Positions 1 through 64,000 of a DNA stretch of 64,000 bases are shown here, one piece after another. The translations under genes were made by a program, and so were the position numbers. The notes under the pieces are model-generated. The model saw only the letters and a program-made list of their open reading frames with translations. It was not told the DNA's origin and ran no database searches. Numbering within the stretch: position 1 is the first letter of the stretch; every line of letters begins with the position of its first letter. Origin of the DNA: Desulfurococcus amylolyticus Z-533 (GTDB lineage: Archaea > Thermoproteota > Thermoprotei_A > Sulfolobales > Desulfurococcaceae); the NCBI RefSeq assembly GCF_000513855.1, contig NZ_KI911318.1, positions 266,087 to 330,086 of the forward strand, given 5' to 3'.

Positions 1-537
1 ATCTATGTTTGCTGTAGGCTCATCCAGTAAGAGTATGTGGGGGCGTAGGGCAAGAGCCCTGGCTATACATAGTCTCTGCTTCTGTCCACCACTTAAACTA
101 GTTGGTGGTTTCCAGAGCCTGTCTTTAACCTCATCCCATAGCATTACTTTTTCAAGGGACCATCTGACTAGTTTTTCAAGTTCCTCCCTGCTCCTGGCAA
201 CCTTATTCAGCCTGGCTGGTAGCGCTATATTCTCGAATATGCTTAAATTCGGAAAGGGGGTTGGCTCTTGTTGTACTAGTACTACATGCCTCCTCAGCTC
301 ATATGGATTCCACTCGTAGATATCCTTGCCCATGATGGTTATTTCACCGGATACCTCTGCTTCTGGATTCAGTTCTATTAACCTGTTAAACACCCTTAGC
401 AGGGTTGACTTGCCTGAGCCGCTGGGCCCCATGATCACTGATATTGTGTTACATCTAATGGATATATTCACTTTATTCAATATTGTTTTACCACCGAGCC
501 TAATAGTTAGATCCCTTGTCTCCACTATATGGGACAC
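1..537 (-). CDS. pstB: Phosphate ABC transporter ATP-binding protein PstB (partial)
   Basis: ATPase that powers phosphate uptake through the PstA/PstC channel at the inner face of the membrane. The gene runs off the left edge, leaving about 179 N-terminal residues. Reading from a GTG at 537, the frame shows the Walker A motif GPSGSGKST, the Q-loop (VLVQQEPTPF), the ABC signature LSGGQKQR and the Walker B run ILLLDEP, in the usual order and spacing. The GTG shares its first G with the last base of the pstA TAG, so the two are translationally coupled. It is the last visible gene of the pstS-C-A-B operon. The H-loop end is outside the window. Confidence 0.93.
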   Translation of the reverse strand, partial: MSHIVETRDLTIRLGGKTILNKVNISIRCNTISVIMGPSGSGKSTLLRVFNRLIELNPEAEVSGEITIMGKDIYEWNPYELRRHVVLVQQEPTPFPNLSIFENIALPARLNKVARSREELEKLVRWSLEKVMLWDEVKDRLWKPPTSLSGGQKQRLCIARALALRPHILLLDEPTANID

Positions 538-1385
538 TATTTCCTCACCTCCTTCACAAACCACTCGATGAACAAGATGGGTACAAGGATCAATAGTAAT
601 AATAGGAGGCTCGCCCCCCAGGCAGCCATATGATAGTTATTGTAAGGGGATAATGCATAGTTGAAGATCAATAGTGAAACCGCGTTACCGGGTTGATCAA
701 TACCCTGGAAAACAGAATTTGTTAGAAAACCTATTGTGAATAAGAGAGGGGCTGTCTCACCAGCTGACCTTATGAAGGTCATTAAGATGCCTGAGGCGAC
801 CTGCCTCCTCGCTATTCCAAGGTACACGTATCTCAGCAAATGCACTCTTTTAAAACCTAGTGAGAAAGCTGCCTCCCTGTATTTCTCCTCAACGCTTCTA
901 AACGCTGATGAGAGATAATAGTGTGCAGTGGGGAGAACGGCTATGAAGAGGGCTAGTGAACCAGCCAGTATACTCGGCCTCCCCATTCGTATAACCATGA
1001 TGCTGTAGATGAACATGGAGATTATTATAGTGGGTATCCCGTTGAAAGCCCTAATCACTGTTTCAATGAACCCGCTTACCAACGAGTATGGGTATTCACG
1101 TGTAAACATCGAGGAGAAAACAGCTAGGGCAACAGCCATTAAGGTAGCTATCGTAGACGAGATAAGGGTTCCCACAACCGCTGGTGCGATGCCGCCTATA
1201 TCGGTATCCATGGGTGTCCCTGGAAGCCCTGTAATGAATGATAGGCCCTTCATAATTAATGGAGGGAGCCCGTTTAATACAGTGCTGTAGAGAAGCCAGA
1301 GAAGTGGGAGAACACCTAGCCCGCTTAAAAATATTATTATGAGGATCACTAATATATTGATGACCTTTCTTACATCCCTAGCCAT
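537..1385 (-). CDS. pstA: Phosphate ABC transporter permease PstA
   Basis: One of the two membrane subunits of the phosphate importer. The 282-residue protein has about six hydrophobic segments and the MetI-like permease signature near residues 170-215, including the EAAFSLGF and GETAPLLF motifs that contact PstB and line the channel. Length is typical for PstA. Its start overlaps the end of pstC by 8 bases and its stop touches the pstB start, as expected in a tightly coupled operon. Family assignment is firm. The distinction from PstC rests on gene order and the GETAPLLFT segment. Confidence 0.93.
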   Translation of the reverse strand: MARDVRKVINILVILIIIFLSGLGVLPLLWLLYSTVLNGLPPLIMKGLSFITGLPGTPMDTDIGGIAPAVVGTLISSTIATLMAVALAVFSSMFTREYPYSLVSGFIETVIRAFNGIPTIIISMFIYSIMVIRMGRPSILAGSLALFIAVLPTAHYYLSSAFRSVEEKYREAAFSLGFKRVHLLRYVYLGIARRQVASGILMTFIRSAGETAPLLFTIGFLTNSVFQGIDQPGNAVSLLIFNYALSPYNNYHMAAWGASLLLLLLILVPILFIEWFVKEVRK

Positions 1386-2286
1386 GGATTATACTCCTCC
1401 ACCTATTGATCAGCATTATACCAATAGAGCTGGATACGAATGAGAGCATCATAACAATCAATACACCAGCGTATAGAATAGATGAGACGCCAGGATATAG
1501 GAAAGAGCTCTCAAACTGGCTTACAATCCATGCAGACATCGTTGTACCCGGGTTCAGCATGCAGGCAGATGCCATATATGCATTACCAATTGTTAAAGCA
1601 ACAATAGTTGTCTCACCAAGTGCCCGGCTTAGGGAGAGCATTATAGCAGCTATTAACAGGGGCTTCAATATACCAGTTATTAATCTATAGACTTCAAACC
1701 TATAGAAGCCCAGCGAGTATGCAGCCTCAATATACCTGGATGGAATAGATTTATACCCTTCTATAAGCAGTGACGATGCATATGGGATCATTGATAACCC
1801 TAAGACTATGCCGGCGGACAAAATATTTTGACCACTAAGCGGTTTACATGAGAATAAGGGTACATAGTCTAGGTAATCGTGGAGCTGTATATATATGGAA
1901 CTATATAGAAACTGTGAGAGAATAAAGCCTCCCCACAAACCATAGACCACGGTTGGGAGAGCCCCCATTACCTCGATCAAGCGGTGAAAAATTCTCGAGG
2001 CCTTACCCGGCAGTAAGTCGCAGATAAAGAAGGTGAGGGATAATGATATGGGTGTAACTATAAGGATTGATACAAGGCCTGTTAAAAGAGTACCCAATAA
2101 TGCAGGCAGCAACCCATACTTCTGGAGAACGGGGTTCCACCGTGCTTCAAGGAGAAGGCTTAACCCATGACTCATAAATGCTGGCAGGGATAGGGTGACA
2201 ACATGTATGAGGATAAGTGTGAGAATAGAGAATGAGAGTAGGGATGGGATGAGGAGTAAGTAGAAGGTATACTCGCTCTTACCCAT
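1378..2286 (-). CDS. pstC: Phosphate ABC transporter permease PstC
   Basis: Partner membrane subunit of PstA. Six hydrophobic segments, plus the permease motifs EAAYSLGFYR and SRALGETTIVALTIGN typical of PstC. The longest frame begins at 2313, overlapping pstS by 35 bases. The ATG at 2286 is preferred because it follows a GAGGGG ribosome-binding site at good distance and overlaps the pstS stop by only 8 bases (ATGGGTAA). That gives about 302 residues starting MGKSEYTF. The periplasmic-side loop around residues 120-150 carries Cys in CKPLSG, unremarkable for the family. Confidence 0.92.
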   Translation of the reverse strand: MGKSEYTFYLLLIPSLLSFSILTLILIHVVTLSLPAFMSHGLSLLLEARWNPVLQKYGLLPALLGTLLTGLVSILIVTPISLSLTFFICDLLPGKASRIFHRLIEVMGALPTVVYGLWGGFILSQFLYSSIYIQLHDYLDYVPLFSCKPLSGQNILSAGIVLGLSMIPYASSLLIEGYKSIPSRYIEAAYSLGFYRFEVYRLITGILKPLLIAAIMLSLSRALGETTIVALTIGNAYMASACMLNPGTTMSAWIVSQFESSFLYPGVSSILYAGVLIVMMLSFVSSSIGIMLINRWRSIIHG

Positions 2287-3403
2287 TATAGCTTCCCCTC
2301 GAGATAATTTCAAGTGCTTTGAGACCTATCTCGATGACTTCATCGGGGAGCTGATAGTAGCCGGGGAGTAGTCTATCCTGCCCCTCTATTAGAATATATT
2401 CTATGAACCTGCTTAATGCCTCAGTAACATATACATCTTTATAGTCACTGTAAATAAACATGTATGAGAATGATACAATAGGGTATGAGTCTGGGCCGGG
2501 CGTGTTTAGTAACGCGTCAAGTACCATGCTAAAATCTTCCAGTGGACTACCCGGTAATTGATTCAGAACATGTTTTACAGCTGAGAGAACATTCTCCCTG
2601 GATGCTGTAACAAAATATCCTTCTTTATTCTCTAGTCTAGCTACTGGCATTCCAACATATAACGCGTAGCTGGCCTCAATATAGCCTATAGAGTAGGGAG
2701 TTGATGTTACAAGGTTTGCAACCCCCTCATTACCTTTCCCACCGAGGCCTCTGCCGGTTCTATCTACTGGCCACTCGATTGAAAAACCAACAAGCTCGCT
2801 CCCCCATATATCAGGTGCAGCCTTGTTGAGGTAAGCGGTGAAGACACGTGTTGTCCCACTAGAATCCGACCTGTGCACAGCCACTATTTCTTTATTGGGT
2901 AGTAGATCGGCGATTGCTGGATTGACCTCCTTAATTCTCTCATCGTTCCATCTAGTGATCTCACCCTTGTATATCAACGCGAGAATTCTACCAGTCAGGT
3001 TTAATTGTATATCGCGTGGTATTCCAGGTATATTGTAGGTGATAACTATAGCGCTTAACACTATGGGCAACTGGAGTACCCTGCCCCGGTATTCAAGATA
3101 TGTCTCCCTATCCAATGGGGGGTCGCTAACCGCGAATACCACTGTCTTATTGAAGAACATTGCTCTACCGGCTCCACTACCAGTGGGAGAGTACTCGATA
3201 ACTATGCCGGTTTTCTCGGTGAATTCTTTACTCCATTCAAGTATCTGTGGGGCTATAAGCGTTGAGCCGGCTCCATTTATAACAAGGGTTCCATGATATC
3301 CCTCTAACCGTGTATCGGGTGCTAGAACTATAAAGTATAATGCTATTGTGAGCGCGAGAACAGTCATAATAATCGCCATTGACTGCAGTAATGGCTCCTT
3401 CAT
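2279..3403 (-). CDS. pstS: Phosphate-binding protein PstS
   Basis: Extracellular phosphate receptor of the transporter. An N-terminal hydrophobic segment (about residues 8-28) acts as signal or membrane anchor. No lipobox cysteine follows it, so a membrane tether is likely. Binding-site motifs of the family are clear: GAGSTLIAPQILEW near residue 44, YSPTGSGAGR near 76, and HRSDSSGTTRVFTAYL near 178, where Ser/Thr/Asp/Arg contact phosphate. At 374 residues it is of usual length. ATG at 3403 is preceded by GGGG. First gene of the pst operon, so it probably carries the promoter in the 131-bp gap before phoU. Confidence 0.93.
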   Translation of the reverse strand: MKEPLLQSMAIIMTVLALTIALYFIVLAPDTRLEGYHGTLVINGAGSTLIAPQILEWSKEFTEKTGIVIEYSPTGSGAGRAMFFNKTVVFAVSDPPLDRETYLEYRGRVLQLPIVLSAIVITYNIPGIPRDIQLNLTGRILALIYKGEITRWNDERIKEVNPAIADLLPNKEIVAVHRSDSSGTTRVFTAYLNKAAPDIWGSELVGFSIEWPVDRTGRGLGGKGNEGVANLVTSTPYSIGYIEASYALYVGMPVARLENKEGYFVTASRENVLSAVKHVLNQLPGSPLEDFSMVLDALLNTPGPDSYPIVSFSYMFIYSDYKDVYVTEALSRFIEYILIEGQDRLLPGYYQLPDEVIEIGLKALEIISRGSYNG

Positions 3404-3461
3404 AATATTCCCCTGATAATGATTACTATGTATCCAGGTTAAAGCACGGATATTATTACAG

Positions 3462-3496
3462 TTCTTACTGTAAGAAGCGTGTACAAACTATATTTA
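3462..3496. promoter_or_regulatory. Divergent pstS/phoU control region with a perfect palindrome
   Basis: The 131-bp gap between pstS and phoU contains a perfect inverted repeat, TTCTTAC-T-GTAAGAA, at 3462-3476, followed by a TATA-like CTATATTTA at 3488-3496 placed for a phoU transcript starting near 3518-3522. A second short palindrome, AATACGTATT, lies at 3508-3517 near that predicted start. An AT-rich TAATAATA stretch around 3450-3458 (reverse strand) is placed to drive pstS. The palindrome between two opposed promoters is a plausible operator for a phosphate-responsive regulator, possibly the AbrB-domain PhoU encoded next to it. Site identity is inference. Confidence 0.45.
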
Positions 3497-3534
3497 CGGT
3501 ATTTACTAATACGTATTTAGAAGAGTGAGCACTT

Positions 3535-4551
3535 ATGTATAAGCGGAAACTCCAGAAGATGGGTGTTACATCGCTAGGTATATCTCTTCCAAAGAAGTGG
3601 CTGCACTACTATAATTTGAAGCAAGGGGATGAAGTAGAGGTGGAGATACTGCCGGATTACACACTACTGGTGAGGCCTTCATTCATTAAGGGTAATGTAG
3701 GCTATAATTGTCAGATTCTCAGATATGATGGTGAAGCAGTAAACGAATCCATTATGAGGCTTATCTCGCTCTATGTTAACGGTGTTGACTCCATTAAAGT
3801 CGTATGCGGAGATCAATGTGAAACATTCAAGGAGAGTATCTATAGGGTGCTCGAAAGAAACGTGATCGGGCTGGAAATCATCGAGGAGGGAAGAGACTAT
3901 ATCATGCTTGCATGTCTTGTTGACATATTATCCCTGCCCTTATCAGAGGTTCTGAGAAAAATGAGTATGCTGATACCGGCTTTACTAAGGGATTTAAAGA
4001 GGAACATGGAGACAAATACTCTCCTTGATATGGAGGAGAGAGATAGCTTAATAGATAAGCTATACCTATACGCAATCAGGCAGCTAAACATGGTATTGCA
4101 TGGTAAGCTCCTACTGGATAAAACAGGTTTAAAATCAATGGGAGAGGCGGTTTCTATAGCCAACCTACTTAAGATACTTGAGAGGATGGGAGACCACATA
4201 GTGTTACTCCATAGATGGTATAATAATGCTAGAGGTAAAAAGGAGGTAGTCGACAACGTTGTTATACTACTAGACGAAGTTATACCGATAACGGAGAAGA
4301 TACTCAACAGCTACCTAGCCATACTCGAGAACCAGAGTAAAATACCCTCGATCGAGAAAACACTGTCGGAGCTAAGAATGGTTGAGGAGAAAATAAAGTC
4401 GTCGACCCTTGATGCAGGCCCATTGATAAGCCTTACACGTATGATAGCGTATCTAAGGGATATTATCGAAGTAGTAACCGATATAGTTGTAAGCAGGAAA
4501 TTAAGGGAGTCAGCATGCGAAGAGGGAAAGCTAGTGGAATCCTATAAATAA
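3535..4551 (+). CDS. phoU: PhoU-type phosphate regulator with N-terminal AbrB domain
   Basis: Predicted regulator of phosphate uptake. Residues 1-48 form an AbrB/SpoVT swapped-hairpin DNA-binding domain (MGVTSLGISLPKKW, then GDEVEVEI), a fusion common in archaeal PhoU proteins. The remainder is helical, with two PhoU repeats rich in acidic metal-binding positions (for example GEAVSIANLLKILERMGDH around residues 201-219). Length is 338 residues. It stands divergent from pstSCAB, so control of that operon is the obvious role. Its last 21 bases overlap the 3' end of feoB on the other strand. Confidence 0.88.
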   Translation: MYKRKLQKMGVTSLGISLPKKWLHYYNLKQGDEVEVEILPDYTLLVRPSFIKGNVGYNCQILRYDGEAVNESIMRLISLYVNGVDSIKVVCGDQCETFKESIYRVLERNVIGLEIIEEGRDYIMLACLVDILSLPLSEVLRKMSMLIPALLRDLKRNMETNTLLDMEERDSLIDKLYLYAIRQLNMVLHGKLLLDKTGLKSMGEAVSIANLLKILERMGDHIVLLHRWYNNARGKKEVVDNVVILLDEVIPITEKILNSYLAILENQSKIPSIEKTLSELRMVEEKIKSSTLDAGPLISLTRMIAYLRDIIEVVTDIVVSRKLRESACEEGKLVESYK

Positions 4552-6612
4552 TGAGGCTATATGATACAACATGGATGCAACGATATACGCTGTCGATGAT
4601 GTAAGAAGCAATACTGAGAAAGCCAGCTTAATGCTCTTAGTTTCCTCATATACAGCTGAAACCGTTGCCAGGCATGGGATATAGAGTGTTGTGAAGACAG
4701 TTAGTGAAAGCAATTGTAAATCATTGAGGCCTAGGAGCCTCATGGCGCTACTCATGGTCTCACAGCCCGTGGCTACTAGGATTGTTGATACAACTAGTTC
4801 TTTAGCTATGAACCCTGTTATGATGGCCATAGAGATAATCCATGCACTTTCACCGGTTATCCCGAGAGGAATAGTAATGAATTGCATATTCTTTGAAACA
4901 ACTGCTGCAATGCTTTCTCCAATGTTGTCGGTGTACGAGAGGGTTGGTGTGAAGGATGTTAACAGCCATATGATTATACTACCAGTAAATATTATTGATC
5001 CAGCCTTCTTCACGAAATGCTTTACTGTTGCAATAGTTTTCCAATACACTACCCTGGCTAGAGGTCTATGGTAAGCCGGAATCTCTATTAATAACTGGGG
5101 TTCTTTCTTATCCATACTGCTGAACCTGTAAAGCAGGTAGTTGACACTCATGAATACAATTATACTTATGATGTATGAGAGAGCGATGAGTAATCCCATG
5201 GAGAATCTTGTAGTAGCTGATGTGAATGCAAGGAGTATAACAAGCCTTGCCTGGCATGGTATAAATGAGAGTGTTAGTATCAGCCTCAACCGCTCCAGAG
5301 AGTTAGGGTTGGTTCTAGTACTTAGTATGGCCGGTACATTACACCCGAATCCAAGCATGAATGAGAAGAACGCATGCCCGCTTAATCCAAGCCTAGAGAG
5401 GAATGCATGAGAGGATACTGCTAGCCTTGACATTAATCCGCTGTCTTCAATTATTACCTGGATCAAAACCATGAGTAGGATTAATGGAAGAAACACTAGT
5501 ATAGATGCGACGCCACCTAGAATTCCATCGGCTATGAAACCGTATAGAATAGGGTTGCTACTGGAGAGGGGTTGTATTAAGCTAGTTACGAATGTGAATG
5601 CTTTCTCAACTAGGCTGCTAAACGAGTATTCTTCCAGGAGTAATGCGATACTATCTAAGCCGAGTGCTGAAAAAATTATGTTTAACGGGAAACCTGTGTT
5701 TATGGTGAATACTAGTGTGAATACTAGTAGGTATATTCCTATGGAAATAATGGTTCCGAGGAGAGGTCTATAGAATATTGAAACCGTTGAGCCATGTTTT
5801 ATCTTTACCTTGGCTATGTGTCTTGATGAGATCTCACTTATAAGCTTGAACCTGGCTTCCGTGATCTTTGCTGCGGGATCACCTAGTAGTCTATGGGCCT
5901 CTCTCACCGTATCCTCTATTCTACTCCACATGGCCGGCCCGATAACGGCTTTGACTTGCTCCTCAAGTATCTTATCTCCCTCGATTAACCTGATACTGAT
6001 CCACCTGGATGGGAGATCAATCGGTAGCCCGGCCTTCAATAATACATCCTCGATAGAGTCTATGTACTCATTTAATCCATTATAATCGATCCTCAAGGGT
6101 TCTCTACGGCCCTTTCTACCCTCTGCAACATCAATTATTGCTTTAAGTAAGTCCTCTATCTCCATGTCCGAGGCTATTGATACTGGAACTACAGGTATCC
6201 CTAGCTCTTTCTCTATCCCTCTGTAATCTATATGTATGCCCTTACTGTGTGTGAGGTCGGTTTTCGAGAAAACAAGGACTACCCTACCGGTTAACTCCAG
6301 CACCTGAATGAGAATACTCATAGTTCTCTCTGGAATAGTTGAATCAGCTATAACTATTATGACGTCCGGTTTCTCAGCTAATATGGCTTCCCTTGCAACA
6401 ATCTCCTCCTGCGTTAATGTTGAGAAACCATAGATCCCGGGGAGATCGTAGAGTATGAGCTGGTAGCTTCCATACGTGATCTCGCCTTTATGCACTACAA
6501 CTGTCTTCCCGGGCCAGTTACCTACCTCGACATGGGATTTAGTCACTAGGTTGAAGAGGGATGATTTCCCGACGTTGGGTTGCCCTATAAACACTACCTT
6601 GACCGTCTTCAC
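4531..6612 (-). CDS. feoB: Ferrous iron transport protein FeoB
   Basis: GTP-gated ferrous iron transporter of the cytoplasmic membrane. The N-terminal G domain shows G1 GQPNVGKSS, G3 DLPGIYG and G4 SKTD, and the FeoB-specific GNWPGKTV. About eight hydrophobic segments follow, with the two Gate domains. The longest frame starts with TTG at 6639 inside feoA. The GTG at 6612 is preferred because it lies just after the feoA stop (6614-6616) with a GGGGAT ribosome-binding site and gives an N-terminus beginning VKTVKVVFIG, normal for the family. GTG at 6627 is another option. Co-transcribed with feoA. Confidence 0.93.
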   Translation of the reverse strand: MKTVKVVFIGQPNVGKSSLFNLVTKSHVEVGNWPGKTVVVHKGEITYGSYQLILYDLPGIYGFSTLTQEEIVAREAILAEKPDVIIVIADSTIPERTMSILIQVLELTGRVVLVFSKTDLTHSKGIHIDYRGIEKELGIPVVPVSIASDMEIEDLLKAIIDVAEGRKGRREPLRIDYNGLNEYIDSIEDVLLKAGLPIDLPSRWISIRLIEGDKILEEQVKAVIGPAMWSRIEDTVREAHRLLGDPAAKITEARFKLISEISSRHIAKVKIKHGSTVSIFYRPLLGTIISIGIYLLVFTLVFTINTGFPLNIIFSALGLDSIALLLEEYSFSSLVEKAFTFVTSLIQPLSSSNPILYGFIADGILGGVASILVFLPLILLMVLIQVIIEDSGLMSRLAVSSHAFLSRLGLSGHAFFSFMLGFGCNVPAILSTRTNPNSLERLRLILTLSFIPCQARLVILLAFTSATTRFSMGLLIALSYIISIIVFMSVNYLLYRFSSMDKKEPQLLIEIPAYHRPLARVVYWKTIATVKHFVKKAGSIIFTGSIIIWLLTSFTPTLSYTDNIGESIAAVVSKNMQFITIPLGITGESAWIISMAIITGFIAKELVVSTILVATGCETMSSAMRLLGLNDLQLLSLTVFTTLYIPCLATVSAVYEETKSIKLAFSVLLLTSSTAYIVASMLYHIASLFIGFH

Positions 6613-6613
6613 T

Positions 6614-6850
6614 TCATGATCCCCCACTATACTCCACAATTATTCTCCTAGCTATCCCTCTCCCCACGGCTATCTCTGAGTCGCCTACCCTAAGCACTAT
6701 GGGGCCTCTTCCGTCATTATATACTACTTCTACTTCTACCCCTGGAAATACCCCGAGCTGGTACATTCTGTAAACCCAGCCTCCCCGATGTAATATATTA
6801 ATGATCCTGGCCCTAGACCCTGGCTTAACGTTGTCCAGTGTTGTAGTCAT
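6614..6850 (-). CDS. feoA: Ferrous iron transport protein FeoA
   Basis: Small SH3-like cytosolic partner of FeoB, 78 residues, the usual size. It shows the FeoA pattern of a GSRARIINI strand, then a YQLGVFPGVEVEVV core and an IVLRVGDSEIAVGRGIARRIIV end, corresponding to the family's metal-binding or protein-contact sheet. First gene of the feoAB operon. Its ATG (6848-6850) follows a TATA box and a palindromic operator candidate. Confidence 0.9.
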   Translation of the reverse strand: MTTTLDNVKPGSRARIINILHRGGWVYRMYQLGVFPGVEVEVVYNDGRGPIVLRVGDSEIAVGRGIARRIIVEYSGGS

Positions 6851-6860
6851 GTTCGATACC

Positions 6861-6890
6861 TGTTAGGTCATCCTAACACTCTATTATAAA
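6861..6890 (-). promoter_or_regulatory. feoAB promoter with DtxR/MDR1-like operator
   Basis: Reading toward feoA, a TATA element TTTATAAT (about 6882-6890) is followed by a perfect inverted repeat with 7-base arms, TGTTAGG-ATGA-CCTAACA (6861-6878), then the feoA ATG 11 bases further on. The repeat covers the predicted transcription start, a classical place for archaeal repression. The TTAGG/CCTAA arms resemble the half-sites known for DtxR/IdeR-type iron regulators and archaeal MDR1. A further CCTAA half-site lies upstream near 6901-6907. Iron-dependent repression is inferred from sequence and position only. Confidence 0.6.
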
Positions 6891-7120
6891 CATGATTGTA
6901 TTAGGTGAATAAAAATTTTTCGGTGATCAGAACACATAGCTAATTATATGGCCGTTCCCTTATTTCACTCAACGAATCTAATGCTTACACTATATGAGGA
7001 ACTCCCAACGGCCTATAAGCCGGAATTACAGCTAGATTAAAGGTTATGAGATATATTAGTAGTTAGGATCTAGTATAAATTAAAGCAATCTCATGATCGA
7101 CCATAATATGGTGGATATCC

Positions 7121-7927
7121 TTGATTGAATCCATAAATATCCGGGAACTTGTAGCATGTATTAGAATCAATGCATGTGAATCGGAAGGATACGTGGAAGC
7201 CTTGTCAAGAACCCTTATACGAGATGAGGATCCTGGGCCACTATCTACTATTCTGAATGCTTTGTGTACGGTGAAACAGATGGTGGATAGGGATGGATTC
7301 AACGAGTTCTTCAGTAAAGTAGTGGGAAAACTAGAGGTAGATAAGTTATTGGAGAGTATAGGGGGCTTAGTGAAGTCTAGGTTGCAACATGGTATCAATG
7401 AGTTGGAGTGCAGTATATCGATCCTAGATACATTGAGCGAGATAGGGTTAGCCGATAAGGTGTACAGGGTTATTGATGAGTTGCTCTCGAAGTTAATAAA
7501 GGTTGGGAACCTGGGTGGACAGTATGTGAGACTCCTTGAATACATTATAGATGGCCCCTTTGAAAACATGCCACCACTTGAATCAGCGTTTTTCATGGAG
7601 AGACTCATTGAAATGAATGGTGACATATGGCTTGCAGTAAAGATAAGGACTATTAGGGAGGCTAGCATAGTCAAAAACCCCGGGTTCATGACTGAATACA
7701 GGTACTTATATGCACTAGTGAACCTAGTCGATAACGTGTTAACCACTTTACTTGAATCAAAGCCTATGGAGGCACATAAATATTATAGTGATTTAAACAC
7801 CGCTTACACGCATATATGGAAGAATTGTATCGTTAATCAACCAAGGAACACCTGCACCAAACTACTTGAGGGAATAAGTGGAAAACTAGCTACACTAGCT
7901 GAATTAGCACAGGGATTCAGTAAGTAG
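7121..7927 (+). CDS. Hypothetical helical protein
   Basis: A 268-residue protein that I do not recognise. It is mostly predicted helix with regular Leu spacing, no signal peptide and no membrane segment, so probably cytosolic and possibly a HEAT-like or TPR-like solenoid. A handful of cysteines (positions about 13, 18, 49, 97, 227, 236) form no CxxC motif. No ATG is available near the start. TTG at 7121 follows GGTGG and is the best start, because upstream there is a stop at 7094-7096. It is 17 bases upstream of a ZIP transporter gene and may be co-transcribed with it. Confidence 0.6.
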   Translation: MIESINIRELVACIRINACESEGYVEALSRTLIRDEDPGPLSTILNALCTVKQMVDRDGFNEFFSKVVGKLEVDKLLESIGGLVKSRLQHGINELECSISILDTLSEIGLADKVYRVIDELLSKLIKVGNLGGQYVRLLEYIIDGPFENMPPLESAFFMERLIEMNGDIWLAVKIRTIREASIVKNPGFMTEYRYLYALVNLVDNVLTTLLESKPMEAHKYYSDLNTAYTHIWKNCIVNQPRNTCTKLLEGISGKLATLAELAQGFSK

Positions 7928-7944
7928 TCTTAGAGGGTATCAGA

Positions 7945-8673
7945 GTGATTGGTGATGTATTACTAGTAAATACGCTCGTAATTTTTGCTTTATCAATAGT
8001 GGGCATTATTCCAGTTCTAGTAGGGTTTAGATTCACCGATAGTGGCATAGACGCTACCCTCGGTTTCTCCGGTGGTGTCATGCTAACAGTCTCATTCAAC
8101 ATGATCTATGAGACCGGTGGGGGTATTTTACAACCCCTCTTCTTTGGGGTTGGGTTCACAGTTATGTGGATTCTTGAAGCCATAGTACCTCACGAACATA
8201 TGATTAAGGGATATGAGGGGCCAGTCTTTTTCAGGCAAAAACTTAAAATGGCCTGGCTCATCGCGTTCTCCATGATACTCCATAATATACCAGAGGGGCT
8301 GACTGTTGGTTCATCAACAATTATTGATCAAGCACTCGGGTTTTCCACTACTATAGCCATAGGATTACAGGATATTGTGGAAGGATTTATGGCTGGACTA
8401 CCCTATATAATAATGGGTAGAAGGATGTCTGCCCTACTATTATCACTTCTCGCCGCCTCTGCAGAAGCAGGTGCAGCCCTGGCTTCAGGCTACATAGGGA
8501 CTTTATACAAGGGTTTAGACACTATCCTAGCTGGTGTCAGTAGTGGTGCAATGGTTTTTATTGTAGTCCATGAAGTAATCCCTGAAACCCATAGGGAGCA
8601 TTTCTCGGAATCAACCATAGGAGTTCTTCTTGGTGTGGTGACTGCGTTGTTATTGGAGTATTACTTAGGCTGA
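7945..8673 (+). CDS. ZIP-family divalent metal transporter
   Basis: Membrane transporter of the ZIP family, probably for zinc, iron or manganese uptake. The 242 residues contain about eight hydrophobic segments and the diagnostic HNIPEGLTVG motif (about residue 113), whose His and Glu bind metal. The second site is a variant, LQDIVEGFMAG, in place of the usual HNIPEG, keeping the Glu-Gly. A third acidic segment, SAEAGAALASG, follows. GTG at 7945 follows a GAGGGT ribosome-binding site. It is convergent with the lipoate genes. Substrate cannot be told from sequence, though proximity to feoAB fits metal supply. Confidence 0.8.
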   Translation: MIGDVLLVNTLVIFALSIVGIIPVLVGFRFTDSGIDATLGFSGGVMLTVSFNMIYETGGGILQPLFFGVGFTVMWILEAIVPHEHMIKGYEGPVFFRQKLKMAWLIAFSMILHNIPEGLTVGSSTIIDQALGFSTTIAIGLQDIVEGFMAGLPYIIMGRRMSALLLSLLAASAEAGAALASGYIGTLYKGLDTILAGVSSGAMVFIVVHEVIPETHREHFSESTIGVLLGVVTALLLEYYLG

Positions 8674-8674
8674 T

Positions 8675-8947
8675 TCACTTACACAGTGCCCTCCACATGT
8701 TTACTACTTCATTCTTTAAGGTTTCCCAGTCGACACCAATGAATAATGTGTTTTCAACGGTTTTGAAAGCGTTATCAACGCACTCAAGGTTTCTGCAGTT
8801 TTTTAAGGATTCTTCTAGTTTCTCTATGTTCTCCTCGGGGTAGGCGAAGAAATCACCCGAGAACATGATCATCCTTATTGCGCATTCTTCAACCTCGATG
8901 TCTATGCTTACTGTTTTCTCCCCTCTAAGTACTCTTGTCAGCCTCAT
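8675..8947 (-). CDS. lplB: Lipoate-protein ligase accessory subunit LplB
   Basis: A 90-residue protein corresponding to the small C-terminal domain of bacterial LplA, encoded separately in many archaea. It is needed for the adenylation step by the catalytic LplA subunit. The alpha/beta pattern matches: an IDIEVEECAIRMIMFSGDFF sheet, then paired helices with two Cys near residues 50-56 (NCRNLEC). It follows lplA by 6 bases on the same strand, ending in convergence with the ZIP gene. Identification rests on size, fold pattern and position directly after lplA. Confidence 0.82.
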   Translation of the reverse strand: MRLTRVLRGEKTVSIDIEVEECAIRMIMFSGDFFAYPEENIEKLEESLKNCRNLECVDNAFKTVENTLFIGVDWETLKNEVVNMWRALCK

Positions 8948-8953
8948 ATGGTA

Positions 8954-9730
8954 TCACCTCTTAAATACCCACTCCCTGCTCTTATACTTAAGGGATAGTT
9001 CCTCGGTAAGCCTCAACTCGTTTTCACTGTATTCATCTATGTATATCTCGGCGTTTAATGCCTTCGAGAACCCTTTTAACAATGCCTCGGCAACCTCCTC
9101 TTTGCTGACCCTCCTAGATAATGCTTCTTGAAGCGTGATGACTCTTTCTCTAATGCTTTTCACTCCCTTAGAAACCAGTTTAACTGGGGGAGCTTTCAAC
9201 ACCTTCGACACGGTGTCCAGGTCTGTTGCATACATTAGTGTTCCATGTTGTAGCAGGTATCCTTTTCTCCTTGCCTGGGCGCTGCCCGATATCTTTCTTC
9301 CATTAACCACGATATCGTTGATGGGCATGAATGATGCTTCAACCCCGAATAGCTTTAATGCCTCGATTAATCCCTTGCATATTACTTCATAGCTTTCACG
9401 TACATCGCTGAAGACTCCTCTAGCGGGTGTTACAATACTATATGTTACTTCACCGTTTCTATCATGGTATACCGAGCCCCCACCACTGATCCTCCTCGTT
9501 ACATCTATCCCGTGTAATGACGCATAATCCATATCCACCGATTCCTCTATTTTCTGGAAATACCCTATGGTTACAGCCGAGGGGTCGAAGACGTAGAGCC
9601 TCAGCGTATCAGGTATCTCTTCCCGCATCCTAAGATTAAGCAATGCCTCATCCATTCCCATATTGAAAAATGCCGATCCGCCATCTAGATCGATTATTAC
9701 TCTAAGCCTCATGGCAGCTATCCCGGGCAT
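8954..9730 (-). CDS. lplA: Lipoate-protein ligase catalytic subunit LplA
   Basis: Attaches lipoate or octanoate to lysines of lipoyl-domain proteins such as GcvH. The 258-residue sequence contains the family motifs RRISGGGSVYHD (residues about 78-89) and GRKISGSAQARRKG with the following LLQHGTL (about 147-170), which hold lipoyl-AMP. It lacks the C-terminal domain of the bacterial enzyme, supplied here by lplB. The ATG at 9730 would be nearly leaderless. An alternative ATG at 9712 (MRLRVIID) follows GGGAT and may be the true start. Divergent from two radical-SAM genes that probably make lipoyl groups in place. Confidence 0.9.
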   Translation of the reverse strand: MPGIAAMRLRVIIDLDGGSAFFNMGMDEALLNLRMREEIPDTLRLYVFDPSAVTIGYFQKIEESVDMDYASLHGIDVTRRISGGGSVYHDRNGEVTYSIVTPARGVFSDVRESYEVICKGLIEALKLFGVEASFMPINDIVVNGRKISGSAQARRKGYLLQHGTLMYATDLDTVSKVLKAPPVKLVSKGVKSIRERVITLQEALSRRVSKEEVAEALLKGFSKALNAEIYIDEYSENELRLTEELSLKYKSREWVFKR

Positions 9731-9752
9731 TACTTTGTAACATGGTTATCTG

Positions 9753-9760
9753 TATTTATA
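9753..9760. promoter_or_regulatory. Shared TATA element of the divergent lipoate operons
   Basis: TATTTATA reads as TATAAATA on the opposite strand. It sits about 23 bases from the lplA ATG on one side and about 39 from the preferred start of the first radical-SAM gene on the other. One symmetric element could thus recruit the transcription machinery for both directions. The forward transcript would have a short leader containing GGTG before the ATG at 9799. Prediction from spacing only. Confidence 0.4.
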
Positions 9761-9798
9761 GTGTTATTTTAATTTTAAATTTAAGGTGTGAAATAGCA

Positions 9799-10722
9799 AT
9801 GTTGGTCAGGGCATCAATAGGTACGCTTGCAAAGCTCGGGTTAGCAGATATAAAGATTATTGATGAACCTAGAACAGCATACTTTCTTCAATACTCTGAA
9901 AACGGATGCCTCGGTAAATGCAGGTTCTGTAATCAGTCGAGAAGCTCGAGAGCTGGTAAAGACTGGCTTGGCAAGGTGACTTGGCCACCCGTGGAGTTAG
10001 CCACTGTATTGGATTCATGGCGGGACGTCTTCGACCGCGTGTGCTTCCAGACAATTATTAAGCAGGGATTTATCGAGGAAGCCCGTGTCTTTATACGTGA
10101 AATAACCCGAGTAAGCGATCTCCCTGTATCACTGGCTATAACACCTGTCTCCAAGAGTATTCTAAGGGAATTCAAGGAGCTAGGTGTAGATAAGCTTGGA
10201 GTAGGCCTTGACACCGTTACAGAGGAATTGTTTACTAAATGGGGGAAACCCTACGCGTGGAGGATCTACTGGAGGTTCATTGAGGAAGCCGTCGACGTAT
10301 TTGGAGAGGGGAATGTTTATGTACACATCATCGTAGGTCTGGGCGAGAGCCTCAGAGAAGCCCTTGAAACCATTATAAAAATATACTCGAAGGGGGCTCG
10401 GGTCGCGTTATTCAACTACTTTGACTCAAGTAACATGAAGAGTATTGATAAAAGATACTATAGGATAATCCAGTTAGCAGTAGAGCTCATTGAAAACGGG
10501 GAAGACCCATTAGAGTACATTGATCTAGACTCCATGAGGTTTAAACAACAGCCAGGAATAGACGTCTATGAGGCATTATATACAAGGGGATGTCCCGGTT
10601 GTAATAGGCCGTTTTACACAGACCTACCCAGAGTAATATATAACTTCCCCTCACGTAAAATCCTTGAAAAACACAGAAATGAAATAATGAGAGAGTTGGA
10701 GAGCATAGGTGTTAAGGCTTGA
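9799..10722 (+). CDS. Radical-SAM lipoyl synthase component (LipS1/LipS2 pair, first gene)
   Basis: Radical-SAM protein with the cluster motif CLGKCRFC near residues 36-43 and a second conserved Cys pair at the C-terminus (RGCPGCNRPFY) that could bind an auxiliary iron-sulfur cluster donating sulfur. The partner gene overlaps its end by 4 bases, and both face lplA/lplB. This is the layout of the LipS1/LipS2 system, in which two radical-SAM proteins jointly insert the two sulfurs into octanoyl groups. Which of the two is LipS1 cannot be settled here. The longest frame opens at 9742. ATG 9799 is preferred because GGTGTGA precedes it and the upstream part is promoter. Confidence 0.8.
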   Translation: MLVRASIGTLAKLGLADIKIIDEPRTAYFLQYSENGCLGKCRFCNQSRSSRAGKDWLGKVTWPPVELATVLDSWRDVFDRVCFQTIIKQGFIEEARVFIREITRVSDLPVSLAITPVSKSILREFKELGVDKLGVGLDTVTEELFTKWGKPYAWRIYWRFIEEAVDVFGEGNVYVHIIVGLGESLREALETIIKIYSKGARVALFNYFDSSNMKSIDKRYYRIIQLAVELIENGEDPLEYIDLDSMRFKQQPGIDVYEALYTRGCPGCNRPFYTDLPRVIYNFPSRKILEKHRNEIMRELESIGVKA

Positions 10723-11576
10723 AGTATTTCATGCATTTAAGAAAATTTACAACCGTATCTATAACGGGCCCAGCCTGCATGTTAAACTGTAGGTTTTGTA
10801 GGGGCCGCTACCTTAAAAACATGGTTGACCTAAGTAAAGGCGATCCAGGGAAAACACTTAGAGAATTATTTGAGTCAGGAGTTAGAGGTATATTGGTAAG
10901 CGGGGGATTCACCAGAGAAGGACGTTTACCAATCGAGGGATACGTTGACTATTTGAGGGATGGTAAAAGGAAATATGGCTTCATCTATAATGCTCACCTA
11001 GGGCTACAGAAGAACATTGAGCTCCTTAATTCACTCAAGAGACTAATAGATGTAATAGACTTCGAGTTCACGCTTAGCAATTACATAATAAAATACATTA
11101 GAGGGCTGAATCTCAGTGGCGACAGTTACATTGAAACCCTAAATAAAATGATTGAGGCTGGGTTACACGTTGTCCCACATATATATCTCTGGCATCCAGG
11201 TTTCACGATAGATATATTCACCAGGGAAATCAAAGTTATTGAGGAGTATGGATTAAGGGAGATCACGCTACTAGTATACATACCTGAATCAAGGAATATT
11301 GCTCTACCTAGTACGGACACGCTGATAAATAACTTACGCTATGCGAGGAAAGTATTCGGTGGGAAAATATATCTTGGATGTATGAGGCCCCACCCAGTTA
11401 AAAATAATCTGGATAAAGTTGCCGTTGAAGAGGAATTGGTTGAAAGAATCGCGAACCCGGTGCACAAGTTAATAAGCGATAAATCTGAATTATATGATGC
11501 CTGCTGCTCGCTACCGGAACACCTTTTAAGCGGCTTTAAATTAGAACTGGATCAACGGGGACAATCATCATATTGA
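10719..11576 (+). CDS. Radical-SAM lipoyl synthase component (LipS1/LipS2 pair, second gene)
   Basis: Second radical-SAM protein of the pair, 285 residues, with cluster motif CMLNCRFC near residues 19-26 and C-terminal cysteines at CMRPHP (about 226) and DACCSLP (about 261), candidates for an auxiliary cluster. Translation is coupled to the preceding gene by a 4-base overlap (TTGA, with TTG as start). Together with lplA/lplB it suggests octanoyl or lipoyl attachment followed by sulfur insertion on the protein. The residue-level match is to the family as known from Thermococcus-type archaea. The exact sulfur position handled by each subunit is not deduced here. Confidence 0.8.
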   Translation: MKYFMHLRKFTTVSITGPACMLNCRFCRGRYLKNMVDLSKGDPGKTLRELFESGVRGILVSGGFTREGRLPIEGYVDYLRDGKRKYGFIYNAHLGLQKNIELLNSLKRLIDVIDFEFTLSNYIIKYIRGLNLSGDSYIETLNKMIEAGLHVVPHIYLWHPGFTIDIFTREIKVIEEYGLREITLLVYIPESRNIALPSTDTLINNLRYARKVFGGKIYLGCMRPHPVKNNLDKVAVEEELVERIANPVHKLISDKSELYDACCSLPEHLLSGFKLELDQRGQSSY

Positions 11577-11625
11577 TATCTGTAGAGCTATATGAATCCT
11601 TACAAAATCATCTCCCTGACCTCCT

Positions 11626-11645
11626 CCCCGCCCTAAAGGGCGGGG
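11626..11645. repeat. CCCCGCCCT hairpin, IS605-type end or terminator
   Basis: Perfect stem CCCCGCCCT-AA-AGGGCGGGG, followed by CTTTC. This sequence style is familiar from the subterminal hairpins of IS200/IS605-family elements in archaea, and a decayed TnpB tail lies 1.6 kb away. It also sits 50 bases after the lipoate operon, so it could simply end transcription. It marks the left edge of a G+C-rich block. Confidence 0.6.
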
Positions 11646-11669
11646 CTTTCGGTTGTAAAGCAGATAAAG

Positions 11670-13127
11670 CTAAGACGTGATCCACCAGCTATAGCTATTG
11701 CTCCACAAAAGGACGGCCATCGTGACGTTCGTGCTGTCGCCGGTGTTCAGCTCCATGTACATCGAGTGATATACCACCATTGGCAGGTATCCATAAGGCT
11801 TGTTAGGGTCTAAGTATCCAAAGCTACTCGGCACGACCGTAAATAACACATCGTTCAGCCGGTCCTCAGGCCATCCCCCTCTTTCAACTATGTGTCTCAC
11901 TCTGACCATACCTAAATACGGGTCTGTTAAGTCCATCCACGTATAGTATGGCGCGTTTGGCTCTGTAAAACCTGTCGAGTATTCAATAGTAGCAGAAAAG
12001 CCTATGCCTGATGAGATGGTGTAGGTTATTACCCTCTGCGAGCCGACGTTCTTACCCCAGTCGTCCAGCACTTGACCAGGATAGGCGTCAGTCTTCCAGT
12101 GTATTACGGTTTCAAATACTCTTGGGTAGTGGTTGATTGTAGACCGCCCACAAGTGGTCTGGTAACCCTTACCCGAGTGAACAGCATATGCGTAAAACAC
12201 GTGGTACAGAGTGCCGATGGCCGACGTAAAGTTCCCGTAGTAATATCGGATGTAAAATGACTGGTAGCCTGTGAGTTCTCCACACACTCTCCCCCTCGTG
12301 TAGTTTGTGATCCAGCCAACGGTGCCCAGCGGAACCATGCCGCTAGGCCCCTCCTTAATCGACGTTGATGGAACAAGGTCTCTAGGCAAGAGAGGCGCGA
12401 GCCTGGTGAACACGCTGTCGGGTAAGTAGGCCTTCAATACGAAGATCACCACGCTGGCTGCGTTGTTTTCGTCCAGGTTTTCAATTATTACAGTGCCCGG
12501 GGGCCTCGTGTAGTAGGCCACGGCATCCGCGCTAACTACCGCTGGGTGCAGTCTGCAACCACCGGGCTTCTCGCCTTCTCTAGGTTGCCATAGAGCCTCG
12601 TCGCTTGGGTCGCACACTATTACCGGTTGGTAGGTCTTGCCGTAGACCTGTGAGAGTACTTTGAAGACTGAGGCGTGAGCGTCTAGCACTAAATGGTCCC
12701 GCGCCTTTGTATCCTTGTTGACGAGCACGATTATGTAGTTGGAGGCTTTGTCGAGCAGCCTTGTAAGCACGTAGTAGTAGTTTAGGGGCTTGAGTCCCGC
12801 ATCCCGCGTATTGATTACTACGACTGAGTTGTCCTCAAGCTTAGTCGCTCTTGCTAAGCCCTCTTCTAGCGGTATATAGGTGAGCTGTATGCCCAATGAC
12901 TTGAAGAGTCGCTGTACACTACTCGGGATGCTTCCAACAACGTAGAACTTAACTAGGCTGTTTATCCCCAACAAGTCGTAAGACCGCGACCCTCCAGCAA
13001 CCGCGCTACTAAATGTTTGAACGTGGTACCCGTAAAGTACTGGGGCGATTACGAGAACGGAGATCAGCAACGCTGCTGTTAGCGCTACGTGCTCGGCCGG
13101 CTTTTTCAAACGCGGACCCCCTATCAT
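11670..13127 (-). CDS. Hypothetical secreted or membrane-anchored protein
   Basis: A 485-residue protein not recognised. One N-terminal hydrophobic segment (about residues 13-33) suggests secretion or anchoring, and the remainder is hydrophilic, with many Asn-X-Ser/Thr glycosylation sites in its C-terminal half (for example NYTRG, NFTSA, NVTMA) and four scattered cysteines in CDPSD, GGCRL, RVCGE, TTCGR, possible disulfides. Residues 50-160 look like an alternating alpha/beta domain. Base and codon use is much richer in G+C than neighbouring genes. It lies between an IS-like hairpin and a TnpB remnant, so it is probably acquired. ATG at 13127 is the only good start. Confidence 0.6.
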   Translation of the reverse strand: MIGGPRLKKPAEHVALTAALLISVLVIAPVLYGYHVQTFSSAVAGGSRSYDLLGINSLVKFYVVGSIPSSVQRLFKSLGIQLTYIPLEEGLARATKLEDNSVVVINTRDAGLKPLNYYYVLTRLLDKASNYIIVLVNKDTKARDHLVLDAHASVFKVLSQVYGKTYQPVIVCDPSDEALWQPREGEKPGGCRLHPAVVSADAVAYYTRPPGTVIIENLDENNAASVVIFVLKAYLPDSVFTRLAPLLPRDLVPSTSIKEGPSGMVPLGTVGWITNYTRGRVCGELTGYQSFYIRYYYGNFTSAIGTLYHVFYAYAVHSGKGYQTTCGRSTINHYPRVFETVIHWKTDAYPGQVLDDWGKNVGSQRVITYTISSGIGFSATIEYSTGFTEPNAPYYTWMDLTDPYLGMVRVRHIVERGGWPEDRLNDVLFTVVPSSFGYLDPNKPYGYLPMVVYHSMYMELNTGDSTNVTMAVLLWSNSYSWWITS

Positions 13128-13205
13128 ACTATCTTTTTCCCCTTAAAAGCATTGTTCTACCTCTGTCTCAAATTTCCGTGCACCTATTACTAATTTTAGA
13201 TTAAG

Positions 13206-13400
13206 GTGCCTCTAGGCGGCACGGTAAATCCGAGGAACACGTTTAGGCTCCGCCCGGTTCACGGCTCGGAGATCGCCTACGAGAACGGGTCTAGGGTTGG
13301 GAGGTGCACTAGGGGCGGCGAGTACTGGCACAGGGACGTGGTAGCTGTGTGGAACCTACTCAGAGCCCCGCGGGGCGGTGGGCTCGACCGCCGCCAATGA
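13206..13400 (+). pseudogene. Decayed C-terminal fragment of TnpB (IS605/IS607 OrfB)
   Basis: About 64 residues resembling the end of a TnpB RNA-guided nuclease. It contains the region before the zinc finger (VNPRNT), a degenerate finger, and the third RuvC motif HRDVVAVWNLL with its catalytic Asp. Finger cysteines are partly lost: the expected CP pair reads LRPVHG, and the second pair reads CTRGGE, with Gly for Cys. No upstream TnpB sequence remains, because a stop precedes it at once. Together with the hairpin at 11626 it marks the remains of a transposon. The 13.13-13.50 kb stretch holds nothing else I can support. Confidence 0.7.
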
Positions 13401-13501
13401 ACCCACACGGGTACCCAGAGCCCTGTGGGCGAGGCGGATGTCCCTAGATGGGATCACGGACTCGTATAAAATGATTGGAGTGAACATCTAGGGGCAAACG
13501 G

Positions 13502-13984
13502 CTACGAGGCTGTGAGGAAGTCCTGGATCCTCTTTCTTAGCTCCTCAATTCTCTTGATCGTGTTGAAGAGGGGCCTGTGAGCTAGGATACTCATCGATGC
13601 GGCTATAGCTGTTGTCAGCGCGAGGAAGCCTATGATGAAGATGTAGCCGGTGCTCACGAGAGTTGAGGCTGCCTTGCTGGCTTGCGCTATGACAGGGTTT
13701 TCAACGGTGTTTGTCTGGGTCACCGTCATCGTCTGCGTGAGCGTTGAGTTGTGCCTGACCGTGATGGTCTGCGTCAGGGTCGACGTCACCGTGGATGTCA
13801 ATGTGGTTGTGGCGGTCGTCGTCTTCGTGACCGTGAACGTGGTAGTAGTCGGAGGGAACGTGACAATGTTCCCGGAGGGCGGGTTTACTGTGACCCCTTG
13901 GTAGCACGTCCTCGGTGGGGGTAGAAGACAACGATCCAGATACTCGGGGTGTTGGTGACGATCGGATGAAGTAGGAGACACCAT
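13502..13984 (-). pseudogene. Orphan Thr-rich stalk and membrane anchor of a surface protein
   Basis: The frame encodes a roughly 75-residue Thr-rich stretch with repeated TVT/TLT units (residues about 40-100). A strong membrane segment (IFIIGFLALTTAIAASMSI) and a basic tail (RIEELRKRIQDFLTAS) follow. This is the usual C-terminal anchor of large S-layer-associated or substrate-binding proteins in Crenarchaeota, with the Thr stalk probably O-glycosylated. The extracellular domain expected in front is missing. The first 35 residues read out of a junction with unrelated DNA, so I call it a truncated gene. Strong G+C bias fits the acquired block. Confidence 0.55.
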
Positions 13985-14066
13985 GCTGTGCTAGAAAACC
14001 CTTGGTCATTTCAGCATAATCATTAGCTAGGATGAAAATCTCTATCCTGCTGTAATATTTCTCCAT
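13966..14066 (-). pseudogene. Truncated gene following the Lsm gene
   Basis: The first 30-40 residues from ATG 14066 (MEKYYSRIEIFILANDYAEM and on through FLAQHGVSYFI) have native base composition, a ribosome-binding-like AAGGAAAG upstream and a beta-alpha pattern like the start of a glutaredoxin/thioredoxin-fold protein, although no CxxC is present. It begins 16 bases after the Lsm stop on the same strand, so it was probably the second gene of that operon. Beyond about 13970 the frame enters the G+C-rich block and becomes meaningless His/Asp-rich sequence. The gene is therefore cut by the insertion. Exact breakpoint is uncertain by some tens of bases. Confidence 0.45.
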
Positions 14067-14082
14067 AATATTCTTTCCTTAA

Positions 14083-14364
14083 TCACAGAGTAACCTTGTC
14101 TGGTGCCACTTGTCCATAATTGGTGCTGATGAACTCCACGTGACTGCCTCTTATTATTATCTTACCATATCTCGAAGTTGGTCTACCATCACCACCATAC
14201 TCTGTACAGTCACTCAACACTATATTCATCGTGGGATCTATTAAATCCAGTGTTCCAACATACTCGATGCCACCTTTGATCCTTACAAGCACTACTTGTC
14301 CTTCAGCACTCTTCAATACCTTTAGAGGTGAAGGCGGTCTATAGCCCTTGGACACGTTGCTCAT
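14083..14364 (-). CDS. Lsm (Sm-like archaeal) RNA-binding protein
   Basis: Small RNA-binding protein that forms rings and binds U-rich RNA. The 93 residues carry Sm1 (GQVVLVRIKGGIEYVGTLDL followed by DPTMNIVLSDC) and Sm2 (KIIIRGSHVEFIS), the latter ending in the typical I-I-R-G-S/D pattern. The N-terminal 15 residues are an extension. It is preceded by a striking inverted repeat and followed by a gene cut by an insertion. Recognition of the family is firm; the paralogue number is not assigned. Confidence 0.92.
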   Translation of the reverse strand: MSNVSKGYRPPSPLKVLKSAEGQVVLVRIKGGIEYVGTLDLIDPTMNIVLSDCTEYGGDGRPTSRYGKIIIRGSHVEFISTNYGQVAPDKVTL

Positions 14365-14366
14365 GA

Positions 14367-14407
14367 ATATACACCATGTATTACTAGTTTAATACAATGG
14401 TGTATAT
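14367..14407 (-). promoter_or_regulatory. Large imperfect inverted repeat in the Lsm promoter
   Basis: Left arm ATATACACCATGTATTA (14367-14383) pairs with right arm TAATACAATGGTGTATAT (14390-14407), 17 matching bases with a single-base bulge and a 6-base spacer. Read toward the gene, the distal arm contains the TATA element TTTATATA and the proximal arm ends 2 bases from the Lsm ATG. The repeat therefore spans from TATA box to start codon. It could be an operator for a dimeric regulator, or a 5' hairpin in the transcript that an RNA-binding protein such as Lsm itself might bind. Function is inference. Confidence 0.5.
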
Positions 14408-14453
14408 AAACTTAGTAGTCTTTAAAAGTATTTTCCAGTGGAGATAACGCCCA

Positions 14454-15062
14454 TTATCCACTGCTTGCCTTATTTACTGGTTTACACGTGTAGAATACAT
14501 CTATGTGGACAGCAACCTCCTTGAAGCATTTGTTTATCGATGAGGGAGGAATAGTGTTATGCTTTAAATGTTTAGAGACCACTATTAACCCGTTTTCCTT
14601 GGTCACCCTAATAAACTCATTAACGGCCTTCTCCTTATCAGCTATATTGCCCCATGTAGTGATCGAGACAACTATATCGATGCTTGAATCCCTAACCGGT
14701 ATCTCCTCAGCGTAACCTACTACTGGTATTACACGGTGATCAATGTTTTTCTCAGCAAGTCTCTCTATCATACCGGTGCTCGGGTCTAAACATATATATC
14801 TCCTATATTTATCGATGTTATTCTCCCCGAGATACTCTAGTAATAGCCCTGTACCGCATCCTGCATCGAGTACCAGGGATGAATCTAGTTTTCCATTAAC
14901 TATTTCAACTAATACACTATACTTACTATACTGCTCGCCGCGATATAGTTCATCATATGATGAAGCTGTTACATTATACTTCACCACATCATCTAAACCT
15001 CTATTCATATCTGAATCACGTAGCATGGCATCGTTCTTTATTTTCTCCCACATAATCCTCAA
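14454..15062 (-). CDS. SAM-dependent methyltransferase
   Basis: Class I methyltransferase of unknown substrate, 202 residues. The SAM-binding motif I is LDAGCGTGLLLEYL (about residues 64-77), motif II ICLDPSTGMIE, and the post-II acidic loop VGYAEEIPVRDSSIDIVVSI is a typical Methyltransf_11 pattern. The TTG start at 15060-15062 overlaps the ancestral nucS TGA (15059-15061) as TTGA, so it was translated from the same mRNA as NucS before that gene was broken. ATG at 15053 is an alternative start. Small-molecule or tRNA substrates are both possible. Confidence 0.82.
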   Translation of the reverse strand: MRIMWEKIKNDAMLRDSDMNRGLDDVVKYNVTASSYDELYRGEQYSKYSVLVEIVNGKLDSSLVLDAGCGTGLLLEYLGENNIDKYRRYICLDPSTGMIERLAEKNIDHRVIPVVGYAEEIPVRDSSIDIVVSITTWGNIADKEKAVNEFIRVTKENGLIVVSKHLKHNTIPPSSINKCFKEVAVHIDVFYTCKPVNKASSG

Positions 15063-15436
15063 ACCTGTTTTCTACCATAATCTAAGATGCTCTTTCTATA
15101 TCCTTTCTTAAGAGCCAGCCTATATAGTTCTCGGAGATCCATGAGTTTATACTCTAGCTGTAGTCTCTACAAAGCCTCTATGGCTGAGGGTGAGAATGAT
15201 GGCGCGACGAGTATACCCCTCGGCCTCCTACCGTATTTTGCCTCATATGATTTCACGTAACCGTATAGCTGGAGAACAGCTTCCCTCGATGCGGGAACCC
15301 TTTTTAACTCGACTATAACTGGGCGGCCATTTCCATCTACCCCATATATATCTGCTTGACCGGAACCAAGCTTCTTCTCATCCTCCAGTATCCTGAAGTT
15401 AGGTTCCACTAGCTCTGGAAGAAGCTCATGAAGAGC
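15059..15436 (-). pseudogene. nucS: C-terminal half of split nucS, with an in-frame amber codon
   Basis: Encodes the RecB-like nuclease domain of NucS (EndoMS), the mismatch endonuclease. Homology starts with HELLPELVEPNF at the left edge of the foreign block and runs through GQADIYGVDGNGRP and VIVELKR, keeping the catalytic Asp, Glu and Lys. After SPSAIEAL a TAG (15167-15169) interrupts. The same frame continues RLQLEYKLMDLRELY and onward to a TGA at 15059 that overlaps the methyltransferase start, which shows the ancestral end. The N-terminal part lies at 20.77-21.03 kb. About 50 central residues appear to be missing. Nonfunctional as a whole gene. Confidence 0.85.
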
Positions 15437-16279
15437 CTAGGCGAGAGTATACCCCCGACAGTCATGGGCCACATGAGCCACTACCAGCCCTCCGACTCTC
15501 TCAGGTACTCCCTCGTAGAGAGGACCTACAGGATGGCCTGGAGCACGACAGCACTACCGTCCATCTTCAAGGCCAGCTCGATGATCATAGTTCTCACCCC
15601 CCTTGAAGCTGAGGAGATGGTCACCATGGGCGCCTCACCGGACTTCATGCACTTGTTCCCAGGAGGCCTCGACGACTTCGCGGAGCTCGTGGACAGGGCT
15701 GATGCGAGGTCTTTCAGGGAGAAGTACGGGATACCCGAGGACGCCAGAGTAGTCGCCTACTTGGGGACTGTCGAGTACAGGAAGAACCCCCTGGCCGTTG
15801 CAAAGATCGCGAGGCATTTCAAGGACAGGCGGGACGTCTTCTTCGTGGTAGCTGGTAGACTGGGAGACCAGTGGGAGGAGGTGAAGAGGGCTGTGAGAGG
15901 CCTGAGGAACATTGTGTTGATAGGGGAGTTGAGGGACGATGAGAAGGTGGTGCTGGTCAAGACCTCGTACCTGAACATCATAATGTCGCTGATGGAGGAC
16001 TTCGGTCTCACACAGCTCGAGTTCATGTACGGCGGGGTCCCAGTGGTGACCTCGGCGGTGTACGGGCAGAAGTGGTTAGTGAGGAACGGGGTAGACGGTG
16101 TACACGTCAACGGCCCCGACGACGTGAACGGCGCGGCGAGCGCTATAGAAGCGCTGTTGAAAGACGAGGAGAAGTGGAAGGAGATGTCGAGAAACGCCCG
16201 CAAGAGAGCGCGTGGGTTCCTTTTCAGTAAGTTAATGAGAGAGCTCGTAGAAAGGGCCAGGGCCGCCCTGGGCAAGTAG
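15428..16279 (+). pseudogene. Glycosyltransferase family 4, N-terminally truncated
   Basis: Encodes the C-terminal donor-binding half of a GT4-type glycosyltransferase: YLGTVEYRKNPLAVAKIARH, VVAGRLGDQWEEV, and the conserved EFMYGGVPVVTSAVYGQKW region corresponding to the E-x7-E nucleotide-sugar motif. The usual N-terminal acceptor domain (roughly the first 90-100 residues) is missing. The open frame begins only three bases or so from the junction with nucS, so its ATG (15428) is fortuitous. The remaining 283 residues are uninterrupted. Unlikely to be active by itself. Confidence 0.7.
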
Positions 16280-16346
16280 CCCCCTTTACTTCCGGGCTAA
16301 CCGTTATTTACTGGGGCGGACAATACAAGCGGGGGGAGGGCATGCT

Positions 16347-16701
16347 TTGAGGAGGACTCTGCTGGTCTTCATCTTGCCGAGCCTAGTGTCGCCAATGGCC
16401 AACATGGTCTATGAGGGTGACAGGAGCGTCAGCGGGGCTTTCCTAGAGTCGCTGAAGACGCCGCAGGTCATGGTCAGCTTGATAGGCCTCGGCGAGTTCG
16501 TGGGGACGTTGCTCAGGTTCCTCAGCGGCCTCCTCGCAACCTACATAGGCTCCTCGGCCGCGCTGTGGGCTCTAACGGTGACGGGCTACGCCGTGACGTG
16601 CCTGAGCATACCCCTCCTCGCGTTCACCATCTCGTGGGGGAGGCCATCCTGCTCTACACCGTGGACAGAGTGGGTAAGGGGCTGAGGACGCCGGCCAGGC
16701 T
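16347..16701 (+). pseudogene. MFS transporter fragment with frameshift
   Basis: The N-terminal three membrane segments of a major facilitator transporter. The intersegment motif between segments 2 and 3 is recognisable as LRFLSGLLATYIGS. The frame then breaks at a run of five Gs (16636-16640): adding one base restores EAILLYTVDRVGKGLRTPAR, a conserved cytoplasmic-loop motif of this MFS group. After about 16701 MFS sequence stops and an unrelated gene lies on the opposite strand. TTG 16347 follows GGGGGGAGG. Substrate unknown. Clearly broken twice. Confidence 0.65.
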
Positions 16702-17031
16702 ACGGCAAACCTCTCTCAGTGTAGCGGACTCGACCACGACGTAGTACTCCTTCCCGCTCGCACCGACCTCCACAGCCCTTAGGAGGGCTCTCAGCTCCTC
16801 CACCGGCATACACTTGAGTAAGTACTTGAGGGCCCGGCTCAACTTATCGAAGTCGGCTGTAGGAGTGAAACGCCTGTACTACCCGCGGAGCGATATGGTC
16901 ACCCTCTTCTGCCCCGTTACCTCCACAGCCGAGACGGGGGCTCGGCAACGAGACGACAAGTAGTCGTGGAGGGCTTTCACGACCAGTTCTTTGGCTTCCG
17001 AGACCAGCTCCTCGCAACACTCCGAGCTCAC
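16654..17031 (-). pseudogene. Unknown gene interrupted by an in-frame amber codon
   Basis: From GTG 17031 the frame reads 50 residues (SSECCEELVSEAKELVV at its start, VTGQKRVTISLRG at its end), meets TAG at 16879-16881, and continues in the same frame with YRRFTPTADFDKLSRALKYL and on to residue about 110. The two halves share the strong G+C codon bias of real genes in this block, which suggests one ancestral protein. The 3' end runs into the MFS fragment and is probably not authentic beyond about 16700. I do not recognise the family. No membrane segment, no known motif. Confidence 0.4.
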
Positions 17032-17120
17032 CGCACACCCCCTCACCCGCTACTACACGGCTAAGCCCTACCCCGGACTCGAGAGCGCGGTGTACATAGC
17101 CGAACGTCTACTACATATTC

Positions 17121-17172
17121 GTTTATATATCCTTCCAATGGTAATTGTTAGGTAGGTTAAACGAAAGGGGTG
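17121..17172 (+). promoter_or_regulatory. nfnAB promoter and ribosome-binding site
   Basis: An AT-rich GTTTATATAT box at 17121-17130 stands out in G+C-rich surroundings, about 26 bases before a predicted start near 17150. A GGGGTG ribosome-binding site at 17167-17172 precedes the ATG at 17178. This places the nfnA start 33 bases inside the longest open frame. Confidence 0.5.
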
Positions 17173-17177
17173 TTAAC

Positions 17178-18002
17178 ATGTTCCGTGTGACAATGAAGGA
17201 AGACCTGAACGAGCAGGACTACTACCTTGAGGTGGAGAGTCCCCACGTCTCCAGGCACTGGAGGCCAGGCCAGTTCGTGATAATCATGACCCACGAGAGG
17301 GGTGAGCGCGTCCCCATATCGGTCGCAACTATTAACGGTGGTAGGGTGGGGATGTTCATTAAGAAGCTAGGAAAGACCTCGGTTGAGCTCTACAGAGATT
17401 TCAAGGTGGGGAGCTCGCTGTACGCTGTAGCGGGCCCTCTAGGTAGGCCCCTGAAGCTGGAGAGCTACGGGACAGTCGTGCTGGCGTCAGACGCTGTCTG
17501 CGGCCACGCCGAGCAGCTGGGTCTCGCCCAGGAGCTCGCCAAGCTGGGCAACAAGGTGATATCGATCCAGACCTTCAAGACCGAGAAGGAGGTGTACCCC
17601 GAGAAGTACTTGGCCAAGAAGTATGTTGACGAGTACTTCATAACTACACTAGACGGCACGGCCGGGTATAAGGGGCACTACATCGACTTACTGAGGGAGC
17701 TCTTGGCTCGCAGGGAGGTGAAGGCCGTCTTCGCCGGGGGTGCGCTGGCCAACCTCAAGAAGCTCGCCGAGGCGACGGCGGGGCTGGACGTGAGGGTCTA
17801 CGCTCTCGTTAGGACGATAATGGTGGACGGGACGGGGATGTGCGGGTCTTGTAGAGTCAGGTACAACGGGGTGATAGCCTACGCGTGTAGAGACGGCCCC
17901 TGGTTTGACGCCAGGCTGGTCGACTGGGACGACGTCCTGAGGAGGGACGCGAGGTTCAAGAAGGTCGAGAAGATCGCACTGGACAAGTACCTGGCGAGGT
18001 GA
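17178..18002 (+). CDS. nfnA: NfnA/SudB-type NAD(P)H-ferredoxin oxidoreductase small subunit
   Basis: FAD and [2Fe-2S] subunit of the cytosolic NADH-dependent ferredoxin:NADP oxidoreductase (also described as sulfide dehydrogenase in Pyrococcus). The FNR-like flavin domain is residues about 1-95, the NAD-binding domain about 96-215, and the C-terminal cluster motif GMCGSCRV with a further Cys in AYACRDGPWFD at about 226-250 holds the [2Fe-2S] centre. Length is normal. ATG 17178 is chosen over TTG 17145 because of its ribosome-binding site. It is followed by nfnB after 6 bases. Intact, unlike most genes in this G+C-rich block. Confidence 0.87.
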   Translation: MFRVTMKEDLNEQDYYLEVESPHVSRHWRPGQFVIIMTHERGERVPISVATINGGRVGMFIKKLGKTSVELYRDFKVGSSLYAVAGPLGRPLKLESYGTVVLASDAVCGHAEQLGLAQELAKLGNKVISIQTFKTEKEVYPEKYLAKKYVDEYFITTLDGTAGYKGHYIDLLRELLARREVKAVFAGGALANLKKLAEATAGLDVRVYALVRTIMVDGTGMCGSCRVRYNGVIAYACRDGPWFDARLVDWDDVLRRDARFKKVEKIALDKYLAR

Positions 18003-18008
18003 GCTGTC

Positions 18009-19430
18009 TTGTCCCGAGTGGTCAAGAAGAGGTTTACACCTAAGGTCCTGCCCGTAAGCGAGAGGCTGAGGAGCTTCGGCGAGGTGGTCTTGGGCTACGA
18101 CTACGAGACTTCTGTTAGAGAGGCCTCGAGGTGCCTCCGCTGCCCCCTCTGGTTCGCCCCATGCTCGAAGGCGTGCCCGTTGAGGGTCAAAGTCCCGGCC
18201 TTCCTAGAGTACATTGTCAAGGGGGACCTCGAGGCGGCCGCCAGGAAGGTCTACGAGGACAACCTCTTCCCCTCCATAACGGGCAGGGTCTGCCCCCAGG
18301 AGTGGTTCTGTGAAGGCAACTGCGTAGTCTCCAAGATAGGCGAGAGCGTCTCCGTCGGCCTCTTAGAGAGGTACGTCGGAGACTACGCGAGGGAGAATGG
18401 ACTGGACGAGAAGATCCTGGCCGAGATGGTCTCTAAGAACAGTGGGGTCAAGGGAAGGGTAGCGGTGGTAGGCTCGGGCCCCGCCGGGCTGTCAGCGGCC
18501 GGCTGGCTTAGGTTGAGAGGTTATGAAGTCGTCGTATACGAGGCCCTCCACAGGCCTGGGGGTGTGCTGGCGTACGGGATACCCGAGTTCAGGTTGCCCA
18601 GGAGCGTCCTAGACCACGAGATCAAGAAGGTCGAGAACCTAGGCGTTGAGATAAGGCTGAACCACGTGGTGGGGAAAACCGTGCTGCTGAGCGAGCTATT
18701 GAGCGAGTACGACGCCGTCTTTATTGGCAGCGGCGCCGGTACACCCAAGCTACTCAACATCCCGGGCGTCGACTTGAACAACATCTACACGGCTAACGAG
18801 TTCCTCACCAGGGTCAACCTGATGAGGGCGCACCTCTTCCCAGAGTGGGACACACCGATCAGCGTCGGGAAGACCACGTTGATAATCGGGGGAGGTAACA
18901 CCGCCATGGACGCGGCGAGGGTAGCTCTGAGACTGGGCAGCAAGCCGGTCGTCGTCTACAGGAGGGACAGGGAGGACATGTTGAAGACGACTAGGAGGGA
19001 CGAGGTGCTGCACGCGGAAGAGGAGGGCGTGGAGTTCAAGTACTACCTGCAGCCGATCGAGTTCCTCGGCGACGAGAACGGCTTCGTTAAGGCTGTGAGG
19101 TTCGAGGTAATGGAGCCCCTCAACGAGCTCGACGAGAGGGGCAAGAAGAAGATCGTCGGGACGGGTAGGTACGTCGAGATCCCCGCGGACACGGTGGTTA
19201 TAGCGATAGGGCTGGAACCCAACAGGTTGCTCATGGAGGAGAGCGGGCTGAGGTTCAACGAGGACGGGACGATAGCCGTAGACGACCACCTCATGATGAG
19301 CCTGCCCGGCGTGTTCGCGGGGGGCGACGCTATAAGAGGCGAGTCGACGGTCGTCGAGGCCATGGCAGACGGGAAGAGGGCTGCGGAAGAGATAGACCTG
19401 TACGTGAGGAGGAAGAAGGGACTAGCGTAG
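18009..19430 (+). CDS. nfnB: NfnB/SudA-type NADPH oxidoreductase large subunit (GltD-like)
   Basis: 473-residue FAD protein of the glutamate-synthase small-subunit family, partner of NfnA for electron bifurcation between NADPH, NADH and ferredoxin. The N-terminal region has the two [4Fe-4S] cysteine sets (CLRCPLWFAPCSKACP and RVCPQEWFCEGNC, residues about 41-105). The FAD motif VVGSGPAGLSAAGWL is near 152, the NADPH motif IIGGGNTAMDAARV near 293, and the closing FAD motif GVFAGGDA near 434. TTG start. Its last 9 bases overlap the DUF84 gene on the other strand. A role in NADPH/ferredoxin balance is well supported, sulfur reduction less so. Confidence 0.87.
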   Translation: MSRVVKKRFTPKVLPVSERLRSFGEVVLGYDYETSVREASRCLRCPLWFAPCSKACPLRVKVPAFLEYIVKGDLEAAARKVYEDNLFPSITGRVCPQEWFCEGNCVVSKIGESVSVGLLERYVGDYARENGLDEKILAEMVSKNSGVKGRVAVVGSGPAGLSAAGWLRLRGYEVVVYEALHRPGGVLAYGIPEFRLPRSVLDHEIKKVENLGVEIRLNHVVGKTVLLSELLSEYDAVFIGSGAGTPKLLNIPGVDLNNIYTANEFLTRVNLMRAHLFPEWDTPISVGKTTLIIGGGNTAMDAARVALRLGSKPVVVYRRDREDMLKTTRRDEVLHAEEEGVEFKYYLQPIEFLGDENGFVKAVRFEVMEPLNELDERGKKKIVGTGRYVEIPADTVVIAIGLEPNRLLMEESGLRFNEDGTIAVDDHLMMSLPGVFAGGDAIRGESTVVEAMADGKRAAEEIDLYVRRKKGLA

Positions 19431-19967
19431 GGCACTTTTCTCGTACAGCTCTCTATTGAGTATTTTTGTCAACACCATCAGGGTGGTCAGCCTCGACAGC
19501 TCGGACCTCACTACGACGTGCCTGGTCAGGAGCGAGATGAAGCCGATCTTCTCCCCTATGTTCTCCGTCTTGTAGAGGTTGTCGACGATCTCCTCCAGCT
19601 CCCTGAACCTCCCTGACAGTATCTCGTCGACGAACCACGTCGGGACTGGGAAGGAGGGGAAGAACCCTAGCGACTCCCCGAGCTCCCTCGAGATGACGTA
19701 CGCGGCCTCGATGTCGAAGTAGGTCGAGCCAAACCTGTAGAAACCCGCCTCGATACCCGTGCTGAAGTCGCAGTCCCCGCTCATCGCCAGCCTCGCCCGC
19801 AGCTCCGCGCCCCTGACGATCACGTCGAGGCCGATCGGCTGTGGCGGCAGGCCGGTCTCCACCTTCACTGCTCTAACGTCGGAGACGGGGGAGTAGCTCT
19901 GGAAGGCGCTCACGACCCCCCGCACCTTAGACGGGTTCACGCTACCTATGTACAGCCTGATCCCCAG
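19422..19967 (-). CDS. Inosine/xanthosine triphosphatase, DUF84 family (acquired copy)
   Basis: Hydrolyses non-canonical purine nucleotides such as ITP and XTP to keep them out of DNA and RNA. Family hallmarks: NPSKVRGV at the N-terminus, PPQPIGLDVIVRGAELRA, GIEAGF, and the TENIGEKIGFISLLT segment. A second family member lies at 31186-31776. The first NTG inside the homologous region is GTG 19940, but the family's opening strand (RLYIGSVNP) lies upstream in the same frame, bounded by TAG at 19971. No ATG/GTG/TTG is available there, only CTG at 19967, so the true start may have been lost. Otherwise intact. Confidence 0.75.
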   Translation of the reverse strand: MGIRLYIGSVNPSKVRGVVSAFQSYSPVSDVRAVKVETGLPPQPIGLDVIVRGAELRARLAMSGDCDFSTGIEAGFYRFGSTYFDIEAAYVISRELGESLGFFPSFPVPTWFVDEILSGRFRELEEIVDNLYKTENIGEKIGFISLLTRHVVVRSELSRLTTLMVLTKILNRELYEKSALR

Positions 19968-19983
19968 ACACTACCACCCGGGG

Positions 19984-20586
19984 TCAGGCGCTCTTAGCCC
20001 TCTCTGCGTAGAAGGCCTTGTCCAGCTCGTAGGCCTTGACAGAGACCTCTCCCGCCCTCCCCGGGAGCACGCTCTTGATAGCCTCGTACACGACGTCGTC
20101 GGCGAAGAGGCGTGCGTGCGCGTTGAAGACCCCCAGCATAACCATGTTAATGGCCCTGGCCGAGCCGGCCCTCACTGCTAGGTCCCTGGCGGGGACCACT
20201 AGGAGCTTCTCGCCCACAACCTCTTTCAGCGACCTTAGGACGCTCTCCATCGCTCAGGCCGGGCTAGGGCTGAGGCTGGCGCTGACCGGCGGCTTGTACT
20301 CGTCGGCTGCGAAGACAACTCCGGTGTCGTGGAGGTACCTCGTAGCTCGCACAGTCTCGAAGAGCTCCAGGCCGATGATGTAGTCCGCCTCGCCCGGACC
20401 GAATATCGGTGACTGGGCGTCCTCACCGACTCTCGCGAAGCTGAGAACGCTGCCGAACCTCTGTGCCATCCCCAGCGTCTCTCCGGTCCTCGCGCTGAGC
20501 CCCTACCTCACAGCGGCCACGGCCATTATCCTCGACAGCGTCAGCCCGCTCTGCCCGCCTACCGAGGATATGAGGATGTTGAACAT
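19984..20586 (-). pseudogene. iorB: Indolepyruvate ferredoxin oxidoreductase beta subunit (iorB), two nonsense codons
   Basis: Beta subunit of the enzyme that oxidises aryl pyruvates from aromatic amino-acid breakdown with ferredoxin. From ATG 20586 one frame of 200 codons reads MFNILISSVGGQSGLTLSRI, TGETLGMAQRFGSVLSF, and so on to RAKSA, the expected size and motif order for IorB. TAG at 20503-20505 and TGA at 20254-20256 interrupt it without any frameshift. Start and end regions are otherwise well preserved, indicating recent decay. The upstream neighbour is the tail of iorA, giving the standard iorAB order. Confidence 0.8.
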
Positions 20587-20591
20587 CCTGC

Positions 20592-21029
20592 TCAAGCCCC
20601 ACCCACCTCGACTATAGCCTTGTACGGGCAGAACCTAGCGCACAGACCGCAGCCTGTGCAGTCGTCCTCCACGATCTTCGCCTTCCCGTCCTCGATGTAG
20701 AGTGTTGGGCAGCCAGTCACGTTGACGCACGCCCTGCAACCCGTGCGCTTGTCCTCTATAACCTCGTCATCGGTCCAGACCTCTATCACTGATGTCTCTG
20801 GTTGCCAGTTAACGGGTGAGTATCCTTGGGGGCGATGTACTAGAACGGAGCCATCCTGCTTTATAATCAGTATCCTCTCACCGTTTCCAAGCCTAGATGC
20901 ACTTCTACCCTCGTACTCAATGCTGCATTCGCCAATAATAATAACTACCCTCCCTTCAACTATGGCCTTCTTAATTACACCGGGTAAAGTATTTAAGTCG
21001 GGTTTTTCCCATACAAGTAGATCAGCCAT
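20592..21029 (-). CDS. Chimeric frame: NucS N-terminal domain fused to IorA ferredoxin tail
   Basis: An intact 145-residue frame made by the right junction of the foreign block. Residues 1 to about 86 are the N-terminal DNA-binding/dimerisation part of NucS (CSIEYEGRSASRLGNGERIL, SPVNWQPETSVIEV). Residues from about 90 are the C-terminal two-cluster ferredoxin domain of IorA (TGCRACVNVTGC, then DCTGCGLCARFCP). The first cysteine of the first cluster is Arg (DKRTGC), so only one [4Fe-4S] site is complete. The native nucS promoter and start remain, so it may be expressed. Function is doubtful; most likely a by-product of the insertion. Confidence 0.7.
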   Translation of the reverse strand: MADLLVWEKPDLNTLPGVIKKAIVEGRVVIIIGECSIEYEGRSASRLGNGERILIIKQDGSVLVHRPQGYSPVNWQPETSVIEVWTDDEVIEDKRTGCRACVNVTGCPTLYIEDGKAKIVEDDCTGCGLCARFCPYKAIVEVGGA

Positions 21030-21210
21030 ATATACATCACCATTTCACTGGGCTTACTAACCAGTATCACCCAGCATCGATCAGGCAATATTTCTCCCAT
21101 GGTTTAAGGGTATTTTAGGACTGGTGAATGATCGCTCTAGGGAAGTGTTTTAAGGTATAAGGTATCTTGATATAAAGCCGGCATAAATAATATATTCTCA
21201 GGTTTAAACC

Positions 21211-21918
21211 ATGAGTGGAGATAGTAAGAGAGAGATAAGGATATTGATAAACGAGGAACTCTATAAGAGTTTAGAGAAGAAGGCTTTAGAGCTAGGCTTC
21301 AAGGATGTCTCAAGCTACATCATTGAAGTACTTTCCAGGGAACTATTATCGATGACCGAGAAAACCGGGGCGGAAGAACTAGAGAGGATGCGTTCCCGCC
21401 TCGAAAAATTCATCCAGGATGAAATCAATAAAGGCTTGGCACCCCTTGAAAACATGAGGCGCCAGCTGGCTGAGCTGATTCAAAGAGTTGACGAATTAGA
21501 GGAAAAGATAAAGAGTATTGAGGGTAAGGAGGGTGCTAAACCGGGTGAGACACGTGGTGAAGGTAAGGTTGGCAAACCATATAAGACCGGGATAGAGAGG
21601 CTCCGCGAGGACAAAATAGTGTTTGAAAGCATGTTACCAGCTAGAATACAGCGTGACAGGCTTTTCTCATACTTCGAGAGAATGGGGGCTGTGGTACTTC
21701 ATTTAAGCAAGGAGAGAATCGCTGTCGACAGCGAGTTTTGGAATGAGTTCAAGGAGAAGCTGTTTAAAGAGGCCAAGACTAATACCGAGGAGGACTTGAA
21801 GAAGATACTTGGTGAAAAAGGATATTTGCTCTGGAAAGCCTTATATGAGGATAACATGATTCTATATGACTCTAAGACCCGTAGTTGGAAGCCTGTCTCA
21901 GATGAAGTAAGAAAGTAA
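21211..21918 (+). CDS. Hypothetical coiled-coil protein with ribbon-helix-helix-like N-terminus
   Basis: 235 residues, not recognised as a named family. Residues 1-45 resemble a ribbon-helix-helix fold (REIRILINEELYKSLEKKA, then VSSYIIEVLSREL), suggesting DNA binding. Residues about 55-108 form a heptad-rich coiled coil, followed by a Gly/Lys/Glu linker (about 110-128) and a C-terminal globular domain of about 100 residues with charged helices and strands. ATG 21211 is preceded by an AT-rich ATAAATAATATA element about 25-30 bases upstream, consistent with a short leader. It may be co-transcribed with the nuclease gene 16 bases downstream. Confidence 0.65.
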   Translation: MSGDSKREIRILINEELYKSLEKKALELGFKDVSSYIIEVLSRELLSMTEKTGAEELERMRSRLEKFIQDEINKGLAPLENMRRQLAELIQRVDELEEKIKSIEGKEGAKPGETRGEGKVGKPYKTGIERLREDKIVFESMLPARIQRDRLFSYFERMGAVVLHLSKERIAVDSEFWNEFKEKLFKEAKTNTEEDLKKILGEKGYLLWKALYEDNMILYDSKTRSWKPVSDEVRK

Positions 21919-21934
21919 GCGGGGATACTGGTTC

Positions 21935-23023
21935 ATGCTGTCTACAGGTAACTATGCCAGGCTACTTGAATCCATTAATATACGGGAGAACGGTGCCATA
22001 ATACTGGGTGAAAACATATCGATTGATGGATATGCCGAGAAACCAGTTAGAGTGATTACACATGCCCATGTAGATCATTTAGGGGGTTTGGAGGAGAGTA
22101 TCAAATACTCTAAGATGATAATCGCTACATCAATCACCCTGGATCTAATTGAATCCCTTAACTACGTTGATAAATATCTACTACCATACTACAGGTTAAA
22201 GAAGAAGCCATTGAACTATAAGGAGTGCCTGGTCATTGATGACAACGAGACCCTCTGTCTGTTTCAGGCATCCCACATCCCGGGGGCTGCACAAGTGTAC
22301 GTTGAGTACAGGGAGCTTAGACTTGGCTATACAGGTGATTTTAAACTTGACGGCAAAACACAGGTGATGAAGGATCTGGATGTACTCGTGATGGAATCAA
22401 CTTATGGTAACCCTAATTATAGGCGGCCATTCAAGGACGGGGTTCCAGAGTTATTCGCGAGCCTTGTTGAAGAAGGCCTCTACCGGTATAAAAGGGTCTA
22501 TGTATACGGGTATCATGGGAAAGTACAGGAGGCAATGATAATTCTAAGGGAGAAGGGTATTGAGGCACCATTTATCCTACCCTCCAAGATATATCATTCG
22601 ACAAGGGTGCTGGAGAAGTATGGGATTAAGATAGGAAATTATATACATGAAGAAGATATGCTCCGCGGGCTAAATCCTGGGGAGAAAGCAGTTATTTTCA
22701 AACACATGAATGTAGCTGAATATAGGAGACTCGATGGAAGTGCGCTGCATATTGTTCTGAGTGGGTGGGAGTTTAACAAGCCCTTTAGAAGAATAGACGA
22801 CTACACGTACCTGGTAGCGTTGAGTGATCACGCGGATTTCGATGACTTGGTGGAATATGTTAGAAGAGGTGAGCCAAAGCTCGTGGTTATTGATGCTTCA
22901 AGGGAAGGAGATGCTTGGAGCCTTAGGAATGCCTTGATCGAGGCGGGGTACTGTGCCATAGTCATGCCAAGCGCGAATCCATTGGAGCAATTGAACAAGT
23001 GTAGTGGGGGAACGAGTACTTAA
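21935..23023 (+). CDS. Metallo-beta-lactamase fold exonuclease-like protein
   Basis: 362-residue hydrolase of the RNase J/CPSF-73-related group. Zinc ligands are visible at HAHVDHLGG (about residues 46-54), the SHIPGAAQV strand, the GDF motif (TGDFKLDG), and the C-terminal ALSDHADFDDL that supplies a late His. The inserted MESTYGNP motif is characteristic of RNA- or DNA-processing members of this superfamily. Probably a nucleic-acid nuclease in 3'-end or end-trimming work. Its last base pairs overlap the start of the next glycosyltransferase gene by one base. Cellular role not established. Confidence 0.78.
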   Translation: MLSTGNYARLLESINIRENGAIILGENISIDGYAEKPVRVITHAHVDHLGGLEESIKYSKMIIATSITLDLIESLNYVDKYLLPYYRLKKKPLNYKECLVIDDNETLCLFQASHIPGAAQVYVEYRELRLGYTGDFKLDGKTQVMKDLDVLVMESTYGNPNYRRPFKDGVPELFASLVEEGLYRYKRVYVYGYHGKVQEAMIILREKGIEAPFILPSKIYHSTRVLEKYGIKIGNYIHEEDMLRGLNPGEKAVIFKHMNVAEYRRLDGSALHIVLSGWEFNKPFRRIDDYTYLVALSDHADFDDLVEYVRRGEPKLVVIDASREGDAWSLRNALIEAGYCAIVMPSANPLEQLNKCSGGTST

Positions 23024-24162
23024 TGACTTATATTCTAATAAGGCATCACATGTTCAATACATACCTAATGGGTCCCGGCGGCTCCGAGTACGTTACACTA
23101 GAAACAGCTATAGCTTTTACGGAGAGGGGTTTTCCAGTATATATAGACTCCGTGACACTAAACACCCCATCTAAGCTGAGGGAGCTAGCGGATCACTATG
23201 GTTTAAAACACCCCGAACTAAGATTAATTGGGATAGGTGATCCAGAGGGGGATCCCTTACTCACCATAAATACCAGTGGCGATATATTGTCCGGGCACAG
23301 CGACGTACTCTACCTACATTACCCATCGTTTCTCAACCATGATATCTACTATCCTGGCTTAAACGGTATATTTAATCTAGTTGGGAAAACATATTCACTA
23401 TTAAACTCGGTGATCTTCCCATTTATGATGAAGAAGATTAAGATATACATAGCTAACTCTAGTTTTACAGCATCATTCTTCAAGAAATATTATAATATTG
23501 ACCCATATGTGATCACTCCGCCAGTGAATATAGATGACATAGTGAGCGAGCCCTTGTTAGTAAGGAATGAGAGAGAGTACATAGTCTTAAGTATCACACG
23601 TATAAGTCCAGAGAAGCATGTCGAGAACATCCTCTACGTGGCTAGGAAATTCAGTAGAGAGAAAAATAAACCACGCTTCGTCATCGCTGGAGCACTCTCT
23701 AAATATAATAGAGATTACTACGATGAACTCCGTGAAAAAGCATTTAAGAAGGGAATAGATGATATAGTCGAGTTCAAAGTAAATATCTCGAGAACGGAGT
23801 TAGTGGACTTGTATAGAAAAGCCATGGTATACATGCATCCAACACCTAGAGAACACTTTGGAATATCGATCGTCGAAGCAATGGCAGCTGGGACACCCGT
23901 TGTGATACCGATAGACTCAGGTAGCTGGGTGGATATAGCTTTGGGCAATAGGAATATTGCAGCACCATATGGAAACATCGATGAGGCCTTTATTCAGGTA
24001 AAGACACTTCTCGAGAATGAGAGGCTATGGGCGTATCTAAGTAAGAGAAGTATTAACCGGGCTAGAGAGCTGGATAGACATGTGTTCCATGACAAACTAT
24101 ATTATGCTCTAGAACCATTGATACTGAAGCGATGGGGAGGAACCGCGAACCTGAGGAAATGA
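23023..24162 (+). CDS. Glycosyltransferase family 4
   Basis: 379-residue GT-B glycosyltransferase. N-terminal acceptor domain begins with the glycine-rich MGPGGSEYVT loop. The C-terminal domain has SITRISPEKHVENIL, VIAGALSKYNRDYYDE and the nucleotide-sugar motif HFGISIVEAMAAGTPVV (about residues 284-300). Probably builds surface or lipid-linked glycans, perhaps feeding the AglB pathway at 52-54 kb. Start ATG coincides with the previous gene's stop region (TAATG). A short inverted repeat follows before the convergent ECF operon. Confidence 0.85.
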   Translation: MTYILIRHHMFNTYLMGPGGSEYVTLETAIAFTERGFPVYIDSVTLNTPSKLRELADHYGLKHPELRLIGIGDPEGDPLLTINTSGDILSGHSDVLYLHYPSFLNHDIYYPGLNGIFNLVGKTYSLLNSVIFPFMMKKIKIYIANSSFTASFFKKYYNIDPYVITPPVNIDDIVSEPLLVRNEREYIVLSITRISPEKHVENILYVARKFSREKNKPRFVIAGALSKYNRDYYDELREKAFKKGIDDIVEFKVNISRTELVDLYRKAMVYMHPTPREHFGISIVEAMAAGTPVVIPIDSGSWVDIALGNRNIAAPYGNIDEAFIQVKTLLENERLWAYLSKRSINRARELDRHVFHDKLYYALEPLILKRWGGTANLRK

Positions 24163-24190
24163 TGAAGAAGAGCCGAACCCGACTCGCTTA

Positions 24191-24213
24191 GTGAAACAGT
24201 TAAGGGGTTTCAC
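24191..24213. terminator. Hairpin between convergent operons
   Basis: GTGAAAC (24191-24197) and GTTTCAC (24207-24213) form a 7-base stem with a 9-base loop in the 98-bp gap between the convergent glycosyltransferase and EcfT genes. Location suggests a role in transcript ending or 3'-end stability. There is no strong T-run beside it. Confidence 0.3.
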
Positions 24214-24260
24214 GGATTAAGTGTTCAAACTAGCATGCTTGACACAGGCGCTGTGTAAAT

Positions 24261-24959
24261 CTACCCGGGAATAAATGCCGCCATGATGTAAATCATGAGT
24301 AAGATGAGTAGAAGTATATCCAGGATATTTACTTCGATATGCCTGTATATGGTTGAACCCCTCAAACCCTTCAACTCGGCGCTTATGCCTCCCCATACAG
24401 CTCGTTGATAGCTTATTGAGAGCAACGGCGTTATTATGGAGGATATACTGCCGGGAGATATGGGGACTCTTCCATACCCCCTTTGCTTACGCATGAATAA
24501 TATCTCATCCAGGTCCTGCTTTATCAATGGTAGGGATCTGAGGGCGTAGAATATCGGTAATACTATGTAATATGGGAGCCCGAGTTCCCTTGCTAACCCT
24601 CTAGCGATCTCGCTACTACTATGGGTTAATGCTAAGACGCCTCCCCCGCTAGCTATTAGTAGTAGTCTCAGTGCAACCACCATGAATTCCTCCAGTGCAT
24701 GTTTTCTAATAATTATTGGGCCGGTCTCCACAACAACCTTTCCTATGTTCGCGAAAAACAATGCGTTCACGAATACGCCGATTAACCCAATTGAGACCAA
24801 TAGGATTAGGTAGAGGACTCTCCTACCACCATATATGAGGCAGATAACGATGCTGATTACCGATGACATGATAAGCCATTTGGGGTTTCTAATTATGAAT
24901 GCCATGAGGGTTATTATTGTAGCGTAGATGAATGTTGAGTATACATGCGGCTTCATCAA
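24261..24959 (-). CDS. ecfT: ECF transporter transmembrane subunit EcfT
   Basis: Scaffold membrane protein of an energy-coupling-factor vitamin or metal importer. 232 residues with about five to six hydrophobic segments. The cytoplasmic coupling region shows SSEIARGLARELGLP and the later ISAELKGLRG, the family's short Ala-Arg-Gly type motifs that contact the ATPases. The start overlaps the end of the double ATPase gene by 4 bases (ATGA type). No S (substrate) component is encoded nearby, so the substrate is unknown and this is probably a group II, shared ECF module. Confidence 0.82.
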   Translation of the reverse strand: MMKPHVYSTFIYATIITLMAFIIRNPKWLIMSSVISIVICLIYGGRRVLYLILLVSIGLIGVFVNALFFANIGKVVVETGPIIIRKHALEEFMVVALRLLLIASGGGVLALTHSSSEIARGLARELGLPYYIVLPIFYALRSLPLIKQDLDEILFMRKQRGYGRVPISPGSISSIITPLLSISYQRAVWGGISAELKGLRGSTIYRHIEVNILDILLLILLMIYIMAAFIPG

Positions 24960-26359
24960 GGGGTAACACCTATTTCCCTATACATTGATTCGACAACGCG
25001 GCATTTCTCCTCCTCCACGACATAGTTATTCCTCATAACATACACTCTATCAGCTACATCAGCGAGGAGCCGTGGATCATGCGTGCTTATTATCATTGAG
25101 CGATTCCTCCTTAACTCGCTAATGGTTTTAACCAGGTTATTATACAGTGTGTAATCAAGCCCTGTAGTTGGCTCATCGAGGAGGAGGAGATCTTTACCAT
25201 ATGCATATGATATAAGCAGTGATAACCATCGTCTCTGGCCATGGCTCAGGCGGAGTGGATGCAGGTTTTTCACGCTTTGGAACCATGGAAACATGGAGAT
25301 GATGTTCTCAGTCATTAAACCTGTTCTACGTACCACATCCCTCACCTCCTTCTCAACACTACTATGAATAAACACGAGATCAGGGTTCTGTGGCTTATAG
25401 AACATTCTTATATTTCGTTTCACTATCTCTCCACCCAAAGGCTTGAGGAAACCTGCTAGTGTTTTAAGGAGAGTTGACTTGCCCGATCCATTGGGTCCAA
25501 CTAAAGCCACCACCTCTCCCCGCCTCACGTAGATGTTGATGTTCCTCACTAAGGGTTTACCGTACCCTATATCCAGTCCACGTGTCTCCAGGATTACTTC
25601 GCCAGCCAATGTGCCACCATTTTTACAGGGTGGCGGTTTCTCATAGTCTAATACATCTATCTCGTTGAGCGGTATTATTCTCTGCTTAATTAACAAATAG
25701 TTTTTATCGATGACATCTATGAAATAACCTTTCTTATGCTCGGTGAGGAGTATGGAACAGCCCTTATTCTTCCTCTCTATGATGAGTTTTCTAATGAAAT
25801 TTATTCCCTCAGGGTCCAGGCTGGCTGAGGGCTCATCAAGTAGTATTATCCCGGGGTCATGTACTATTGAAAGGGTTATTGCTAAGCGTTTCTTCTCACC
25901 TCCTGATAGATTCTCCACGTGTTCATTAGCCTTATCCAGTAACCCCATAGATTCTAGAATATTGGATGCTTTCCTGCGAGCCTCCTCATAGCTGTATCCC
26001 CGGGCCTCCAGCAGTGCCACTACTTCATCAAGCGGGGTGGGGTAGATGATTTGTCTCTCAGGATCCTGCATCAGGAAGCCAAGTTTCCCCGGTAAGCTAA
26101 TATAGTCATTGTAACTCAATGGGTTTAATCCACCTATGTCTACACGGCCTTCAACCACACCGTTAAAGAAGTGTTTGAGCACCCCGGTTATGCTGAGGAG
26201 GAATACTGTTTTACCAGAGCCGGAGGGCCCTGCGATTAAACCAGCCTCACCATTACTGATCTCAACCTTGCTCTCAACCAGTATCGGGTTGCTAGCATTG
26301 TATCCAGCCAACCTTATCTCTGCATATATATAGTTATCCATTAAACCTTCCCCATGCAC
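24956..26359 (-). CDS. ECF transporter double ATPase (EcfA1-EcfA2 fused)
   Basis: 467-residue protein with two full ABC ATPase domains, taking the place of separate EcfA1 and EcfA2. First domain: Walker A GPSGSGKTV (about 43), signature LSGGEKKRLAI, Walker B IILLDEPSASLDPEG. Second domain: Walker A GPNGSGKSTLL, a variant signature LSHGQRRWLSLL, and LLLLDEPTTGLDYT. Histidine H-loops are present in both (LLTEHKKG, ISTHDPRL). Variation in the second signature (SHGQ for SGGQ) is tolerated in ECF ATPases. First gene of the operon with ecfT. Energises vitamin or cofactor-precursor uptake. Confidence 0.87.
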   Translation of the reverse strand: MHGEGLMDNYIYAEIRLAGYNASNPILVESKVEISNGEAGLIAGPSGSGKTVFLLSITGVLKHFFNGVVEGRVDIGGLNPLSYNDYISLPGKLGFLMQDPERQIIYPTPLDEVVALLEARGYSYEEARRKASNILESMGLLDKANEHVENLSGGEKKRLAITLSIVHDPGIILLDEPSASLDPEGINFIRKLIIERKNKGCSILLTEHKKGYFIDVIDKNYLLIKQRIIPLNEIDVLDYEKPPPCKNGGTLAGEVILETRGLDIGYGKPLVRNINIYVRRGEVVALVGPNGSGKSTLLKTLAGFLKPLGGEIVKRNIRMFYKPQNPDLVFIHSSVEKEVRDVVRRTGLMTENIISMFPWFQSVKNLHPLRLSHGQRRWLSLLISYAYGKDLLLLDEPTTGLDYTLYNNLVKTISELRRNRSMIISTHDPRLLADVADRVYVMRNNYVVEEEKCRVVESMYREIGVTP

Positions 26360-26453
26360 AACAATAATAATTTAGCTACTTGATTTCATCTAGTTGCTTG
26401 CATTACCTATTCGAATATATTATATTCGATATTGATTAAGTTATTGATAACAT

Positions 26454-27701
26454 TTATGGGTTTCTCAACTGCTCTACGAACTCTATATACGAATCCATCT
26501 CCGGGCTATAGATGTATGTACGTATTACTTTATCCCCGGGTATTCTATACCCCCATAATGTCTTAATACATTCAGGATTGTTGTTACATGCAGTTGATAC
26601 ATCTTTCCCATCTTTTAGAGAGTGGGACAGGAGGTTCCTAACATTAGCTACTTCCTCATATACCTCCTTTCTTTGAATGCTGAAGGCCTCGAGTAATTGC
26701 ATGAATGCTATTAATGCATCATACCCTAGGCTGAACAACGGAGTTATAAAGTCTCCTCTGCTATTCAATGCTAAAACAGGCCTCTCTCTTCTAACAACTT
26801 CTATGAGCTTTTCTTCATTCTCAACTACTTTAACCTGGTAACCCTTATTAATCATGTATTCTACTATTCCCGGTAAGACATACGTGTCGACAACTACATT
26901 ACTGTTTACTGGATACCTGGTTAATATTGCTAGAAGCACCTCCTCAGGTAGCAGGAACCCTATATCCTTGATATAGACAGCCAGCGCGGATGCATCTATA
27001 TTGAATACCACGCCTAGATCAGACTTTAAAGCCCTCGTGGATGCCGCAATCTTACTCATCTCTTTTATATATGGATATGTTTCTATGTTTCCCCTACCAC
27101 TACTCATCAATGTGTGCTCGAGTTCTAGTAGTGAGAAGAGCCTTCCAAGTATCTCTCCTGATGCACCGTATCCGTGGCTTGCTACAATCTTTAATCCTGT
27201 GGCCGAGATCTCATCGGACTTGATGAAGCTGATCAATGCTGAGGTATATAGTTCATGCATGTACTCGGCATAGTTAACCCATCCGATTTCACCTACCCCT
27301 TGACCCTCGGTTTTACCCTGTGTTAGTGCTATTATGTCGATTATCTCTTTTCCAACTAATTCGTAACCTGGAGCCTTATAGAGTCTTATAGTTATGTAGC
27401 CGGGTTTCCTAGGATTTAAATGTATATTGAAACCCCCTTTCGCTCCAAATCTCTTCATGCTGAAGGAGATCTCGCCGCTTACAGCCTCGTGGAAATCCAT
27501 TATATCGCATCCAACACTCATTAGTCCAGCCGTTAAAGCCCTCTTAAACATCCTGGAGACAGGCCTGACATCTCTTCCACTTACAACCAGTGATCTCTTA
27601 CCGAGTAACGAGCCAAATACCGCTCCAAGCATGACAACATCATCTAGCTTGATATCGACTAGTGGTTCTCCTGTTATTCTTCCATCAACGTATTTAAGCA
27701 T
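26454..27701 (-). CDS. Phosphohexomutase-like protein with degenerate active site
   Basis: 415 residues with the three-domain layout of phosphomannomutase/phosphoglucomutase, but the catalytic phosphoserine loop (normally TASHNP) is replaced by FNIHLNPRKPG and the metal-binding DGDxDR loop is not apparent (VVFNIDASALAVYI at that position). It therefore probably does not transfer phosphate. It overlaps the sugar nucleotidyltransferase gene upstream by 8 bases. In many bacteria these two are fused as one NTP-transferase/hexomutase-like protein, so this looks like the split form, with a regulatory or structural role. Confidence 0.7.
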   Translation of the reverse strand: MLKYVDGRITGEPLVDIKLDDVVMLGAVFGSLLGKRSLVVSGRDVRPVSRMFKRALTAGLMSVGCDIMDFHEAVSGEISFSMKRFGAKGGFNIHLNPRKPGYITIRLYKAPGYELVGKEIIDIIALTQGKTEGQGVGEIGWVNYAEYMHELYTSALISFIKSDEISATGLKIVASHGYGASGEILGRLFSLLELEHTLMSSGRGNIETYPYIKEMSKIAASTRALKSDLGVVFNIDASALAVYIKDIGFLLPEEVLLAILTRYPVNSNVVVDTYVLPGIVEYMINKGYQVKVVENEEKLIEVVRRERPVLALNSRGDFITPLFSLGYDALIAFMQLLEAFSIQRKEVYEEVANVRNLLSHSLKDGKDVSTACNNNPECIKTLWGYRIPGDKVIRTYIYSPEMDSYIEFVEQLRNP

Positions 27702-28821
27702 AAGGCGGCGTCACCTCTACTGGCTCTATGTTTTTCTTAGAAATATCCCCTCTTACATGGTTGCCCGTGCCGATCACTGAGGCCATCATTCTCGTGTTTT
27801 CGGCTACCTCTACATTGTTCATTATTATTGTATCATATATTTTCGACCCCCTTCTAATTATAGTGTTATGCCATATGATGCTTTCCCGTATAATAGATCC
27901 GTGTTCCACTTTTACGTTATCCTCTAGTATGACGTAGGGTCCGATGACCGTATCATCCTCTATAACGACATTCCTACCTATATAGACTGGAGGATGTACC
28001 TCACCCTTCACCAGGGAGGATTCATGCATATAGATGCCGGGCGAGATCTTTGGTGCTCCCGGTTCAAAACCAGCTATTTCACCATCGAGGAGATCCCATG
28101 CCACGTTCCTATATGTTTCCAGTCTACCAACATCGTTCCAGTACACATTATGCTTCAAAATATAGCCTTTAACCTTGTATCCATTTTCAATCAAATAGGG
28201 GAAGACATGCCTCCCAAAATCCAGTAGACCAGGGTTCTTCTCGAGGATCTCAAGTATGTGTTGGCTGAGCACGTATATCCCGGTGTTGATGAGGTTCTCG
28301 TAGGCCGATAAACTCTTCCTCCTGTAATATGCTATATTCAGCAAGTATACCTCTATGGATAGAGGTTTCTCAATAAATAACTGTATATCCCCCTGCTCGT
28401 TCAAATAGACTATGCCGTATGGTAGTGGGTTTTCAACCTGTTTAAGCGCTATGGTTGCAACAGCGTTTGAAGACTCATGTGATTCATAGATCTCTCTATA
28501 AACAATATTACATAATGTATCACCCATTGTAACTATAAAGGATTCTTCAAGGATGCCGTCGAGTAATCTTATAGCGTCAGCTGTATCCTTCGAATCAAGC
28601 AGCATGGCTCTAACATATGAGTGATCCTTAAAGTATGCCAATATCTGGTCACCAAGGTAGCGGGCCACAATGATTATATCTTTAACGCCGTGTTTACGTA
28701 GCCATTCTGTAATGTATTCTAATATAGGCTTGCCTGCTAGAGGTATCATGGGTTTAGGAGTGATCTTGGTTAAGGGGTAAAGTCTTGTCCCAAGTCCTCC
28801 AGCAAGCACCACTGCTTTCAC
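27694..28821 (-). CDS. Sugar-1-phosphate nucleotidyltransferase with left-handed beta-helix
   Basis: 375-residue enzyme that forms NDP-sugars from sugar-1-phosphates, probably GDP-mannose or dTDP/UDP-glucose. N-terminal nucleotidyltransferase domain opens with VVLAGGLGTRLYPLT and the KPMIPLAGKPILEY motif. Metal-binding Asp lies in TMGDTLCN, and the sugar loop is LLDFGRHVFP with WNDVGRLETY. From about residue 245 hexapeptide repeats (IGRNVVIED, IGPYVILEDN) form a left-handed beta-helix. GTG start overlaps a 27-codon frame by GTGA. Followed by a degenerate hexomutase gene, presumably its partner. Confidence 0.85.
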   Translation of the reverse strand: MKAVVLAGGLGTRLYPLTKITPKPMIPLAGKPILEYITEWLRKHGVKDIIIVARYLGDQILAYFKDHSYVRAMLLDSKDTADAIRLLDGILEESFIVTMGDTLCNIVYREIYESHESSNAVATIALKQVENPLPYGIVYLNEQGDIQLFIEKPLSIEVYLLNIAYYRRKSLSAYENLINTGIYVLSQHILEILEKNPGLLDFGRHVFPYLIENGYKVKGYILKHNVYWNDVGRLETYRNVAWDLLDGEIAGFEPGAPKISPGIYMHESSLVKGEVHPPVYIGRNVVIEDDTVIGPYVILEDNVKVEHGSIIRESIIWHNTIIRRGSKIYDTIIMNNVEVAENTRMMASVIGTGNHVRGDISKKNIEPVEVTPPYA

Positions 28822-28901
28822 TCATACCACCTAGAAAGGACTGAAGCAAACAGGGACATCTCCCTGAACCTACCGCATATCTTCTGAAACCGGTAAAACA
28901 T
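28818..28901 (-). CDS. 27-residue coupled small ORF upstream of the nucleotidyltransferase
   Basis: ATG at 28899-28901 is preceded at 6 bases by a very strong ribosome-binding site, GGAGGT (28908-28913). The frame encodes 27 residues, beginning MFYRFQKICGRF and ending SRWYE, basic and aromatic-rich. Its TGA overlaps the GTG of the nucleotidyltransferase as GTGA. The downstream gene has no comparable ribosome-binding site, so translation probably depends on ribosomes arriving from this frame. It may be a genuine microprotein, a leader peptide, or just a coupling device. I know no homologue. Confidence 0.45.
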   Translation of the reverse strand: MFYRFQKICGRFREMSLFASVLSRWYE

Positions 28902-28987
28902 TATCAGACCTCCTTTTCTAGTAAGATAAGATTACATCGAATATTTAAAACTTCTAGAGATAGTTAATAAAGGGATCGGGTGGGCCC

Positions 28988-29581
28988 ATGAGAGCCGTTG
29001 CAAACCTATTGATAGTCTTCATACTGGGGATGATTATCGGGGCGTCTATAGGTGTGTATGTTTATTCAAGGTATTTCCAAACCGGTGGAAGTGGTTTGAT
29101 GGTAAATAATACTTGTTCACTCAATCTATTATTGGATAGAGAGTACTATGACGCAGTATTGAGGACCCTGGGCGGCGCTAATAGAAGTGTATACATAATG
29201 ATGTATGTCGTGAAATATGATCCAAATGAGAGGGGCGATCCTGTAAACATTCTACTGGAAACGCTGGAGAAGTTAAAGAATAGAGGCGTAGATGTGAAAA
29301 TAGTTGTGGATGATGAAACCTATAAATCATATAAAGATACAACGATTCGTTATCTTCTATCAAATAATATACCTGTAAGGCTAGATGAGTCTTCAGCTAT
29401 AACAACTCATACTAAAATGGTGATTATCGATAATTCCACAGTAATACTTGGTAGCCATAACTGGACTGAGTCGGCTTTAATGAATAACCATGAGGCGTCA
29501 ATAGAGACTAATTGTACAAGTATAGTTTCTAAGGCCCTCTCATATTTTGATAATATATGGGCTGGTTCTAGAAGTATTTAG
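28988..29581 (+). CDS. Secreted or anchored phospholipase D-family nuclease
   Basis: 197-residue protein with an N-terminal hydrophobic segment (about residues 5-25) that anchors or exports it. One PLD active-site motif: HTKMVIIDNSTVILGSHNW (His-x-Lys, then Asp, then Gly-Ser-x-Asn), typical of the small Nuc-type endonucleases that dimerise to complete the site. A preceding VDVKIVVDDETYKSY segment fits the family. ATG at 28988 follows GGTGGG. The likely role is nucleic-acid degradation at the cell exterior, or cleavage of phosphodiesters in lipids. Single-domain length is normal. Confidence 0.8.
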   Translation: MRAVANLLIVFILGMIIGASIGVYVYSRYFQTGGSGLMVNNTCSLNLLLDREYYDAVLRTLGGANRSVYIMMYVVKYDPNERGDPVNILLETLEKLKNRGVDVKIVVDDETYKSYKDTTIRYLLSNNIPVRLDESSAITTHTKMVIIDNSTVILGSHNWTESALMNNHEASIETNCTSIVSKALSYFDNIWAGSRSI

Positions 29582-29636
29582 TGACAAAGATAAGATAAAT
29601 TTAATAATTATGGTAAGGTATTTGTTAGAAGAAAGT

Positions 29637-31166
29637 ATGGTGATAGTCTTGAAAACCATGATTAAGCTTACCATCTATATAGCTGTAATATTTTTTTTGT
29701 CATATCTGTTTGTGAGCATGGTACATTTAACTGGGCCTCTCGGGAGTAAAATAACCGAGGTTGTAACAGAATATAGGGGTGCTCCAGTAAACTTAGATAG
29801 TGAATACGCTGACCTTTCACAAGCTATTACGTTAACAATATTCTTTACTGTGATAGTGGTGACGATCATAAAGATGGAGTGGCGTGTAGCAGCCGCTATT
29901 TCGGGCATAGGTATACTGGTGATGAGTGCTATTGTGCCGCCTCAGGACCTGGTGGTTAAAGCTATTGACTGGAGGCTACTATTATTTCTCATAGGCTCAA
30001 TGACGTTGGCAGGTGTACTCAGGGAGACAGGGGTTTTCAATAGGCTCGCGATTTTACTGTTGAGTAAGAGTGAGTCATCGCTTGGATTACTTATGCTTCT
30101 CGGTATTTTCTCAGCTGTATTAAGCATGGTTCTCGACGAGGTGTCAAGCATCATCTATGCTGTCATGGTTGTTCTAGAGCTTAAGAGGGTAATGAGGATA
30201 GATTTAAAGCCGTTAATAATATTCGCCGTGCTCGCTACAAACACTGGCAGCATAGCACTACCGGTGGGTAACCCTATAGGTGTATACATCGCATTTACAG
30301 CAAATGTAGCGGTCAGCGAGTTCATAGTAAAATGCCTTACGTTATCACTGCTGGAGCTTATGGTTCTAGTACTACTTTTCAAGCTAGTGTTGAGGGATTA
30401 TACAAAGGCGCTCGACCAGGAACTGAAACAATCTAAGGAATTAATAAGCAAGTTAAGTCTTGCTAGAACAATCGATGTTTCCAGAATCGGGGTCAAGCGT
30501 TTTAAGACAGGCGTCTTTATACTAATATTCTTCGTTGCCCTGGTAGTCTCAAGCGAGCATCTTGCCAATTTAATGAGCATACTTACGGGTGTCAGCATTG
30601 ACCCACATGCATTACTGGCTTTCATCCCGTTCTTCTCTATAGCAATGGCGATATTCATAACTGATCCGTCCAGCATAAACAAGTTGATTGAGTCGGCTGT
30701 AGAGTGGCCGACGATGCTGTTCTTCATCGCCTTATTCATTCTATCATACTCGCTTAGCTATACTGGTGCTATAGCGAAGATAGCATACGTTATCGCGTCG
30801 GTCTCGAGTCTAAGCGGCTTTGAGGGTAACGCCATTACTGCAAATATATTGTTAATAAGCTCCGCAGTGTTAAGTAGTGTACTAGATAATCTCTCTGTGA
30901 TAGTGACATTAATGCAACCTGTTAAAGTACTCGTCCAGCTGGGTTTAAGTAGGGTATCGTACTTCTCCCTGCTCTATGGTGGAGTGTTTGGAGGCAACTA
31001 TACGCCGATAGGTTCTACAGCTAACATAGTTGCTGTCTCTATGGCTGAGAGAGAAAAAATGGGGATTTCATGGAGTGAATGGCTTAAGATAGCTCTTATA
31101 TCAACAACGATACAAATAATTATTGCTGTAGTATGGAGTGACCTATGGTTACTAATAGAATATTAG
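29637..31166 (+). CDS. ArsB/NhaD/SLC13-type ion permease
   Basis: Polytopic transporter of the ion-transporter superfamily (citrate, arsenite, sodium/proton). About eleven hydrophobic segments. The two inverted repeats show LPVGNPIGVYIAFTAN in the first half, and SSVLDNLSVIVTLMQP with YTPIGSTANIVAVS in the second, the substrate/Na site signatures. The longest frame begins at 29547 inside the PLD gene, but a TATA-like GATAAATTTA at about 29593-29602 places transcription near 29625-29630, so ATG 29637 (MVIVLKTMIK) is the likely start; 29610 is possible. The substrate cannot be told. Confidence 0.78.
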   Translation: MVIVLKTMIKLTIYIAVIFFLSYLFVSMVHLTGPLGSKITEVVTEYRGAPVNLDSEYADLSQAITLTIFFTVIVVTIIKMEWRVAAAISGIGILVMSAIVPPQDLVVKAIDWRLLLFLIGSMTLAGVLRETGVFNRLAILLLSKSESSLGLLMLLGIFSAVLSMVLDEVSSIIYAVMVVLELKRVMRIDLKPLIIFAVLATNTGSIALPVGNPIGVYIAFTANVAVSEFIVKCLTLSLLELMVLVLLFKLVLRDYTKALDQELKQSKELISKLSLARTIDVSRIGVKRFKTGVFILIFFVALVVSSEHLANLMSILTGVSIDPHALLAFIPFFSIAMAIFITDPSSINKLIESAVEWPTMLFFIALFILSYSLSYTGAIAKIAYVIASVSSLSGFEGNAITANILLISSAVLSSVLDNLSVIVTLMQPVKVLVQLGLSRVSYFSLLYGGVFGGNYTPIGSTANIVAVSMAEREKMGISWSEWLKIALISTTIQIIIAVVWSDLWLLIEY

Positions 31167-31185
31167 GCATCACCTGGTTTATGCT

Positions 31186-31776
31186 TTACCGTGTATCTTT
31201 TCCCCTAATATAGAGGTCCTCGTTTATAAATGGTATTAAAGCCATTAATGTAGCCATATAGCTTAGATCAGAGCGGGTGACAACGTTCTTCGTTAACACA
31301 CCTATAAAGCCTCCCCTATCTCCAATGTTCTCGGTGCCATAGTATTCGTTCACTACATCTTCCAGCTCCTTCCTACTGCCATCAAGTATTTTCTCAGCGA
31401 ATAACCTGGGTATCTTAAACGCTGGAGAGAATCCTAGCGAACCCACACCATCCCATCTCTGAATCCATGCTGTTTCCAAGTCATAATATTCTCCATTGAT
31501 TAGTACCCATCCAGCTTCGATGCCGACACCGTAGCTACAATCCCTGAGCTTATCCATGGCATGGAGAGCCCTTCTCCTAGCCCCATCTATAACGTTTTCC
31601 AGGCCTATTGGTTGTGGTGCAAGATTGATTGATGGATTAATATACTTAACTTCAACCTCGTTGAAGAACCTCTTAAATGCATTGGTTACCCCCCTGATTT
31701 TAGCTGGGTTCCGTGTGCCAATACAAATAACAACCCTATTTTCACCGACATAGCTTCTTATGGTTTCAACGCTCAT
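31186..31776 (-). CDS. Inosine/xanthosine triphosphatase, DUF84 family (native copy)
   Basis: 196-residue house-cleaning nucleotidase hydrolysing ITP/XTP. Typical opening strand VVICIGTRNPAKIRGV, then LAPQPIGLENVIDGARRRA, YGVGIEAGW and TENIGDRGGFIGVLT. The N-terminal 14 residues (MSVETIRSYVGENR) are an extension. Base composition is native, in contrast with the homologue at 19422-19967. Convergent with the permease gene, 19 bases apart. A single-gene unit with its own upstream region of 374 bp. Confidence 0.87.
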   Translation of the reverse strand: MSVETIRSYVGENRVVICIGTRNPAKIRGVTNAFKRFFNEVEVKYINPSINLAPQPIGLENVIDGARRRALHAMDKLRDCSYGVGIEAGWVLINGEYYDLETAWIQRWDGVGSLGFSPAFKIPRLFAEKILDGSRKELEDVVNEYYGTENIGDRGGFIGVLTKNVVTRSDLSYMATLMALIPFINEDLYIRGKDTR

Positions 31777-32150
31777 AGCTGTTCACACTGAGGCTCGGTA
31801 TTGATTCATGCAGCGAACATAATATTAATGTATATTAATGTTCCCAGCCAACTATTTAACCGAGTAATCCAGGCCATCCTTATAACTCTTCATCAGGTCC
31901 AGGACTAGTCATCATGGCTATGCTTAGGTCTGTACCATACCACCTTCTTACCCCTAGATGTGCATAATCTCATTAATTCATTTTTATTCGTAACCTTCAG
32001 GGATAAGCGGGAACAAGCTACTTAGAGAGACAAGGTGTGGAACCCTGGCACTGTTATCTATCCCACTGGTTGTGGGCTCTCATGATTAAAATTTATTAAT
32101 TCAACCAGATAATACTTATGGATCAATAAATCTAGGTAAGTGAGAGTGGT
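31777..32150. other. 374-bp gap without a supported gene
   Basis: Lies between two divergent genes. It contains a tandem repeat ATATTAATGT twice in succession near 31822-31841, likely part of the promoter for the DUF84 gene. An AT-rich AAATTTATTAATTCAA stretch at about 32089-32104 is placed for the carbamoyltransferase. A 22-codon reverse frame near 31912-31980 has protein-like composition but no ribosome-binding site. I see no tRNA or other structured RNA. Confidence 0.3.
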
Positions 32151-33224
32151 ATGGGAAGACATAAACCCTGGTTCGTTGGATATCTAAAAGGCAAGGATTG
32201 GCTCTCTAACTATGACTATGATATAGACACGATATTCAAGGTTCTACAGGCCGCGAAAGAGTTGAAACAGATGTATCATAGTGGTGTTAGAAAAGTAAAT
32301 TGGCTCGAAGGGAAGATGCTGTACCTGATATTCTATAATAAAAGCCTGAGGACGAGGAATAGCTTCCAGACTGGTGTGTATCAGCTGGGCGGGCAGGCTA
32401 CCTATATTAGTCCTGACCAGGTTTATGCCCCCACACTACCTGAAGACATGGTACCATATCAGACGGAGGCTATAAGTGATGTAGCGAGGGTTCTAAGCAG
32501 GTATGGGGACGGCATAGCTATAAGAATATATGGTGATGCCGCTAAATGGGTAATCGGGCGTGGACATAGAATAATAAGGGAATTCGCTAAGTGGGCTGAT
32601 ATTCCAGTGTTAAACATGGAGGATGACGTGTGGCATCCATTCCAGTCGCTAGCTGATGCACAGGCAGCCCTTGAAGCACTAGGTTGGCCCAGGGATCTTA
32701 GAGGCAAAAAAGTCGTCGTGAGCTACGCATATAGCGGTGGGCTGAAACCATTGGCTGTACCACAGGATGTGGCAAGCATGTTCGCACTGCTTGGTGCAGA
32801 CGTGTATGTGGCCCACCCACCAGGCTTCGAGTTAATGGATGAAGCAATGCAGATAGCTAAGAAATATGCCGAGCACTGGGGAAGCGAGTTCAAGATCGTC
32901 CACGACATGGATGAAGCATTCGAAGGTGCGACAATAGTCTACCCGAAGGCCTGGAGCCCTAAAGGCTTCTTCCCACCATACAATAATGTTGTAGATAAGG
33001 ATGGGGCTAAGGCATACCAGGATAAATTCAAGAACTGGATTGTAACCATGGAGAGGCTTGAGAAGGCTGGTAAGCCATACTACATGCATTGTGGACCAGC
33101 TGATAGAGGACAGGAGGTAACAGACGAAGTTCTAGACAGCTATGAGAAGAGTCTGTACTTCGAGGAAGCAGAAAACAGGCTCCACGTCCAGAAGGCAGTT
33201 ATGTCGATGGTTATGGGAGAATAG
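32151..33224 (+). CDS. N-acetylornithine/knotted-type carbamoyltransferase family protein
   Basis: 357-residue transcarbamylase distinct from the ArgF at 54.5 kb. The carbamoyl-phosphate loop is FYNKSLRTRNSF (SLRTR where OTCase has STRTR), the HPxQ motif is WHPFQSLAD, and the ornithine-binding motif is HCGPADRGQEV in place of HCLPA. The overall pattern (FQTGVYQLGGQA, LRGKKVVVSYAYSG, EEAENRLHVQKAVM) is closer to acetyl- or succinyl-ornithine carbamoyltransferases and YgeW-like proteins, which have a knotted C-domain. The acceptor substrate is unknown. ATG 32151 follows AAGTGAGAG. Its TAG forms the first base of a repeated element. Confidence 0.78.
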   Translation: MGRHKPWFVGYLKGKDWLSNYDYDIDTIFKVLQAAKELKQMYHSGVRKVNWLEGKMLYLIFYNKSLRTRNSFQTGVYQLGGQATYISPDQVYAPTLPEDMVPYQTEAISDVARVLSRYGDGIAIRIYGDAAKWVIGRGHRIIREFAKWADIPVLNMEDDVWHPFQSLADAQAALEALGWPRDLRGKKVVVSYAYSGGLKPLAVPQDVASMFALLGADVYVAHPPGFELMDEAMQIAKKYAEHWGSEFKIVHDMDEAFEGATIVYPKAWSPKGFFPPYNNVVDKDGAKAYQDKFKNWIVTMERLEKAGKPYYMHCGPADRGQEVTDEVLDSYEKSLYFEEAENRLHVQKAVMSMVMGE

Positions 33225-33575
33225 GGGTTCAGGTCTCATATAGGTTTGATATAAATTAGTTTTATCCCTTCATTTTTGTTCCCCTACATCCCTTTTTGGG
33301 TTTACATTTGGCTTGTGGTGTTCACGGGTACACCGGAGCCCCGTACATCTTGAATTAAGGGATTTAAGGAATAGATTCATGCATGTCACCCTATTCCTGT
33401 CTCCGGTGAACCCGTGCTTCGGGTTCTTGAGGATCCTGCGGTCTTCTCGAATCAGCCTCGCCCCCTTATCCCGGGTGTTTCGGGAAGATGAAACACCTAC
33501 ACGGCAAAAATATATGCAATAATAATACCAGAGGAACAGCATCAAACAATATAAACCAACACCAACAACTATAAA
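33224..33575 (-). repeat. TnpB-derived non-autonomous element, copy A
   Basis: A 352-bp stretch matching 50234-50595 along its whole length. On the minus strand a frame encodes a TnpB-like tail: RILKNPKHGFTGDRNRVTCM followed by NLFLKSL, where the zinc-finger cysteines (CPxC) are NPxH and the RuvC Asp is Asn. The core at 33336-33439 differs from copy B at only about 4 of 104 positions. It can fold: CACCGGAG/CTCCGGTG (33331-33338 with 33401-33408), GGAATAG/CTATTCC (33368-33374 with 33391-33397), and GAACCCG/CGGGTTC (33408-33414 with 33420-33426). It probably mobilises, or mobilised, with IS605-type transposase supplied elsewhere. Confidence 0.7.
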
Positions 33576-33625
33576 AACCTACTAAGTAGATCCAGGAATA
33601 AACCCTATGATCACGTATCAGCTAA

Positions 33626-33805
33626 TCATTGCTTAGCCTGGTTTTTTAACCGTTTATATAGTTCCTCTCTATCTACTTCAGCCAGCTCCTCAAGGCTCAT
33701 GTTTTCAAGGATGACCCTTGCTATCTCTCTTAGAGATGGATCTAGGTCTTTTAATATATTATCGATTACCTGTTTCTTATCCTTCCCAGGCCTATATATA
33801 CTCAT
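33626..33805 (-). CDS. Small conserved-looking protein, 59 residues
   Basis: ATG at 33803-33805 opens a 59-codon frame with native codon use: MSIYRPGKDKKQVIDNILKD at the start, LREIARVILENMSLEELAEV in the middle and a basic end (YKRLKNQAKQ). Predicted all helical, charged, cytosolic. A moderate ribosome-binding-like AGG precedes it. It lies between element copy A and a phosphohexomutase gene on the opposite strand. I know no family. The composition and helical periodicity argue for a real gene. Confidence 0.55.
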   Translation of the reverse strand: MSIYRPGKDKKQVIDNILKDLDPSLREIARVILENMSLEELAEVDREELYKRLKNQAKQ

Positions 33806-33891
33806 ACCTGGTTCACTACCAATATACCATATATTAACAGGTTTTTAATGAAGAATAATGAATTAATTCAGTGTAATAGAGGTTGTTGATA

Positions 33892-35292
33892 ATGAGGTTG
33901 TTTGGCACAGCTGGTATACGAATGAAGTACCCTGAAGAACTGGATCCCATCCTTGCATATAGGATAGGCCTCAGCCTCGGCAGGCTGGGGTTGTCGGATA
34001 CCAGCCACTTAGTCTATGATACAAGGACCACTAGCCATGTCCTGGTTCACGCGCTAGTATCAGGGATAACAGCTGGAGGAATAGATGCCAGCATCATTGG
34101 ACTAGCTCCAACTCCTGTGGCAGGATATGCCGGGTTAAAATATAAGAGTATAGGTATCAGTGTGACAGCCAGTCACAATCCCCCTGAGTATAATGGGTTT
34201 AAATTCTATGATGTGGAGGGGTATGAGTTTACACGTGAGCTGGAGAAGAAAATCGAGGAGCTGGTCTCAACACCGTTGAAGCCGGTTGAATGGAACAAGT
34301 CCGCCAAATCCAACCATGATCCTCTCCCATTAGACAACTATATTAAAGACCTCGTCGAGTCATCTACCCCGGTTAAAAAAGCCTGGCAACCCAAGGTAGT
34401 TATAGACTGCGCTAATGGGGCATCATACCATGTAACACCATTAGTCACCAGATTACTAGGTGGGATACCTATTACCGTAAACTGTAGTCCAGACGGCTTT
34501 TTCCCGGGAAGACCTCCTGAACCTAGGAAGGATGTACTTGAAAAACTATTACCACTCTACGGTAGCGTCGAGCCAGCGGTGATTCTAGCGCATGACGGCG
34601 ATGCGGACCGATTAGCAGTCCTAGATCGCCATGCCGGCTTTATTCGACAGGATAGATTGCTCGCATTGTTCGCGAAAATACTCTTGGAGGAGAGAAGGGG
34701 GCTAGTGATAGTTAGCGTGGACACTGGTAGAGTGATTGAGGAGGTTGTTGAGGAAGCCGGCGGCAGACTTGAGAGATACATACTCGGTAAAACCCATGAA
34801 AGAGTTAAGGAACTCGGAGCAAGCAACGTCATCATGGCTGGAGAGCCATGGAAGTTAATTGATACCTCATGGGGCACATGGGTTGATGGAGTAAGGCAGG
34901 CAGCCTTACTTGTTAAATTAATTATTGAAAGAGGCAAGCCCCTCGTAAAGATACTCGAGGAGGAGAAAATACCGGACTACCCATGGGATAGAAGAAGCTA
35001 CGTGCTTGACCCGCCCGAGGTCAGGGTAGACGTGTACAGGGAACTGGTGGAGGAGTTGAAGGGCAGGCTTGGAGAGCCATCGAATATAATTAATGTAGAT
35101 GGCTATAGATTCGAGTACCATGATGGCTCATGGGTACTGATAAGGATCAGTGGTACAGAGCCTAAGATAAGATTATATGCTGAAGCTGAAACCCTTGAAA
35201 GACTCAGGGAGATTACGGAAACGGTGGATGAGTTAGTTAAGAAAATAGCATCTCTGAAAAATGCTAGGGTGGCATCTATTATGATTGGCTGA
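33892..35292 (+). CDS. Phosphohexomutase (phosphomannomutase/phosphoglucosamine mutase type)
   Basis: Interconverts hexose 6- and 1-phosphates for nucleotide-sugar synthesis. Catalytic phosphoserine loop VTASHNPPEYNGF (Ser about residue 89), metal loop AHDGDADRLAVLD (about 230), sugar loop MAGEPW and phosphate-binding ISGTEPKIRLYAEAE near the C-terminus, all intact. Length 466 residues is typical of archaeal PMM/PGM/GlmM enzymes. ATG 33892 follows GAGGTT; the longer frame starts with TTG 33883. It is the active counterpart to the degenerate mutase at 26.5 kb. Sugar specificity is not determinable. Confidence 0.88.
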   Translation: MRLFGTAGIRMKYPEELDPILAYRIGLSLGRLGLSDTSHLVYDTRTTSHVLVHALVSGITAGGIDASIIGLAPTPVAGYAGLKYKSIGISVTASHNPPEYNGFKFYDVEGYEFTRELEKKIEELVSTPLKPVEWNKSAKSNHDPLPLDNYIKDLVESSTPVKKAWQPKVVIDCANGASYHVTPLVTRLLGGIPITVNCSPDGFFPGRPPEPRKDVLEKLLPLYGSVEPAVILAHDGDADRLAVLDRHAGFIRQDRLLALFAKILLEERRGLVIVSVDTGRVIEEVVEEAGGRLERYILGKTHERVKELGASNVIMAGEPWKLIDTSWGTWVDGVRQAALLVKLIIERGKPLVKILEEEKIPDYPWDRRSYVLDPPEVRVDVYRELVEELKGRLGEPSNIINVDGYRFEYHDGSWVLIRISGTEPKIRLYAEAETLERLREITETVDELVKKIASLKNARVASIMIG

Positions 35293-35305
35293 GGCATGAA
35301 GAGCC

Positions 35306-36097
35306 CTATTTCTCTACAAATAATACGATGTCATCGTAGAGCCCATGGGGTAGCACTATTAAATGACTCGTGGTTAACCGTGTAAATATCTTTGAAAGCA
35401 AGTATTTCCTATATAGATATAGAAGAGGCCCATGCTTCGAGACCTGATTGATACGTTGCTTCCTATACATGGTTATATCTATTAATGCTAGAACCAGTGA
35501 AGCAGCTGGTACACTTATAAATAATGTCTCGATTACTAGTTGGCGAAATACCTCAATATTGATGGGTAGATATAGTGTAGCTAATTCAATACAGCTGGCC
35601 ACGGCTATTCCTGCAGCCAGTATTATGTAAACCCATATGGTTGTGTCAACCAGTAATATTATAAATGCCACCAGTATTTTAACTGGAAAACGCGTGACAG
35701 GCTTATATAACCCGTAGTGAAGCATTAACACAACCATGAGTAGGCCTGGTATGATTAAGATAGGGATAAGCCATCCCCTAAGGATGGCAGCAGCATCCTG
35801 GCCGTATCCTAGCAAGAGTAGTATGTATAATACTAAGATCGGAAGGTATGAAGCTATAAATAGCTTGATCTCACTGCTGCCTCTAGGCAGTATACCCCTC
35901 CCAGTAATATCTGATGAGAGATGGTATGGAAATAGGAGAGTAAAACTAATAATACCTGGTGTTAACATGGAGAGACTCATGACAATGTACATGGAGTACC
36001 TGCCCAACAGTATTACCGAGGCTGTTCCAAGTATTAATGATAAGAGGGATAATGCTACAGTATTCTTAACCCAGTCCTCCATGGTCGCCACTCTCAA
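35306..36097 (-). CDS. Hypothetical integral membrane protein
   Basis: 263 residues with about seven hydrophobic segments spread over the full length and short loops. No signal peptide is distinguishable from the first segment (TVALSLLSLILGTASVILLG). The C-terminal 45 residues are soluble and basic. Not recognised as a known transporter family, and no catalytic motif is visible. It faces the hexomutase gene tail to tail (13-bp gap) and is divergent from the P-loop protein gene. Confidence 0.6.
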   Translation of the reverse strand: MRVATMEDWVKNTVALSLLSLILGTASVILLGRYSMYIVMSLSMLTPGIISFTLLFPYHLSSDITGRGILPRGSSEIKLFIASYLPILVLYILLLLGYGQDAAAILRGWLIPILIIPGLLMVVLMLHYGLYKPVTRFPVKILVAFIILLVDTTIWVYIILAAGIAVASCIELATLYLPINIEVFRQLVIETLFISVPAASLVLALIDITMYRKQRINQVSKHGPLLYLYRKYLLSKIFTRLTTSHLIVLPHGLYDDIVLFVEK

Positions 36098-36155
36098 CTA
36101 AATTATAATATACCTGGACAGCTCTAATAATTTATAAAAAATTTAATAATAATTC

Positions 36156-37808
36156 ATGAATGCGAGGATGCTGTGCATGCCTGAAGAGCGGAGAAATGGC
36201 AGACCGCTAATAGTAGGCTTTATAGGCTTTTCCCAGTCAGGCAAAAGCAGTAGGATAAACAATATAATGAAATTAACGGATCATTATATTGCATCCAAGG
36301 TATTTACGAGGATATATGAGAAGGGTACACAGCATTCAAGGCACTTCTTGCCATTTACCTCGATTATTAGGGGCAGATCGATAGATACAGTCCTCATTAC
36401 GATTGACTATACAGGCCATGACCACTCAGCCACATATTTGTTTACTGAAAAAATACTTGAACTACTCAACGAGGACTCATTACATATTATCAGGAGAACG
36501 CTTCTAAATGAGATATTGAATATGGCGAGAGAATTAGTGGGCGAGCTGGTGTCTAGTGAGGGAGAGGGAATTAGTAAGGGAACGCTTCTCAGGTTAATCG
36601 AGTCGCCTATACCGAGGTATGGGGAATTAAAAGAATACTTTGACCCATACAGTGAAATATGTAAGTCTATTAAAGGGGTTTTCTGCAGGTCTAGTGAAAT
36701 AGCCTATCTAGTGGAAAGTGTAGTACAAACCATAAGAGATGTTAGAAAGGATAGGGTTTCCTTCACTGATTTAAATAGAATCATATGTACTCTCGAGGCA
36801 ACTAGTGATTCAAAAGATGTTTGCCTTAATATCGGTAAAGCCGGTAGTGTCGAGATAGTTGTCGACAAGGTTGAAGGTTATTTAAAGAGGTTGATCATTA
36901 CAGCCCCGCTCCTCACATACCTGCTTATAGGGCTCCTCCTTGAGTCAAACATATTGTTTATACTAGTGCCAGCTAGTATTAGGAGTTACTTGGATCAGTT
37001 AAAGACCCTGCTCCTAGTAGAGAATGACCCAGCCGACTACCATTACTTCATGACGAGTTTTAGGACGTTGGCATGGGCTGGGGAGAATATACACAGTATT
37101 CTTACTGACACAATACTACATGTTATTCGCGGCGAAAGAGAGGATGTCAGAGATAATGTTCCAGAAATAGTTAAAGCCTGCGTGGATAAGGTGGCTGGTG
37201 ACGAGGCATCCAGGCTTAACCTACCTGCTGATTCAAAACAGGTACTAGTGAAGGTATCGCCTTTTATAAGTATTAATGCATACAAGGAGTTTCTCAGATG
37301 TGTTTCCAATGATTTAGATGGGATAGATGCAGAGTTCCTGGGGGACCGGCTTAACAGTGTGTTAACACGTATAATACTTGAGAAATACCAGGTGGGTCTT
37401 CTCGAGAACATTCTAAGGCTTACTGGTCACCTCATGGAAATTGGTGTAAAATCCTTGTTGAATACTATAGTAATTGATTACACCTATATGGATAAAACCA
37501 GTAAGCTGTTCAGAGAGGTGGTATCAGAGAGTTTATCAGGTAATTTATTCAACCTAGAGAGAGATGCACCAGTCCTCTCAGGGATCTACGGTCTCATCAA
37601 CAATGTGTTTAGGAAAAACAACGCGGAGTTAAAGATATATGCAATACCATCATTCATGAGGGATAGTGAGACAACACCATTAGAATACATGATGCTAGTG
37701 TGCCTGCTTGAGGATAAACTAGCCTCCTTCAAGATAATTGATAAAGATACAGGTAAGAGCAGGGAGCTAACATGCCTAGAGTTATTTAGAAAAACAACTA
37801 TTGTTTAA
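36156..37808 (+). CDS. Hypothetical protein with N-terminal P-loop
   Basis: 550 residues. A Walker A sequence GFSQSGKSS at about residues 23-31, followed at about 70-80 by ITIDYTGHD, which resembles a G3/Walker B strand, suggests a GTPase-like or AAA-like nucleotide-binding domain in the first 120 residues. No clear NKxD is seen. The remaining 400 residues are mainly helical, with one strongly hydrophobic stretch near 248-272 (LIITAPLLTYLLIGLLLESN) that could be a membrane hairpin. Possibly a dynamin-like or membrane-associated NTPase. A TTTATAAA element about 25 bases upstream suggests a leaderless transcript; ATG 36177 is an alternative start. Confidence 0.6.
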   Translation: MNARMLCMPEERRNGRPLIVGFIGFSQSGKSSRINNIMKLTDHYIASKVFTRIYEKGTQHSRHFLPFTSIIRGRSIDTVLITIDYTGHDHSATYLFTEKILELLNEDSLHIIRRTLLNEILNMARELVGELVSSEGEGISKGTLLRLIESPIPRYGELKEYFDPYSEICKSIKGVFCRSSEIAYLVESVVQTIRDVRKDRVSFTDLNRIICTLEATSDSKDVCLNIGKAGSVEIVVDKVEGYLKRLIITAPLLTYLLIGLLLESNILFILVPASIRSYLDQLKTLLLVENDPADYHYFMTSFRTLAWAGENIHSILTDTILHVIRGEREDVRDNVPEIVKACVDKVAGDEASRLNLPADSKQVLVKVSPFISINAYKEFLRCVSNDLDGIDAEFLGDRLNSVLTRIILEKYQVGLLENILRLTGHLMEIGVKSLLNTIVIDYTYMDKTSKLFREVVSESLSGNLFNLERDAPVLSGIYGLINNVFRKNNAELKIYAIPSFMRDSETTPLEYMMLVCLLEDKLASFKIIDKDTGKSRELTCLELFRKTTIV

Positions 37809-38022
37809 TTCTTTACTGTTTCCCGCCCACGGTTTCCCCTAGCTCCCTCTCCACAGACTGTTATGGGTCTTGGGAACTAAGGATCACTCAATGAATTTAT
37901 CAGCCCTTAAAAGCTTATAAGCTCTACAGCATTAGCATGCCCAACAGCACTGAGAGCTAGAAGGGCATTAAAGAACCTACAAAAACCTTAAAACCCTCAT
38001 ACCTGAAACTACATCAATACCC

Positions 38023-39324
38023 TCACTGTTTTAATGCTGGCTTTTTCAATAACTTATCGAGCAATAGGAAGACGCAGTATTGTCCACACATATTGCAACC
38101 CCTAGTGGATACTGGGAACTGTGTATAGATCTCTCTGGCCTTCTCAATATCGAAAGCGTATTCAAGTACCTTATCCCATTCCAACCTAGCTCTGAAAACA
38201 CTTAGCTCAGCATCTCTACGGTAGGCTTTTTTGCCGAGTTTCACTATATCGCCTGCATGTGCAGCGATCCTAGTGGCCACTAATCCCTCCCTGACCTGCT
38301 CTATGGTTGGGAGACTTAGATGTTCTGCTGGTGTTAGATAACAGAGGAAGTCTGCTCCATGAGCAGCAGCTATGGCGCCGCCTATGGCGGCGGCTATATG
38401 GTCGTAGCCCATAGCTATATCGGTGACCAGTGGTCCTAGGACGTAATAGGGGGCTTTATTAGTTAGTTTCTTCATTAAAGTGATGTTACTAGTGATCTGA
38501 TCCAGCGTCATGTGTCCGGGTCCCTCGACGATCACTTGTACATCGTGCTCTCTAGCATGTTTCACCTGTCTGGCTATCTCTATCAACTCGGTTACCTGTA
38601 ACTCATCGTGTTGATCCATTATAGTACCCGGCCTTAGGGAGTCCCCTATACTTATAACAGCATCATACTCCCTGAACAATTCTAATAAGTAGTCCCAGTG
38701 TTGCCTAAACGGGTTCTCCTCATTGTTCTCCAACATCCAGACAGCAAGCATTGCCCCACCCCGGCTCACAATCGGCATTATTCGTGTGCTAGCAACTGCT
38801 TTCCTAGCTAGTTCAAGGGATAGCGCTGAGTGAATGGTCATGAAGTCAACTCCATCCCTCAACTGTCTCTCAACAAACTCGATAAACCACTCACTCGGGA
38901 AGCTCACGCCTCCGTATTTCTTAACGCCTTCAATCCATGCTTGATACGCTGGGACTGTGCCCAGTGGTAGTGGCTCAACCTCTTTTAAGAGAATCCTCCT
39001 TATCTCATCTAGGTTGCCCCCAGTGCTTAGATCCATAATGGTGTCGGCACCGTATTTCACGGCTATGCGAGCCTTCTTCTTCTCCATTTCAATATCTACT
39101 AGCATGCCGCTTGTCCCAATATTCACGTTCACCTTTGTATATAATCCCTCACCTATCCCAGTAGTTCTTATACTCTCACGTCTAATATTTCTAGTAATAA
39201 CTATTCTACCAGAAGCTATTCTCTCCCTGATCTTCTCAACAGGAACATCCTCTATCTCGCTGAGCCTCTTCATCTCCTCAGTAGTATTCCCGGATTTAGC
39301 AATACCCATAATTGTTTTAGTCAC
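38023..39324 (-). CDS. thiC: Phosphomethylpyrimidine synthase ThiC
   Basis: Radical-SAM enzyme that rearranges aminoimidazole ribotide into the pyrimidine of thiamine. 433 residues, the shorter archaeal and bacterial type. The hallmark C-terminal cluster motif reads GCNMCGQYC (about residues 412-420). Earlier landmarks include [20 protein letters not shown] and [10 protein letters not shown] with [15 protein letters not shown], which bind substrate and metal. The GTG start overlaps the stop of an upstream gene as GTGA, so both were one transcript. I see no TPP-riboswitch sequence upstream. Confidence 0.93.
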
Positions 39325-39828
39325 GGTTCTTTCCTCTCATCCTTAAGTAGTTCTGGTACTCCATGCTGAGCCCCTTAAGCTTCTCAAGGATCTCTGGCTT
39401 CTCTTTAATCAGCTCGTCGACGAGTGATAAATATCTTGCAATGCGTATAGAGTCAGGGCTTATCTCCTTGAGCTCGCTTGAATTAACCACCACGTAGTGC
39501 TTCTTCGATATTTTCTCACCAAGTATGTACTCTGCCTCATTAGCACTTGCATGTAAGGTGAAGCAATGGGGCTTCCATCTATAGTCACAACCGTAATACT
39601 CCTAGGTCTCGAGCTCCTGATAATGCTTGCTAGTTTTCCATAGATGGCAGGCGGCTCTCCCTCGGGACATGCTAGTAATACAATCCTGTTCCTCGATAAC
39701 TCCTTGAATAACCCGGGATTGACCAGTGGTAGACATGCTGATGCCACTAGTATATCACTGTCTTTAAGCATAGGTGTTTTAACCCAGATGCTCCACAAGC
39801 GGTATATGTATGTGTTTTGGTCGCTCAT
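39321..39828 (-). pseudogene. Conserved gene upstream of thiC, split by a frameshift
   Basis: From ATG 39828 (preceded by GGGATCG) the frame reads MSDQNTYIYRLWSIW to SITVVTIDGSP. At a run of four Gs on the plus strand (39568-39571), inserting one base continues sensibly as HCFTLHASANEAEYILGEKI and then VVNSSELKEISPDSI to the stop at 39321, which overlaps thiC as GTGA. Without the shift it ends in meaningless basic sequence. The ancestral protein had about 168 residues, with a Rossmann-like alternation and CPEGEPPAI, CFTLHA cysteines. Possibly a sequencing error, a recent mutation or programmed frameshifting. Family not named. Confidence 0.6.
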
Positions 39829-40102
39829 ATCGATCCCTTGACATATTATATGTATCACCTATTTATTAATTTATTGATAACAATGTTATTAAGAGAACAT
39901 AGACGCAGCCCAGGCAAGTATTTAAAGGGAATATCAGTGATCAATAGTAAACGGGATGAAGAAGGCTGTACTCTCCGAGTAGTGAGGAATCCTTTGAGTG
40001 CGTCTGACCGGTTTCATATGTAGATGACTTTACCCGGTTTCCAATGGAGCTTAACGGTTGAATAGTATTTATAGTCTATGCCATATGTATTTATATGTGT
40101 AG

Positions 40103-41479
<1,377 letters not shown>

Positions 41480-41489
41480 TCTAATATTT

Positions 41490-42965
41490 TTACTTAAGAT
41501 ATTTGAACATGTATGGGCTTTCCGGTGGGTGGAAATACCCTAGTCTCCTATAGTACTCCCTGGCGCCGACACCGCTTATCACGAGTATTTTCTTAACCCC
41601 ATATTTATTCAGGGCGATATCCTCGGCTTTCTCAACTAATTTCCTACCCCACCCTACGTGTTGGAACCATACACCTTTCTCTCCTACAGGTGTTTCAGGG
41701 CCATAGATATGTAGTTCTCTTATAATAGCAGTATCTCTGTCTATCTCCCATCTATGGGCTTTCTCGCTTGGCACGCGCATTCTTAGGAAGCCTATTAATA
41801 TATTTGAAGCCGTGTCCTCCACGGCTAGGAATTCCTCGATACCCCCACCGGCCTCATATGTCAGCCTGGTTATATTGGTTCTACTGGGATCAGGGGTTTT
41901 ACCGTATTTATACATTTGGAGCCCGGCCTCTCTAAACCTTATCTCCTGTATTTCTATGCCTTTCTCAATAGCACTCTTTTCGATCATCTCTCTTAGATTA
42001 GCGTATCTTGTTCCAGCAGCCACTTCATCTGCTGGGATATCCCTGCGTATTCTCATTACTCTAACGTACTTAGGTATGTAACGGTACATTTCGCTGACTA
42101 ATTCTATAACGTCTTCATCGCTGTATGGTTTATATTTTCCCTCTTTCCACCAAGTGTAGAGGGTTGTTCCCTCTATTACCTCGGTGGGGTAGATCTTCAG
42201 CATATCCGGTCTAAAATCGGGATTGGTGAATAGTTCTTTAACCATTTCTAGATCCCGGTCAGGATTGCTACCTGGTAGACCGAGCATTATGTGGTAGCAT
42301 ATTTTGAAGCCGGCATCTCTAAGTATTCGTGTTGACTCTATTGTATCCTTTACACTATGCCCTCTCCTCACTATTTCTAATACATCATCATATATTGATT
42401 GAACACCTAGCTCGACCTTTGTAGCCCCATAGTGCAGCATTTCATCTGCATGTCTTTCTCTTCCATAATCAGGCCTTGTCTCTATTGTTAATCCTACAAC
42501 TCTATACCTGCTGGTCTCGTTTCTTAGGATAGCTGACTCTAGGTCGACTCTTAAAGGTGGGCTTCCATAGGGATAGGTATTACATGCTTCATATATGTTT
42601 GCGATAAACCATTTCTTATAGGATTCCGGGAGGGCTAGGAAGGTGCCCCCCATGATTATTACCTCTAACTTACTTGGATTATGGCCGAGTGCCTCGTACT
42701 GCCTCAACCTCTCGTATACCTGTTTAAACGGGTGGAACTGGTTTCTCCTAGCCCTTCTCACTGCTGGTTCATTCCCAAAATAGCTTTTCGGGGCATTATA
42801 TCCCAGTCCACCTGGGCAATAAACGCATTCGCCTGGGCAGGGTAGGGGATGCGTCATAACAGCTACAACTGTTATACCGCTCAGCATTCTAGATGGCTTT
42901 CTAACCTGTATATTCAGCATTGCAGACATCAACTCCGGCTTTAATGGATGAGGGTGTGAAACCAT
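41490..42965 (-). CDS. elp3: tRNA uridine(34) 5-carboxymethylaminomethyl synthase Elp3
   Basis: Catalytic Elongator-type enzyme adding the carboxymethyl precursor to wobble uridines in tRNA, working alone in archaea. Radical-SAM motif CPGECVYC (about residues 43-50), followed by YFGNEPAVRRARRNQFHPF and GGTFLALP, is characteristic. The acetyl-CoA-binding GNAT domain lies at the C-terminus (WFQHVGWGRKLVEKAEDIA, about 430-448). At 491 residues it has a somewhat short N-terminal tRNA-binding extension. Single gene, convergent with the aminotransferase at 10 bases. Confidence 0.93.
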   Translation of the reverse strand: MVSHPHPLKPELMSAMLNIQVRKPSRMLSGITVVAVMTHPLPCPGECVYCPGGLGYNAPKSYFGNEPAVRRARRNQFHPFKQVYERLRQYEALGHNPSKLEVIIMGGTFLALPESYKKWFIANIYEACNTYPYGSPPLRVDLESAILRNETSRYRVVGLTIETRPDYGRERHADEMLHYGATKVELGVQSIYDDVLEIVRRGHSVKDTIESTRILRDAGFKICYHIMLGLPGSNPDRDLEMVKELFTNPDFRPDMLKIYPTEVIEGTTLYTWWKEGKYKPYSDEDVIELVSEMYRYIPKYVRVMRIRRDIPADEVAAGTRYANLREMIEKSAIEKGIEIQEIRFREAGLQMYKYGKTPDPSRTNITRLTYEAGGGIEEFLAVEDTASNILIGFLRMRVPSEKAHRWEIDRDTAIIRELHIYGPETPVGEKGVWFQHVGWGRKLVEKAEDIALNKYGVKKILVISGVGAREYYRRLGYFHPPESPYMFKYLK

Positions 42966-43045
42966 TTGACGTTGCTACCCTAGATTAATAATCATGGTTT
43001 AAAGGATGGTTTATACCTATTTAATAATGGGGATAAGTGGGTAGG

Positions 43046-44248
43046 ATGTCAAGCGGCTTTGCTGAGCTACCCCTGCATGATGGACATGTGCCATTGTTTC
43101 TGCTTGAGAGAATGAAGAAGCTCGGTGGATTAATAGCTAGATATATTGTTGAATACTATGGCCCGAGGGAATTATTAACCCGTCTCTCAGACCCATTATG
43201 GTTCCAGGCATTCAACAATGTCATCGGTATGGATTGGGATAGCAGTGGATCAACCACAATTGTTTTATATGTGTTGAAAAACATGTTCCCACCAAGTATG
43301 TTTAGAGATAACGAGATAGCTGTCTTGGGCGGTAAGGGACGTGATTCACACAATGTGGTCGAAGAAGCATGGTTAGTGGGAGATGTAGTTGACTACAATA
43401 CCGTTGTTGACACCAGTAGAATGGCTGCCAAAATAGATGGGGTGGCCCTTCAAGATGGCTACAGCCTCTATATTCATGGCTTGGTCATCGATTCCAGGGG
43501 AGGAATACTCGTTATACAGCAGGGCTTAAATGAGGAGTTAGGGATAGCTAGACGCTACCATATCTTCACCAGTAGCCACCCGTTAACGACCAACAGAGAC
43601 CCGCATTCCGGTGTAGCGTCAGTGAAGATGGAGCCCTCACTCAACCTCGTTGATGCAGACAGCCTAAATGCACGGAGAGCGATTGTTGAGATAGTTGCAT
43701 CAACCCCGGTTAATTCTCTGCTTCAAAATATTGGGGAAGTTAACCGTCTCCTCCGGGGCGAACACTCTATTCTTTCATGGAGTAGTAGTGGATCTATTAC
43801 TAGGAAAACAGGAAACCGGAATTTAATCAAGGAGTGTCCCAGATACTATCGCCCAGTATCTAATATTAGGTTAATGGAGAAAATAGCTGAGGAGATAAAG
43901 GAGAGGGGTTTAAGGGAGTTTGACGAATTACTACGTATACAGGGTGTTGGTGCTGAGATCATAAGGGCTCTAGCACTGGTGGCTGACCTTATATATGGCT
44001 ACAGGCCATCGCTTAGGGATCCCACAACGAGTATCATGGATCCATTTATATATGCATATGCCCATGGAGGTAAAGACGGTGTACCATACCCTATTAAGGT
44101 AGAGCATATTGATAAAACAATAGATTTCTTCATCAAACTGCTGAGCGATTTAAAAACGGGGAATAAGGAGAGGGAATATATGCTGAAGAAATTGGCATCG
44201 TTTGCAGGCAAGATAAAACTACGGTATCTAGATGCCTCAGGAGATTAG
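43046..44248 (+). CDS. DUF763 family protein
   Basis: About 400 residues matching the DUF763 family, found in hyperthermophilic archaea and some bacteria. Diagnostic start: GFAELPLHDGHVPLFLLERM, with DPLWFQAFNNVIGMDWDSSG and AVLGGKGRDS following. The C-terminal region has a helix-hairpin-helix-like LLRIQGVGAEIIRALALVAD (about residues 290-310), suggesting DNA binding. Biochemical function is not known. GTG 43037 gives three extra residues; ATG 43046 is as likely. The last 4 bases overlap the convergent alcohol dehydrogenase gene. Confidence 0.82.
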   Translation: MSSGFAELPLHDGHVPLFLLERMKKLGGLIARYIVEYYGPRELLTRLSDPLWFQAFNNVIGMDWDSSGSTTIVLYVLKNMFPPSMFRDNEIAVLGGKGRDSHNVVEEAWLVGDVVDYNTVVDTSRMAAKIDGVALQDGYSLYIHGLVIDSRGGILVIQQGLNEELGIARRYHIFTSSHPLTTNRDPHSGVASVKMEPSLNLVDADSLNARRAIVEIVASTPVNSLLQNIGEVNRLLRGEHSILSWSSSGSITRKTGNRNLIKECPRYYRPVSNIRLMEKIAEEIKERGLREFDELLRIQGVGAEIIRALALVADLIYGYRPSLRDPTTSIMDPFIYAYAHGGKDGVPYPIKVEHIDKTIDFFIKLLSDLKTGNKEREYMLKKLASFAGKIKLRYLDASGD

Positions 44249-45423
44249 AGGGATTTCTCAATTATATCTCTTAAGACATCGCTACTGGGTTTAAATGGTA
44301 TAGACGTATACCGCGTGTTGATCATTCTCACGGCGAACTCTATTGCTTTCTCAACATCCCTCCTATCTATTCCATAATCACTTAACCTCTTATCGAGGCC
44401 TACTGATGACTGGAAGTCTCTGACGGCTTTATATGCCTTCTCGGCATCCTCACTCACCGGTTTAATTCCCGGATCCAATGGTTTTAATAGTTGAGCTGAG
44501 ACCTCAGGGACAGCTTTATGCGTGTAGTATACGACCATGGGTCCCAGTATGGCGAGACCTGCCCCATGGGGTAGCTCCGGGTGTAATCCACTGAAAGCGT
44601 GTTCAAGAGCATGGTTTAAATGAGTCATTGATTGATCGATAGCTATGCCGGCTATCATCGATGCATATAGTAGTTTGGTCCTGTACTCTATGTTATCTAG
44701 GTCTCCAAGTATTTTAGGCAGGGTTTCCGCGATTATCTCTATAGCCTCCTTGGAGAGAGTTATTGATAGTAAGTTGGAGAATGCTGATGTAGCTGCCTCA
44801 TATGAATGATAGAATGCATCCAGGCTTGTATATATTGTTTGATCCTTACTGAGGGTCCTGCTGTAAAGCGGGTCGTCGAAACTTACATCCGGGTATCTCA
44901 CGGCTACCCCTCTTTTCTCAATGGTTCCATCGATTGTTAATACGGCGTATCTATCTATCTCGCTGCCTGTTCCATGGGTGAGGTTCACGGCTATCAGTGG
45001 TAAGCGCGTGACATTCGATGACAGGGATGGATTTGTCAGGATTTCTACAGCCTTAAAGCCTGTAGTGGCAATTATCGAGGCGAATTTAGCAGTATCTATT
45101 ACGCTGCCCCCACCTATAGCTATTACCAAGTCAACCCTGTTCTCGGCAGCTATTCTACCAGCTTCGTCAGCCATACTTGTATAAGGATTCGCTTTGACCC
45201 CATCATAAATGAAATATTCTATGTTCTCTCTCTTCAAGGCTTCAACCACTGTGTCGAGTGCTCCTGAAACCTTTGCTGCATTTTTACTGGTGATGAGTAA
45301 TGCCTTTCTATGGTTTTTCACGTTTTCTCCGAGTTTCTCACGGAGAACACCGCTACCAAAGAATAAGCATGCATCATTATATCTGAATCTATATGTTTGA
45401 CTATAATATCTCATTTTATCCAC
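44245..45423 (-). CDS. Iron-containing alcohol dehydrogenase
   Basis: 392-residue type III (iron-dependent) NAD(P)-linked dehydrogenase. N-terminal nucleotide domain with AIGGGSVIDTAKF (GGGS motif, about residue 103), a linker with THGTGSEIDRYAV, and the C-terminal metal domain with ligands Asp, His, His in LDAFYHSYEA, NHALEHAFSG and LPHGAGLAI. Probably reduces aldehydes made in peptide or sugar fermentation, or acts as a glycerol dehydrogenase-like enzyme. Transcribed toward DUF763, with its own upstream gap of 28 bases to the next gene. Confidence 0.87.
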   Translation of the reverse strand: MDKMRYYSQTYRFRYNDACLFFGSGVLREKLGENVKNHRKALLITSKNAAKVSGALDTVVEALKRENIEYFIYDGVKANPYTSMADEAGRIAAENRVDLVIAIGGGSVIDTAKFASIIATTGFKAVEILTNPSLSSNVTRLPLIAVNLTHGTGSEIDRYAVLTIDGTIEKRGVAVRYPDVSFDDPLYSRTLSKDQTIYTSLDAFYHSYEAATSAFSNLLSITLSKEAIEIIAETLPKILGDLDNIEYRTKLLYASMIAGIAIDQSMTHLNHALEHAFSGLHPELPHGAGLAILGPMVVYYTHKAVPEVSAQLLKPLDPGIKPVSEDAEKAYKAVRDFQSSVGLDKRLSDYGIDRRDVEKAIEFAVRMINTRYTSIPFKPSSDVLRDIIEKSL

Positions 45424-45451
45424 CCTATAGATAGGTTTTACTATAATTGTC

Positions 45452-46561
45452 CTAGTTTTTATCTATTACTATGAAATCACTTACCTCGATTAATCCATAA
45501 ATCCTTGATGAAGCCTCTATGAAGCCGAATAATGGTATGAGGAAAAATAGATATGGCTCTTTGCTTCTAATTACTCCATAGGTATATGATGCGAAATAAT
45601 AGAGGCTTCCAGGTAGTATATACCATACTAGGCCTAGATATATTAGAACCGGGAAGAACATTATTGAGATAATTGAGTTAAGAACCCATGCAAAGGATCT
45701 AAAGCCAACTATGAGCTTCATTGGTGTCGGCGAGTACTTTATATCGCTTATCAAGCCCTTGAACCATCGTCCACGTTGAATCATTAGATCCCTTATACTA
45801 TTTGGACTCTTTATCGAGATCCTGGTATTAGACTGCCATGTCTTATATTTTCTCTTGACCAATTCTATCGCAAACCTGAAATCCTCGGTTAGGGATCTAT
45901 TATTGAAGCCTATCTCCTTTAAAACAGCGCCTTTAACTATTAAGAGCTCACCATGCAACCCTATCAAGGGCTTTCCCAGTAAGCCTGTGAAGAATCTGTA
46001 AAGGGTTAGATCATCAATATACCTGATCCAATCCATTGCATAAGCCATCTTACTTTTACCCGGCCTGGGAAGCAGGATTCCATTACCTGCTACAAAACCA
46101 TTTGCCTCGTAATAAGGTATCTCATAGAGGAATGAATCATCTAAAATAAGGTTGTCATCATCTATGAATACATACCATTTATCTGGGGAGACAAAGTGTT
46201 CTACGAAGTAGTTTAAGGCCCTTCCCTTCCCCATTAAATCCCTTCTATAGTTTGATGGGACGACTATGAGTTTCACCCCTTTGAAATAACGCAGGGTATT
46301 AAGTAGTGGAGCCCCCTCGTCAACAACAAGGGTTACATGCCCGAACCTTGACACATGGTATTTTATAGACTCTATAAGGCTCCTCTGTACTTTTTCATTA
46401 GCTTTTGAAACAATAACTAGTTCATAGTTATTCGCCTTAAAGCTGGCTCTGTGGGGTTTATAACCTATATACCCTGTTAAACCTATGGAAAGTAGCAGTG
46501 AGTAGGCAAGTGCCACCCCTACAACCAGCTCGGTGATACTGCCTGCTAATTCCTGGTTCAA
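45452..46561 (-). CDS. Membrane glycosyltransferase family 2
   Basis: 369-residue GT2-type protein. One N-terminal membrane segment (about residues 9-31) is followed by a catalytic domain with the metal-binding DDDN motif (YVFIDDDNLIL, about residue 130), an acceptor ED (TEDFRFAIELVKR) and the QRGRW-type sequence MIQRGRWFKGL, then three or so C-terminal membrane segments. This is the arrangement of processive or dolichol-linked polysaccharide synthases. Probably adds sugars to lipid or exports a glycan. Cytosolic active site. Confidence 0.83.
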   Translation of the reverse strand: MNQELAGSITELVVGVALAYSLLLSIGLTGYIGYKPHRASFKANNYELVIVSKANEKVQRSLIESIKYHVSRFGHVTLVVDEGAPLLNTLRYFKGVKLIVVPSNYRRDLMGKGRALNYFVEHFVSPDKWYVFIDDDNLILDDSFLYEIPYYEANGFVAGNGILLPRPGKSKMAYAMDWIRYIDDLTLYRFFTGLLGKPLIGLHGELLIVKGAVLKEIGFNNRSLTEDFRFAIELVKRKYKTWQSNTRISIKSPNSIRDLMIQRGRWFKGLISDIKYSPTPMKLIVGFRSFAWVLNSIISIMFFPVLIYLGLVWYILPGSLYYFASYTYGVIRSKEPYLFFLIPLFGFIEASSRIYGLIEVSDFIVIDKN

Positions 46562-46674
46562 CCCTAATCATCCATCAAAATTGGTTTATCCTAATCACCT
46601 TAATACAGACAATATTAATTCCCCCGGATAATTATTAAAGTTTATTGTTGAGGGTCGTGAACAATGTGATGGTT

Positions 46675-47613
46675 TTAGGGGGCTTTACCCCTGGTTTTCA
46701 CCGGACCCACGGGAGTTTTCACTGTATATTCCACGTTGACCTCGAGTTTACTGATGTATCTGCTAAGAGCATTATAGATCCTCGAGGCTAGCTCGTCGGG
46801 TTCCATGGTAAATATAGGTGGTGTAGCCTCAATGTTGAGGATGATCTTTCCACGCTGCCTCTTTATTTCAATGTTGAGGAGGTGCGAGCCAACTGATGCG
46901 AGAATCATTGGTAGCTCAAGGTATATCATCCTGGTTGTATCATCAGGGATTTCCAGATATTTTTTCATTATTTTCTCCTTTATAATTCCTTGCTCCAGGG
47001 TTTTCAGTCTTACAGAATAATTGATCACCGAGGGAGATATAGAGTATGAGTCGAGCAATCTGAGTAATATAAGAATGATATATAATGTAAGATCTTCATC
47101 GTTACATGCAGCATCGACGTAAATCATTTCCTCTCCATTCATGAATTCTAGTTCATCGATGTAGCAGGGGATGTCTATTAATCTTAGAATAGTATTCATA
47201 GACGTCATTATTTTGCCAGATGTTTTAGCCTCGCTTCTTACCTCCTTTATCAATGTATCAATGTGTTTATGTATATAGCTTATAACCTGGGGGTTAAAGC
47301 TATATACTTCAACATACCCATTGTTAAGTTCTTTAAGCTTATTCAATGCGTTGACGCCATTCAATTGCTCTCCCCCAACCTCGAGGTAGCTGGCCACTAT
47401 ATTTTCCTGCGTAACATATATCTCGCCGTTCACGTTTCCAGCATGAATTAATGCTATACATATAGTATTTCTACATGTATCCTTCAGATATTTGAACAGC
47501 TCTCCTTCATTGGCGAAGGCCATCCTAGCTATTAGACTTCCCCTGGATACCGAGAGATATTTAAGAAGTATCCTGTTGAGAACTCTGCTAGCCACATCTA
47601 TATTTACTATCAT
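46675..47613 (-). CDS. Hypothetical protein
   Basis: 312 residues, not recognised. N-terminal 90 residues look like a small alpha/beta domain; the middle is helical; the C-terminal 100 residues form strands ending in KLEVNVEYTVKTPVGP. No membrane segment or signal peptide. Three Cys (CRNTIC, PCYID, ACNDED) are widely spaced, with no zinc motif. ATG 47613. It stands alone, with 113 bp to the glycosyltransferase gene and 218 bp upstream containing an inverted repeat. Confidence 0.6.
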   Translation of the reverse strand: MIVNIDVASRVLNRILLKYLSVSRGSLIARMAFANEGELFKYLKDTCRNTICIALIHAGNVNGEIYVTQENIVASYLEVGGEQLNGVNALNKLKELNNGYVEVYSFNPQVISYIHKHIDTLIKEVRSEAKTSGKIMTSMNTILRLIDIPCYIDELEFMNGEEMIYVDAACNDEDLTLYIILILLRLLDSYSISPSVINYSVRLKTLEQGIIKEKIMKKYLEIPDDTTRMIYLELPMILASVGSHLLNIEIKRQRGKIILNIEATPPIFTMEPDELASRIYNALSRYISKLEVNVEYTVKTPVGPVKTRGKAP

Positions 47614-47715
47614 TACTTGGTCCCCATGATAACCGGTATTCCTAAAACCAGGCTTATTTGTATATTATATCATTGTCCAGTTATAAATTTTGGCTATAGT
47701 TGACTGAACCAGGAT

Positions 47716-47767
47716 AAGGGATCCACTTAGAATAGCATCCGCTAATAGGGATCCCTTCCTTGTAGAT
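47716..47767. repeat. Inverted repeat AAGGGATCC/GGATCCCTT
   Basis: Nine-base perfect arms at 47716-47724 and 47759-47767 separated by 34 bases, in the gap between two hypothetical genes transcribed in the same direction. It could form a long hairpin in the upstream transcript or serve as a paired operator. No T-run. A GATGCAGCATC palindrome lies shortly after at about 47766-47790. Purpose unknown. Confidence 0.35.
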
Positions 47768-47831
47768 GCAGCATCAAGGATGTGCCGGTAAGGATTGTAT
47801 AATGGGTTGGATAGAATGGGAAAACAGTGTT

Positions 47832-48254
47832 TCAATGCTGGAAAAGCTTATCGTATAGTTTCCTAAATAATTCTTCGCTAGCGATTACTAGTTCCACCAT
47901 GTTTCCATCATCAATCTTCTTTACTACGAGGCCCTCAAGTGGATTCTCCGGTGGGTCGGGAAGGTTTGGCGATGGTTTTTCTTTACCAAGGTAGATCCAT
48001 TTAATGCTTTTATTGTTTTTCTCGATTTTATACCAGTATCTTCCATAGTAATAGTATTTCACAGCTGAGCCGGAGGGTAGTTTCCTGGAGACTATGTGGA
48101 CTGGTTTTAAATAGTATTTCTCGCCCTTGATTAAATTGTTATAGCTGTAAATCGATGGGAGAAACTCGTGGAGAATAGAGTTTAATTTCTCCAATATCTC
48201 ACGGGTTACGCGTATCCGAATTTTCCCGTTTCCCGGCTTATTCTCATCCATCAT
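47832..48254 (-). CDS. Hypothetical basic protein
   Basis: 140 residues, unrecognised, rich in Lys and Tyr (YYLKPVHIVSRKLPSG, YYYYGRYWYKIEKNN). The pattern of a conserved-looking Tyr/Trp sheet followed by a proline-rich linker (PSPNLPDPPENPLEG) and a helix resembles small RNA- or DNA-binding proteins, but no known motif is present. ATG options lie at 48254 and 48251. No membrane segment. Native composition. Confidence 0.6.
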   Translation of the reverse strand: MMDENKPGNGKIRIRVTREILEKLNSILHEFLPSIYSYNNLIKGEKYYLKPVHIVSRKLPSGSAVKYYYYGRYWYKIEKNNKSIKWIYLGKEKPSPNLPDPPENPLEGLVVKKIDDGNMVELVIASEELFRKLYDKLFQH

Positions 48255-48345
48255 AGGGGTCAGCCCATGGGAGTCTAATCATGTCTCATAGACCACTATA
48301 TTCATCATTCTCATTTAAATAATGGCATCGGCTTTATTTAATGCT

Positions 48346-49287
48346 TCATGGGGAAACCCTAGTATTTATTGAGCGGACACCCTCATAATCCGGTTTAACC
48401 AGGTATGCGTTAACCTTCTCGGTCTTCAGTGCCTCCATTATTTTACCAGTGTTCTCCAGTCTTGCTATCCCTATAACTATACCCCCCCTCCCAGCACCAC
48501 TCAGCTTTGCTCCTTGAGCACCATTGTTAATCATTTTGTAGACAAGGTAGTCGTTTATCCAGGCTGAGGCACCCATCGCGAAGAGTAATCCATGGTTAAC
48601 GATCATTAATTCACCCAGCCTACTTACATCGCCTTTCTCGATGGCTACTGCTGCTTCTTCGACTAGTCTACCAGCTACTTCATAAATCGCCTTGCCAAGC
48701 CCTCCTAGTCTCCTATATCTCTCTAATACTTCTCTAACCACTAGGCCTGTATCCCTTTTAACACCTGTGTCAGCTACTATTAGTGCTGTATTCTCTGGTA
48801 AAGATGTGTTAAGGCGCTTGAATAAGCCCTGCCTGTAGTATACGAGTCCACCATAAGTGGATAACGTGTTATCTACGCCACTTGGCTTACCATGGACCAT
48901 GATTTCCCCCAGGTAGGCTATTCTACTGACATCCTCCTTAGTGAACTCCACGCCACATGTTTCCAGTAGGGAGTGAGCTAGGGAGACGTTTACAGCTGCT
49001 GAAGAACCCATTCCAGCTCCAACGGGTATTTCGGAGTCTATATATATCCTATACCTGTCTCTGCAACCATATCTTATACTTGCCTCCTCAATGATCCTCA
49101 TATATGGTTTCGCCTCCTTGGAGGAGGGATCTATTGGCCCCAGTTGCCTAGAGTAGATTTTTAAATCCCCTTCCTCAACGCATGTTCTAGCGTAGAGCCC
49201 CACAGCTAGGCCGATCGCTGGATAGCCTTCTACAACGAAGTGCTCGCCGAATAAGATAATCTTGCCAGGTGCTATACTACAGGTCAT
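48346..49287 (-). CDS. mvk: Mevalonate kinase
   Basis: GHMP kinase phosphorylating mevalonate to mevalonate 5-phosphate, the entry to isoprenoid lipids. Motif 1: APGKIILFGEHFVVEGYPAI (residues about 6-25). ATP loop: PVGAGMGSSAAVNVS (about 89-103). Catalytic Asp region: KPSGVDNTLSTYGG. Motif 3: AKLSGAGRGGIVIGI (about 263-277). Length 313 is normal. It is functionally linked to the dehydratase and decarboxylase genes at 58-61 kb. The upstream gap to the Mrp gene (about 75 bp) holds both divergent promoters. Confidence 0.92.
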   Translation of the reverse strand: MTCSIAPGKIILFGEHFVVEGYPAIGLAVGLYARTCVEEGDLKIYSRQLGPIDPSSKEAKPYMRIIEEASIRYGCRDRYRIYIDSEIPVGAGMGSSAAVNVSLAHSLLETCGVEFTKEDVSRIAYLGEIMVHGKPSGVDNTLSTYGGLVYYRQGLFKRLNTSLPENTALIVADTGVKRDTGLVVREVLERYRRLGGLGKAIYEVAGRLVEEAAVAIEKGDVSRLGELMIVNHGLLFAMGASAWINDYLVYKMINNGAQGAKLSGAGRGGIVIGIARLENTGKIMEALKTEKVNAYLVKPDYEGVRSINTRVSP

Positions 49288-49364
49288 TTACTCTACGCAC
49301 CCTTAAACTATTTAAGAGTATAGTGAGATAACATGGTTATAAATGATTGCCATGGTGCATGTTA

Positions 49365-50210
49365 ATGAGTAGTAGCGGGGAGAAACGAGTCCCATTCACA
49401 CCAGTCTTCAAGCTAATCGATGATGCCAAAAAGAGGCTGGAGGGATATAAGTATAAAATAATTGTTTTAAGCGGTAAGGGTGGGGTAGGTAAGACATTTA
49501 TCTCCTCATCCATAGCTCTTGGATTAGCTATAAGAGGGAGAAAAGTAGCCATATTAGATGCCGATGTGCACGGCTCGTCGATACCATTGATGCTCGGTAT
49601 ACAGGGAGCGAGACACTACGCAGATGAAGACGGTGATATACTTCCCGTCGAAGGACCGCTAGGTGTGAAGGCTGTTGCAATAAACCTAATGCTCGACTCA
49701 CCTGATTTACCGGTGGTGTGGCGTGGCCCACTTGTATCCAGAGCCATTACAGAGCTACTGAGTAAAGTTGCCTGGGGTAGTGGAGACTACCTGGTAATCG
49801 ACATGCCTCCTGGTACAGGTGATGCAGCCATAACACTTGTTCAATCCCTCCCCAGTATGACTGGGGCAATAATAGTTACAGCCCCGAATATGTTGACAGA
49901 AACTATTGTGGCTAAAGCAGTTAACTTCACAGCGAAGAATAATGTCAAGCTACTGGGTATAGTGGAGAATATGAGTTACTTCAAGTGTCCTGTCTGTGGT
50001 ACAGTGTTCAACCTGCTAGGTAAAAGCACAGGCGAGTATCTCGCAAGTAAATATGGCACGGTGCTCCTTGGCATGATACCGTTAGATCCTTTAATAAATG
50101 AAGCCGTGGATAAGGGGATACCCTATTTACTGGCCTATCCACATGGCGAGGCTGCTAAAGCCATCATGGAGGTAGTTGATAAAATAATAAAAAACACCGA
50201 GGCAAATTAA
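49365..50210 (+). CDS. Mrp/NBP35-type iron-sulfur cluster carrier ATPase
   Basis: Soluble P-loop protein of the ApbC/Mrp family that assembles and delivers iron-sulfur clusters. Deviant Walker A SGKGGVGKTFISSS, switch region DADVHGSSIPLMLG, Walker B-like VIDMPPGTGDAAI, and the bridging-cluster CPVC motif (YFKCPVCG). Length about 281 residues from ATG 49365 (MSSSGEK). The longer TTG 49347 frame is less likely because TTATAAAT at about 49337-49344 places transcription near 49365, making it nearly leaderless. Many iron-sulfur enzymes in this window (ThiC, Elp3, LipS) could be clients. Confidence 0.88.
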   Translation: MSSSGEKRVPFTPVFKLIDDAKKRLEGYKYKIIVLSGKGGVGKTFISSSIALGLAIRGRKVAILDADVHGSSIPLMLGIQGARHYADEDGDILPVEGPLGVKAVAINLMLDSPDLPVVWRGPLVSRAITELLSKVAWGSGDYLVIDMPPGTGDAAITLVQSLPSMTGAIIVTAPNMLTETIVAKAVNFTAKNNVKLLGIVENMSYFKCPVCGTVFNLLGKSTGEYLASKYGTVLLGMIPLDPLINEAVDKGIPYLLAYPHGEAAKAIMEVVDKIIKNTEAN

Positions 50211-50233
50211 TTTTTAAGGAGCCGTAATTAAAA

Positions 50234-50595
50234 GGGGTTCAGGTCTTATATAGGTATAGGTTTATATAAGCTTGTTTCATCTCTTCATCCTTGTTCCCCC
50301 TATATCCCCTTTGGGCTTACATACGGCTTAGGGGCGTTCACTGGCACAACGGAGCCCCGTGCATCTTGAATTAAGGGATTTAAGGAATAGATTCATGCAT
50401 GTCACCCTATTCCTGTCTCCGGTGAGCCCGTGCTCCGGGTACTTGAGGATCCTGTAGCCTTCTCGAAACACTTGGGATGAGGAGTCGAGGCTGGTTTGAG
50501 AAGATGAAACATCTACATGGCAAAAATTATACAATAATATAATAATAGCAGAAGAACAACATCAAACAATATAAACCAACATCAACAACTATAAA
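50234..50595 (-). repeat. TnpB-derived non-autonomous element, copy B
   Basis: A 362-bp second copy of the element at 33224-33575. Ends are the same (GGGGTTCAGG at the left, CAACAACTATAAA at the right). The minus-strand frame has the TnpB-like tail RILKYPEHGLTGDRNRVTCM with the same Asn-for-Asp change. The GGAATAG/CTATTCC stem (50384-50390 with 50407-50413) is identical to copy A, whereas the outer stem has one mismatch (CTCCGTTG). Flanks have diverged by small indels, so the insertions are not recent. It fills the 407-bp gap between the Mrp gene and the next gene. Confidence 0.7.
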
Positions 50596-50617
50596 CATAT
50601 AAAAACAAAAACAATTC

Positions 50618-51334
50618 ATGAGGGCTCTCACTCTAATGGTGGGTGTCTTGAGTAGTAGTGAAAACCATGAATCACCGGGCGTCGAGAAGAAGCCTAATTG
50701 GCAACTCTTAAAGGAGTCGGCTGAGGAATTATATAGGGCTGGAAAGATATATTTTACACGTAAGGAGCTTGTTGATAAGGCAAGGGAGAAGGATCCCTCA
50801 AGGTCTGAGATGAGCTTGGATTTCGAAATAGATCTTGTCACAGTTAACAGTAGTAGTAAGGATAGATATAAGGACCCCGAGAAACTATTCCTCTACAGGG
50901 TTGATAGGGGAAGATATACGCTTTACAGTCCTGAGGAACATGGCGAGCTAGAGAAGTATATTGGGATAAAGAAGGTCTCTCCAGCTAGAAAACACTTAAT
51001 TGAGGAAGTAGTTAGTGAACTAGAAAAAATGGGGTATGATGCATCGGAGAACAGGTATGCTAAACCGCTCCAGCCAGATATAGTTGCTGAGAAGGGAGAT
51101 GAGGTGGTTGGGGTATGGGTGATAGATCCAGGTACGCCTTTATCAGACCAGTACAAGATGCTTGCATACGCGATTGGCTCCAGCCTACTCAACAGGGAAT
51201 ACAGTGAATATATAGTAGTTGTTCCAGGCGAGCTCTTGAAGAGGGTTACGAAGGACTTGATTGATACGCTGGACCGGTTTAAAATACGCTTTGCTACTGT
51301 TAGAGAAGAGAGAAGATATACTCTGCAATTATAG
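50618..51334 (+). CDS. Hypothetical protein with winged-helix-like N-domain
   Basis: 238 residues. Residues about 25-110 (NWQLLKESAEELYRAGKIYF, TRKELVDKAREKD, then a LFLYRVDRGRYTLYS ending) resemble a winged-helix module often found in front of nuclease or regulatory domains. Residues 120-238 have an alpha/beta pattern with QPDIVAEKGDEVVGVWVID, which recalls the Asp/Glu core of PD-(D/E)xK nucleases but lacks a clear ExK. Starts at ATG 50618 or 50636; the region directly upstream is the edge of repeat copy B, whose AT-rich end (ACATATAAAAAC) probably supplies the TATA box. Confidence 0.6.
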   Translation: MRALTLMVGVLSSSENHESPGVEKKPNWQLLKESAEELYRAGKIYFTRKELVDKAREKDPSRSEMSLDFEIDLVTVNSSSKDRYKDPEKLFLYRVDRGRYTLYSPEEHGELEKYIGIKKVSPARKHLIEEVVSELEKMGYDASENRYAKPLQPDIVAEKGDEVVGVWVIDPGTPLSDQYKMLAYAIGSSLLNREYSEYIVVVPGELLKRVTKDLIDTLDRFKIRFATVREERRYTLQL

Positions 51335-51359
51335 TGGTTGTCCATCTTTTTAAGCATGC

Positions 51360-51896
51360 CTAAACTGTTAACTCGTTCTCAAGTTTCTTCTTCATAACTT
51401 CCCTGGCCTCTTCCAGTATTCTTTTTACATCGCTTCCCTCCGAGATAGAGTAGTTAATGTCTACAACACTATTCGCCTCACTTGCCTCACTCAGTTCTCT
51501 AGCTGATGCTTGTAGCTCGATGAATACTAGGTTTAAGTCAGGTATATTGAGCTCCGGTATCTTTGACATATCTTTAACCAAGTTATTTATCTCCGAAGCT
51601 AGCCCCGAGAACTCCCTCATGTTTATAGCATACTGGAGTGCTAGGTCTATTTTCTCTAATATCAGCTGCACGGCCGCAAGCCTTGCAAGCAATTTATCGA
51701 GCTTAGCTATTTCCTCGGCGTATCGTTTTGCAAGGTATTTCTCGCCCTTGGACTCTAGGTCAGTTAGTTTCTCAAAGAGCACGTCTCTTCTCTCACTAAC
51801 CCTATTGTACAACATGTCGATTTTATTTCTTAACAGCCTTACATGGTAAAGCGTCTCTAAGGCCTTTCTCAAAGGATCCCTGCTTCTCCTAAACAT
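51360..51896 (-). CDS. ESCRT-III/Snf7-like protein (CdvB paralogue)
   Basis: 178-residue helical protein of the Vps2/Vps24/Snf7 superfamily used in archaeal cell division and membrane budding. The basic N-terminal helix (FRRSRDPLRKALETLYHVRL), the long helical hairpin of residues 15-100, and the acidic C-terminal region (about 120-178) fit the family. It lacks the C-terminal broken-winged-helix that recruits CdvA in full-length CdvB, so it belongs to the short CdvB1/B2-type paralogues. cdvA and the Vps4 ATPase gene (cdvC) are not in the window. Single gene, convergent with the gene before it. Confidence 0.82.
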   Translation of the reverse strand: MFRRSRDPLRKALETLYHVRLLRNKIDMLYNRVSERRDVLFEKLTDLESKGEKYLAKRYAEEIAKLDKLLARLAAVQLILEKIDLALQYAINMREFSGLASEINNLVKDMSKIPELNIPDLNLVFIELQASARELSEASEANSVVDINYSISEGSDVKRILEEAREVMKKKLENELTV

Positions 51897-51959
51897 TCGT
51901 CAGCACCTTGCTACCTAACCATATTATGGGTTTGTAAATGCTTTAAAAGAAAAAGGGTT

Positions 51960-54416
51960 TCAGGATACGGGGTTTAATTGATAGAACACTATGATACTAT
52001 ATAGTATACCATTGCCACCATCAGGTGTTGAAATCCTTACGGGTTGACCAGTCCATGGATTAATGAATGGCTCCATTATTATCCTAAATGGTTTAATATA
52101 TGTATCATTAGCTAGGGGTCTGGTGTTTATTGATGAAATAGATCGTGCCTGAATATAGTATTTGACATCTAAACCGGTGACCTCCTTGATCCTTGATGCT
52201 GTTGACGAATCAAGGAGTCCCTGGGACCCCGTGAACCATTTAAATGTATAGGACTTATTGTTTAACTCAGCCCAGTACATTACTCCATCCATCAGCATCT
52301 TGTAGAGTAATGGAAGTGTGTTAGGCGAGTCAAATACCGGTGAAATTATCGAGGTATCCTGGAAGTTATATACGTAGATGAACCGCGTGGTATCCACATA
52401 TGATATATTTATCCCCAGCGCCCTTAGCCTATCAACAGTCGAGTTCCCTATTCTTATCATCCAGATACTCTTTGGTATATCAACGGTGCCGGGCATGCCT
52501 CCAGTCATTATCGGCCATATGGTTACACTGGTGTTATCGCTTGATACAATGAATGAATCTATAGCCATTAAATACGTGTTGTTTAATGGAGGGTTAAAGA
52601 GCCCAGCGAGCTCGAAGGAAGTACTGGTATTAATGGATGACATTATTAAGCCAATAATACCTATTTGCGTTTCATTGAGTGTTGAACCATCTGCTACACT
52701 GGCTTTACCACCATCCACGGATATACCATATCCATAATCCCACCATGCTATTACAAGGGAATCATTGGGCAGGCTTCTCATTAATTCAACAGCCTTATAC
52801 CAGGAATCAGTGTAGAAGGGGAGCCCCGAGACACCAGCCTTTAACGTGTAGATCATGCTTGTATTCGATGCGTAGTCCGTGTAACCGGCGTACCCTATAT
52901 TGATCAGGGCTAGTACTAGTATAGCTAGCACGATCACCCGGTACCCCCGGGTCTGCCTATATCTGACACGCCCTTTTCTTCTATCTATTAACTCCTGGGA
53001 TGTTGGCATTATGTATTCGAATAACCTCCCGATGAAGACTCCCATAACCAATGTACCGAAATAAGCGGCTATAGCTATCATGTAGGCTGCATTAAGATAC
53101 GAGTAGAATGCTAGCAAGAATGCTATGGATACATATAATTTATCAGGTTCCCCACGGTAGATGAAGTAAAGAGCTCCTATTATGCTTAGGATCAATGGGG
53201 ATGCGTAGAATAGCCAAGGGTAAACCCCCCATGAATGCAGCATACCTACCAGGGTACTATAGCTTGAAAGCGGCGACTGGTGCTCAGCAATGCTTTCTAC
53301 AAGGGGTGTTGCCGGTATAAATCTCAGTCCAAGAGCCCATGCAAGCCTACCGCCAATAGGTATGTAGCCACGCGTAATTAGCACAGCTCCTCCAATAACT
53401 AGCAATACTAGTAGAATAAAGTATCTTCCCTTTGTTAAAAGAGGTTTTTTGAACCCTAGCTTCTTGTACTCGGTGTTGAATAGATAGTATATAACGGGGA
53501 GTATCAGGGTGGATAATAATGCCGTACCAAGCTCCCGTGGGTTAAACGGGTACACCCCCAGGTTTGACGCGTTAGCTGGCGAGGGCATCACGAAGACCAT
53601 AGATAACACTATTAATCCCACCTGATATATGAGAAATTCCCTTGTGACACCGCTTCTAGTTAGAAGCGGATATAGTATGGTGAATGCAACCATTGTACCA
53701 AGTATAAAGACGTAGCCACCCCATAACCACCCTACTACTGCAAGGAAGAACCCTGATAGGACTGTGTATAACGCCTTCCTCAGGCTCGACTCATCCCTAT
53801 TAATGGACTTCGCCAACTTACTATAGAAATAGATGTAGAGTAGTAAGGGGACAATTGCAACGCCTTCTTTCTCGATGTACCCTATAACTGTTCTCTCAGT
53901 TGCAGCGGGTAGTATAGCTATAAGCAGTGCTGCTATTAAACCAGCTATTCTATTACCATTTGAGAGCTCTCTACCAGTTATGTATGCAAGGATTATACCT
54001 ATAGCGGCGAATATAAGTGGTTGCAGTATTCCCCACTCTTTCAGCGTTAACCCTAGGCCTTCCACTAAATGATACGTTGTACCAGTCCATATTGGTAGAA
54101 ACGGGTAGCTAGTGTAGATTATATCCCTACCCCATGGATACCAGAATATATGCGTTGCAGGGTTATCCCTGGTAAGCGTGTACCATGAGAGTAAGCCATT
54201 CTCATACACGTACTTGGCTTGCCAATACTCTATGTAGCTATCAAATTCGAAGAATTCGAAGCCGTTCAACCAATACGGTGAAAACCTCACGTATACACCA
54301 TACACCAATATAAGTGCTAGAAGAATATACATAATGGTTTTTGCTGCCCTTGGATGTTGCATAAAGTACTCGTATACCTTGTAAATAGTATTAGACACGG
54401 CTTCATTAACACTCAT
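51960..54416 (-). CDS. aglB: Archaeal oligosaccharyltransferase AglB (Stt3)
   Basis: Transfers the lipid-linked glycan to Asn in N-glycosylation sequons at the cell exterior. 818 residues: 12-13 membrane segments in the first 500, with the first-loop acidic motif FEFDSYIEYW (about residues 54-63), then a soluble domain with the diagnostic WWDYGYG (about residue 555-561). A DK/MI-type motif region follows. One polypeptide without partner subunits, as in other Crenarchaeota. Single gene, with an upstream gap of about 75 bp to argF. Confidence 0.92.
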   Translation of the reverse strand: MSVNEAVSNTIYKVYEYFMQHPRAAKTIMYILLALILVYGVYVRFSPYWLNGFEFFEFDSYIEYWQAKYVYENGLLSWYTLTRDNPATHIFWYPWGRDIIYTSYPFLPIWTGTTYHLVEGLGLTLKEWGILQPLIFAAIGIILAYITGRELSNGNRIAGLIAALLIAILPAATERTVIGYIEKEGVAIVPLLLYIYFYSKLAKSINRDESSLRKALYTVLSGFFLAVVGWLWGGYVFILGTMVAFTILYPLLTRSGVTREFLIYQVGLIVLSMVFVMPSPANASNLGVYPFNPRELGTALLSTLILPVIYYLFNTEYKKLGFKKPLLTKGRYFILLVLLVIGGAVLITRGYIPIGGRLAWALGLRFIPATPLVESIAEHQSPLSSYSTLVGMLHSWGVYPWLFYASPLILSIIGALYFIYRGEPDKLYVSIAFLLAFYSYLNAAYMIAIAAYFGTLVMGVFIGRLFEYIMPTSQELIDRRKGRVRYRQTRGYRVIVLAILVLALINIGYAGYTDYASNTSMIYTLKAGVSGLPFYTDSWYKAVELMRSLPNDSLVIAWWDYGYGISVDGGKASVADGSTLNETQIGIIGLIMSSINTSTSFELAGLFNPPLNNTYLMAIDSFIVSSDNTSVTIWPIMTGGMPGTVDIPKSIWMIRIGNSTVDRLRALGINISYVDTTRFIYVYNFQDTSIISPVFDSPNTLPLLYKMLMDGVMYWAELNNKSYTFKWFTGSQGLLDSSTASRIKEVTGLDVKYYIQARSISSINTRPLANDTYIKPFRIIMEPFINPWTGQPVRISTPDGGNGILYSIIVFYQLNPVS

Positions 54417-54493
54417 TCACAGCACCCATCTATCATGGTCCTGACTAGTAACGGTATGATAGAATGTAGTAAAAAACCTTAATGGGATAATCT

Positions 54494-55438
54494 CTATGGA
54501 GTTAGGAGGGCTAGTATTGCTTTCTGTGCGTGCTTCCTGTTTTCTGCTTGATCCCATACAACACTCCATTTACCATCAATGACTTCGTTGACTACTTCTT
54601 CTCCTCTATGAGCTGGTAAACAATGCATGAATATCGCGTCTGGCTTTGCATGGTTCATTAACTCTACTGTGACCCTGTATGGTTCTAGATCCTTTATCCT
54701 CTTCTCCTTCTCCTTTTCCTGTCCCATGCTGACCCATACATCAGTGTATACTACGTCAGCATTTTCAACTGCTTTAAATGGATCTCTCTCTATCTCATAG
54801 GAGCCCCCATTCGGTGAGGCATGTTCATTGAAAAGTTTTACAACACTTGGATGTGGCTCATAGCCTTTGGGCGAGGCAATGATTATCTTTCCGCCTAGTA
54901 TCCCTGTGGCGAGCATCAGGCTATGTAGGACATTATCGCCTCCATCACCAACGAAAACTATTTTCAGCCTAGTGATATCCCCGCCTTTTTTCTCCATTAT
55001 TGTTAAGACATCGCTTAGTGCTTGGGCTGGGTGATGTAGATCACTTAGCCCATTTATTACTGGGACCCTACTGTACTGTGCGAGCTTCTCGATCTTATAG
55101 TGTTCATAAACGCGGGCCATTATCACATCGACATACCTTGATAAAACACGTGCAGTGTCCTCGATGGTCTCGCCTCTGGCTAATTGTAGCTCGCTGGCGC
55201 TCAAGTATATAGCGTCGCCTCCCAGCTCCTTCATGGCTGTTTCAAAGCTGATCCTAGTTCTAGTACTGGGTTTCTCGAAAATCATCGCTAGGTGACGCCC
55301 CACCAGCAGGGGTATTATCCTCTCTCCAGCTAGATACCTCTGCTTGAACTGCATTGCTGTCCTGATCATAAATAATAATTCTTCCCTACTATACTCGGCT
55401 AGCGTTAGGAAGTGTCTACCTTTAAGACTAGTCACCAT
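54494..55438 (-). CDS. argF: Ornithine carbamoyltransferase ArgF
   Basis: Forms citrulline from ornithine and carbamoyl phosphate (arginine synthesis, or reversed in the deiminase pathway). All diagnostic motifs are intact: FEKPSTRTRISFE (carbamoyl phosphate, about residue 53), HHPAQALSD, and HCLPAHRGEEV (ornithine, about 270), with DVWVSMGQE before it. Length 314 is standard. It stands apart from a second, variant carbamoyltransferase at 32.2 kb. ATG 55438 is the likely start. The other arginine genes are not present here. Confidence 0.93.
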   Translation of the reverse strand: MVTSLKGRHFLTLAEYSREELLFMIRTAMQFKQRYLAGERIIPLLVGRHLAMIFEKPSTRTRISFETAMKELGGDAIYLSASELQLARGETIEDTARVLSRYVDVIMARVYEHYKIEKLAQYSRVPVINGLSDLHHPAQALSDVLTIMEKKGGDITRLKIVFVGDGGDNVLHSLMLATGILGGKIIIASPKGYEPHPSVVKLFNEHASPNGGSYEIERDPFKAVENADVVYTDVWVSMGQEKEKEKRIKDLEPYRVTVELMNHAKPDAIFMHCLPAHRGEEVVNEVIDGKWSVVWDQAENRKHAQKAILALLTP

Positions 55439-55506
55439 GACTACCCACCTGTTTACACCGTTTTCTTAAATAGGAGGAACGTATTTAAAGATAGCAGGGT
55501 GGATTT

Positions 55507-56562
55507 ATGGAGAAAATAGTTATTCGCGCTGCAACTTTCTTCATTGGTAAAAGCAGTAACATTAGGGAGGAATACCAGCTCGGTGTAGAGGTATTAGGCA
55601 GGATTAGTGAGATAGCTAAGGAATTGAACCTAGAGGTTTTCACAAAGCGTATCTCAATGCAGAGCTTAAGCATGGATGAATTAGTGAAGCTCCCCGACAT
55701 AGCTAGTGATAAGGATATACTAGTCAGCGCGGGCTATGTAAGTTTAAGGAGGATAGGGGTCAGGGATGCTGAATATTTAACCAGTAATGGGGTTTACATT
55801 CCAGTTCTGCCATCTCTGGGGGATTTCACGATTGATGATGCAAGGCATTTCTCTAGAATTATACATGGTGTAGCGGAGAAGGATCCCTTAAACGCTACGA
55901 GGATAGCCATAGGTTTCCATAATGAGTCATTTCATACTCCTTATTTCCCTGACTCATCCAGCAGGGGTGTTAGGAGTATAGGCTTATCCTTTCTCTACCC
56001 AGATATGCTGGAAACTAATAATATCTCATCACTCTCCAACTCTATTCGCAACGCATTCAGGTTATTCAATAATATAGCCCAGGTAATAGAGAATAATATC
56101 GGCTACCCTGTTTCAATAGATTACAGCCTATCTCCCTGGATGGAGAAGAGTGTTGTTAAAATACTGGAGTCGCTGGGTTACAGCCTCCTAGAGCCCGGTG
56201 CCAACTATATTTTGCACGTAGTCAACAACCTTATACAGGAACACTATGATCCGCGTAGAGCAATAGGCTTCAACGAGGTGATGCTACCATACGCCGAGGA
56301 TTCATTACTAATCAAATATGGGGGCATGGGCTTAATTAAGGCAAGGGATTTTCTACGCTATGCATCGACATGTGTTGCTGGAGTAGACATGATTATTGTT
56401 CCATCAGGCATTGAAAAACTAGCCAGGTTAGTAATGGACACCTACTCCCTTGGCTTGGTTAAATCGAAGCCTATAGCACTTAGAGCGATACCTGTGAACA
56501 ATAAACCCGGTGAAAAAATAAGCCTTGGGAAATTCGGGGAACCCTTTGTAATAGAGTATTGA
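55507..56562 (+). CDS. DUF711/UPF0210 family protein
   Basis: 351-residue protein of the DUF711 family. Recognisable features are the N-terminal VIRAATFFIG with paired helices, the FHNESFHTPYFPDSSSRG stretch and the glycine-rich IDYSLSP, PYAEDSLL segments in the middle; structural relatives adopt a glycyl-radical-like barrel, although no enzyme activity is established. Shorter than the typical bacterial 450-residue members, so the archaeal short type. Divergent from argF with a 68-bp gap. ATG 55507 follows AGGGTGGA. Confidence 0.7.
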   Translation: MEKIVIRAATFFIGKSSNIREEYQLGVEVLGRISEIAKELNLEVFTKRISMQSLSMDELVKLPDIASDKDILVSAGYVSLRRIGVRDAEYLTSNGVYIPVLPSLGDFTIDDARHFSRIIHGVAEKDPLNATRIAIGFHNESFHTPYFPDSSSRGVRSIGLSFLYPDMLETNNISSLSNSIRNAFRLFNNIAQVIENNIGYPVSIDYSLSPWMEKSVVKILESLGYSLLEPGANYILHVVNNLIQEHYDPRRAIGFNEVMLPYAEDSLLIKYGGMGLIKARDFLRYASTCVAGVDMIIVPSGIEKLARLVMDTYSLGLVKSKPIALRAIPVNNKPGEKISLGKFGEPFVIEY

Positions 56563-56688
56563 AACCGAGTATGTTTCCACATTGTTTTCAAGCCAATTAA
56601 GCCATCGCATTTATAACGTGGTATTTCGAAGAATTCAAAGATGCATGAAGTATTCACTAGGGCATTGGTAGATCTATAGTTTATTAAT

Positions 56689-56967
56689 TTAATCATGTAT
56701 TGTTTCAAGTATGGCTATTACCTGCCATACCTTTGTTCTAGCACTTAAAGGCATATTGGGATCCTGGCTAACCTGGTCTAGAACCCCTACAGCATTTGCT
56801 GCTCTAACACCAGGTGTATATCTTTCATCCCTGAGGTAGTTTAATGCCTCTGTTGCAGCCCTCCTAATATTCCTTGGAACGGCTGTATCATTAACTATAC
56901 TCATCAGTAAGTATATGGCGTTTCTTAGTTTAACCTCATTATCAAGTACCCTGCTCAATTCCATCAC
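56689..56967 (-). CDS. UPF0147 family protein
   Basis: 92-residue helical protein of the archaeal UPF0147 family. The characteristic stretch PRNIRRAATEALNYL is followed by TPGVRAANAVGVLDQV and NMPLSARTKVWQVI, giving two helical repeats similar to HEAT units. Function unknown. The family is almost universal in archaea, and the gene often stands alone as it does here. It has M-M at the start; either ATG (56967 or 56964) can serve. Confidence 0.88.
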   Translation of the reverse strand: MMELSRVLDNEVKLRNAIYLLMSIVNDTAVPRNIRRAATEALNYLRDERYTPGVRAANAVGVLDQVSQDPNMPLSARTKVWQVIAILETIHD

Positions 56968-57055
56968 CTTAATCAGTATGATTACTCCTAATACATAACG
57001 TTACTACTGGTTAAAAACCATTAAATAAATAAATCTTAAGAATAGAGGTGAAGGC

Positions 57056-57418
57056 ATGTCCAGCCAGGATCCAATAAAAATCATGGCTGAACTACTCAAA
57101 TCAGGTGCTGTAATGCTTGCCGAGACATGCCCAGTGGAGGGATGCAACTTACCATTATTTAAGCTGAAAAGCGGAGAAGTGGTGTGCCCTCTGCATGGTA
57201 GGATACATGTGGTTAAAACCGATGAAGAGGCTAAGGAAGTTTATTCAAGGGCGACACTCTCAATGTTACTGGAAAAGGTGGAGGCAACGGCTATTAGAGC
57301 CATCGATTCATTGATAAGTGAGCCGGATATCGATTCAACTGAGATAATTAAATGGCTTGAAGTACTTGAAAGGGTTGCACGATTAAAGATTATTGCTAGG
57401 AAGCAGGATACCCCGTAA
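57056..57418 (+). CDS. UPF0148/SSSCA1-type zinc-ribbon protein
   Basis: 120-residue protein of the Sjogren syndrome/scleroderma autoantigen 1 family, common in archaea. A zinc ribbon is visible as CPVEGCNLPLF and VVCPLHGR (residues about 24-50), preceded by a helix that opens with KIMAELLKSGAVMLAETC. The C-terminal half is helical. Function unclear. ATG 57056 is preceded by GAGGTGAAGG, a strong ribosome-binding site. Confidence 0.87.
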   Translation: MSSQDPIKIMAELLKSGAVMLAETCPVEGCNLPLFKLKSGEVVCPLHGRIHVVKTDEEAKEVYSRATLSMLLEKVEATAIRAIDSLISEPDIDSTEIIKWLEVLERVARLKIIARKQDTP

Positions 57419-57424
57419 AGAAGC

Positions 57425-58045
57425 TTAAGTATCATAAACCCGGCTGTTCATACTGATCAGTCTCCCATATACTATATCCCATATCCTACCATATACTTCA
57501 CTAAGGGGTTTCGATGCATCAATATATATTAAGAGACCCATCTCCACCATTCTCAGATACATGCTCCTAACCCTTTGTAGGAACTCCTTCTCCTCGTACT
57601 CTGGAAACCTTGATGTATGCATGTACTTCCTGGATAAACCCTCTTCAGGCTCTATGTCAAGGTAGATTGCTACATCAGGCTTCATGGCGAACTTATTTAC
57701 CTCTATAACCCATTCAAACGGTGCTCCACTAGCTGATTGATATGCAACACTACTATAGAAGTATCTATCGGAAATAACCGTTACACCCTTATCCAGAAGG
57801 GGTTTAACCCAGTTTTTCACATGTATTAATCTATCCAGAGCAAATGCTAATGCATCGATGTACGCGTCCCTTAAATTGTTATAAGTAGACTTGATGACTC
57901 TAACTATTTCGGAATCTGTTGGCTCATAAGTGTATGAAGCCGGGATCCCTCTACTGGATAGATCCTCTACAAGCCTACGTGCTACCGTTGTTTTCCCGGC
58001 TCCATCGAGTCCCTCCAGCACAATAAAGCATCCCTTACCATGCAT
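57425..58045 (-). CDS. tmk: Thymidylate kinase
   Basis: Phosphorylates dTMP to dTDP. 206 residues with Walker A LEGLDGAGKTTVARRL (about residues 10-25), DRLIHV (with the substrate Arg), the catalytic DRYFYSSVAYQ (about 93-103), and a lid LEPEEGLSR variant IEPEEGLSRKYM. The last gene in a four- or five-gene run on the minus strand, starting 11 bases inside the end of the phosphomevalonate dehydratase small-subunit gene. Its stop is 6 bases from the convergent UPF0148 gene. Confidence 0.92.
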   Translation of the reverse strand: MHGKGCFIVLEGLDGAGKTTVARRLVEDLSSRGIPASYTYEPTDSEIVRVIKSTYNNLRDAYIDALAFALDRLIHVKNWVKPLLDKGVTVISDRYFYSSVAYQSASGAPFEWVIEVNKFAMKPDVAIYLDIEPEEGLSRKYMHTSRFPEYEEKEFLQRVRSMYLRMVEMGLLIYIDASKPLSEVYGRIWDIVYGRLISMNSRVYDT

Positions 58046-58421
58046 AAAGGATCCCTGAGCCGCGGGTGTATCTTACATATCGGTGGTTTTTATTTTTAAG
58101 GGTGCCTGCGAAGTCATCATACTCCTCTACCACTAGTAAGGGTATTTCAGCGATAACACATCCAGCGATCAGTATTGGCTCCACCTCCTTAACCAACATA
58201 CAAAGTGGTGACCTACCGTATTGCTTCATAGCGTAGATAACGTAAGAACCAACGGTACTGCCTCTGCTACCCTTGAACACAAGTATTTTCCCTTCAACAC
58301 TGATCTCCTCTTTCTCAGTTTTTACAATGCCACGGACTGGATCTACCTCGCCGAGGAAGCTCATATACTGGTCCACCAATACTACTTCACCCTCACAATC
58401 ACCGTCTACCACTGGTTTCAC
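58035..58421 (-). CDS. Phosphomevalonate dehydratase small subunit (aconitase X swivel domain)
   Basis: 128-residue DUF126/aconitase-X small domain. Motif FKGSRGSTVGSYVIY (about residues 50-64) provides the conserved Ser loop of the active site. With the large subunit next to it, this enzyme dehydrates mevalonate 5-phosphate to trans-anhydromevalonate 5-phosphate in the archaeal mevalonate pathway. It begins 7 bases after the large-subunit gene ends and overlaps tmk by 11 bases. The family could in principle also be a hydroxyproline-type aconitase X, but the neighbouring UbiD gene decides for the mevalonate role. Confidence 0.87.
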   Translation of the reverse strand: MKPVVDGDCEGEVVLVDQYMSFLGEVDPVRGIVKTEKEEISVEGKILVFKGSRGSTVGSYVIYAMKQYGRSPLCMLVKEVEPILIAGCVIAEIPLLVVEEYDDFAGTLKNKNHRYVRYTRGSGILYAW

Positions 58422-58428
58422 GCGCCAG

Positions 58429-59598
58429 CTATGCGTATACAGATTCTATCACCTCTCTAAGCCCTGTTATCCGGACCTTTAACCCATGTATTTTCCTGAG
58501 GTAGAATGCCGCTTTACCACTATTGGTTACGACGACATCGTATTTCCTCCGTAGCCTAGAGACCACTGGACATGTGCCCGCCGCTATCTCTACGCCCTTG
58601 GACTTCAGTCTGTTGATCAACAACCTATATCTCTCCGTGTATTCGACTGGAATGGTGAGTAGTAGTCTCCCCTTTCTCGGGGAGCCGTACCTCTCTAAGA
58701 GCCTGGCTACCTCCATTAACTCCATAAGCGTTGTATGGGGACACCCTACATACCCGAGCACTAAGCTACCCCTAGGATATTCATCCCCAATGTATTTATC
58801 GATATTATTTTTTTCAACCACGATTTTTTCCTCGATTTCCTCGATATAGGTTCCTCGAGGAGTTAGACCAGGTACAACACTCATTGCATGGGAGCCTGAG
58901 GCAGCCATGGATGCCAGGAGTATCTTAAGCTCTGGAAAGGTGAGATGCTTGGCAAAAGGGATAACTGTTATCTCCCTAATGTTATCGCCTATCCATAATC
59001 CAACGGCCCCAATGACCTGTCTATCGATATCAGGTGCCGTGGTTACAAGGACTGTAGCCCTCCGGTTTTCTGAGAGGTGTAGTCCAGCATTATATGTGTA
59101 ACCCGTTATAGCTGCTGCCAGCGCGATAGGCCCCCCTTCCCTATTCGTGTATCCACCGTAGAATGTGTTCGCAAATATTACTGCACTACTCTCGCCCCAT
59201 GCTAAATGCTCTCCTGGTGATGGAGGCCTATACCAGTATGGTATACATGTGAATACAGGGTTGAAGCCCATCTTAACGAGAGCGTTATCGATGTCTTTCT
59301 GAGCATTTATTAGGCTATTATCTATAATGGATTGTAAGCCACTATAGTCAACGCATCCAGGATTTATCGTGGTATATACCCTTGCCCTCCCACCCTTCTC
59401 ATAGAAGTCTCTTATAAATCTAGTACCATGTTCACCTATATTGGAGAATGAGACACCTGATATATGGGCGTGCACTATTTTAACGAGGTTTTCAGCGCCA
59501 AGGGATTCCCCTACCTTAACAATGATCTCCATAGCCTTCGCAGTGCTCCAGCCATACTCCCCTTTTAGCATTGCTTCTTGCTCAGGTGTTAAATACAT
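58429..59598 (-). CDS. Phosphomevalonate dehydratase large subunit (aconitase X)
   Basis: 389-residue DUF521/aconitase X catalytic subunit. N-terminal LTPEQEAMLKGEYGWSTAKA is diagnostic. Iron-sulfur ligand cysteines are probably in TINPGCVDYSG, GYVGCPHTTLMEL and TCPVVSRL, matching the archaeal enzyme. It converts mevalonate 5-phosphate to anhydromevalonate phosphate together with the small subunit. Its start touches the stop of the UbiD-like gene (shared base at 59598), so the three are one transcriptional unit. Identification combines family and context. Confidence 0.88.
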   Translation of the reverse strand: MYLTPEQEAMLKGEYGWSTAKAMEIIVKVGESLGAENLVKIVHAHISGVSFSNIGEHGTRFIRDFYEKGGRARVYTTINPGCVDYSGLQSIIDNSLINAQKDIDNALVKMGFNPVFTCIPYWYRPPSPGEHLAWGESSAVIFANTFYGGYTNREGGPIALAAAITGYTYNAGLHLSENRRATVLVTTAPDIDRQVIGAVGLWIGDNIREITVIPFAKHLTFPELKILLASMAASGSHAMSVVPGLTPRGTYIEEIEEKIVVEKNNIDKYIGDEYPRGSLVLGYVGCPHTTLMELMEVARLLERYGSPRKGRLLLTIPVEYTERYRLLINRLKSKGVEIAAGTCPVVSRLRRKYDVVVTNSGKAAFYLRKIHGLKVRITGLREVIESVYA

Positions 59599-60878
59599 TA
59601 GGGTATTCCAACCCTCCTATATTTATCCCAGGGTTCTCCCCAGGGCTTAACAGCAATGAATATTACCTTATCTCCAACCCCTTCACTGCTCCTGGGATCT
59701 AATGTGCTGCCTTTAACATCTCTTAGAACTATTATATCGCTCGAGCCTTTCATCCTTGTTGCCATCGCCCATTCAATCATCAATGGATCATCAACATCTA
59801 TATCCTCATCCACAACGAAGACATGCTTAATGCTAGGATGCGCTGATACCGCAGCTAGTCCAGCCAGCTTCGCTTCACCCGGGGAAGACTGCTTTATAGA
59901 GATTACAGCGTTAAGCCAGCCACTTCCTCCCTCGGTCAGTCTAACGGATTTCACACCAGGCACACTTCTCTTTACAGCACTGTATATTATGGGTTCCCGT
60001 GGGAACCCCATTAAGAATTGATGCTCCCATGAACCAGGTACTATGGCATGGAACACAGGAGACTCCTCTCTGGATACGTAGACGGCGAGAGGCTTGAAGA
60101 CGGGTTCCCGTCTCTCTTGATCCACCAGCATTAATATATCTGTGAAAGGCCCTTCTTTATCTCTATCACGGGTTATAAAGCCCTCAACAATTATGCTGGA
60201 ATCCGCCGGGACAGGTATTTTAAACAATGGTGTCTCAACAACCTTACTCCCACCACCTAGAGCAGCCCCCACACCGACCTCGAAAACACCAAGCGGGGGG
60301 TTCATTGCGGCAGCTAGCTCTTGAAACGAGTTTAATCCGAGGACTAATGCGACTGGAGCGTCGTCCCCCTCTTCATGTCTCCTACCAACTATGTAGTATA
60401 GGTGTCTTGGAACTATTCTAACTGTCGCTTTCTCATTACTGTGATACATGACTCTATGGAAACTACTGTTACAGTAGGTTTCATAGCATGCTATGAAGAC
60501 GGAACTGGTTAAATAGTATCCCCCATCCTCCCTATAGTACTTTATGAATGGGAGTGTATCGAGTAATCCGTCAACGCGTTTAAAGTATTTCTCGAAGTCG
60601 TCTTTCTCGAGGTGTATTGGATTGTTTAATGCTTTCTCCATAAGCCTATATAATTCCTCATCACTCCTTACATTGAATAACCTATAGATGTCATGTCTCC
60701 TAGTAACTAGGTTAGAGTAACCAGTTACCCATTCCCTCCCCTTAACTCTGAAAACAATGACCTTATCTCTGTTCCTCCATGCTGCCCTGGTTACAGTGTA
60801 CTCTGGATTCACTGTGCCTAGGTCAAGTATTTCCTTGTTGAGGAAACCAGCTAGTTTCTCAACTGCTTTGAGATCCAA
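59598..60878 (-). CDS. Anhydromevalonate phosphate decarboxylase (UbiD family)
   Basis: 426-residue prenyl-FMN-dependent decarboxylase that turns trans-anhydromevalonate 5-phosphate into isopentenyl phosphate. UbiD features: the FMN loop with GLNSFQELAAAMNPPLG, the Mn/K binding EGFITRDRDKEGPFTD (Glu-rich, about residues 233-248) and the C-terminal FVVDEDIDVDDP with the EWAMATRM catalytic region. TTG start after GAGGTG. It heads the PMDh genes in the operon. The flavin prenyltransferase UbiX and isopentenyl phosphate kinase are not in the window. Confidence 0.88.
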   Translation of the reverse strand: MDLKAVEKLAGFLNKEILDLGTVNPEYTVTRAAWRNRDKVIVFRVKGREWVTGYSNLVTRRHDIYRLFNVRSDEELYRLMEKALNNPIHLEKDDFEKYFKRVDGLLDTLPFIKYYREDGGYYLTSSVFIACYETYCNSSFHRVMYHSNEKATVRIVPRHLYYIVGRRHEEGDDAPVALVLGLNSFQELAAAMNPPLGVFEVGVGAALGGGSKVVETPLFKIPVPADSSIIVEGFITRDRDKEGPFTDILMLVDQERREPVFKPLAVYVSREESPVFHAIVPGSWEHQFLMGFPREPIIYSAVKRSVPGVKSVRLTEGGSGWLNAVISIKQSSPGEAKLAGLAAVSAHPSIKHVFVVDEDIDVDDPLMIEWAMATRMKGSSDIIVLRDVKGSTLDPRSSEGVGDKVIFIAVKPWGEPWDKYRRVGIP

Positions 60879-60881
60879 GTG

Positions 60882-62075
60882 TTACACCTCAATAAACTCC
60901 TCTGTGTAGTCATCTCTAAGTTTAATGGGAGAGAGTTTTAATACATCTATTCTATCCTGATATCTGGTTCTAATGACCACTGTGTTATCCTCGAAACTCA
61001 GCTTCTCAACTATGCAGGGATAATCTGATCCCCCTAGGGATCTAATCCCGCAATAGATATTTCTCTCGAACCCTGGCTGATATATCTTTACCTTTGTAGC
61101 TCCAAGCCTCTTGGCGATCTCCTCGCCATTATACGTCTTTATGAAGCCGTAGACGTGGAGCTCATCCATTAGCTGAGACACATATATTACCCTACCATCT
61201 ATTAGGTCGATCAAGCTAGATGCATCGACAGGATATCCATGGAATAATGGGTGACCAGTGACAAGTACAGAGTTCATTTCTATCTTTCTCAATGGTGCAT
61301 CAGCTAGGAAATCCCTGTACCTCATGCTTCTTAAGAGTCTTCTTTCCTCCCTGTTACGGGCCCGCTTAACACGGGGCTCAGGCACTTCATACACCTTTAC
61401 CCCTATCTTCTCATACTTTTTAAAGTACCTGCTTAATTTACTCCCGATAACCACGAGGGCGTCCGGTTCCACTACTTCGATTAAATAATGCTTGTAGTGT
61501 ATCGCAACTGAATCCCTCACCCATCCATCGGTATCAATAACAACCATGTTGCATCCCGATGATTCAGCCTTTTCAGCTAGCCAGCGGAGTTCTCTTGGAA
61601 TCAAGTAGATATAGTTCTGTGGGCGGATATCGCCTACGAACCTCATTATGTAGGCAGGGATCTCAGTGTTCCAGAGAACCTGGTTGACGGGGACTCCGAG
61701 TGATATGAATCCCGGCGGCCCTACATTGGCCTGCCCTATGTCCCCATCGATTATGCAGGGTTTTAACCCAGCCGAGATCGCGGTGTTTAATAGAAGTGTG
61801 GTGAAAGACGTCTTGCCTGAATCCGTATCACCTATCACAATGATTTTCCTGAGCCCGCTTGAAACTATTTCCACGGCCAGGGTGTTTCTCAACTTGTAAG
61901 GATCTTCAACATCGACCGGCTGTATATCGGATTCATTAGCCATGACTATATCTAGTTCGGCGTCTTCAAGGGCCTCTATGATATAGTTTCTGAACCTATG
62001 GATGATCACCTTCTCATCGCTTCTAACTGTTTTCCCCAATATAGTAATAGACCCCTTGAGGATGCTTATTGACAT
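60882..62075 (-). CDS. Clp1/Grc3-type polynucleotide 5'-kinase
   Basis: 397-residue P-loop protein resembling archaeal RNA 5'-hydroxyl kinases. Walker A IGDTDSGKTSFTTLLLN (about residues 80-96), a Walker B/lid region IDGDIGQANVGPPGFIS (about 113-129), and MVVIDTDGWVRD (about 176). An N-terminal beta domain and a C-terminal beta domain flank the kinase, as in Clp1. Likely role in tRNA or rRNA processing or RNA repair. Ends 3 bases before the decarboxylase start, so it is probably transcribed with the isoprenoid genes. Confidence 0.83.
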   Translation of the reverse strand: MSISILKGSITILGKTVRSDEKVIIHRFRNYIIEALEDAELDIVMANESDIQPVDVEDPYKLRNTLAVEIVSSGLRKIIVIGDTDSGKTSFTTLLLNTAISAGLKPCIIDGDIGQANVGPPGFISLGVPVNQVLWNTEIPAYIMRFVGDIRPQNYIYLIPRELRWLAEKAESSGCNMVVIDTDGWVRDSVAIHYKHYLIEVVEPDALVVIGSKLSRYFKKYEKIGVKVYEVPEPRVKRARNREERRLLRSMRYRDFLADAPLRKIEMNSVLVTGHPLFHGYPVDASSLIDLIDGRVIYVSQLMDELHVYGFIKTYNGEEIAKRLGATKVKIYQPGFERNIYCGIRSLGGSDYPCIVEKLSFEDNTVVIRTRYQDRIDVLKLSPIKLRDDYTEEFIEV

Positions 62076-62127
62076 AGGACCGAATACCCTGACAGCCTCT
62101 CCCTTTGAGAGGTTTAAACGAGGCAGT

Positions 62128-62772
62128 TTAAACCACCTCTATTCCCTTCTTCATGGCGATCTTGTAGGCAGCATATACGTCTTTCTCTCTAAACGGCTTT
62201 ATCCTTCCTATCCTCGACCCCAGTAACCTAGCGTCATCAATCTTTACGGAGCTAGGCGTGGTGTCGTCTTCACTGACAACTTCCACCTTCACCCCTGTGT
62301 CTTTTTTAAGTATTGACGCTAATTCAATGCCTCTGTGTCTTGAGCCAACTCTTATGATTATTCTCTCAGCGGGTACGCACTTCTTCAAGTAGTTGACCAC
62401 ATGGATTAAGTCTATGTATTCTCCTATACCATGTATTATGTATTCGCCGTCACCTACCACTATATAGCCTATTCGCCTACCAGGATCCACGCCGACCACT
62501 AGCTCATTATATATATCTTTCAAGTAGCTGGCTAGGATAGCCTTCTCTAAGATCCTGCAGTCATGGGTAGGGTCATAGAAGACGAGTATATCGCTTCTAC
62601 CGGCTACCTCCTCAGAGAACAGTGAGTAGTCCGTGTATAGGATGCTACCGTATGGGACTTCATCCCTGGTATAGTAATGGCTAAAAAAGATGTTTCTCTC
62701 ACGTAGAACGCTGAGTACATGTATAAACCACTTGGGCTCGTATATGGCTATAACCAATGGCCGCCTTTGCAA
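62128..62772 (-). CDS. Hypothetical protein with RNase H-like core
   Basis: 214 residues. The stretch VVGVDPGRRIGYIVVGDGEY (about residues 92-111) resembles the first beta-hairpin and acidic residue of the RNase H/RuvC fold, followed by a helix and IIIRVGSRHRGIELASIL, a pattern found in Holliday-junction-type or DUF429-like proteins. Other catalytic acids are not evident. It precedes the Clp1-like kinase gene by 52 bases on the same strand, and its start region is divergent from the RadB-like gene. Function uncertain. Confidence 0.6.
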   Translation of the reverse strand: MQRRPLVIAIYEPKWFIHVLSVLRERNIFFSHYYTRDEVPYGSILYTDYSLFSEEVAGRSDILVFYDPTHDCRILEKAILASYLKDIYNELVVGVDPGRRIGYIVVGDGEYIIHGIGEYIDLIHVVNYLKKCVPAERIIIRVGSRHRGIELASILKKDTGVKVEVVSEDDTTPSSVKIDDARLLGSRIGRIKPFREKDVYAAYKIAMKKGIEVV

Positions 62773-62822
62773 ATCAGTGAGTCACCAATATTACTCCTCT
62801 CAATACATAGAATACTTGGAAG

Positions 62823-63443
62823 GTGATTTTTATAGAGTTTTATACTGGTAACAGGGATATTGATGAATTGATCAGGAATGCAGCTACAATATTGTTTTAC
62901 GGTGTAGCCGGCTCTGGGAAGACATCTATGCTGATAACCATAGCCGGTAACTATTGCAGGAATGTGAAGTGCCTATATATGTCCACTGAGGAGACCTTAC
63001 ACTATGAGAAGGTGGCTGTAAACCCGGATAAATACCGTGATGTATTATTCACCGAGGTATATGATTTCAATAAACTTGTTGAGCTAGCTACATTAATCTA
63101 CCTCTATGGATCCAATGTTATTTTCGTAGATAGCTTAAACTCCTTATTCAGGCTTGAACCACTAGCGGAGAATTCCATGTCGAGGCTCGCATACGTGGTG
63201 GCATCAATTAGGAGGGTTGTCGAGGATGCAGGTGGAAAAATGTTCGCCTCGGCACAGGTGAGAACCCGGGAGGGTGAGAGTGAGCCTGTGGGTAAACCTG
63301 TATTAGAATACTACTTTGACGTGATAATAGAGCTAAATATAGGGGACTCAGTGAGATATGCTAGGATAGTTAAGCCAAAGCACATGGGCGGGGAGAAGAT
63401 TCATCGCTTTAGAATAACAAGGGAGGGTATAGAATGGATATAG
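62823..63443 (+). CDS. RecA-superfamily ATPase, RadB-like
   Basis: 206-residue RecA-fold protein with Walker A YGVAGSGKTSMLI (about residues 22-34), a Walker B strand VIFVDSLNSL (about 98-107) and a conserved SAQVR sensor (about 140). It is a single ATPase domain without the N-terminal helix-hairpin-helix domain of RadA, like archaeal RadB recombination accessory proteins, though the normal GCxxLD start is replaced by GNRDIDELI. GTG start. Its last 10 bases overlap the CDP-archaeol synthase gene, indicating co-transcription. Confidence 0.78.
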   Translation: MIFIEFYTGNRDIDELIRNAATILFYGVAGSGKTSMLITIAGNYCRNVKCLYMSTEETLHYEKVAVNPDKYRDVLFTEVYDFNKLVELATLIYLYGSNVIFVDSLNSLFRLEPLAENSMSRLAYVVASIRRVVEDAGGKMFASAQVRTREGESEPVGKPVLEYYFDVIIELNIGDSVRYARIVKPKHMGGEKIHRFRITREGIEWI

Positions 63444-63946
63444 AGTCCTATATTGCCTGGATCGTTAAATACTACTTGCCAGCAATGATCGCTAATGCCT
63501 CTCCACTACTAGTGAAGGGTGATAAAGTCATAGATAAGGGGAGACTGTTCATTGATGGTAAACCTATTCTAGGGAATCACAAGACCTGGGAGGGGTTTGC
63601 AATAGGGGTGATCAACTCATATTTAACTGGTTCAGCCGTGGGGATAGCCTTCAGGGATCCCTGTATACAAGTACTCTCAGTAGTAGCTGGTGTTTCAAGC
63701 ATGCTCGGAGACCTAGTAGGGGCCTTTATAAAACGAAGGCTTGGATTAAAACCGGGGAGACCTCTACCTATAATTGACCAGCTTAGTTTTACATTGATGA
63801 CGACTCTCTCATACCTTCTTCTCGGTGTAGTGGATGTTATAAGCCGTCCCGACTACGTGCTGTCAACGCTCGCGTTAATATTCATCCTACACGTGGCGGC
63901 GAACAATATCGCCTACATGCTTGGAGTGAAGGAGACAAGGTGGTAA
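63434..63946 (+). CDS. carS: CDP-archaeol synthase CarS
   Basis: Membrane enzyme that activates digeranylgeranylglyceryl phosphate with CTP for polar-lipid head-group attachment. 170 residues (about 512 bases), with four to five membrane segments and the signature loops PLLVKGDKVIDKG, GKPILGNHKTWEG (cytoplasmic active-site motif) and KRRLGLKPGRPLPIIDQ. Length and motif order are typical of the DUF46 family. Functionally downstream of the mevalonate genes in this window. Overlaps the RadB-like gene by 10 bases. Confidence 0.92.
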   Translation: MDIESYIAWIVKYYLPAMIANASPLLVKGDKVIDKGRLFIDGKPILGNHKTWEGFAIGVINSYLTGSAVGIAFRDPCIQVLSVVAGVSSMLGDLVGAFIKRRLGLKPGRPLPIIDQLSFTLMTTLSYLLLGVVDVISRPDYVLSTLALIFILHVAANNIAYMLGVKETRW

Positions 63947-63949
63947 CTC

Positions 63950-64000
63950 TCAGCCAAGAGCGCTCCTCGTAATTATATCTAGTAGTCTTTCAACTTCTCT
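63950..64000 (-). CDS. C-terminal end of a gene continuing past the right edge
   Basis: The last 51 bases, read on the minus strand, give 16 codons ending REVERLLDIITRSALG and a TGA at 63950-63952, directly convergent with carS. The open frame, helix-like composition and the usual 3-base spacing between convergent genes suggest the tail of a real protein. Too short to identify. Confidence 0.35.
   Translation of the reverse strand, partial: REVERLLDIITRSALG

Follow-up and report, generated by a model that had tools for sequence, protein, structure and literature searches.

The nucS locus

The window analyzed here is a stretch of 64,000 nucleotides (positions 266,087-330,086) from the Desulfurococcus amylolyticus Z-533 genome, a single contig of 1,307,099 bp that is 99.8% complete with 0.13% contamination. 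We define "S2" as the block of Thermogladius-derived DNA that lies between two pieces of nucS, the gene for the mismatch endonuclease NucS, and "S1" as a second Thermogladius patch nearby. The genomes used most for comparison are G001 and G002, both of the same genus as the host ("congeners"), and two of Thermogladius, G048 (the MAG KUA_Bin11) and G021. The features of the locus, in window coordinates, are:

11655..13979, no strand: Thermogladius patch S1, 94-97% identical to G021 (250-253 kb) and to G048
15059..15418, minus: nucS 3' fragment, from residue ~143 (NucS_C), with a nonsense TAG at 15167-15169 and the original stop TGA at 15059-15061
15413..20763, no strand: Thermogladius-derived block S2, defined by DNA identity to, and collinearity with, G048 and G021
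15413..16279, plus: glycosyltransferase group 1 gene whose 5' part is cut off at the joint, leaving ~286 of ~555 codons
16254..16703, plus: remnant of an MFS transporter gene, with a frameshift near 16637 and an 883-bp deletion
16691..17046, minus: small uncharacterized gene, broken by TAG at 16879-16881
17178..18002, plus: nfnB-like gene (Nfn small subunit), intact, 274 aa; PRK06222 above cut-off, 5jca_S 3.6e-58
18009..19430, plus: nfnA-like gene (Nfn large subunit, GltA/GltD type), intact, 473 aa; TIGR01316 above cut-off
19422..19940, minus: DUF84 / ITPase-XTPase (NTPase_I-T) gene, open but relaxed (6N:1S)
19984..20601, minus: iorB, broken by TAG at 20503-20505 and TGA at 20254-20256
20592..21029, minus: 145-aa chimeric ORF, an in-frame fusion of NucS residues 1-89 with the IorA C-terminal ferredoxin domain (NCBIfam)
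20764..21029, minus: nucS 5' fragment, residues 1-89 (Pfam NucS_N, 8.2e-20)

The original prediction held that nucS is split by a foreign, G+C-rich segment of about 5.3 kb and that both parts face the same direction. Profile matches bear this out, since NucS_N and NucS_C flank a 5.35-kb block with a G+C content of 0.60, compared with 0.43 in the native DNA of the window. The split itself stands, and sharper mapping moves the end of the N part from 20785 to about 20764. The NucS_N match on the ORF at 20592-21029 (minus strand) covers residues 27-88 and profile positions 3-64 of 100 only; the NucS_C match on the ORF at 15170-15436 (minus strand; 1.5e-13) contains the motifs GQADIYG and VELKR, from which homology had first been read. 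Alignment to the intact NucS of the congeners revealed that residues ~90-142 (about 53, close to the 50 predicted) are absent, indicating that sequence was replaced as well as inserted. Also as predicted, the nucS frame continues past the TAG for 35 codons to a TGA that adjoins the methyltransferase start.

With the insert, the missing residues and the nonsense codon, the locus does not encode a single continuous NucS polypeptide with an interdomain region and an intact C-terminus. Both domains of NucS/EndoMS (PDB 5gke, 2vld; PF21003 and PF01939) are still detectable in the two host fragments, and an alignment of the congener protein to 5gke spans residues 5-236 of 273. Unlike a working NucS/EndoMS, however, the host gene is split, lacks its middle, carries a nonsense codon and is fused to foreign sequence, and we regard it as a pseudogene rather than a functional member of the family.

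The fragments are no more diverged than intact copies are among congeners, indicating that the loss of nucS is recent relative to the species split. The 5' fragment is 66-68% identical to the congener genes, much as these are to each other; for the fragments together the range is 66-75%, and for G001 against G002 it is 65-72%. The prediction had proposed comparing the locus in relatives, and this found nucS intact in both congeners and the same split in none. The genes to the right of nucS (21211 onward) lie about 45 kb from nucS in G001, which places nucS at a rearrangement boundary between these two species as well.

The chimeric ORF matches both the NCBIfam NucS model (positions 5-105) and IOR_alpha (542-595 of 595). 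Its ferredoxin part comprises 57 residues from the IorA C-terminus and is 95-96% identical to the corresponding Thermogladius sequence; both parent segments are well conserved. We found no sign of function for the 145-aa product; the fusion would be in frame by chance, the odds of this being one in three. This fusion, the decay of S2 and the nearby Thermogladius patch had all been missed by the original prediction.

Origin and decay of the foreign block

Identity of S2 to G048 is 98% across 3.3 kb and 96% across 0.5 kb, too high for a chance match, and to G021 it is 91% and 90%. The G048 contig in turn shares 99% protein identity with JAGDWK010000027, from a Thermogladius sp. MAG. S2 is made up of genes from the Thermogladius chromosome in their original order, with a truncated gene at each end (the glycosyltransferase gene on the left and iorA on the right), and the block is collinear with Thermogladius except for an 883-bp deletion between two 11-bp direct repeats, CGCCGGCCAGG. 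Identity, collinearity, foreign composition and absence from the congeners all identify S2 as a horizontally acquired chromosomal fragment. No further Thermogladius block of at least 85% identity was found in the window between 20.7 and 60.9 kb, and a scan of contigs for close strains gave no match beyond further Thermogladius sequences and distant homologues.

The left joint lies in CTCTGG of the donor, where congener nucS has CTCnGG (a common match of 5-6 bp), and about 2 bp are shared between donor and recipient at the right joint. These short matches, together with the deletion between 11-bp repeats, suggest short-homology joining. Recombination between nucS genes was rejected as the route because the donor's nucS is located elsewhere in its genome.

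Changes in S2 were assigned to branches with G021 as the outgroup and G048 as the sister. On the host branch there are 50 changes, 41 of them GC>AT and six AT>GC, a pattern that differs from that of the G048 branch (7 GC>AT vs 18 AT>GC; p = 7e-7). Some of the host-branch changes may be older than the transfer. Relative to G021, the two stops in iorB arose by CAG>TAG (C>T) and TGG>TGA (G>A).

S1 lies 1.45 kb from S2 and matches a different donor locus. Only ~36 codons at the start of a native metallo-beta-lactamase-fold gene remain beside it, the rest having been replaced by S1; in G001 the gene is intact. S1 also contains a scrap of TnpB at 13224-13497 (both labels are from motifs). S1 is more diverged than S2 (54 changes in 1.57 kb) and has a lower GC>AT bias (35:25, p = 0.001 vs S2), so it probably arrived separately or came from another donor lineage. 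A 43-bp hairpin repeat at 11616-11658, which by resemblance we take to be an IS605-type end, abuts S1, and more than 25 dispersed copies of it occur in G001.

The imported nfn genes

The host has an intact, imported nfnB-nfnA pair, the only complete Nfn pair in its genome, and a wrecked native nfnB/DUF84 cluster elsewhere on the chromosome; both are new findings of this analysis. The two products match both subunits of Nfn (PDB 5jca, 5vj7, 4ylf) end to end and are encoded by neighboring genes. The large subunit carries Fer4_20 and Pyr_redox_2 domains and the small subunit a DHODB-type Fe-S domain, and the nfnA product scores 1.5e-181 against 5vj7 and 1.6e-161 against 5jca (NfnI), though other flavin oxidoreductases with this architecture are also close homologues. 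At 984.6-985.3 kb of the host genome (G000:C1:984640-985300), nfnB residues 7-120 survive in three frames beside a DUF84 scrap with three stops; the gene order is that of the imported cluster, and nfnA is gone. G002 has no complete nfn pair, and the pair in G001 is diverged (41% and 55%).

Host-branch changes in nfnA number 2N:8S (p = 0.04), and the gene looks to be under purifying selection, a weak signal of ten changes. The counts are 4N:4S for nfnB and 6N:1S for DUF84, the latter a sign of relaxed constraint. That the host's sole complete pair is imported, and that its native cluster is ruined, suggests a reason for the retention of S2, which was probably kept for nfnB-nfnA. The simplest order of events would be loss of the native nfn cluster followed by its regain from Thermogladius at the expense of nucS; the opposite sequence, import first and loss of the native cluster afterward, is possible.

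Explanations for the disrupted gene

The explanation we favor, with a probability of roughly 88%, is that nucS was inactivated by horizontal transfer of a piece of Thermogladius chromosome, probably kept for nfnB-nfnA, and that the host would now have no recognizable mismatch repair. A chromosome fragment originally at least 6.2 kb long would have joined illegitimately into nucS, presumably through microhomology, replacing about 160 bp and so removing residues ~90-142. The fragment would then have lost 883 bp between short repeats while its useless genes decayed, and the intact nfnB-nfnA, of the NADH-dependent ferredoxin:NADP oxidoreductase type, may have secured its retention by replacing the host's ruined nfn-DUF84 cluster. 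Counting against this explanation are the thin purifying signal in nfnA and the lower GC>AT bias of S1, by which the two patches differ in history.

The strongest alternative, which we consider possible though doubtful, is that the insertion was neutral, hitting a nucS that was dead or dispensable beforehand, and that S2 persisted for reasons other than its nfn genes. Several relatives in the order do without NucS, the purifying signal in nfnA amounts to ten changes, and nfnB stands at 4N:4S. On the other hand, the only complete Nfn pair in the host has stayed intact beside broken neighbors, its native counterpart is in ruins, and the nucS fragments look constrained until recently.

It is very unlikely that the locus is a chimeric assembly or contamination, in which a read or contig from a co-resident Thermogladius was joined into nucS. 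The 96-98% match of S2 to a Thermogladius metagenome bin is what such an artifact would produce, but S2 has private nonsense codons, the 883-bp deletion and a GC>AT bias missing from the sister Thermogladius branch, and this decay, which is of the recipient lineage, points to long residence in the recipient. The nucS pieces have their own damage, namely the extra nonsense codon and the ~53 residues gone; S1, which is more diverged and derives from a different donor locus, is situated within 1.45 kb; and the genome is a single contig with the low contamination noted above. The assembly error that the prediction had named as one way to be refuted is thus improbable.

Two further proposals can hardly be credited. 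A working split NucS, in which two polypeptides reassemble, would account for the conserved motifs in the C part and the normal identity to congeners, but ~53 interdomain residues are missing, the C part begins in donor sequence and has lost its last ~35 residues to the TAG, the N part ends in ferredoxin sequence of foreign origin, and one conserved glycine is altered. A specialized mobile element with nucS as its target, whether integrative element, IS or virus, would fit the sharp ends and foreign composition of S2, and the presumed IS605-type hairpin and TnpB scrap beside it in S1, but the genes of S2 are all chromosomal in Thermogladius and truncated at both ends, and no integrase or other recombinase, terminal repeats or target-site duplication were found in S2.

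Mismatch repair and mutation spectrum

Profile searches of the host genome returned one NucS_C match, which is the broken copy, and no match to MutS_V. The predicted natural loss of NucS in a cell without MutS-type repair is upheld in this respect, with the qualification that NucS absence is not unique in the order: NucS_C is absent from seven of 45 good genomes, six of which also have no MutS_V (the exception is G057), so cells without either exist. We infer that the host, with neither a second NucS nor MutS, has no recognizable mismatch repair, though another, unrecognized mismatch-repair nuclease may be present. Tandem MutS_V-type genes (~500 aa) occur in two Thermogladius MAGs (G010:C27:6929-8898 and G047:C117:3127-5105), and in neither G021 nor G048.

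NucS occurs without MutS-MutL in 17 of 24 Crenarchaeota surveyed (PMC5290159). Its role in mutation avoidance in the hyperthermophilic members is disputed: deletion of endoMS in Sulfolobus islandicus raised the mutation rate about 1100-fold, mainly through transitions (PMC7736090), whereas in S. acidocaldarius there is reportedly no rise (PMC7736090, PMC8228993). As in the knockouts of S. islandicus (PMC7736090) and Mycobacterium smegmatis (PMC5290159), the gene is lost here from an organism without MutS-MutL; unlike them, the loss is natural, came about through interspecies DNA and is known from sequence alone. The M. tuberculosis NucS variants that were assayed in M. smegmatis (PMC5290159) are likewise natural variation expected to lower repair, whereas the host gene was destroyed when chromosomal DNA of another archaeal genus replaced part of it. 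A literature search, with most subscription journals outside its scope, found no earlier account of an archaeal nucS being disrupted naturally in this way. The locus illustrates how a core repair gene may disappear as a side effect of a DNA transfer that brings back a different lost function. With nucS intact in sister species, a recent natural null of this kind makes it possible to compare mutation rates and spectra directly.

A mutator phenotype of the host is plausible. Only tentatively would we describe this hyperthermophilic lineage as a natural mutator that lives with no mismatch repair at all, S2 being a neutral record of the mutation spectrum that arises when NucS is missing. Transitions make up 88% of the host-branch changes in S2 (38 GC>AT and 6 AT>GC). 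Scaled for base composition, they do not differ significantly from the spectrum of the S. islandicus endoMS deletion (p = 0.11). The pattern is compatible with NucS loss but not diagnostic of it, and may have arisen from AT-biased mutation in a repair-proficient cell. A high share of transitions was rejected as proof of the loss, as the G048 branch also consists of 96% transitions. Broken native genes were sought as a sign of local hypermutation, and this too was rejected: the native genes compared (~1-11.5, 14.1-15.1 and 21.2-23.6 kb of the window) are all free of stops, indicating that there is no mass decay in these parts of the window.
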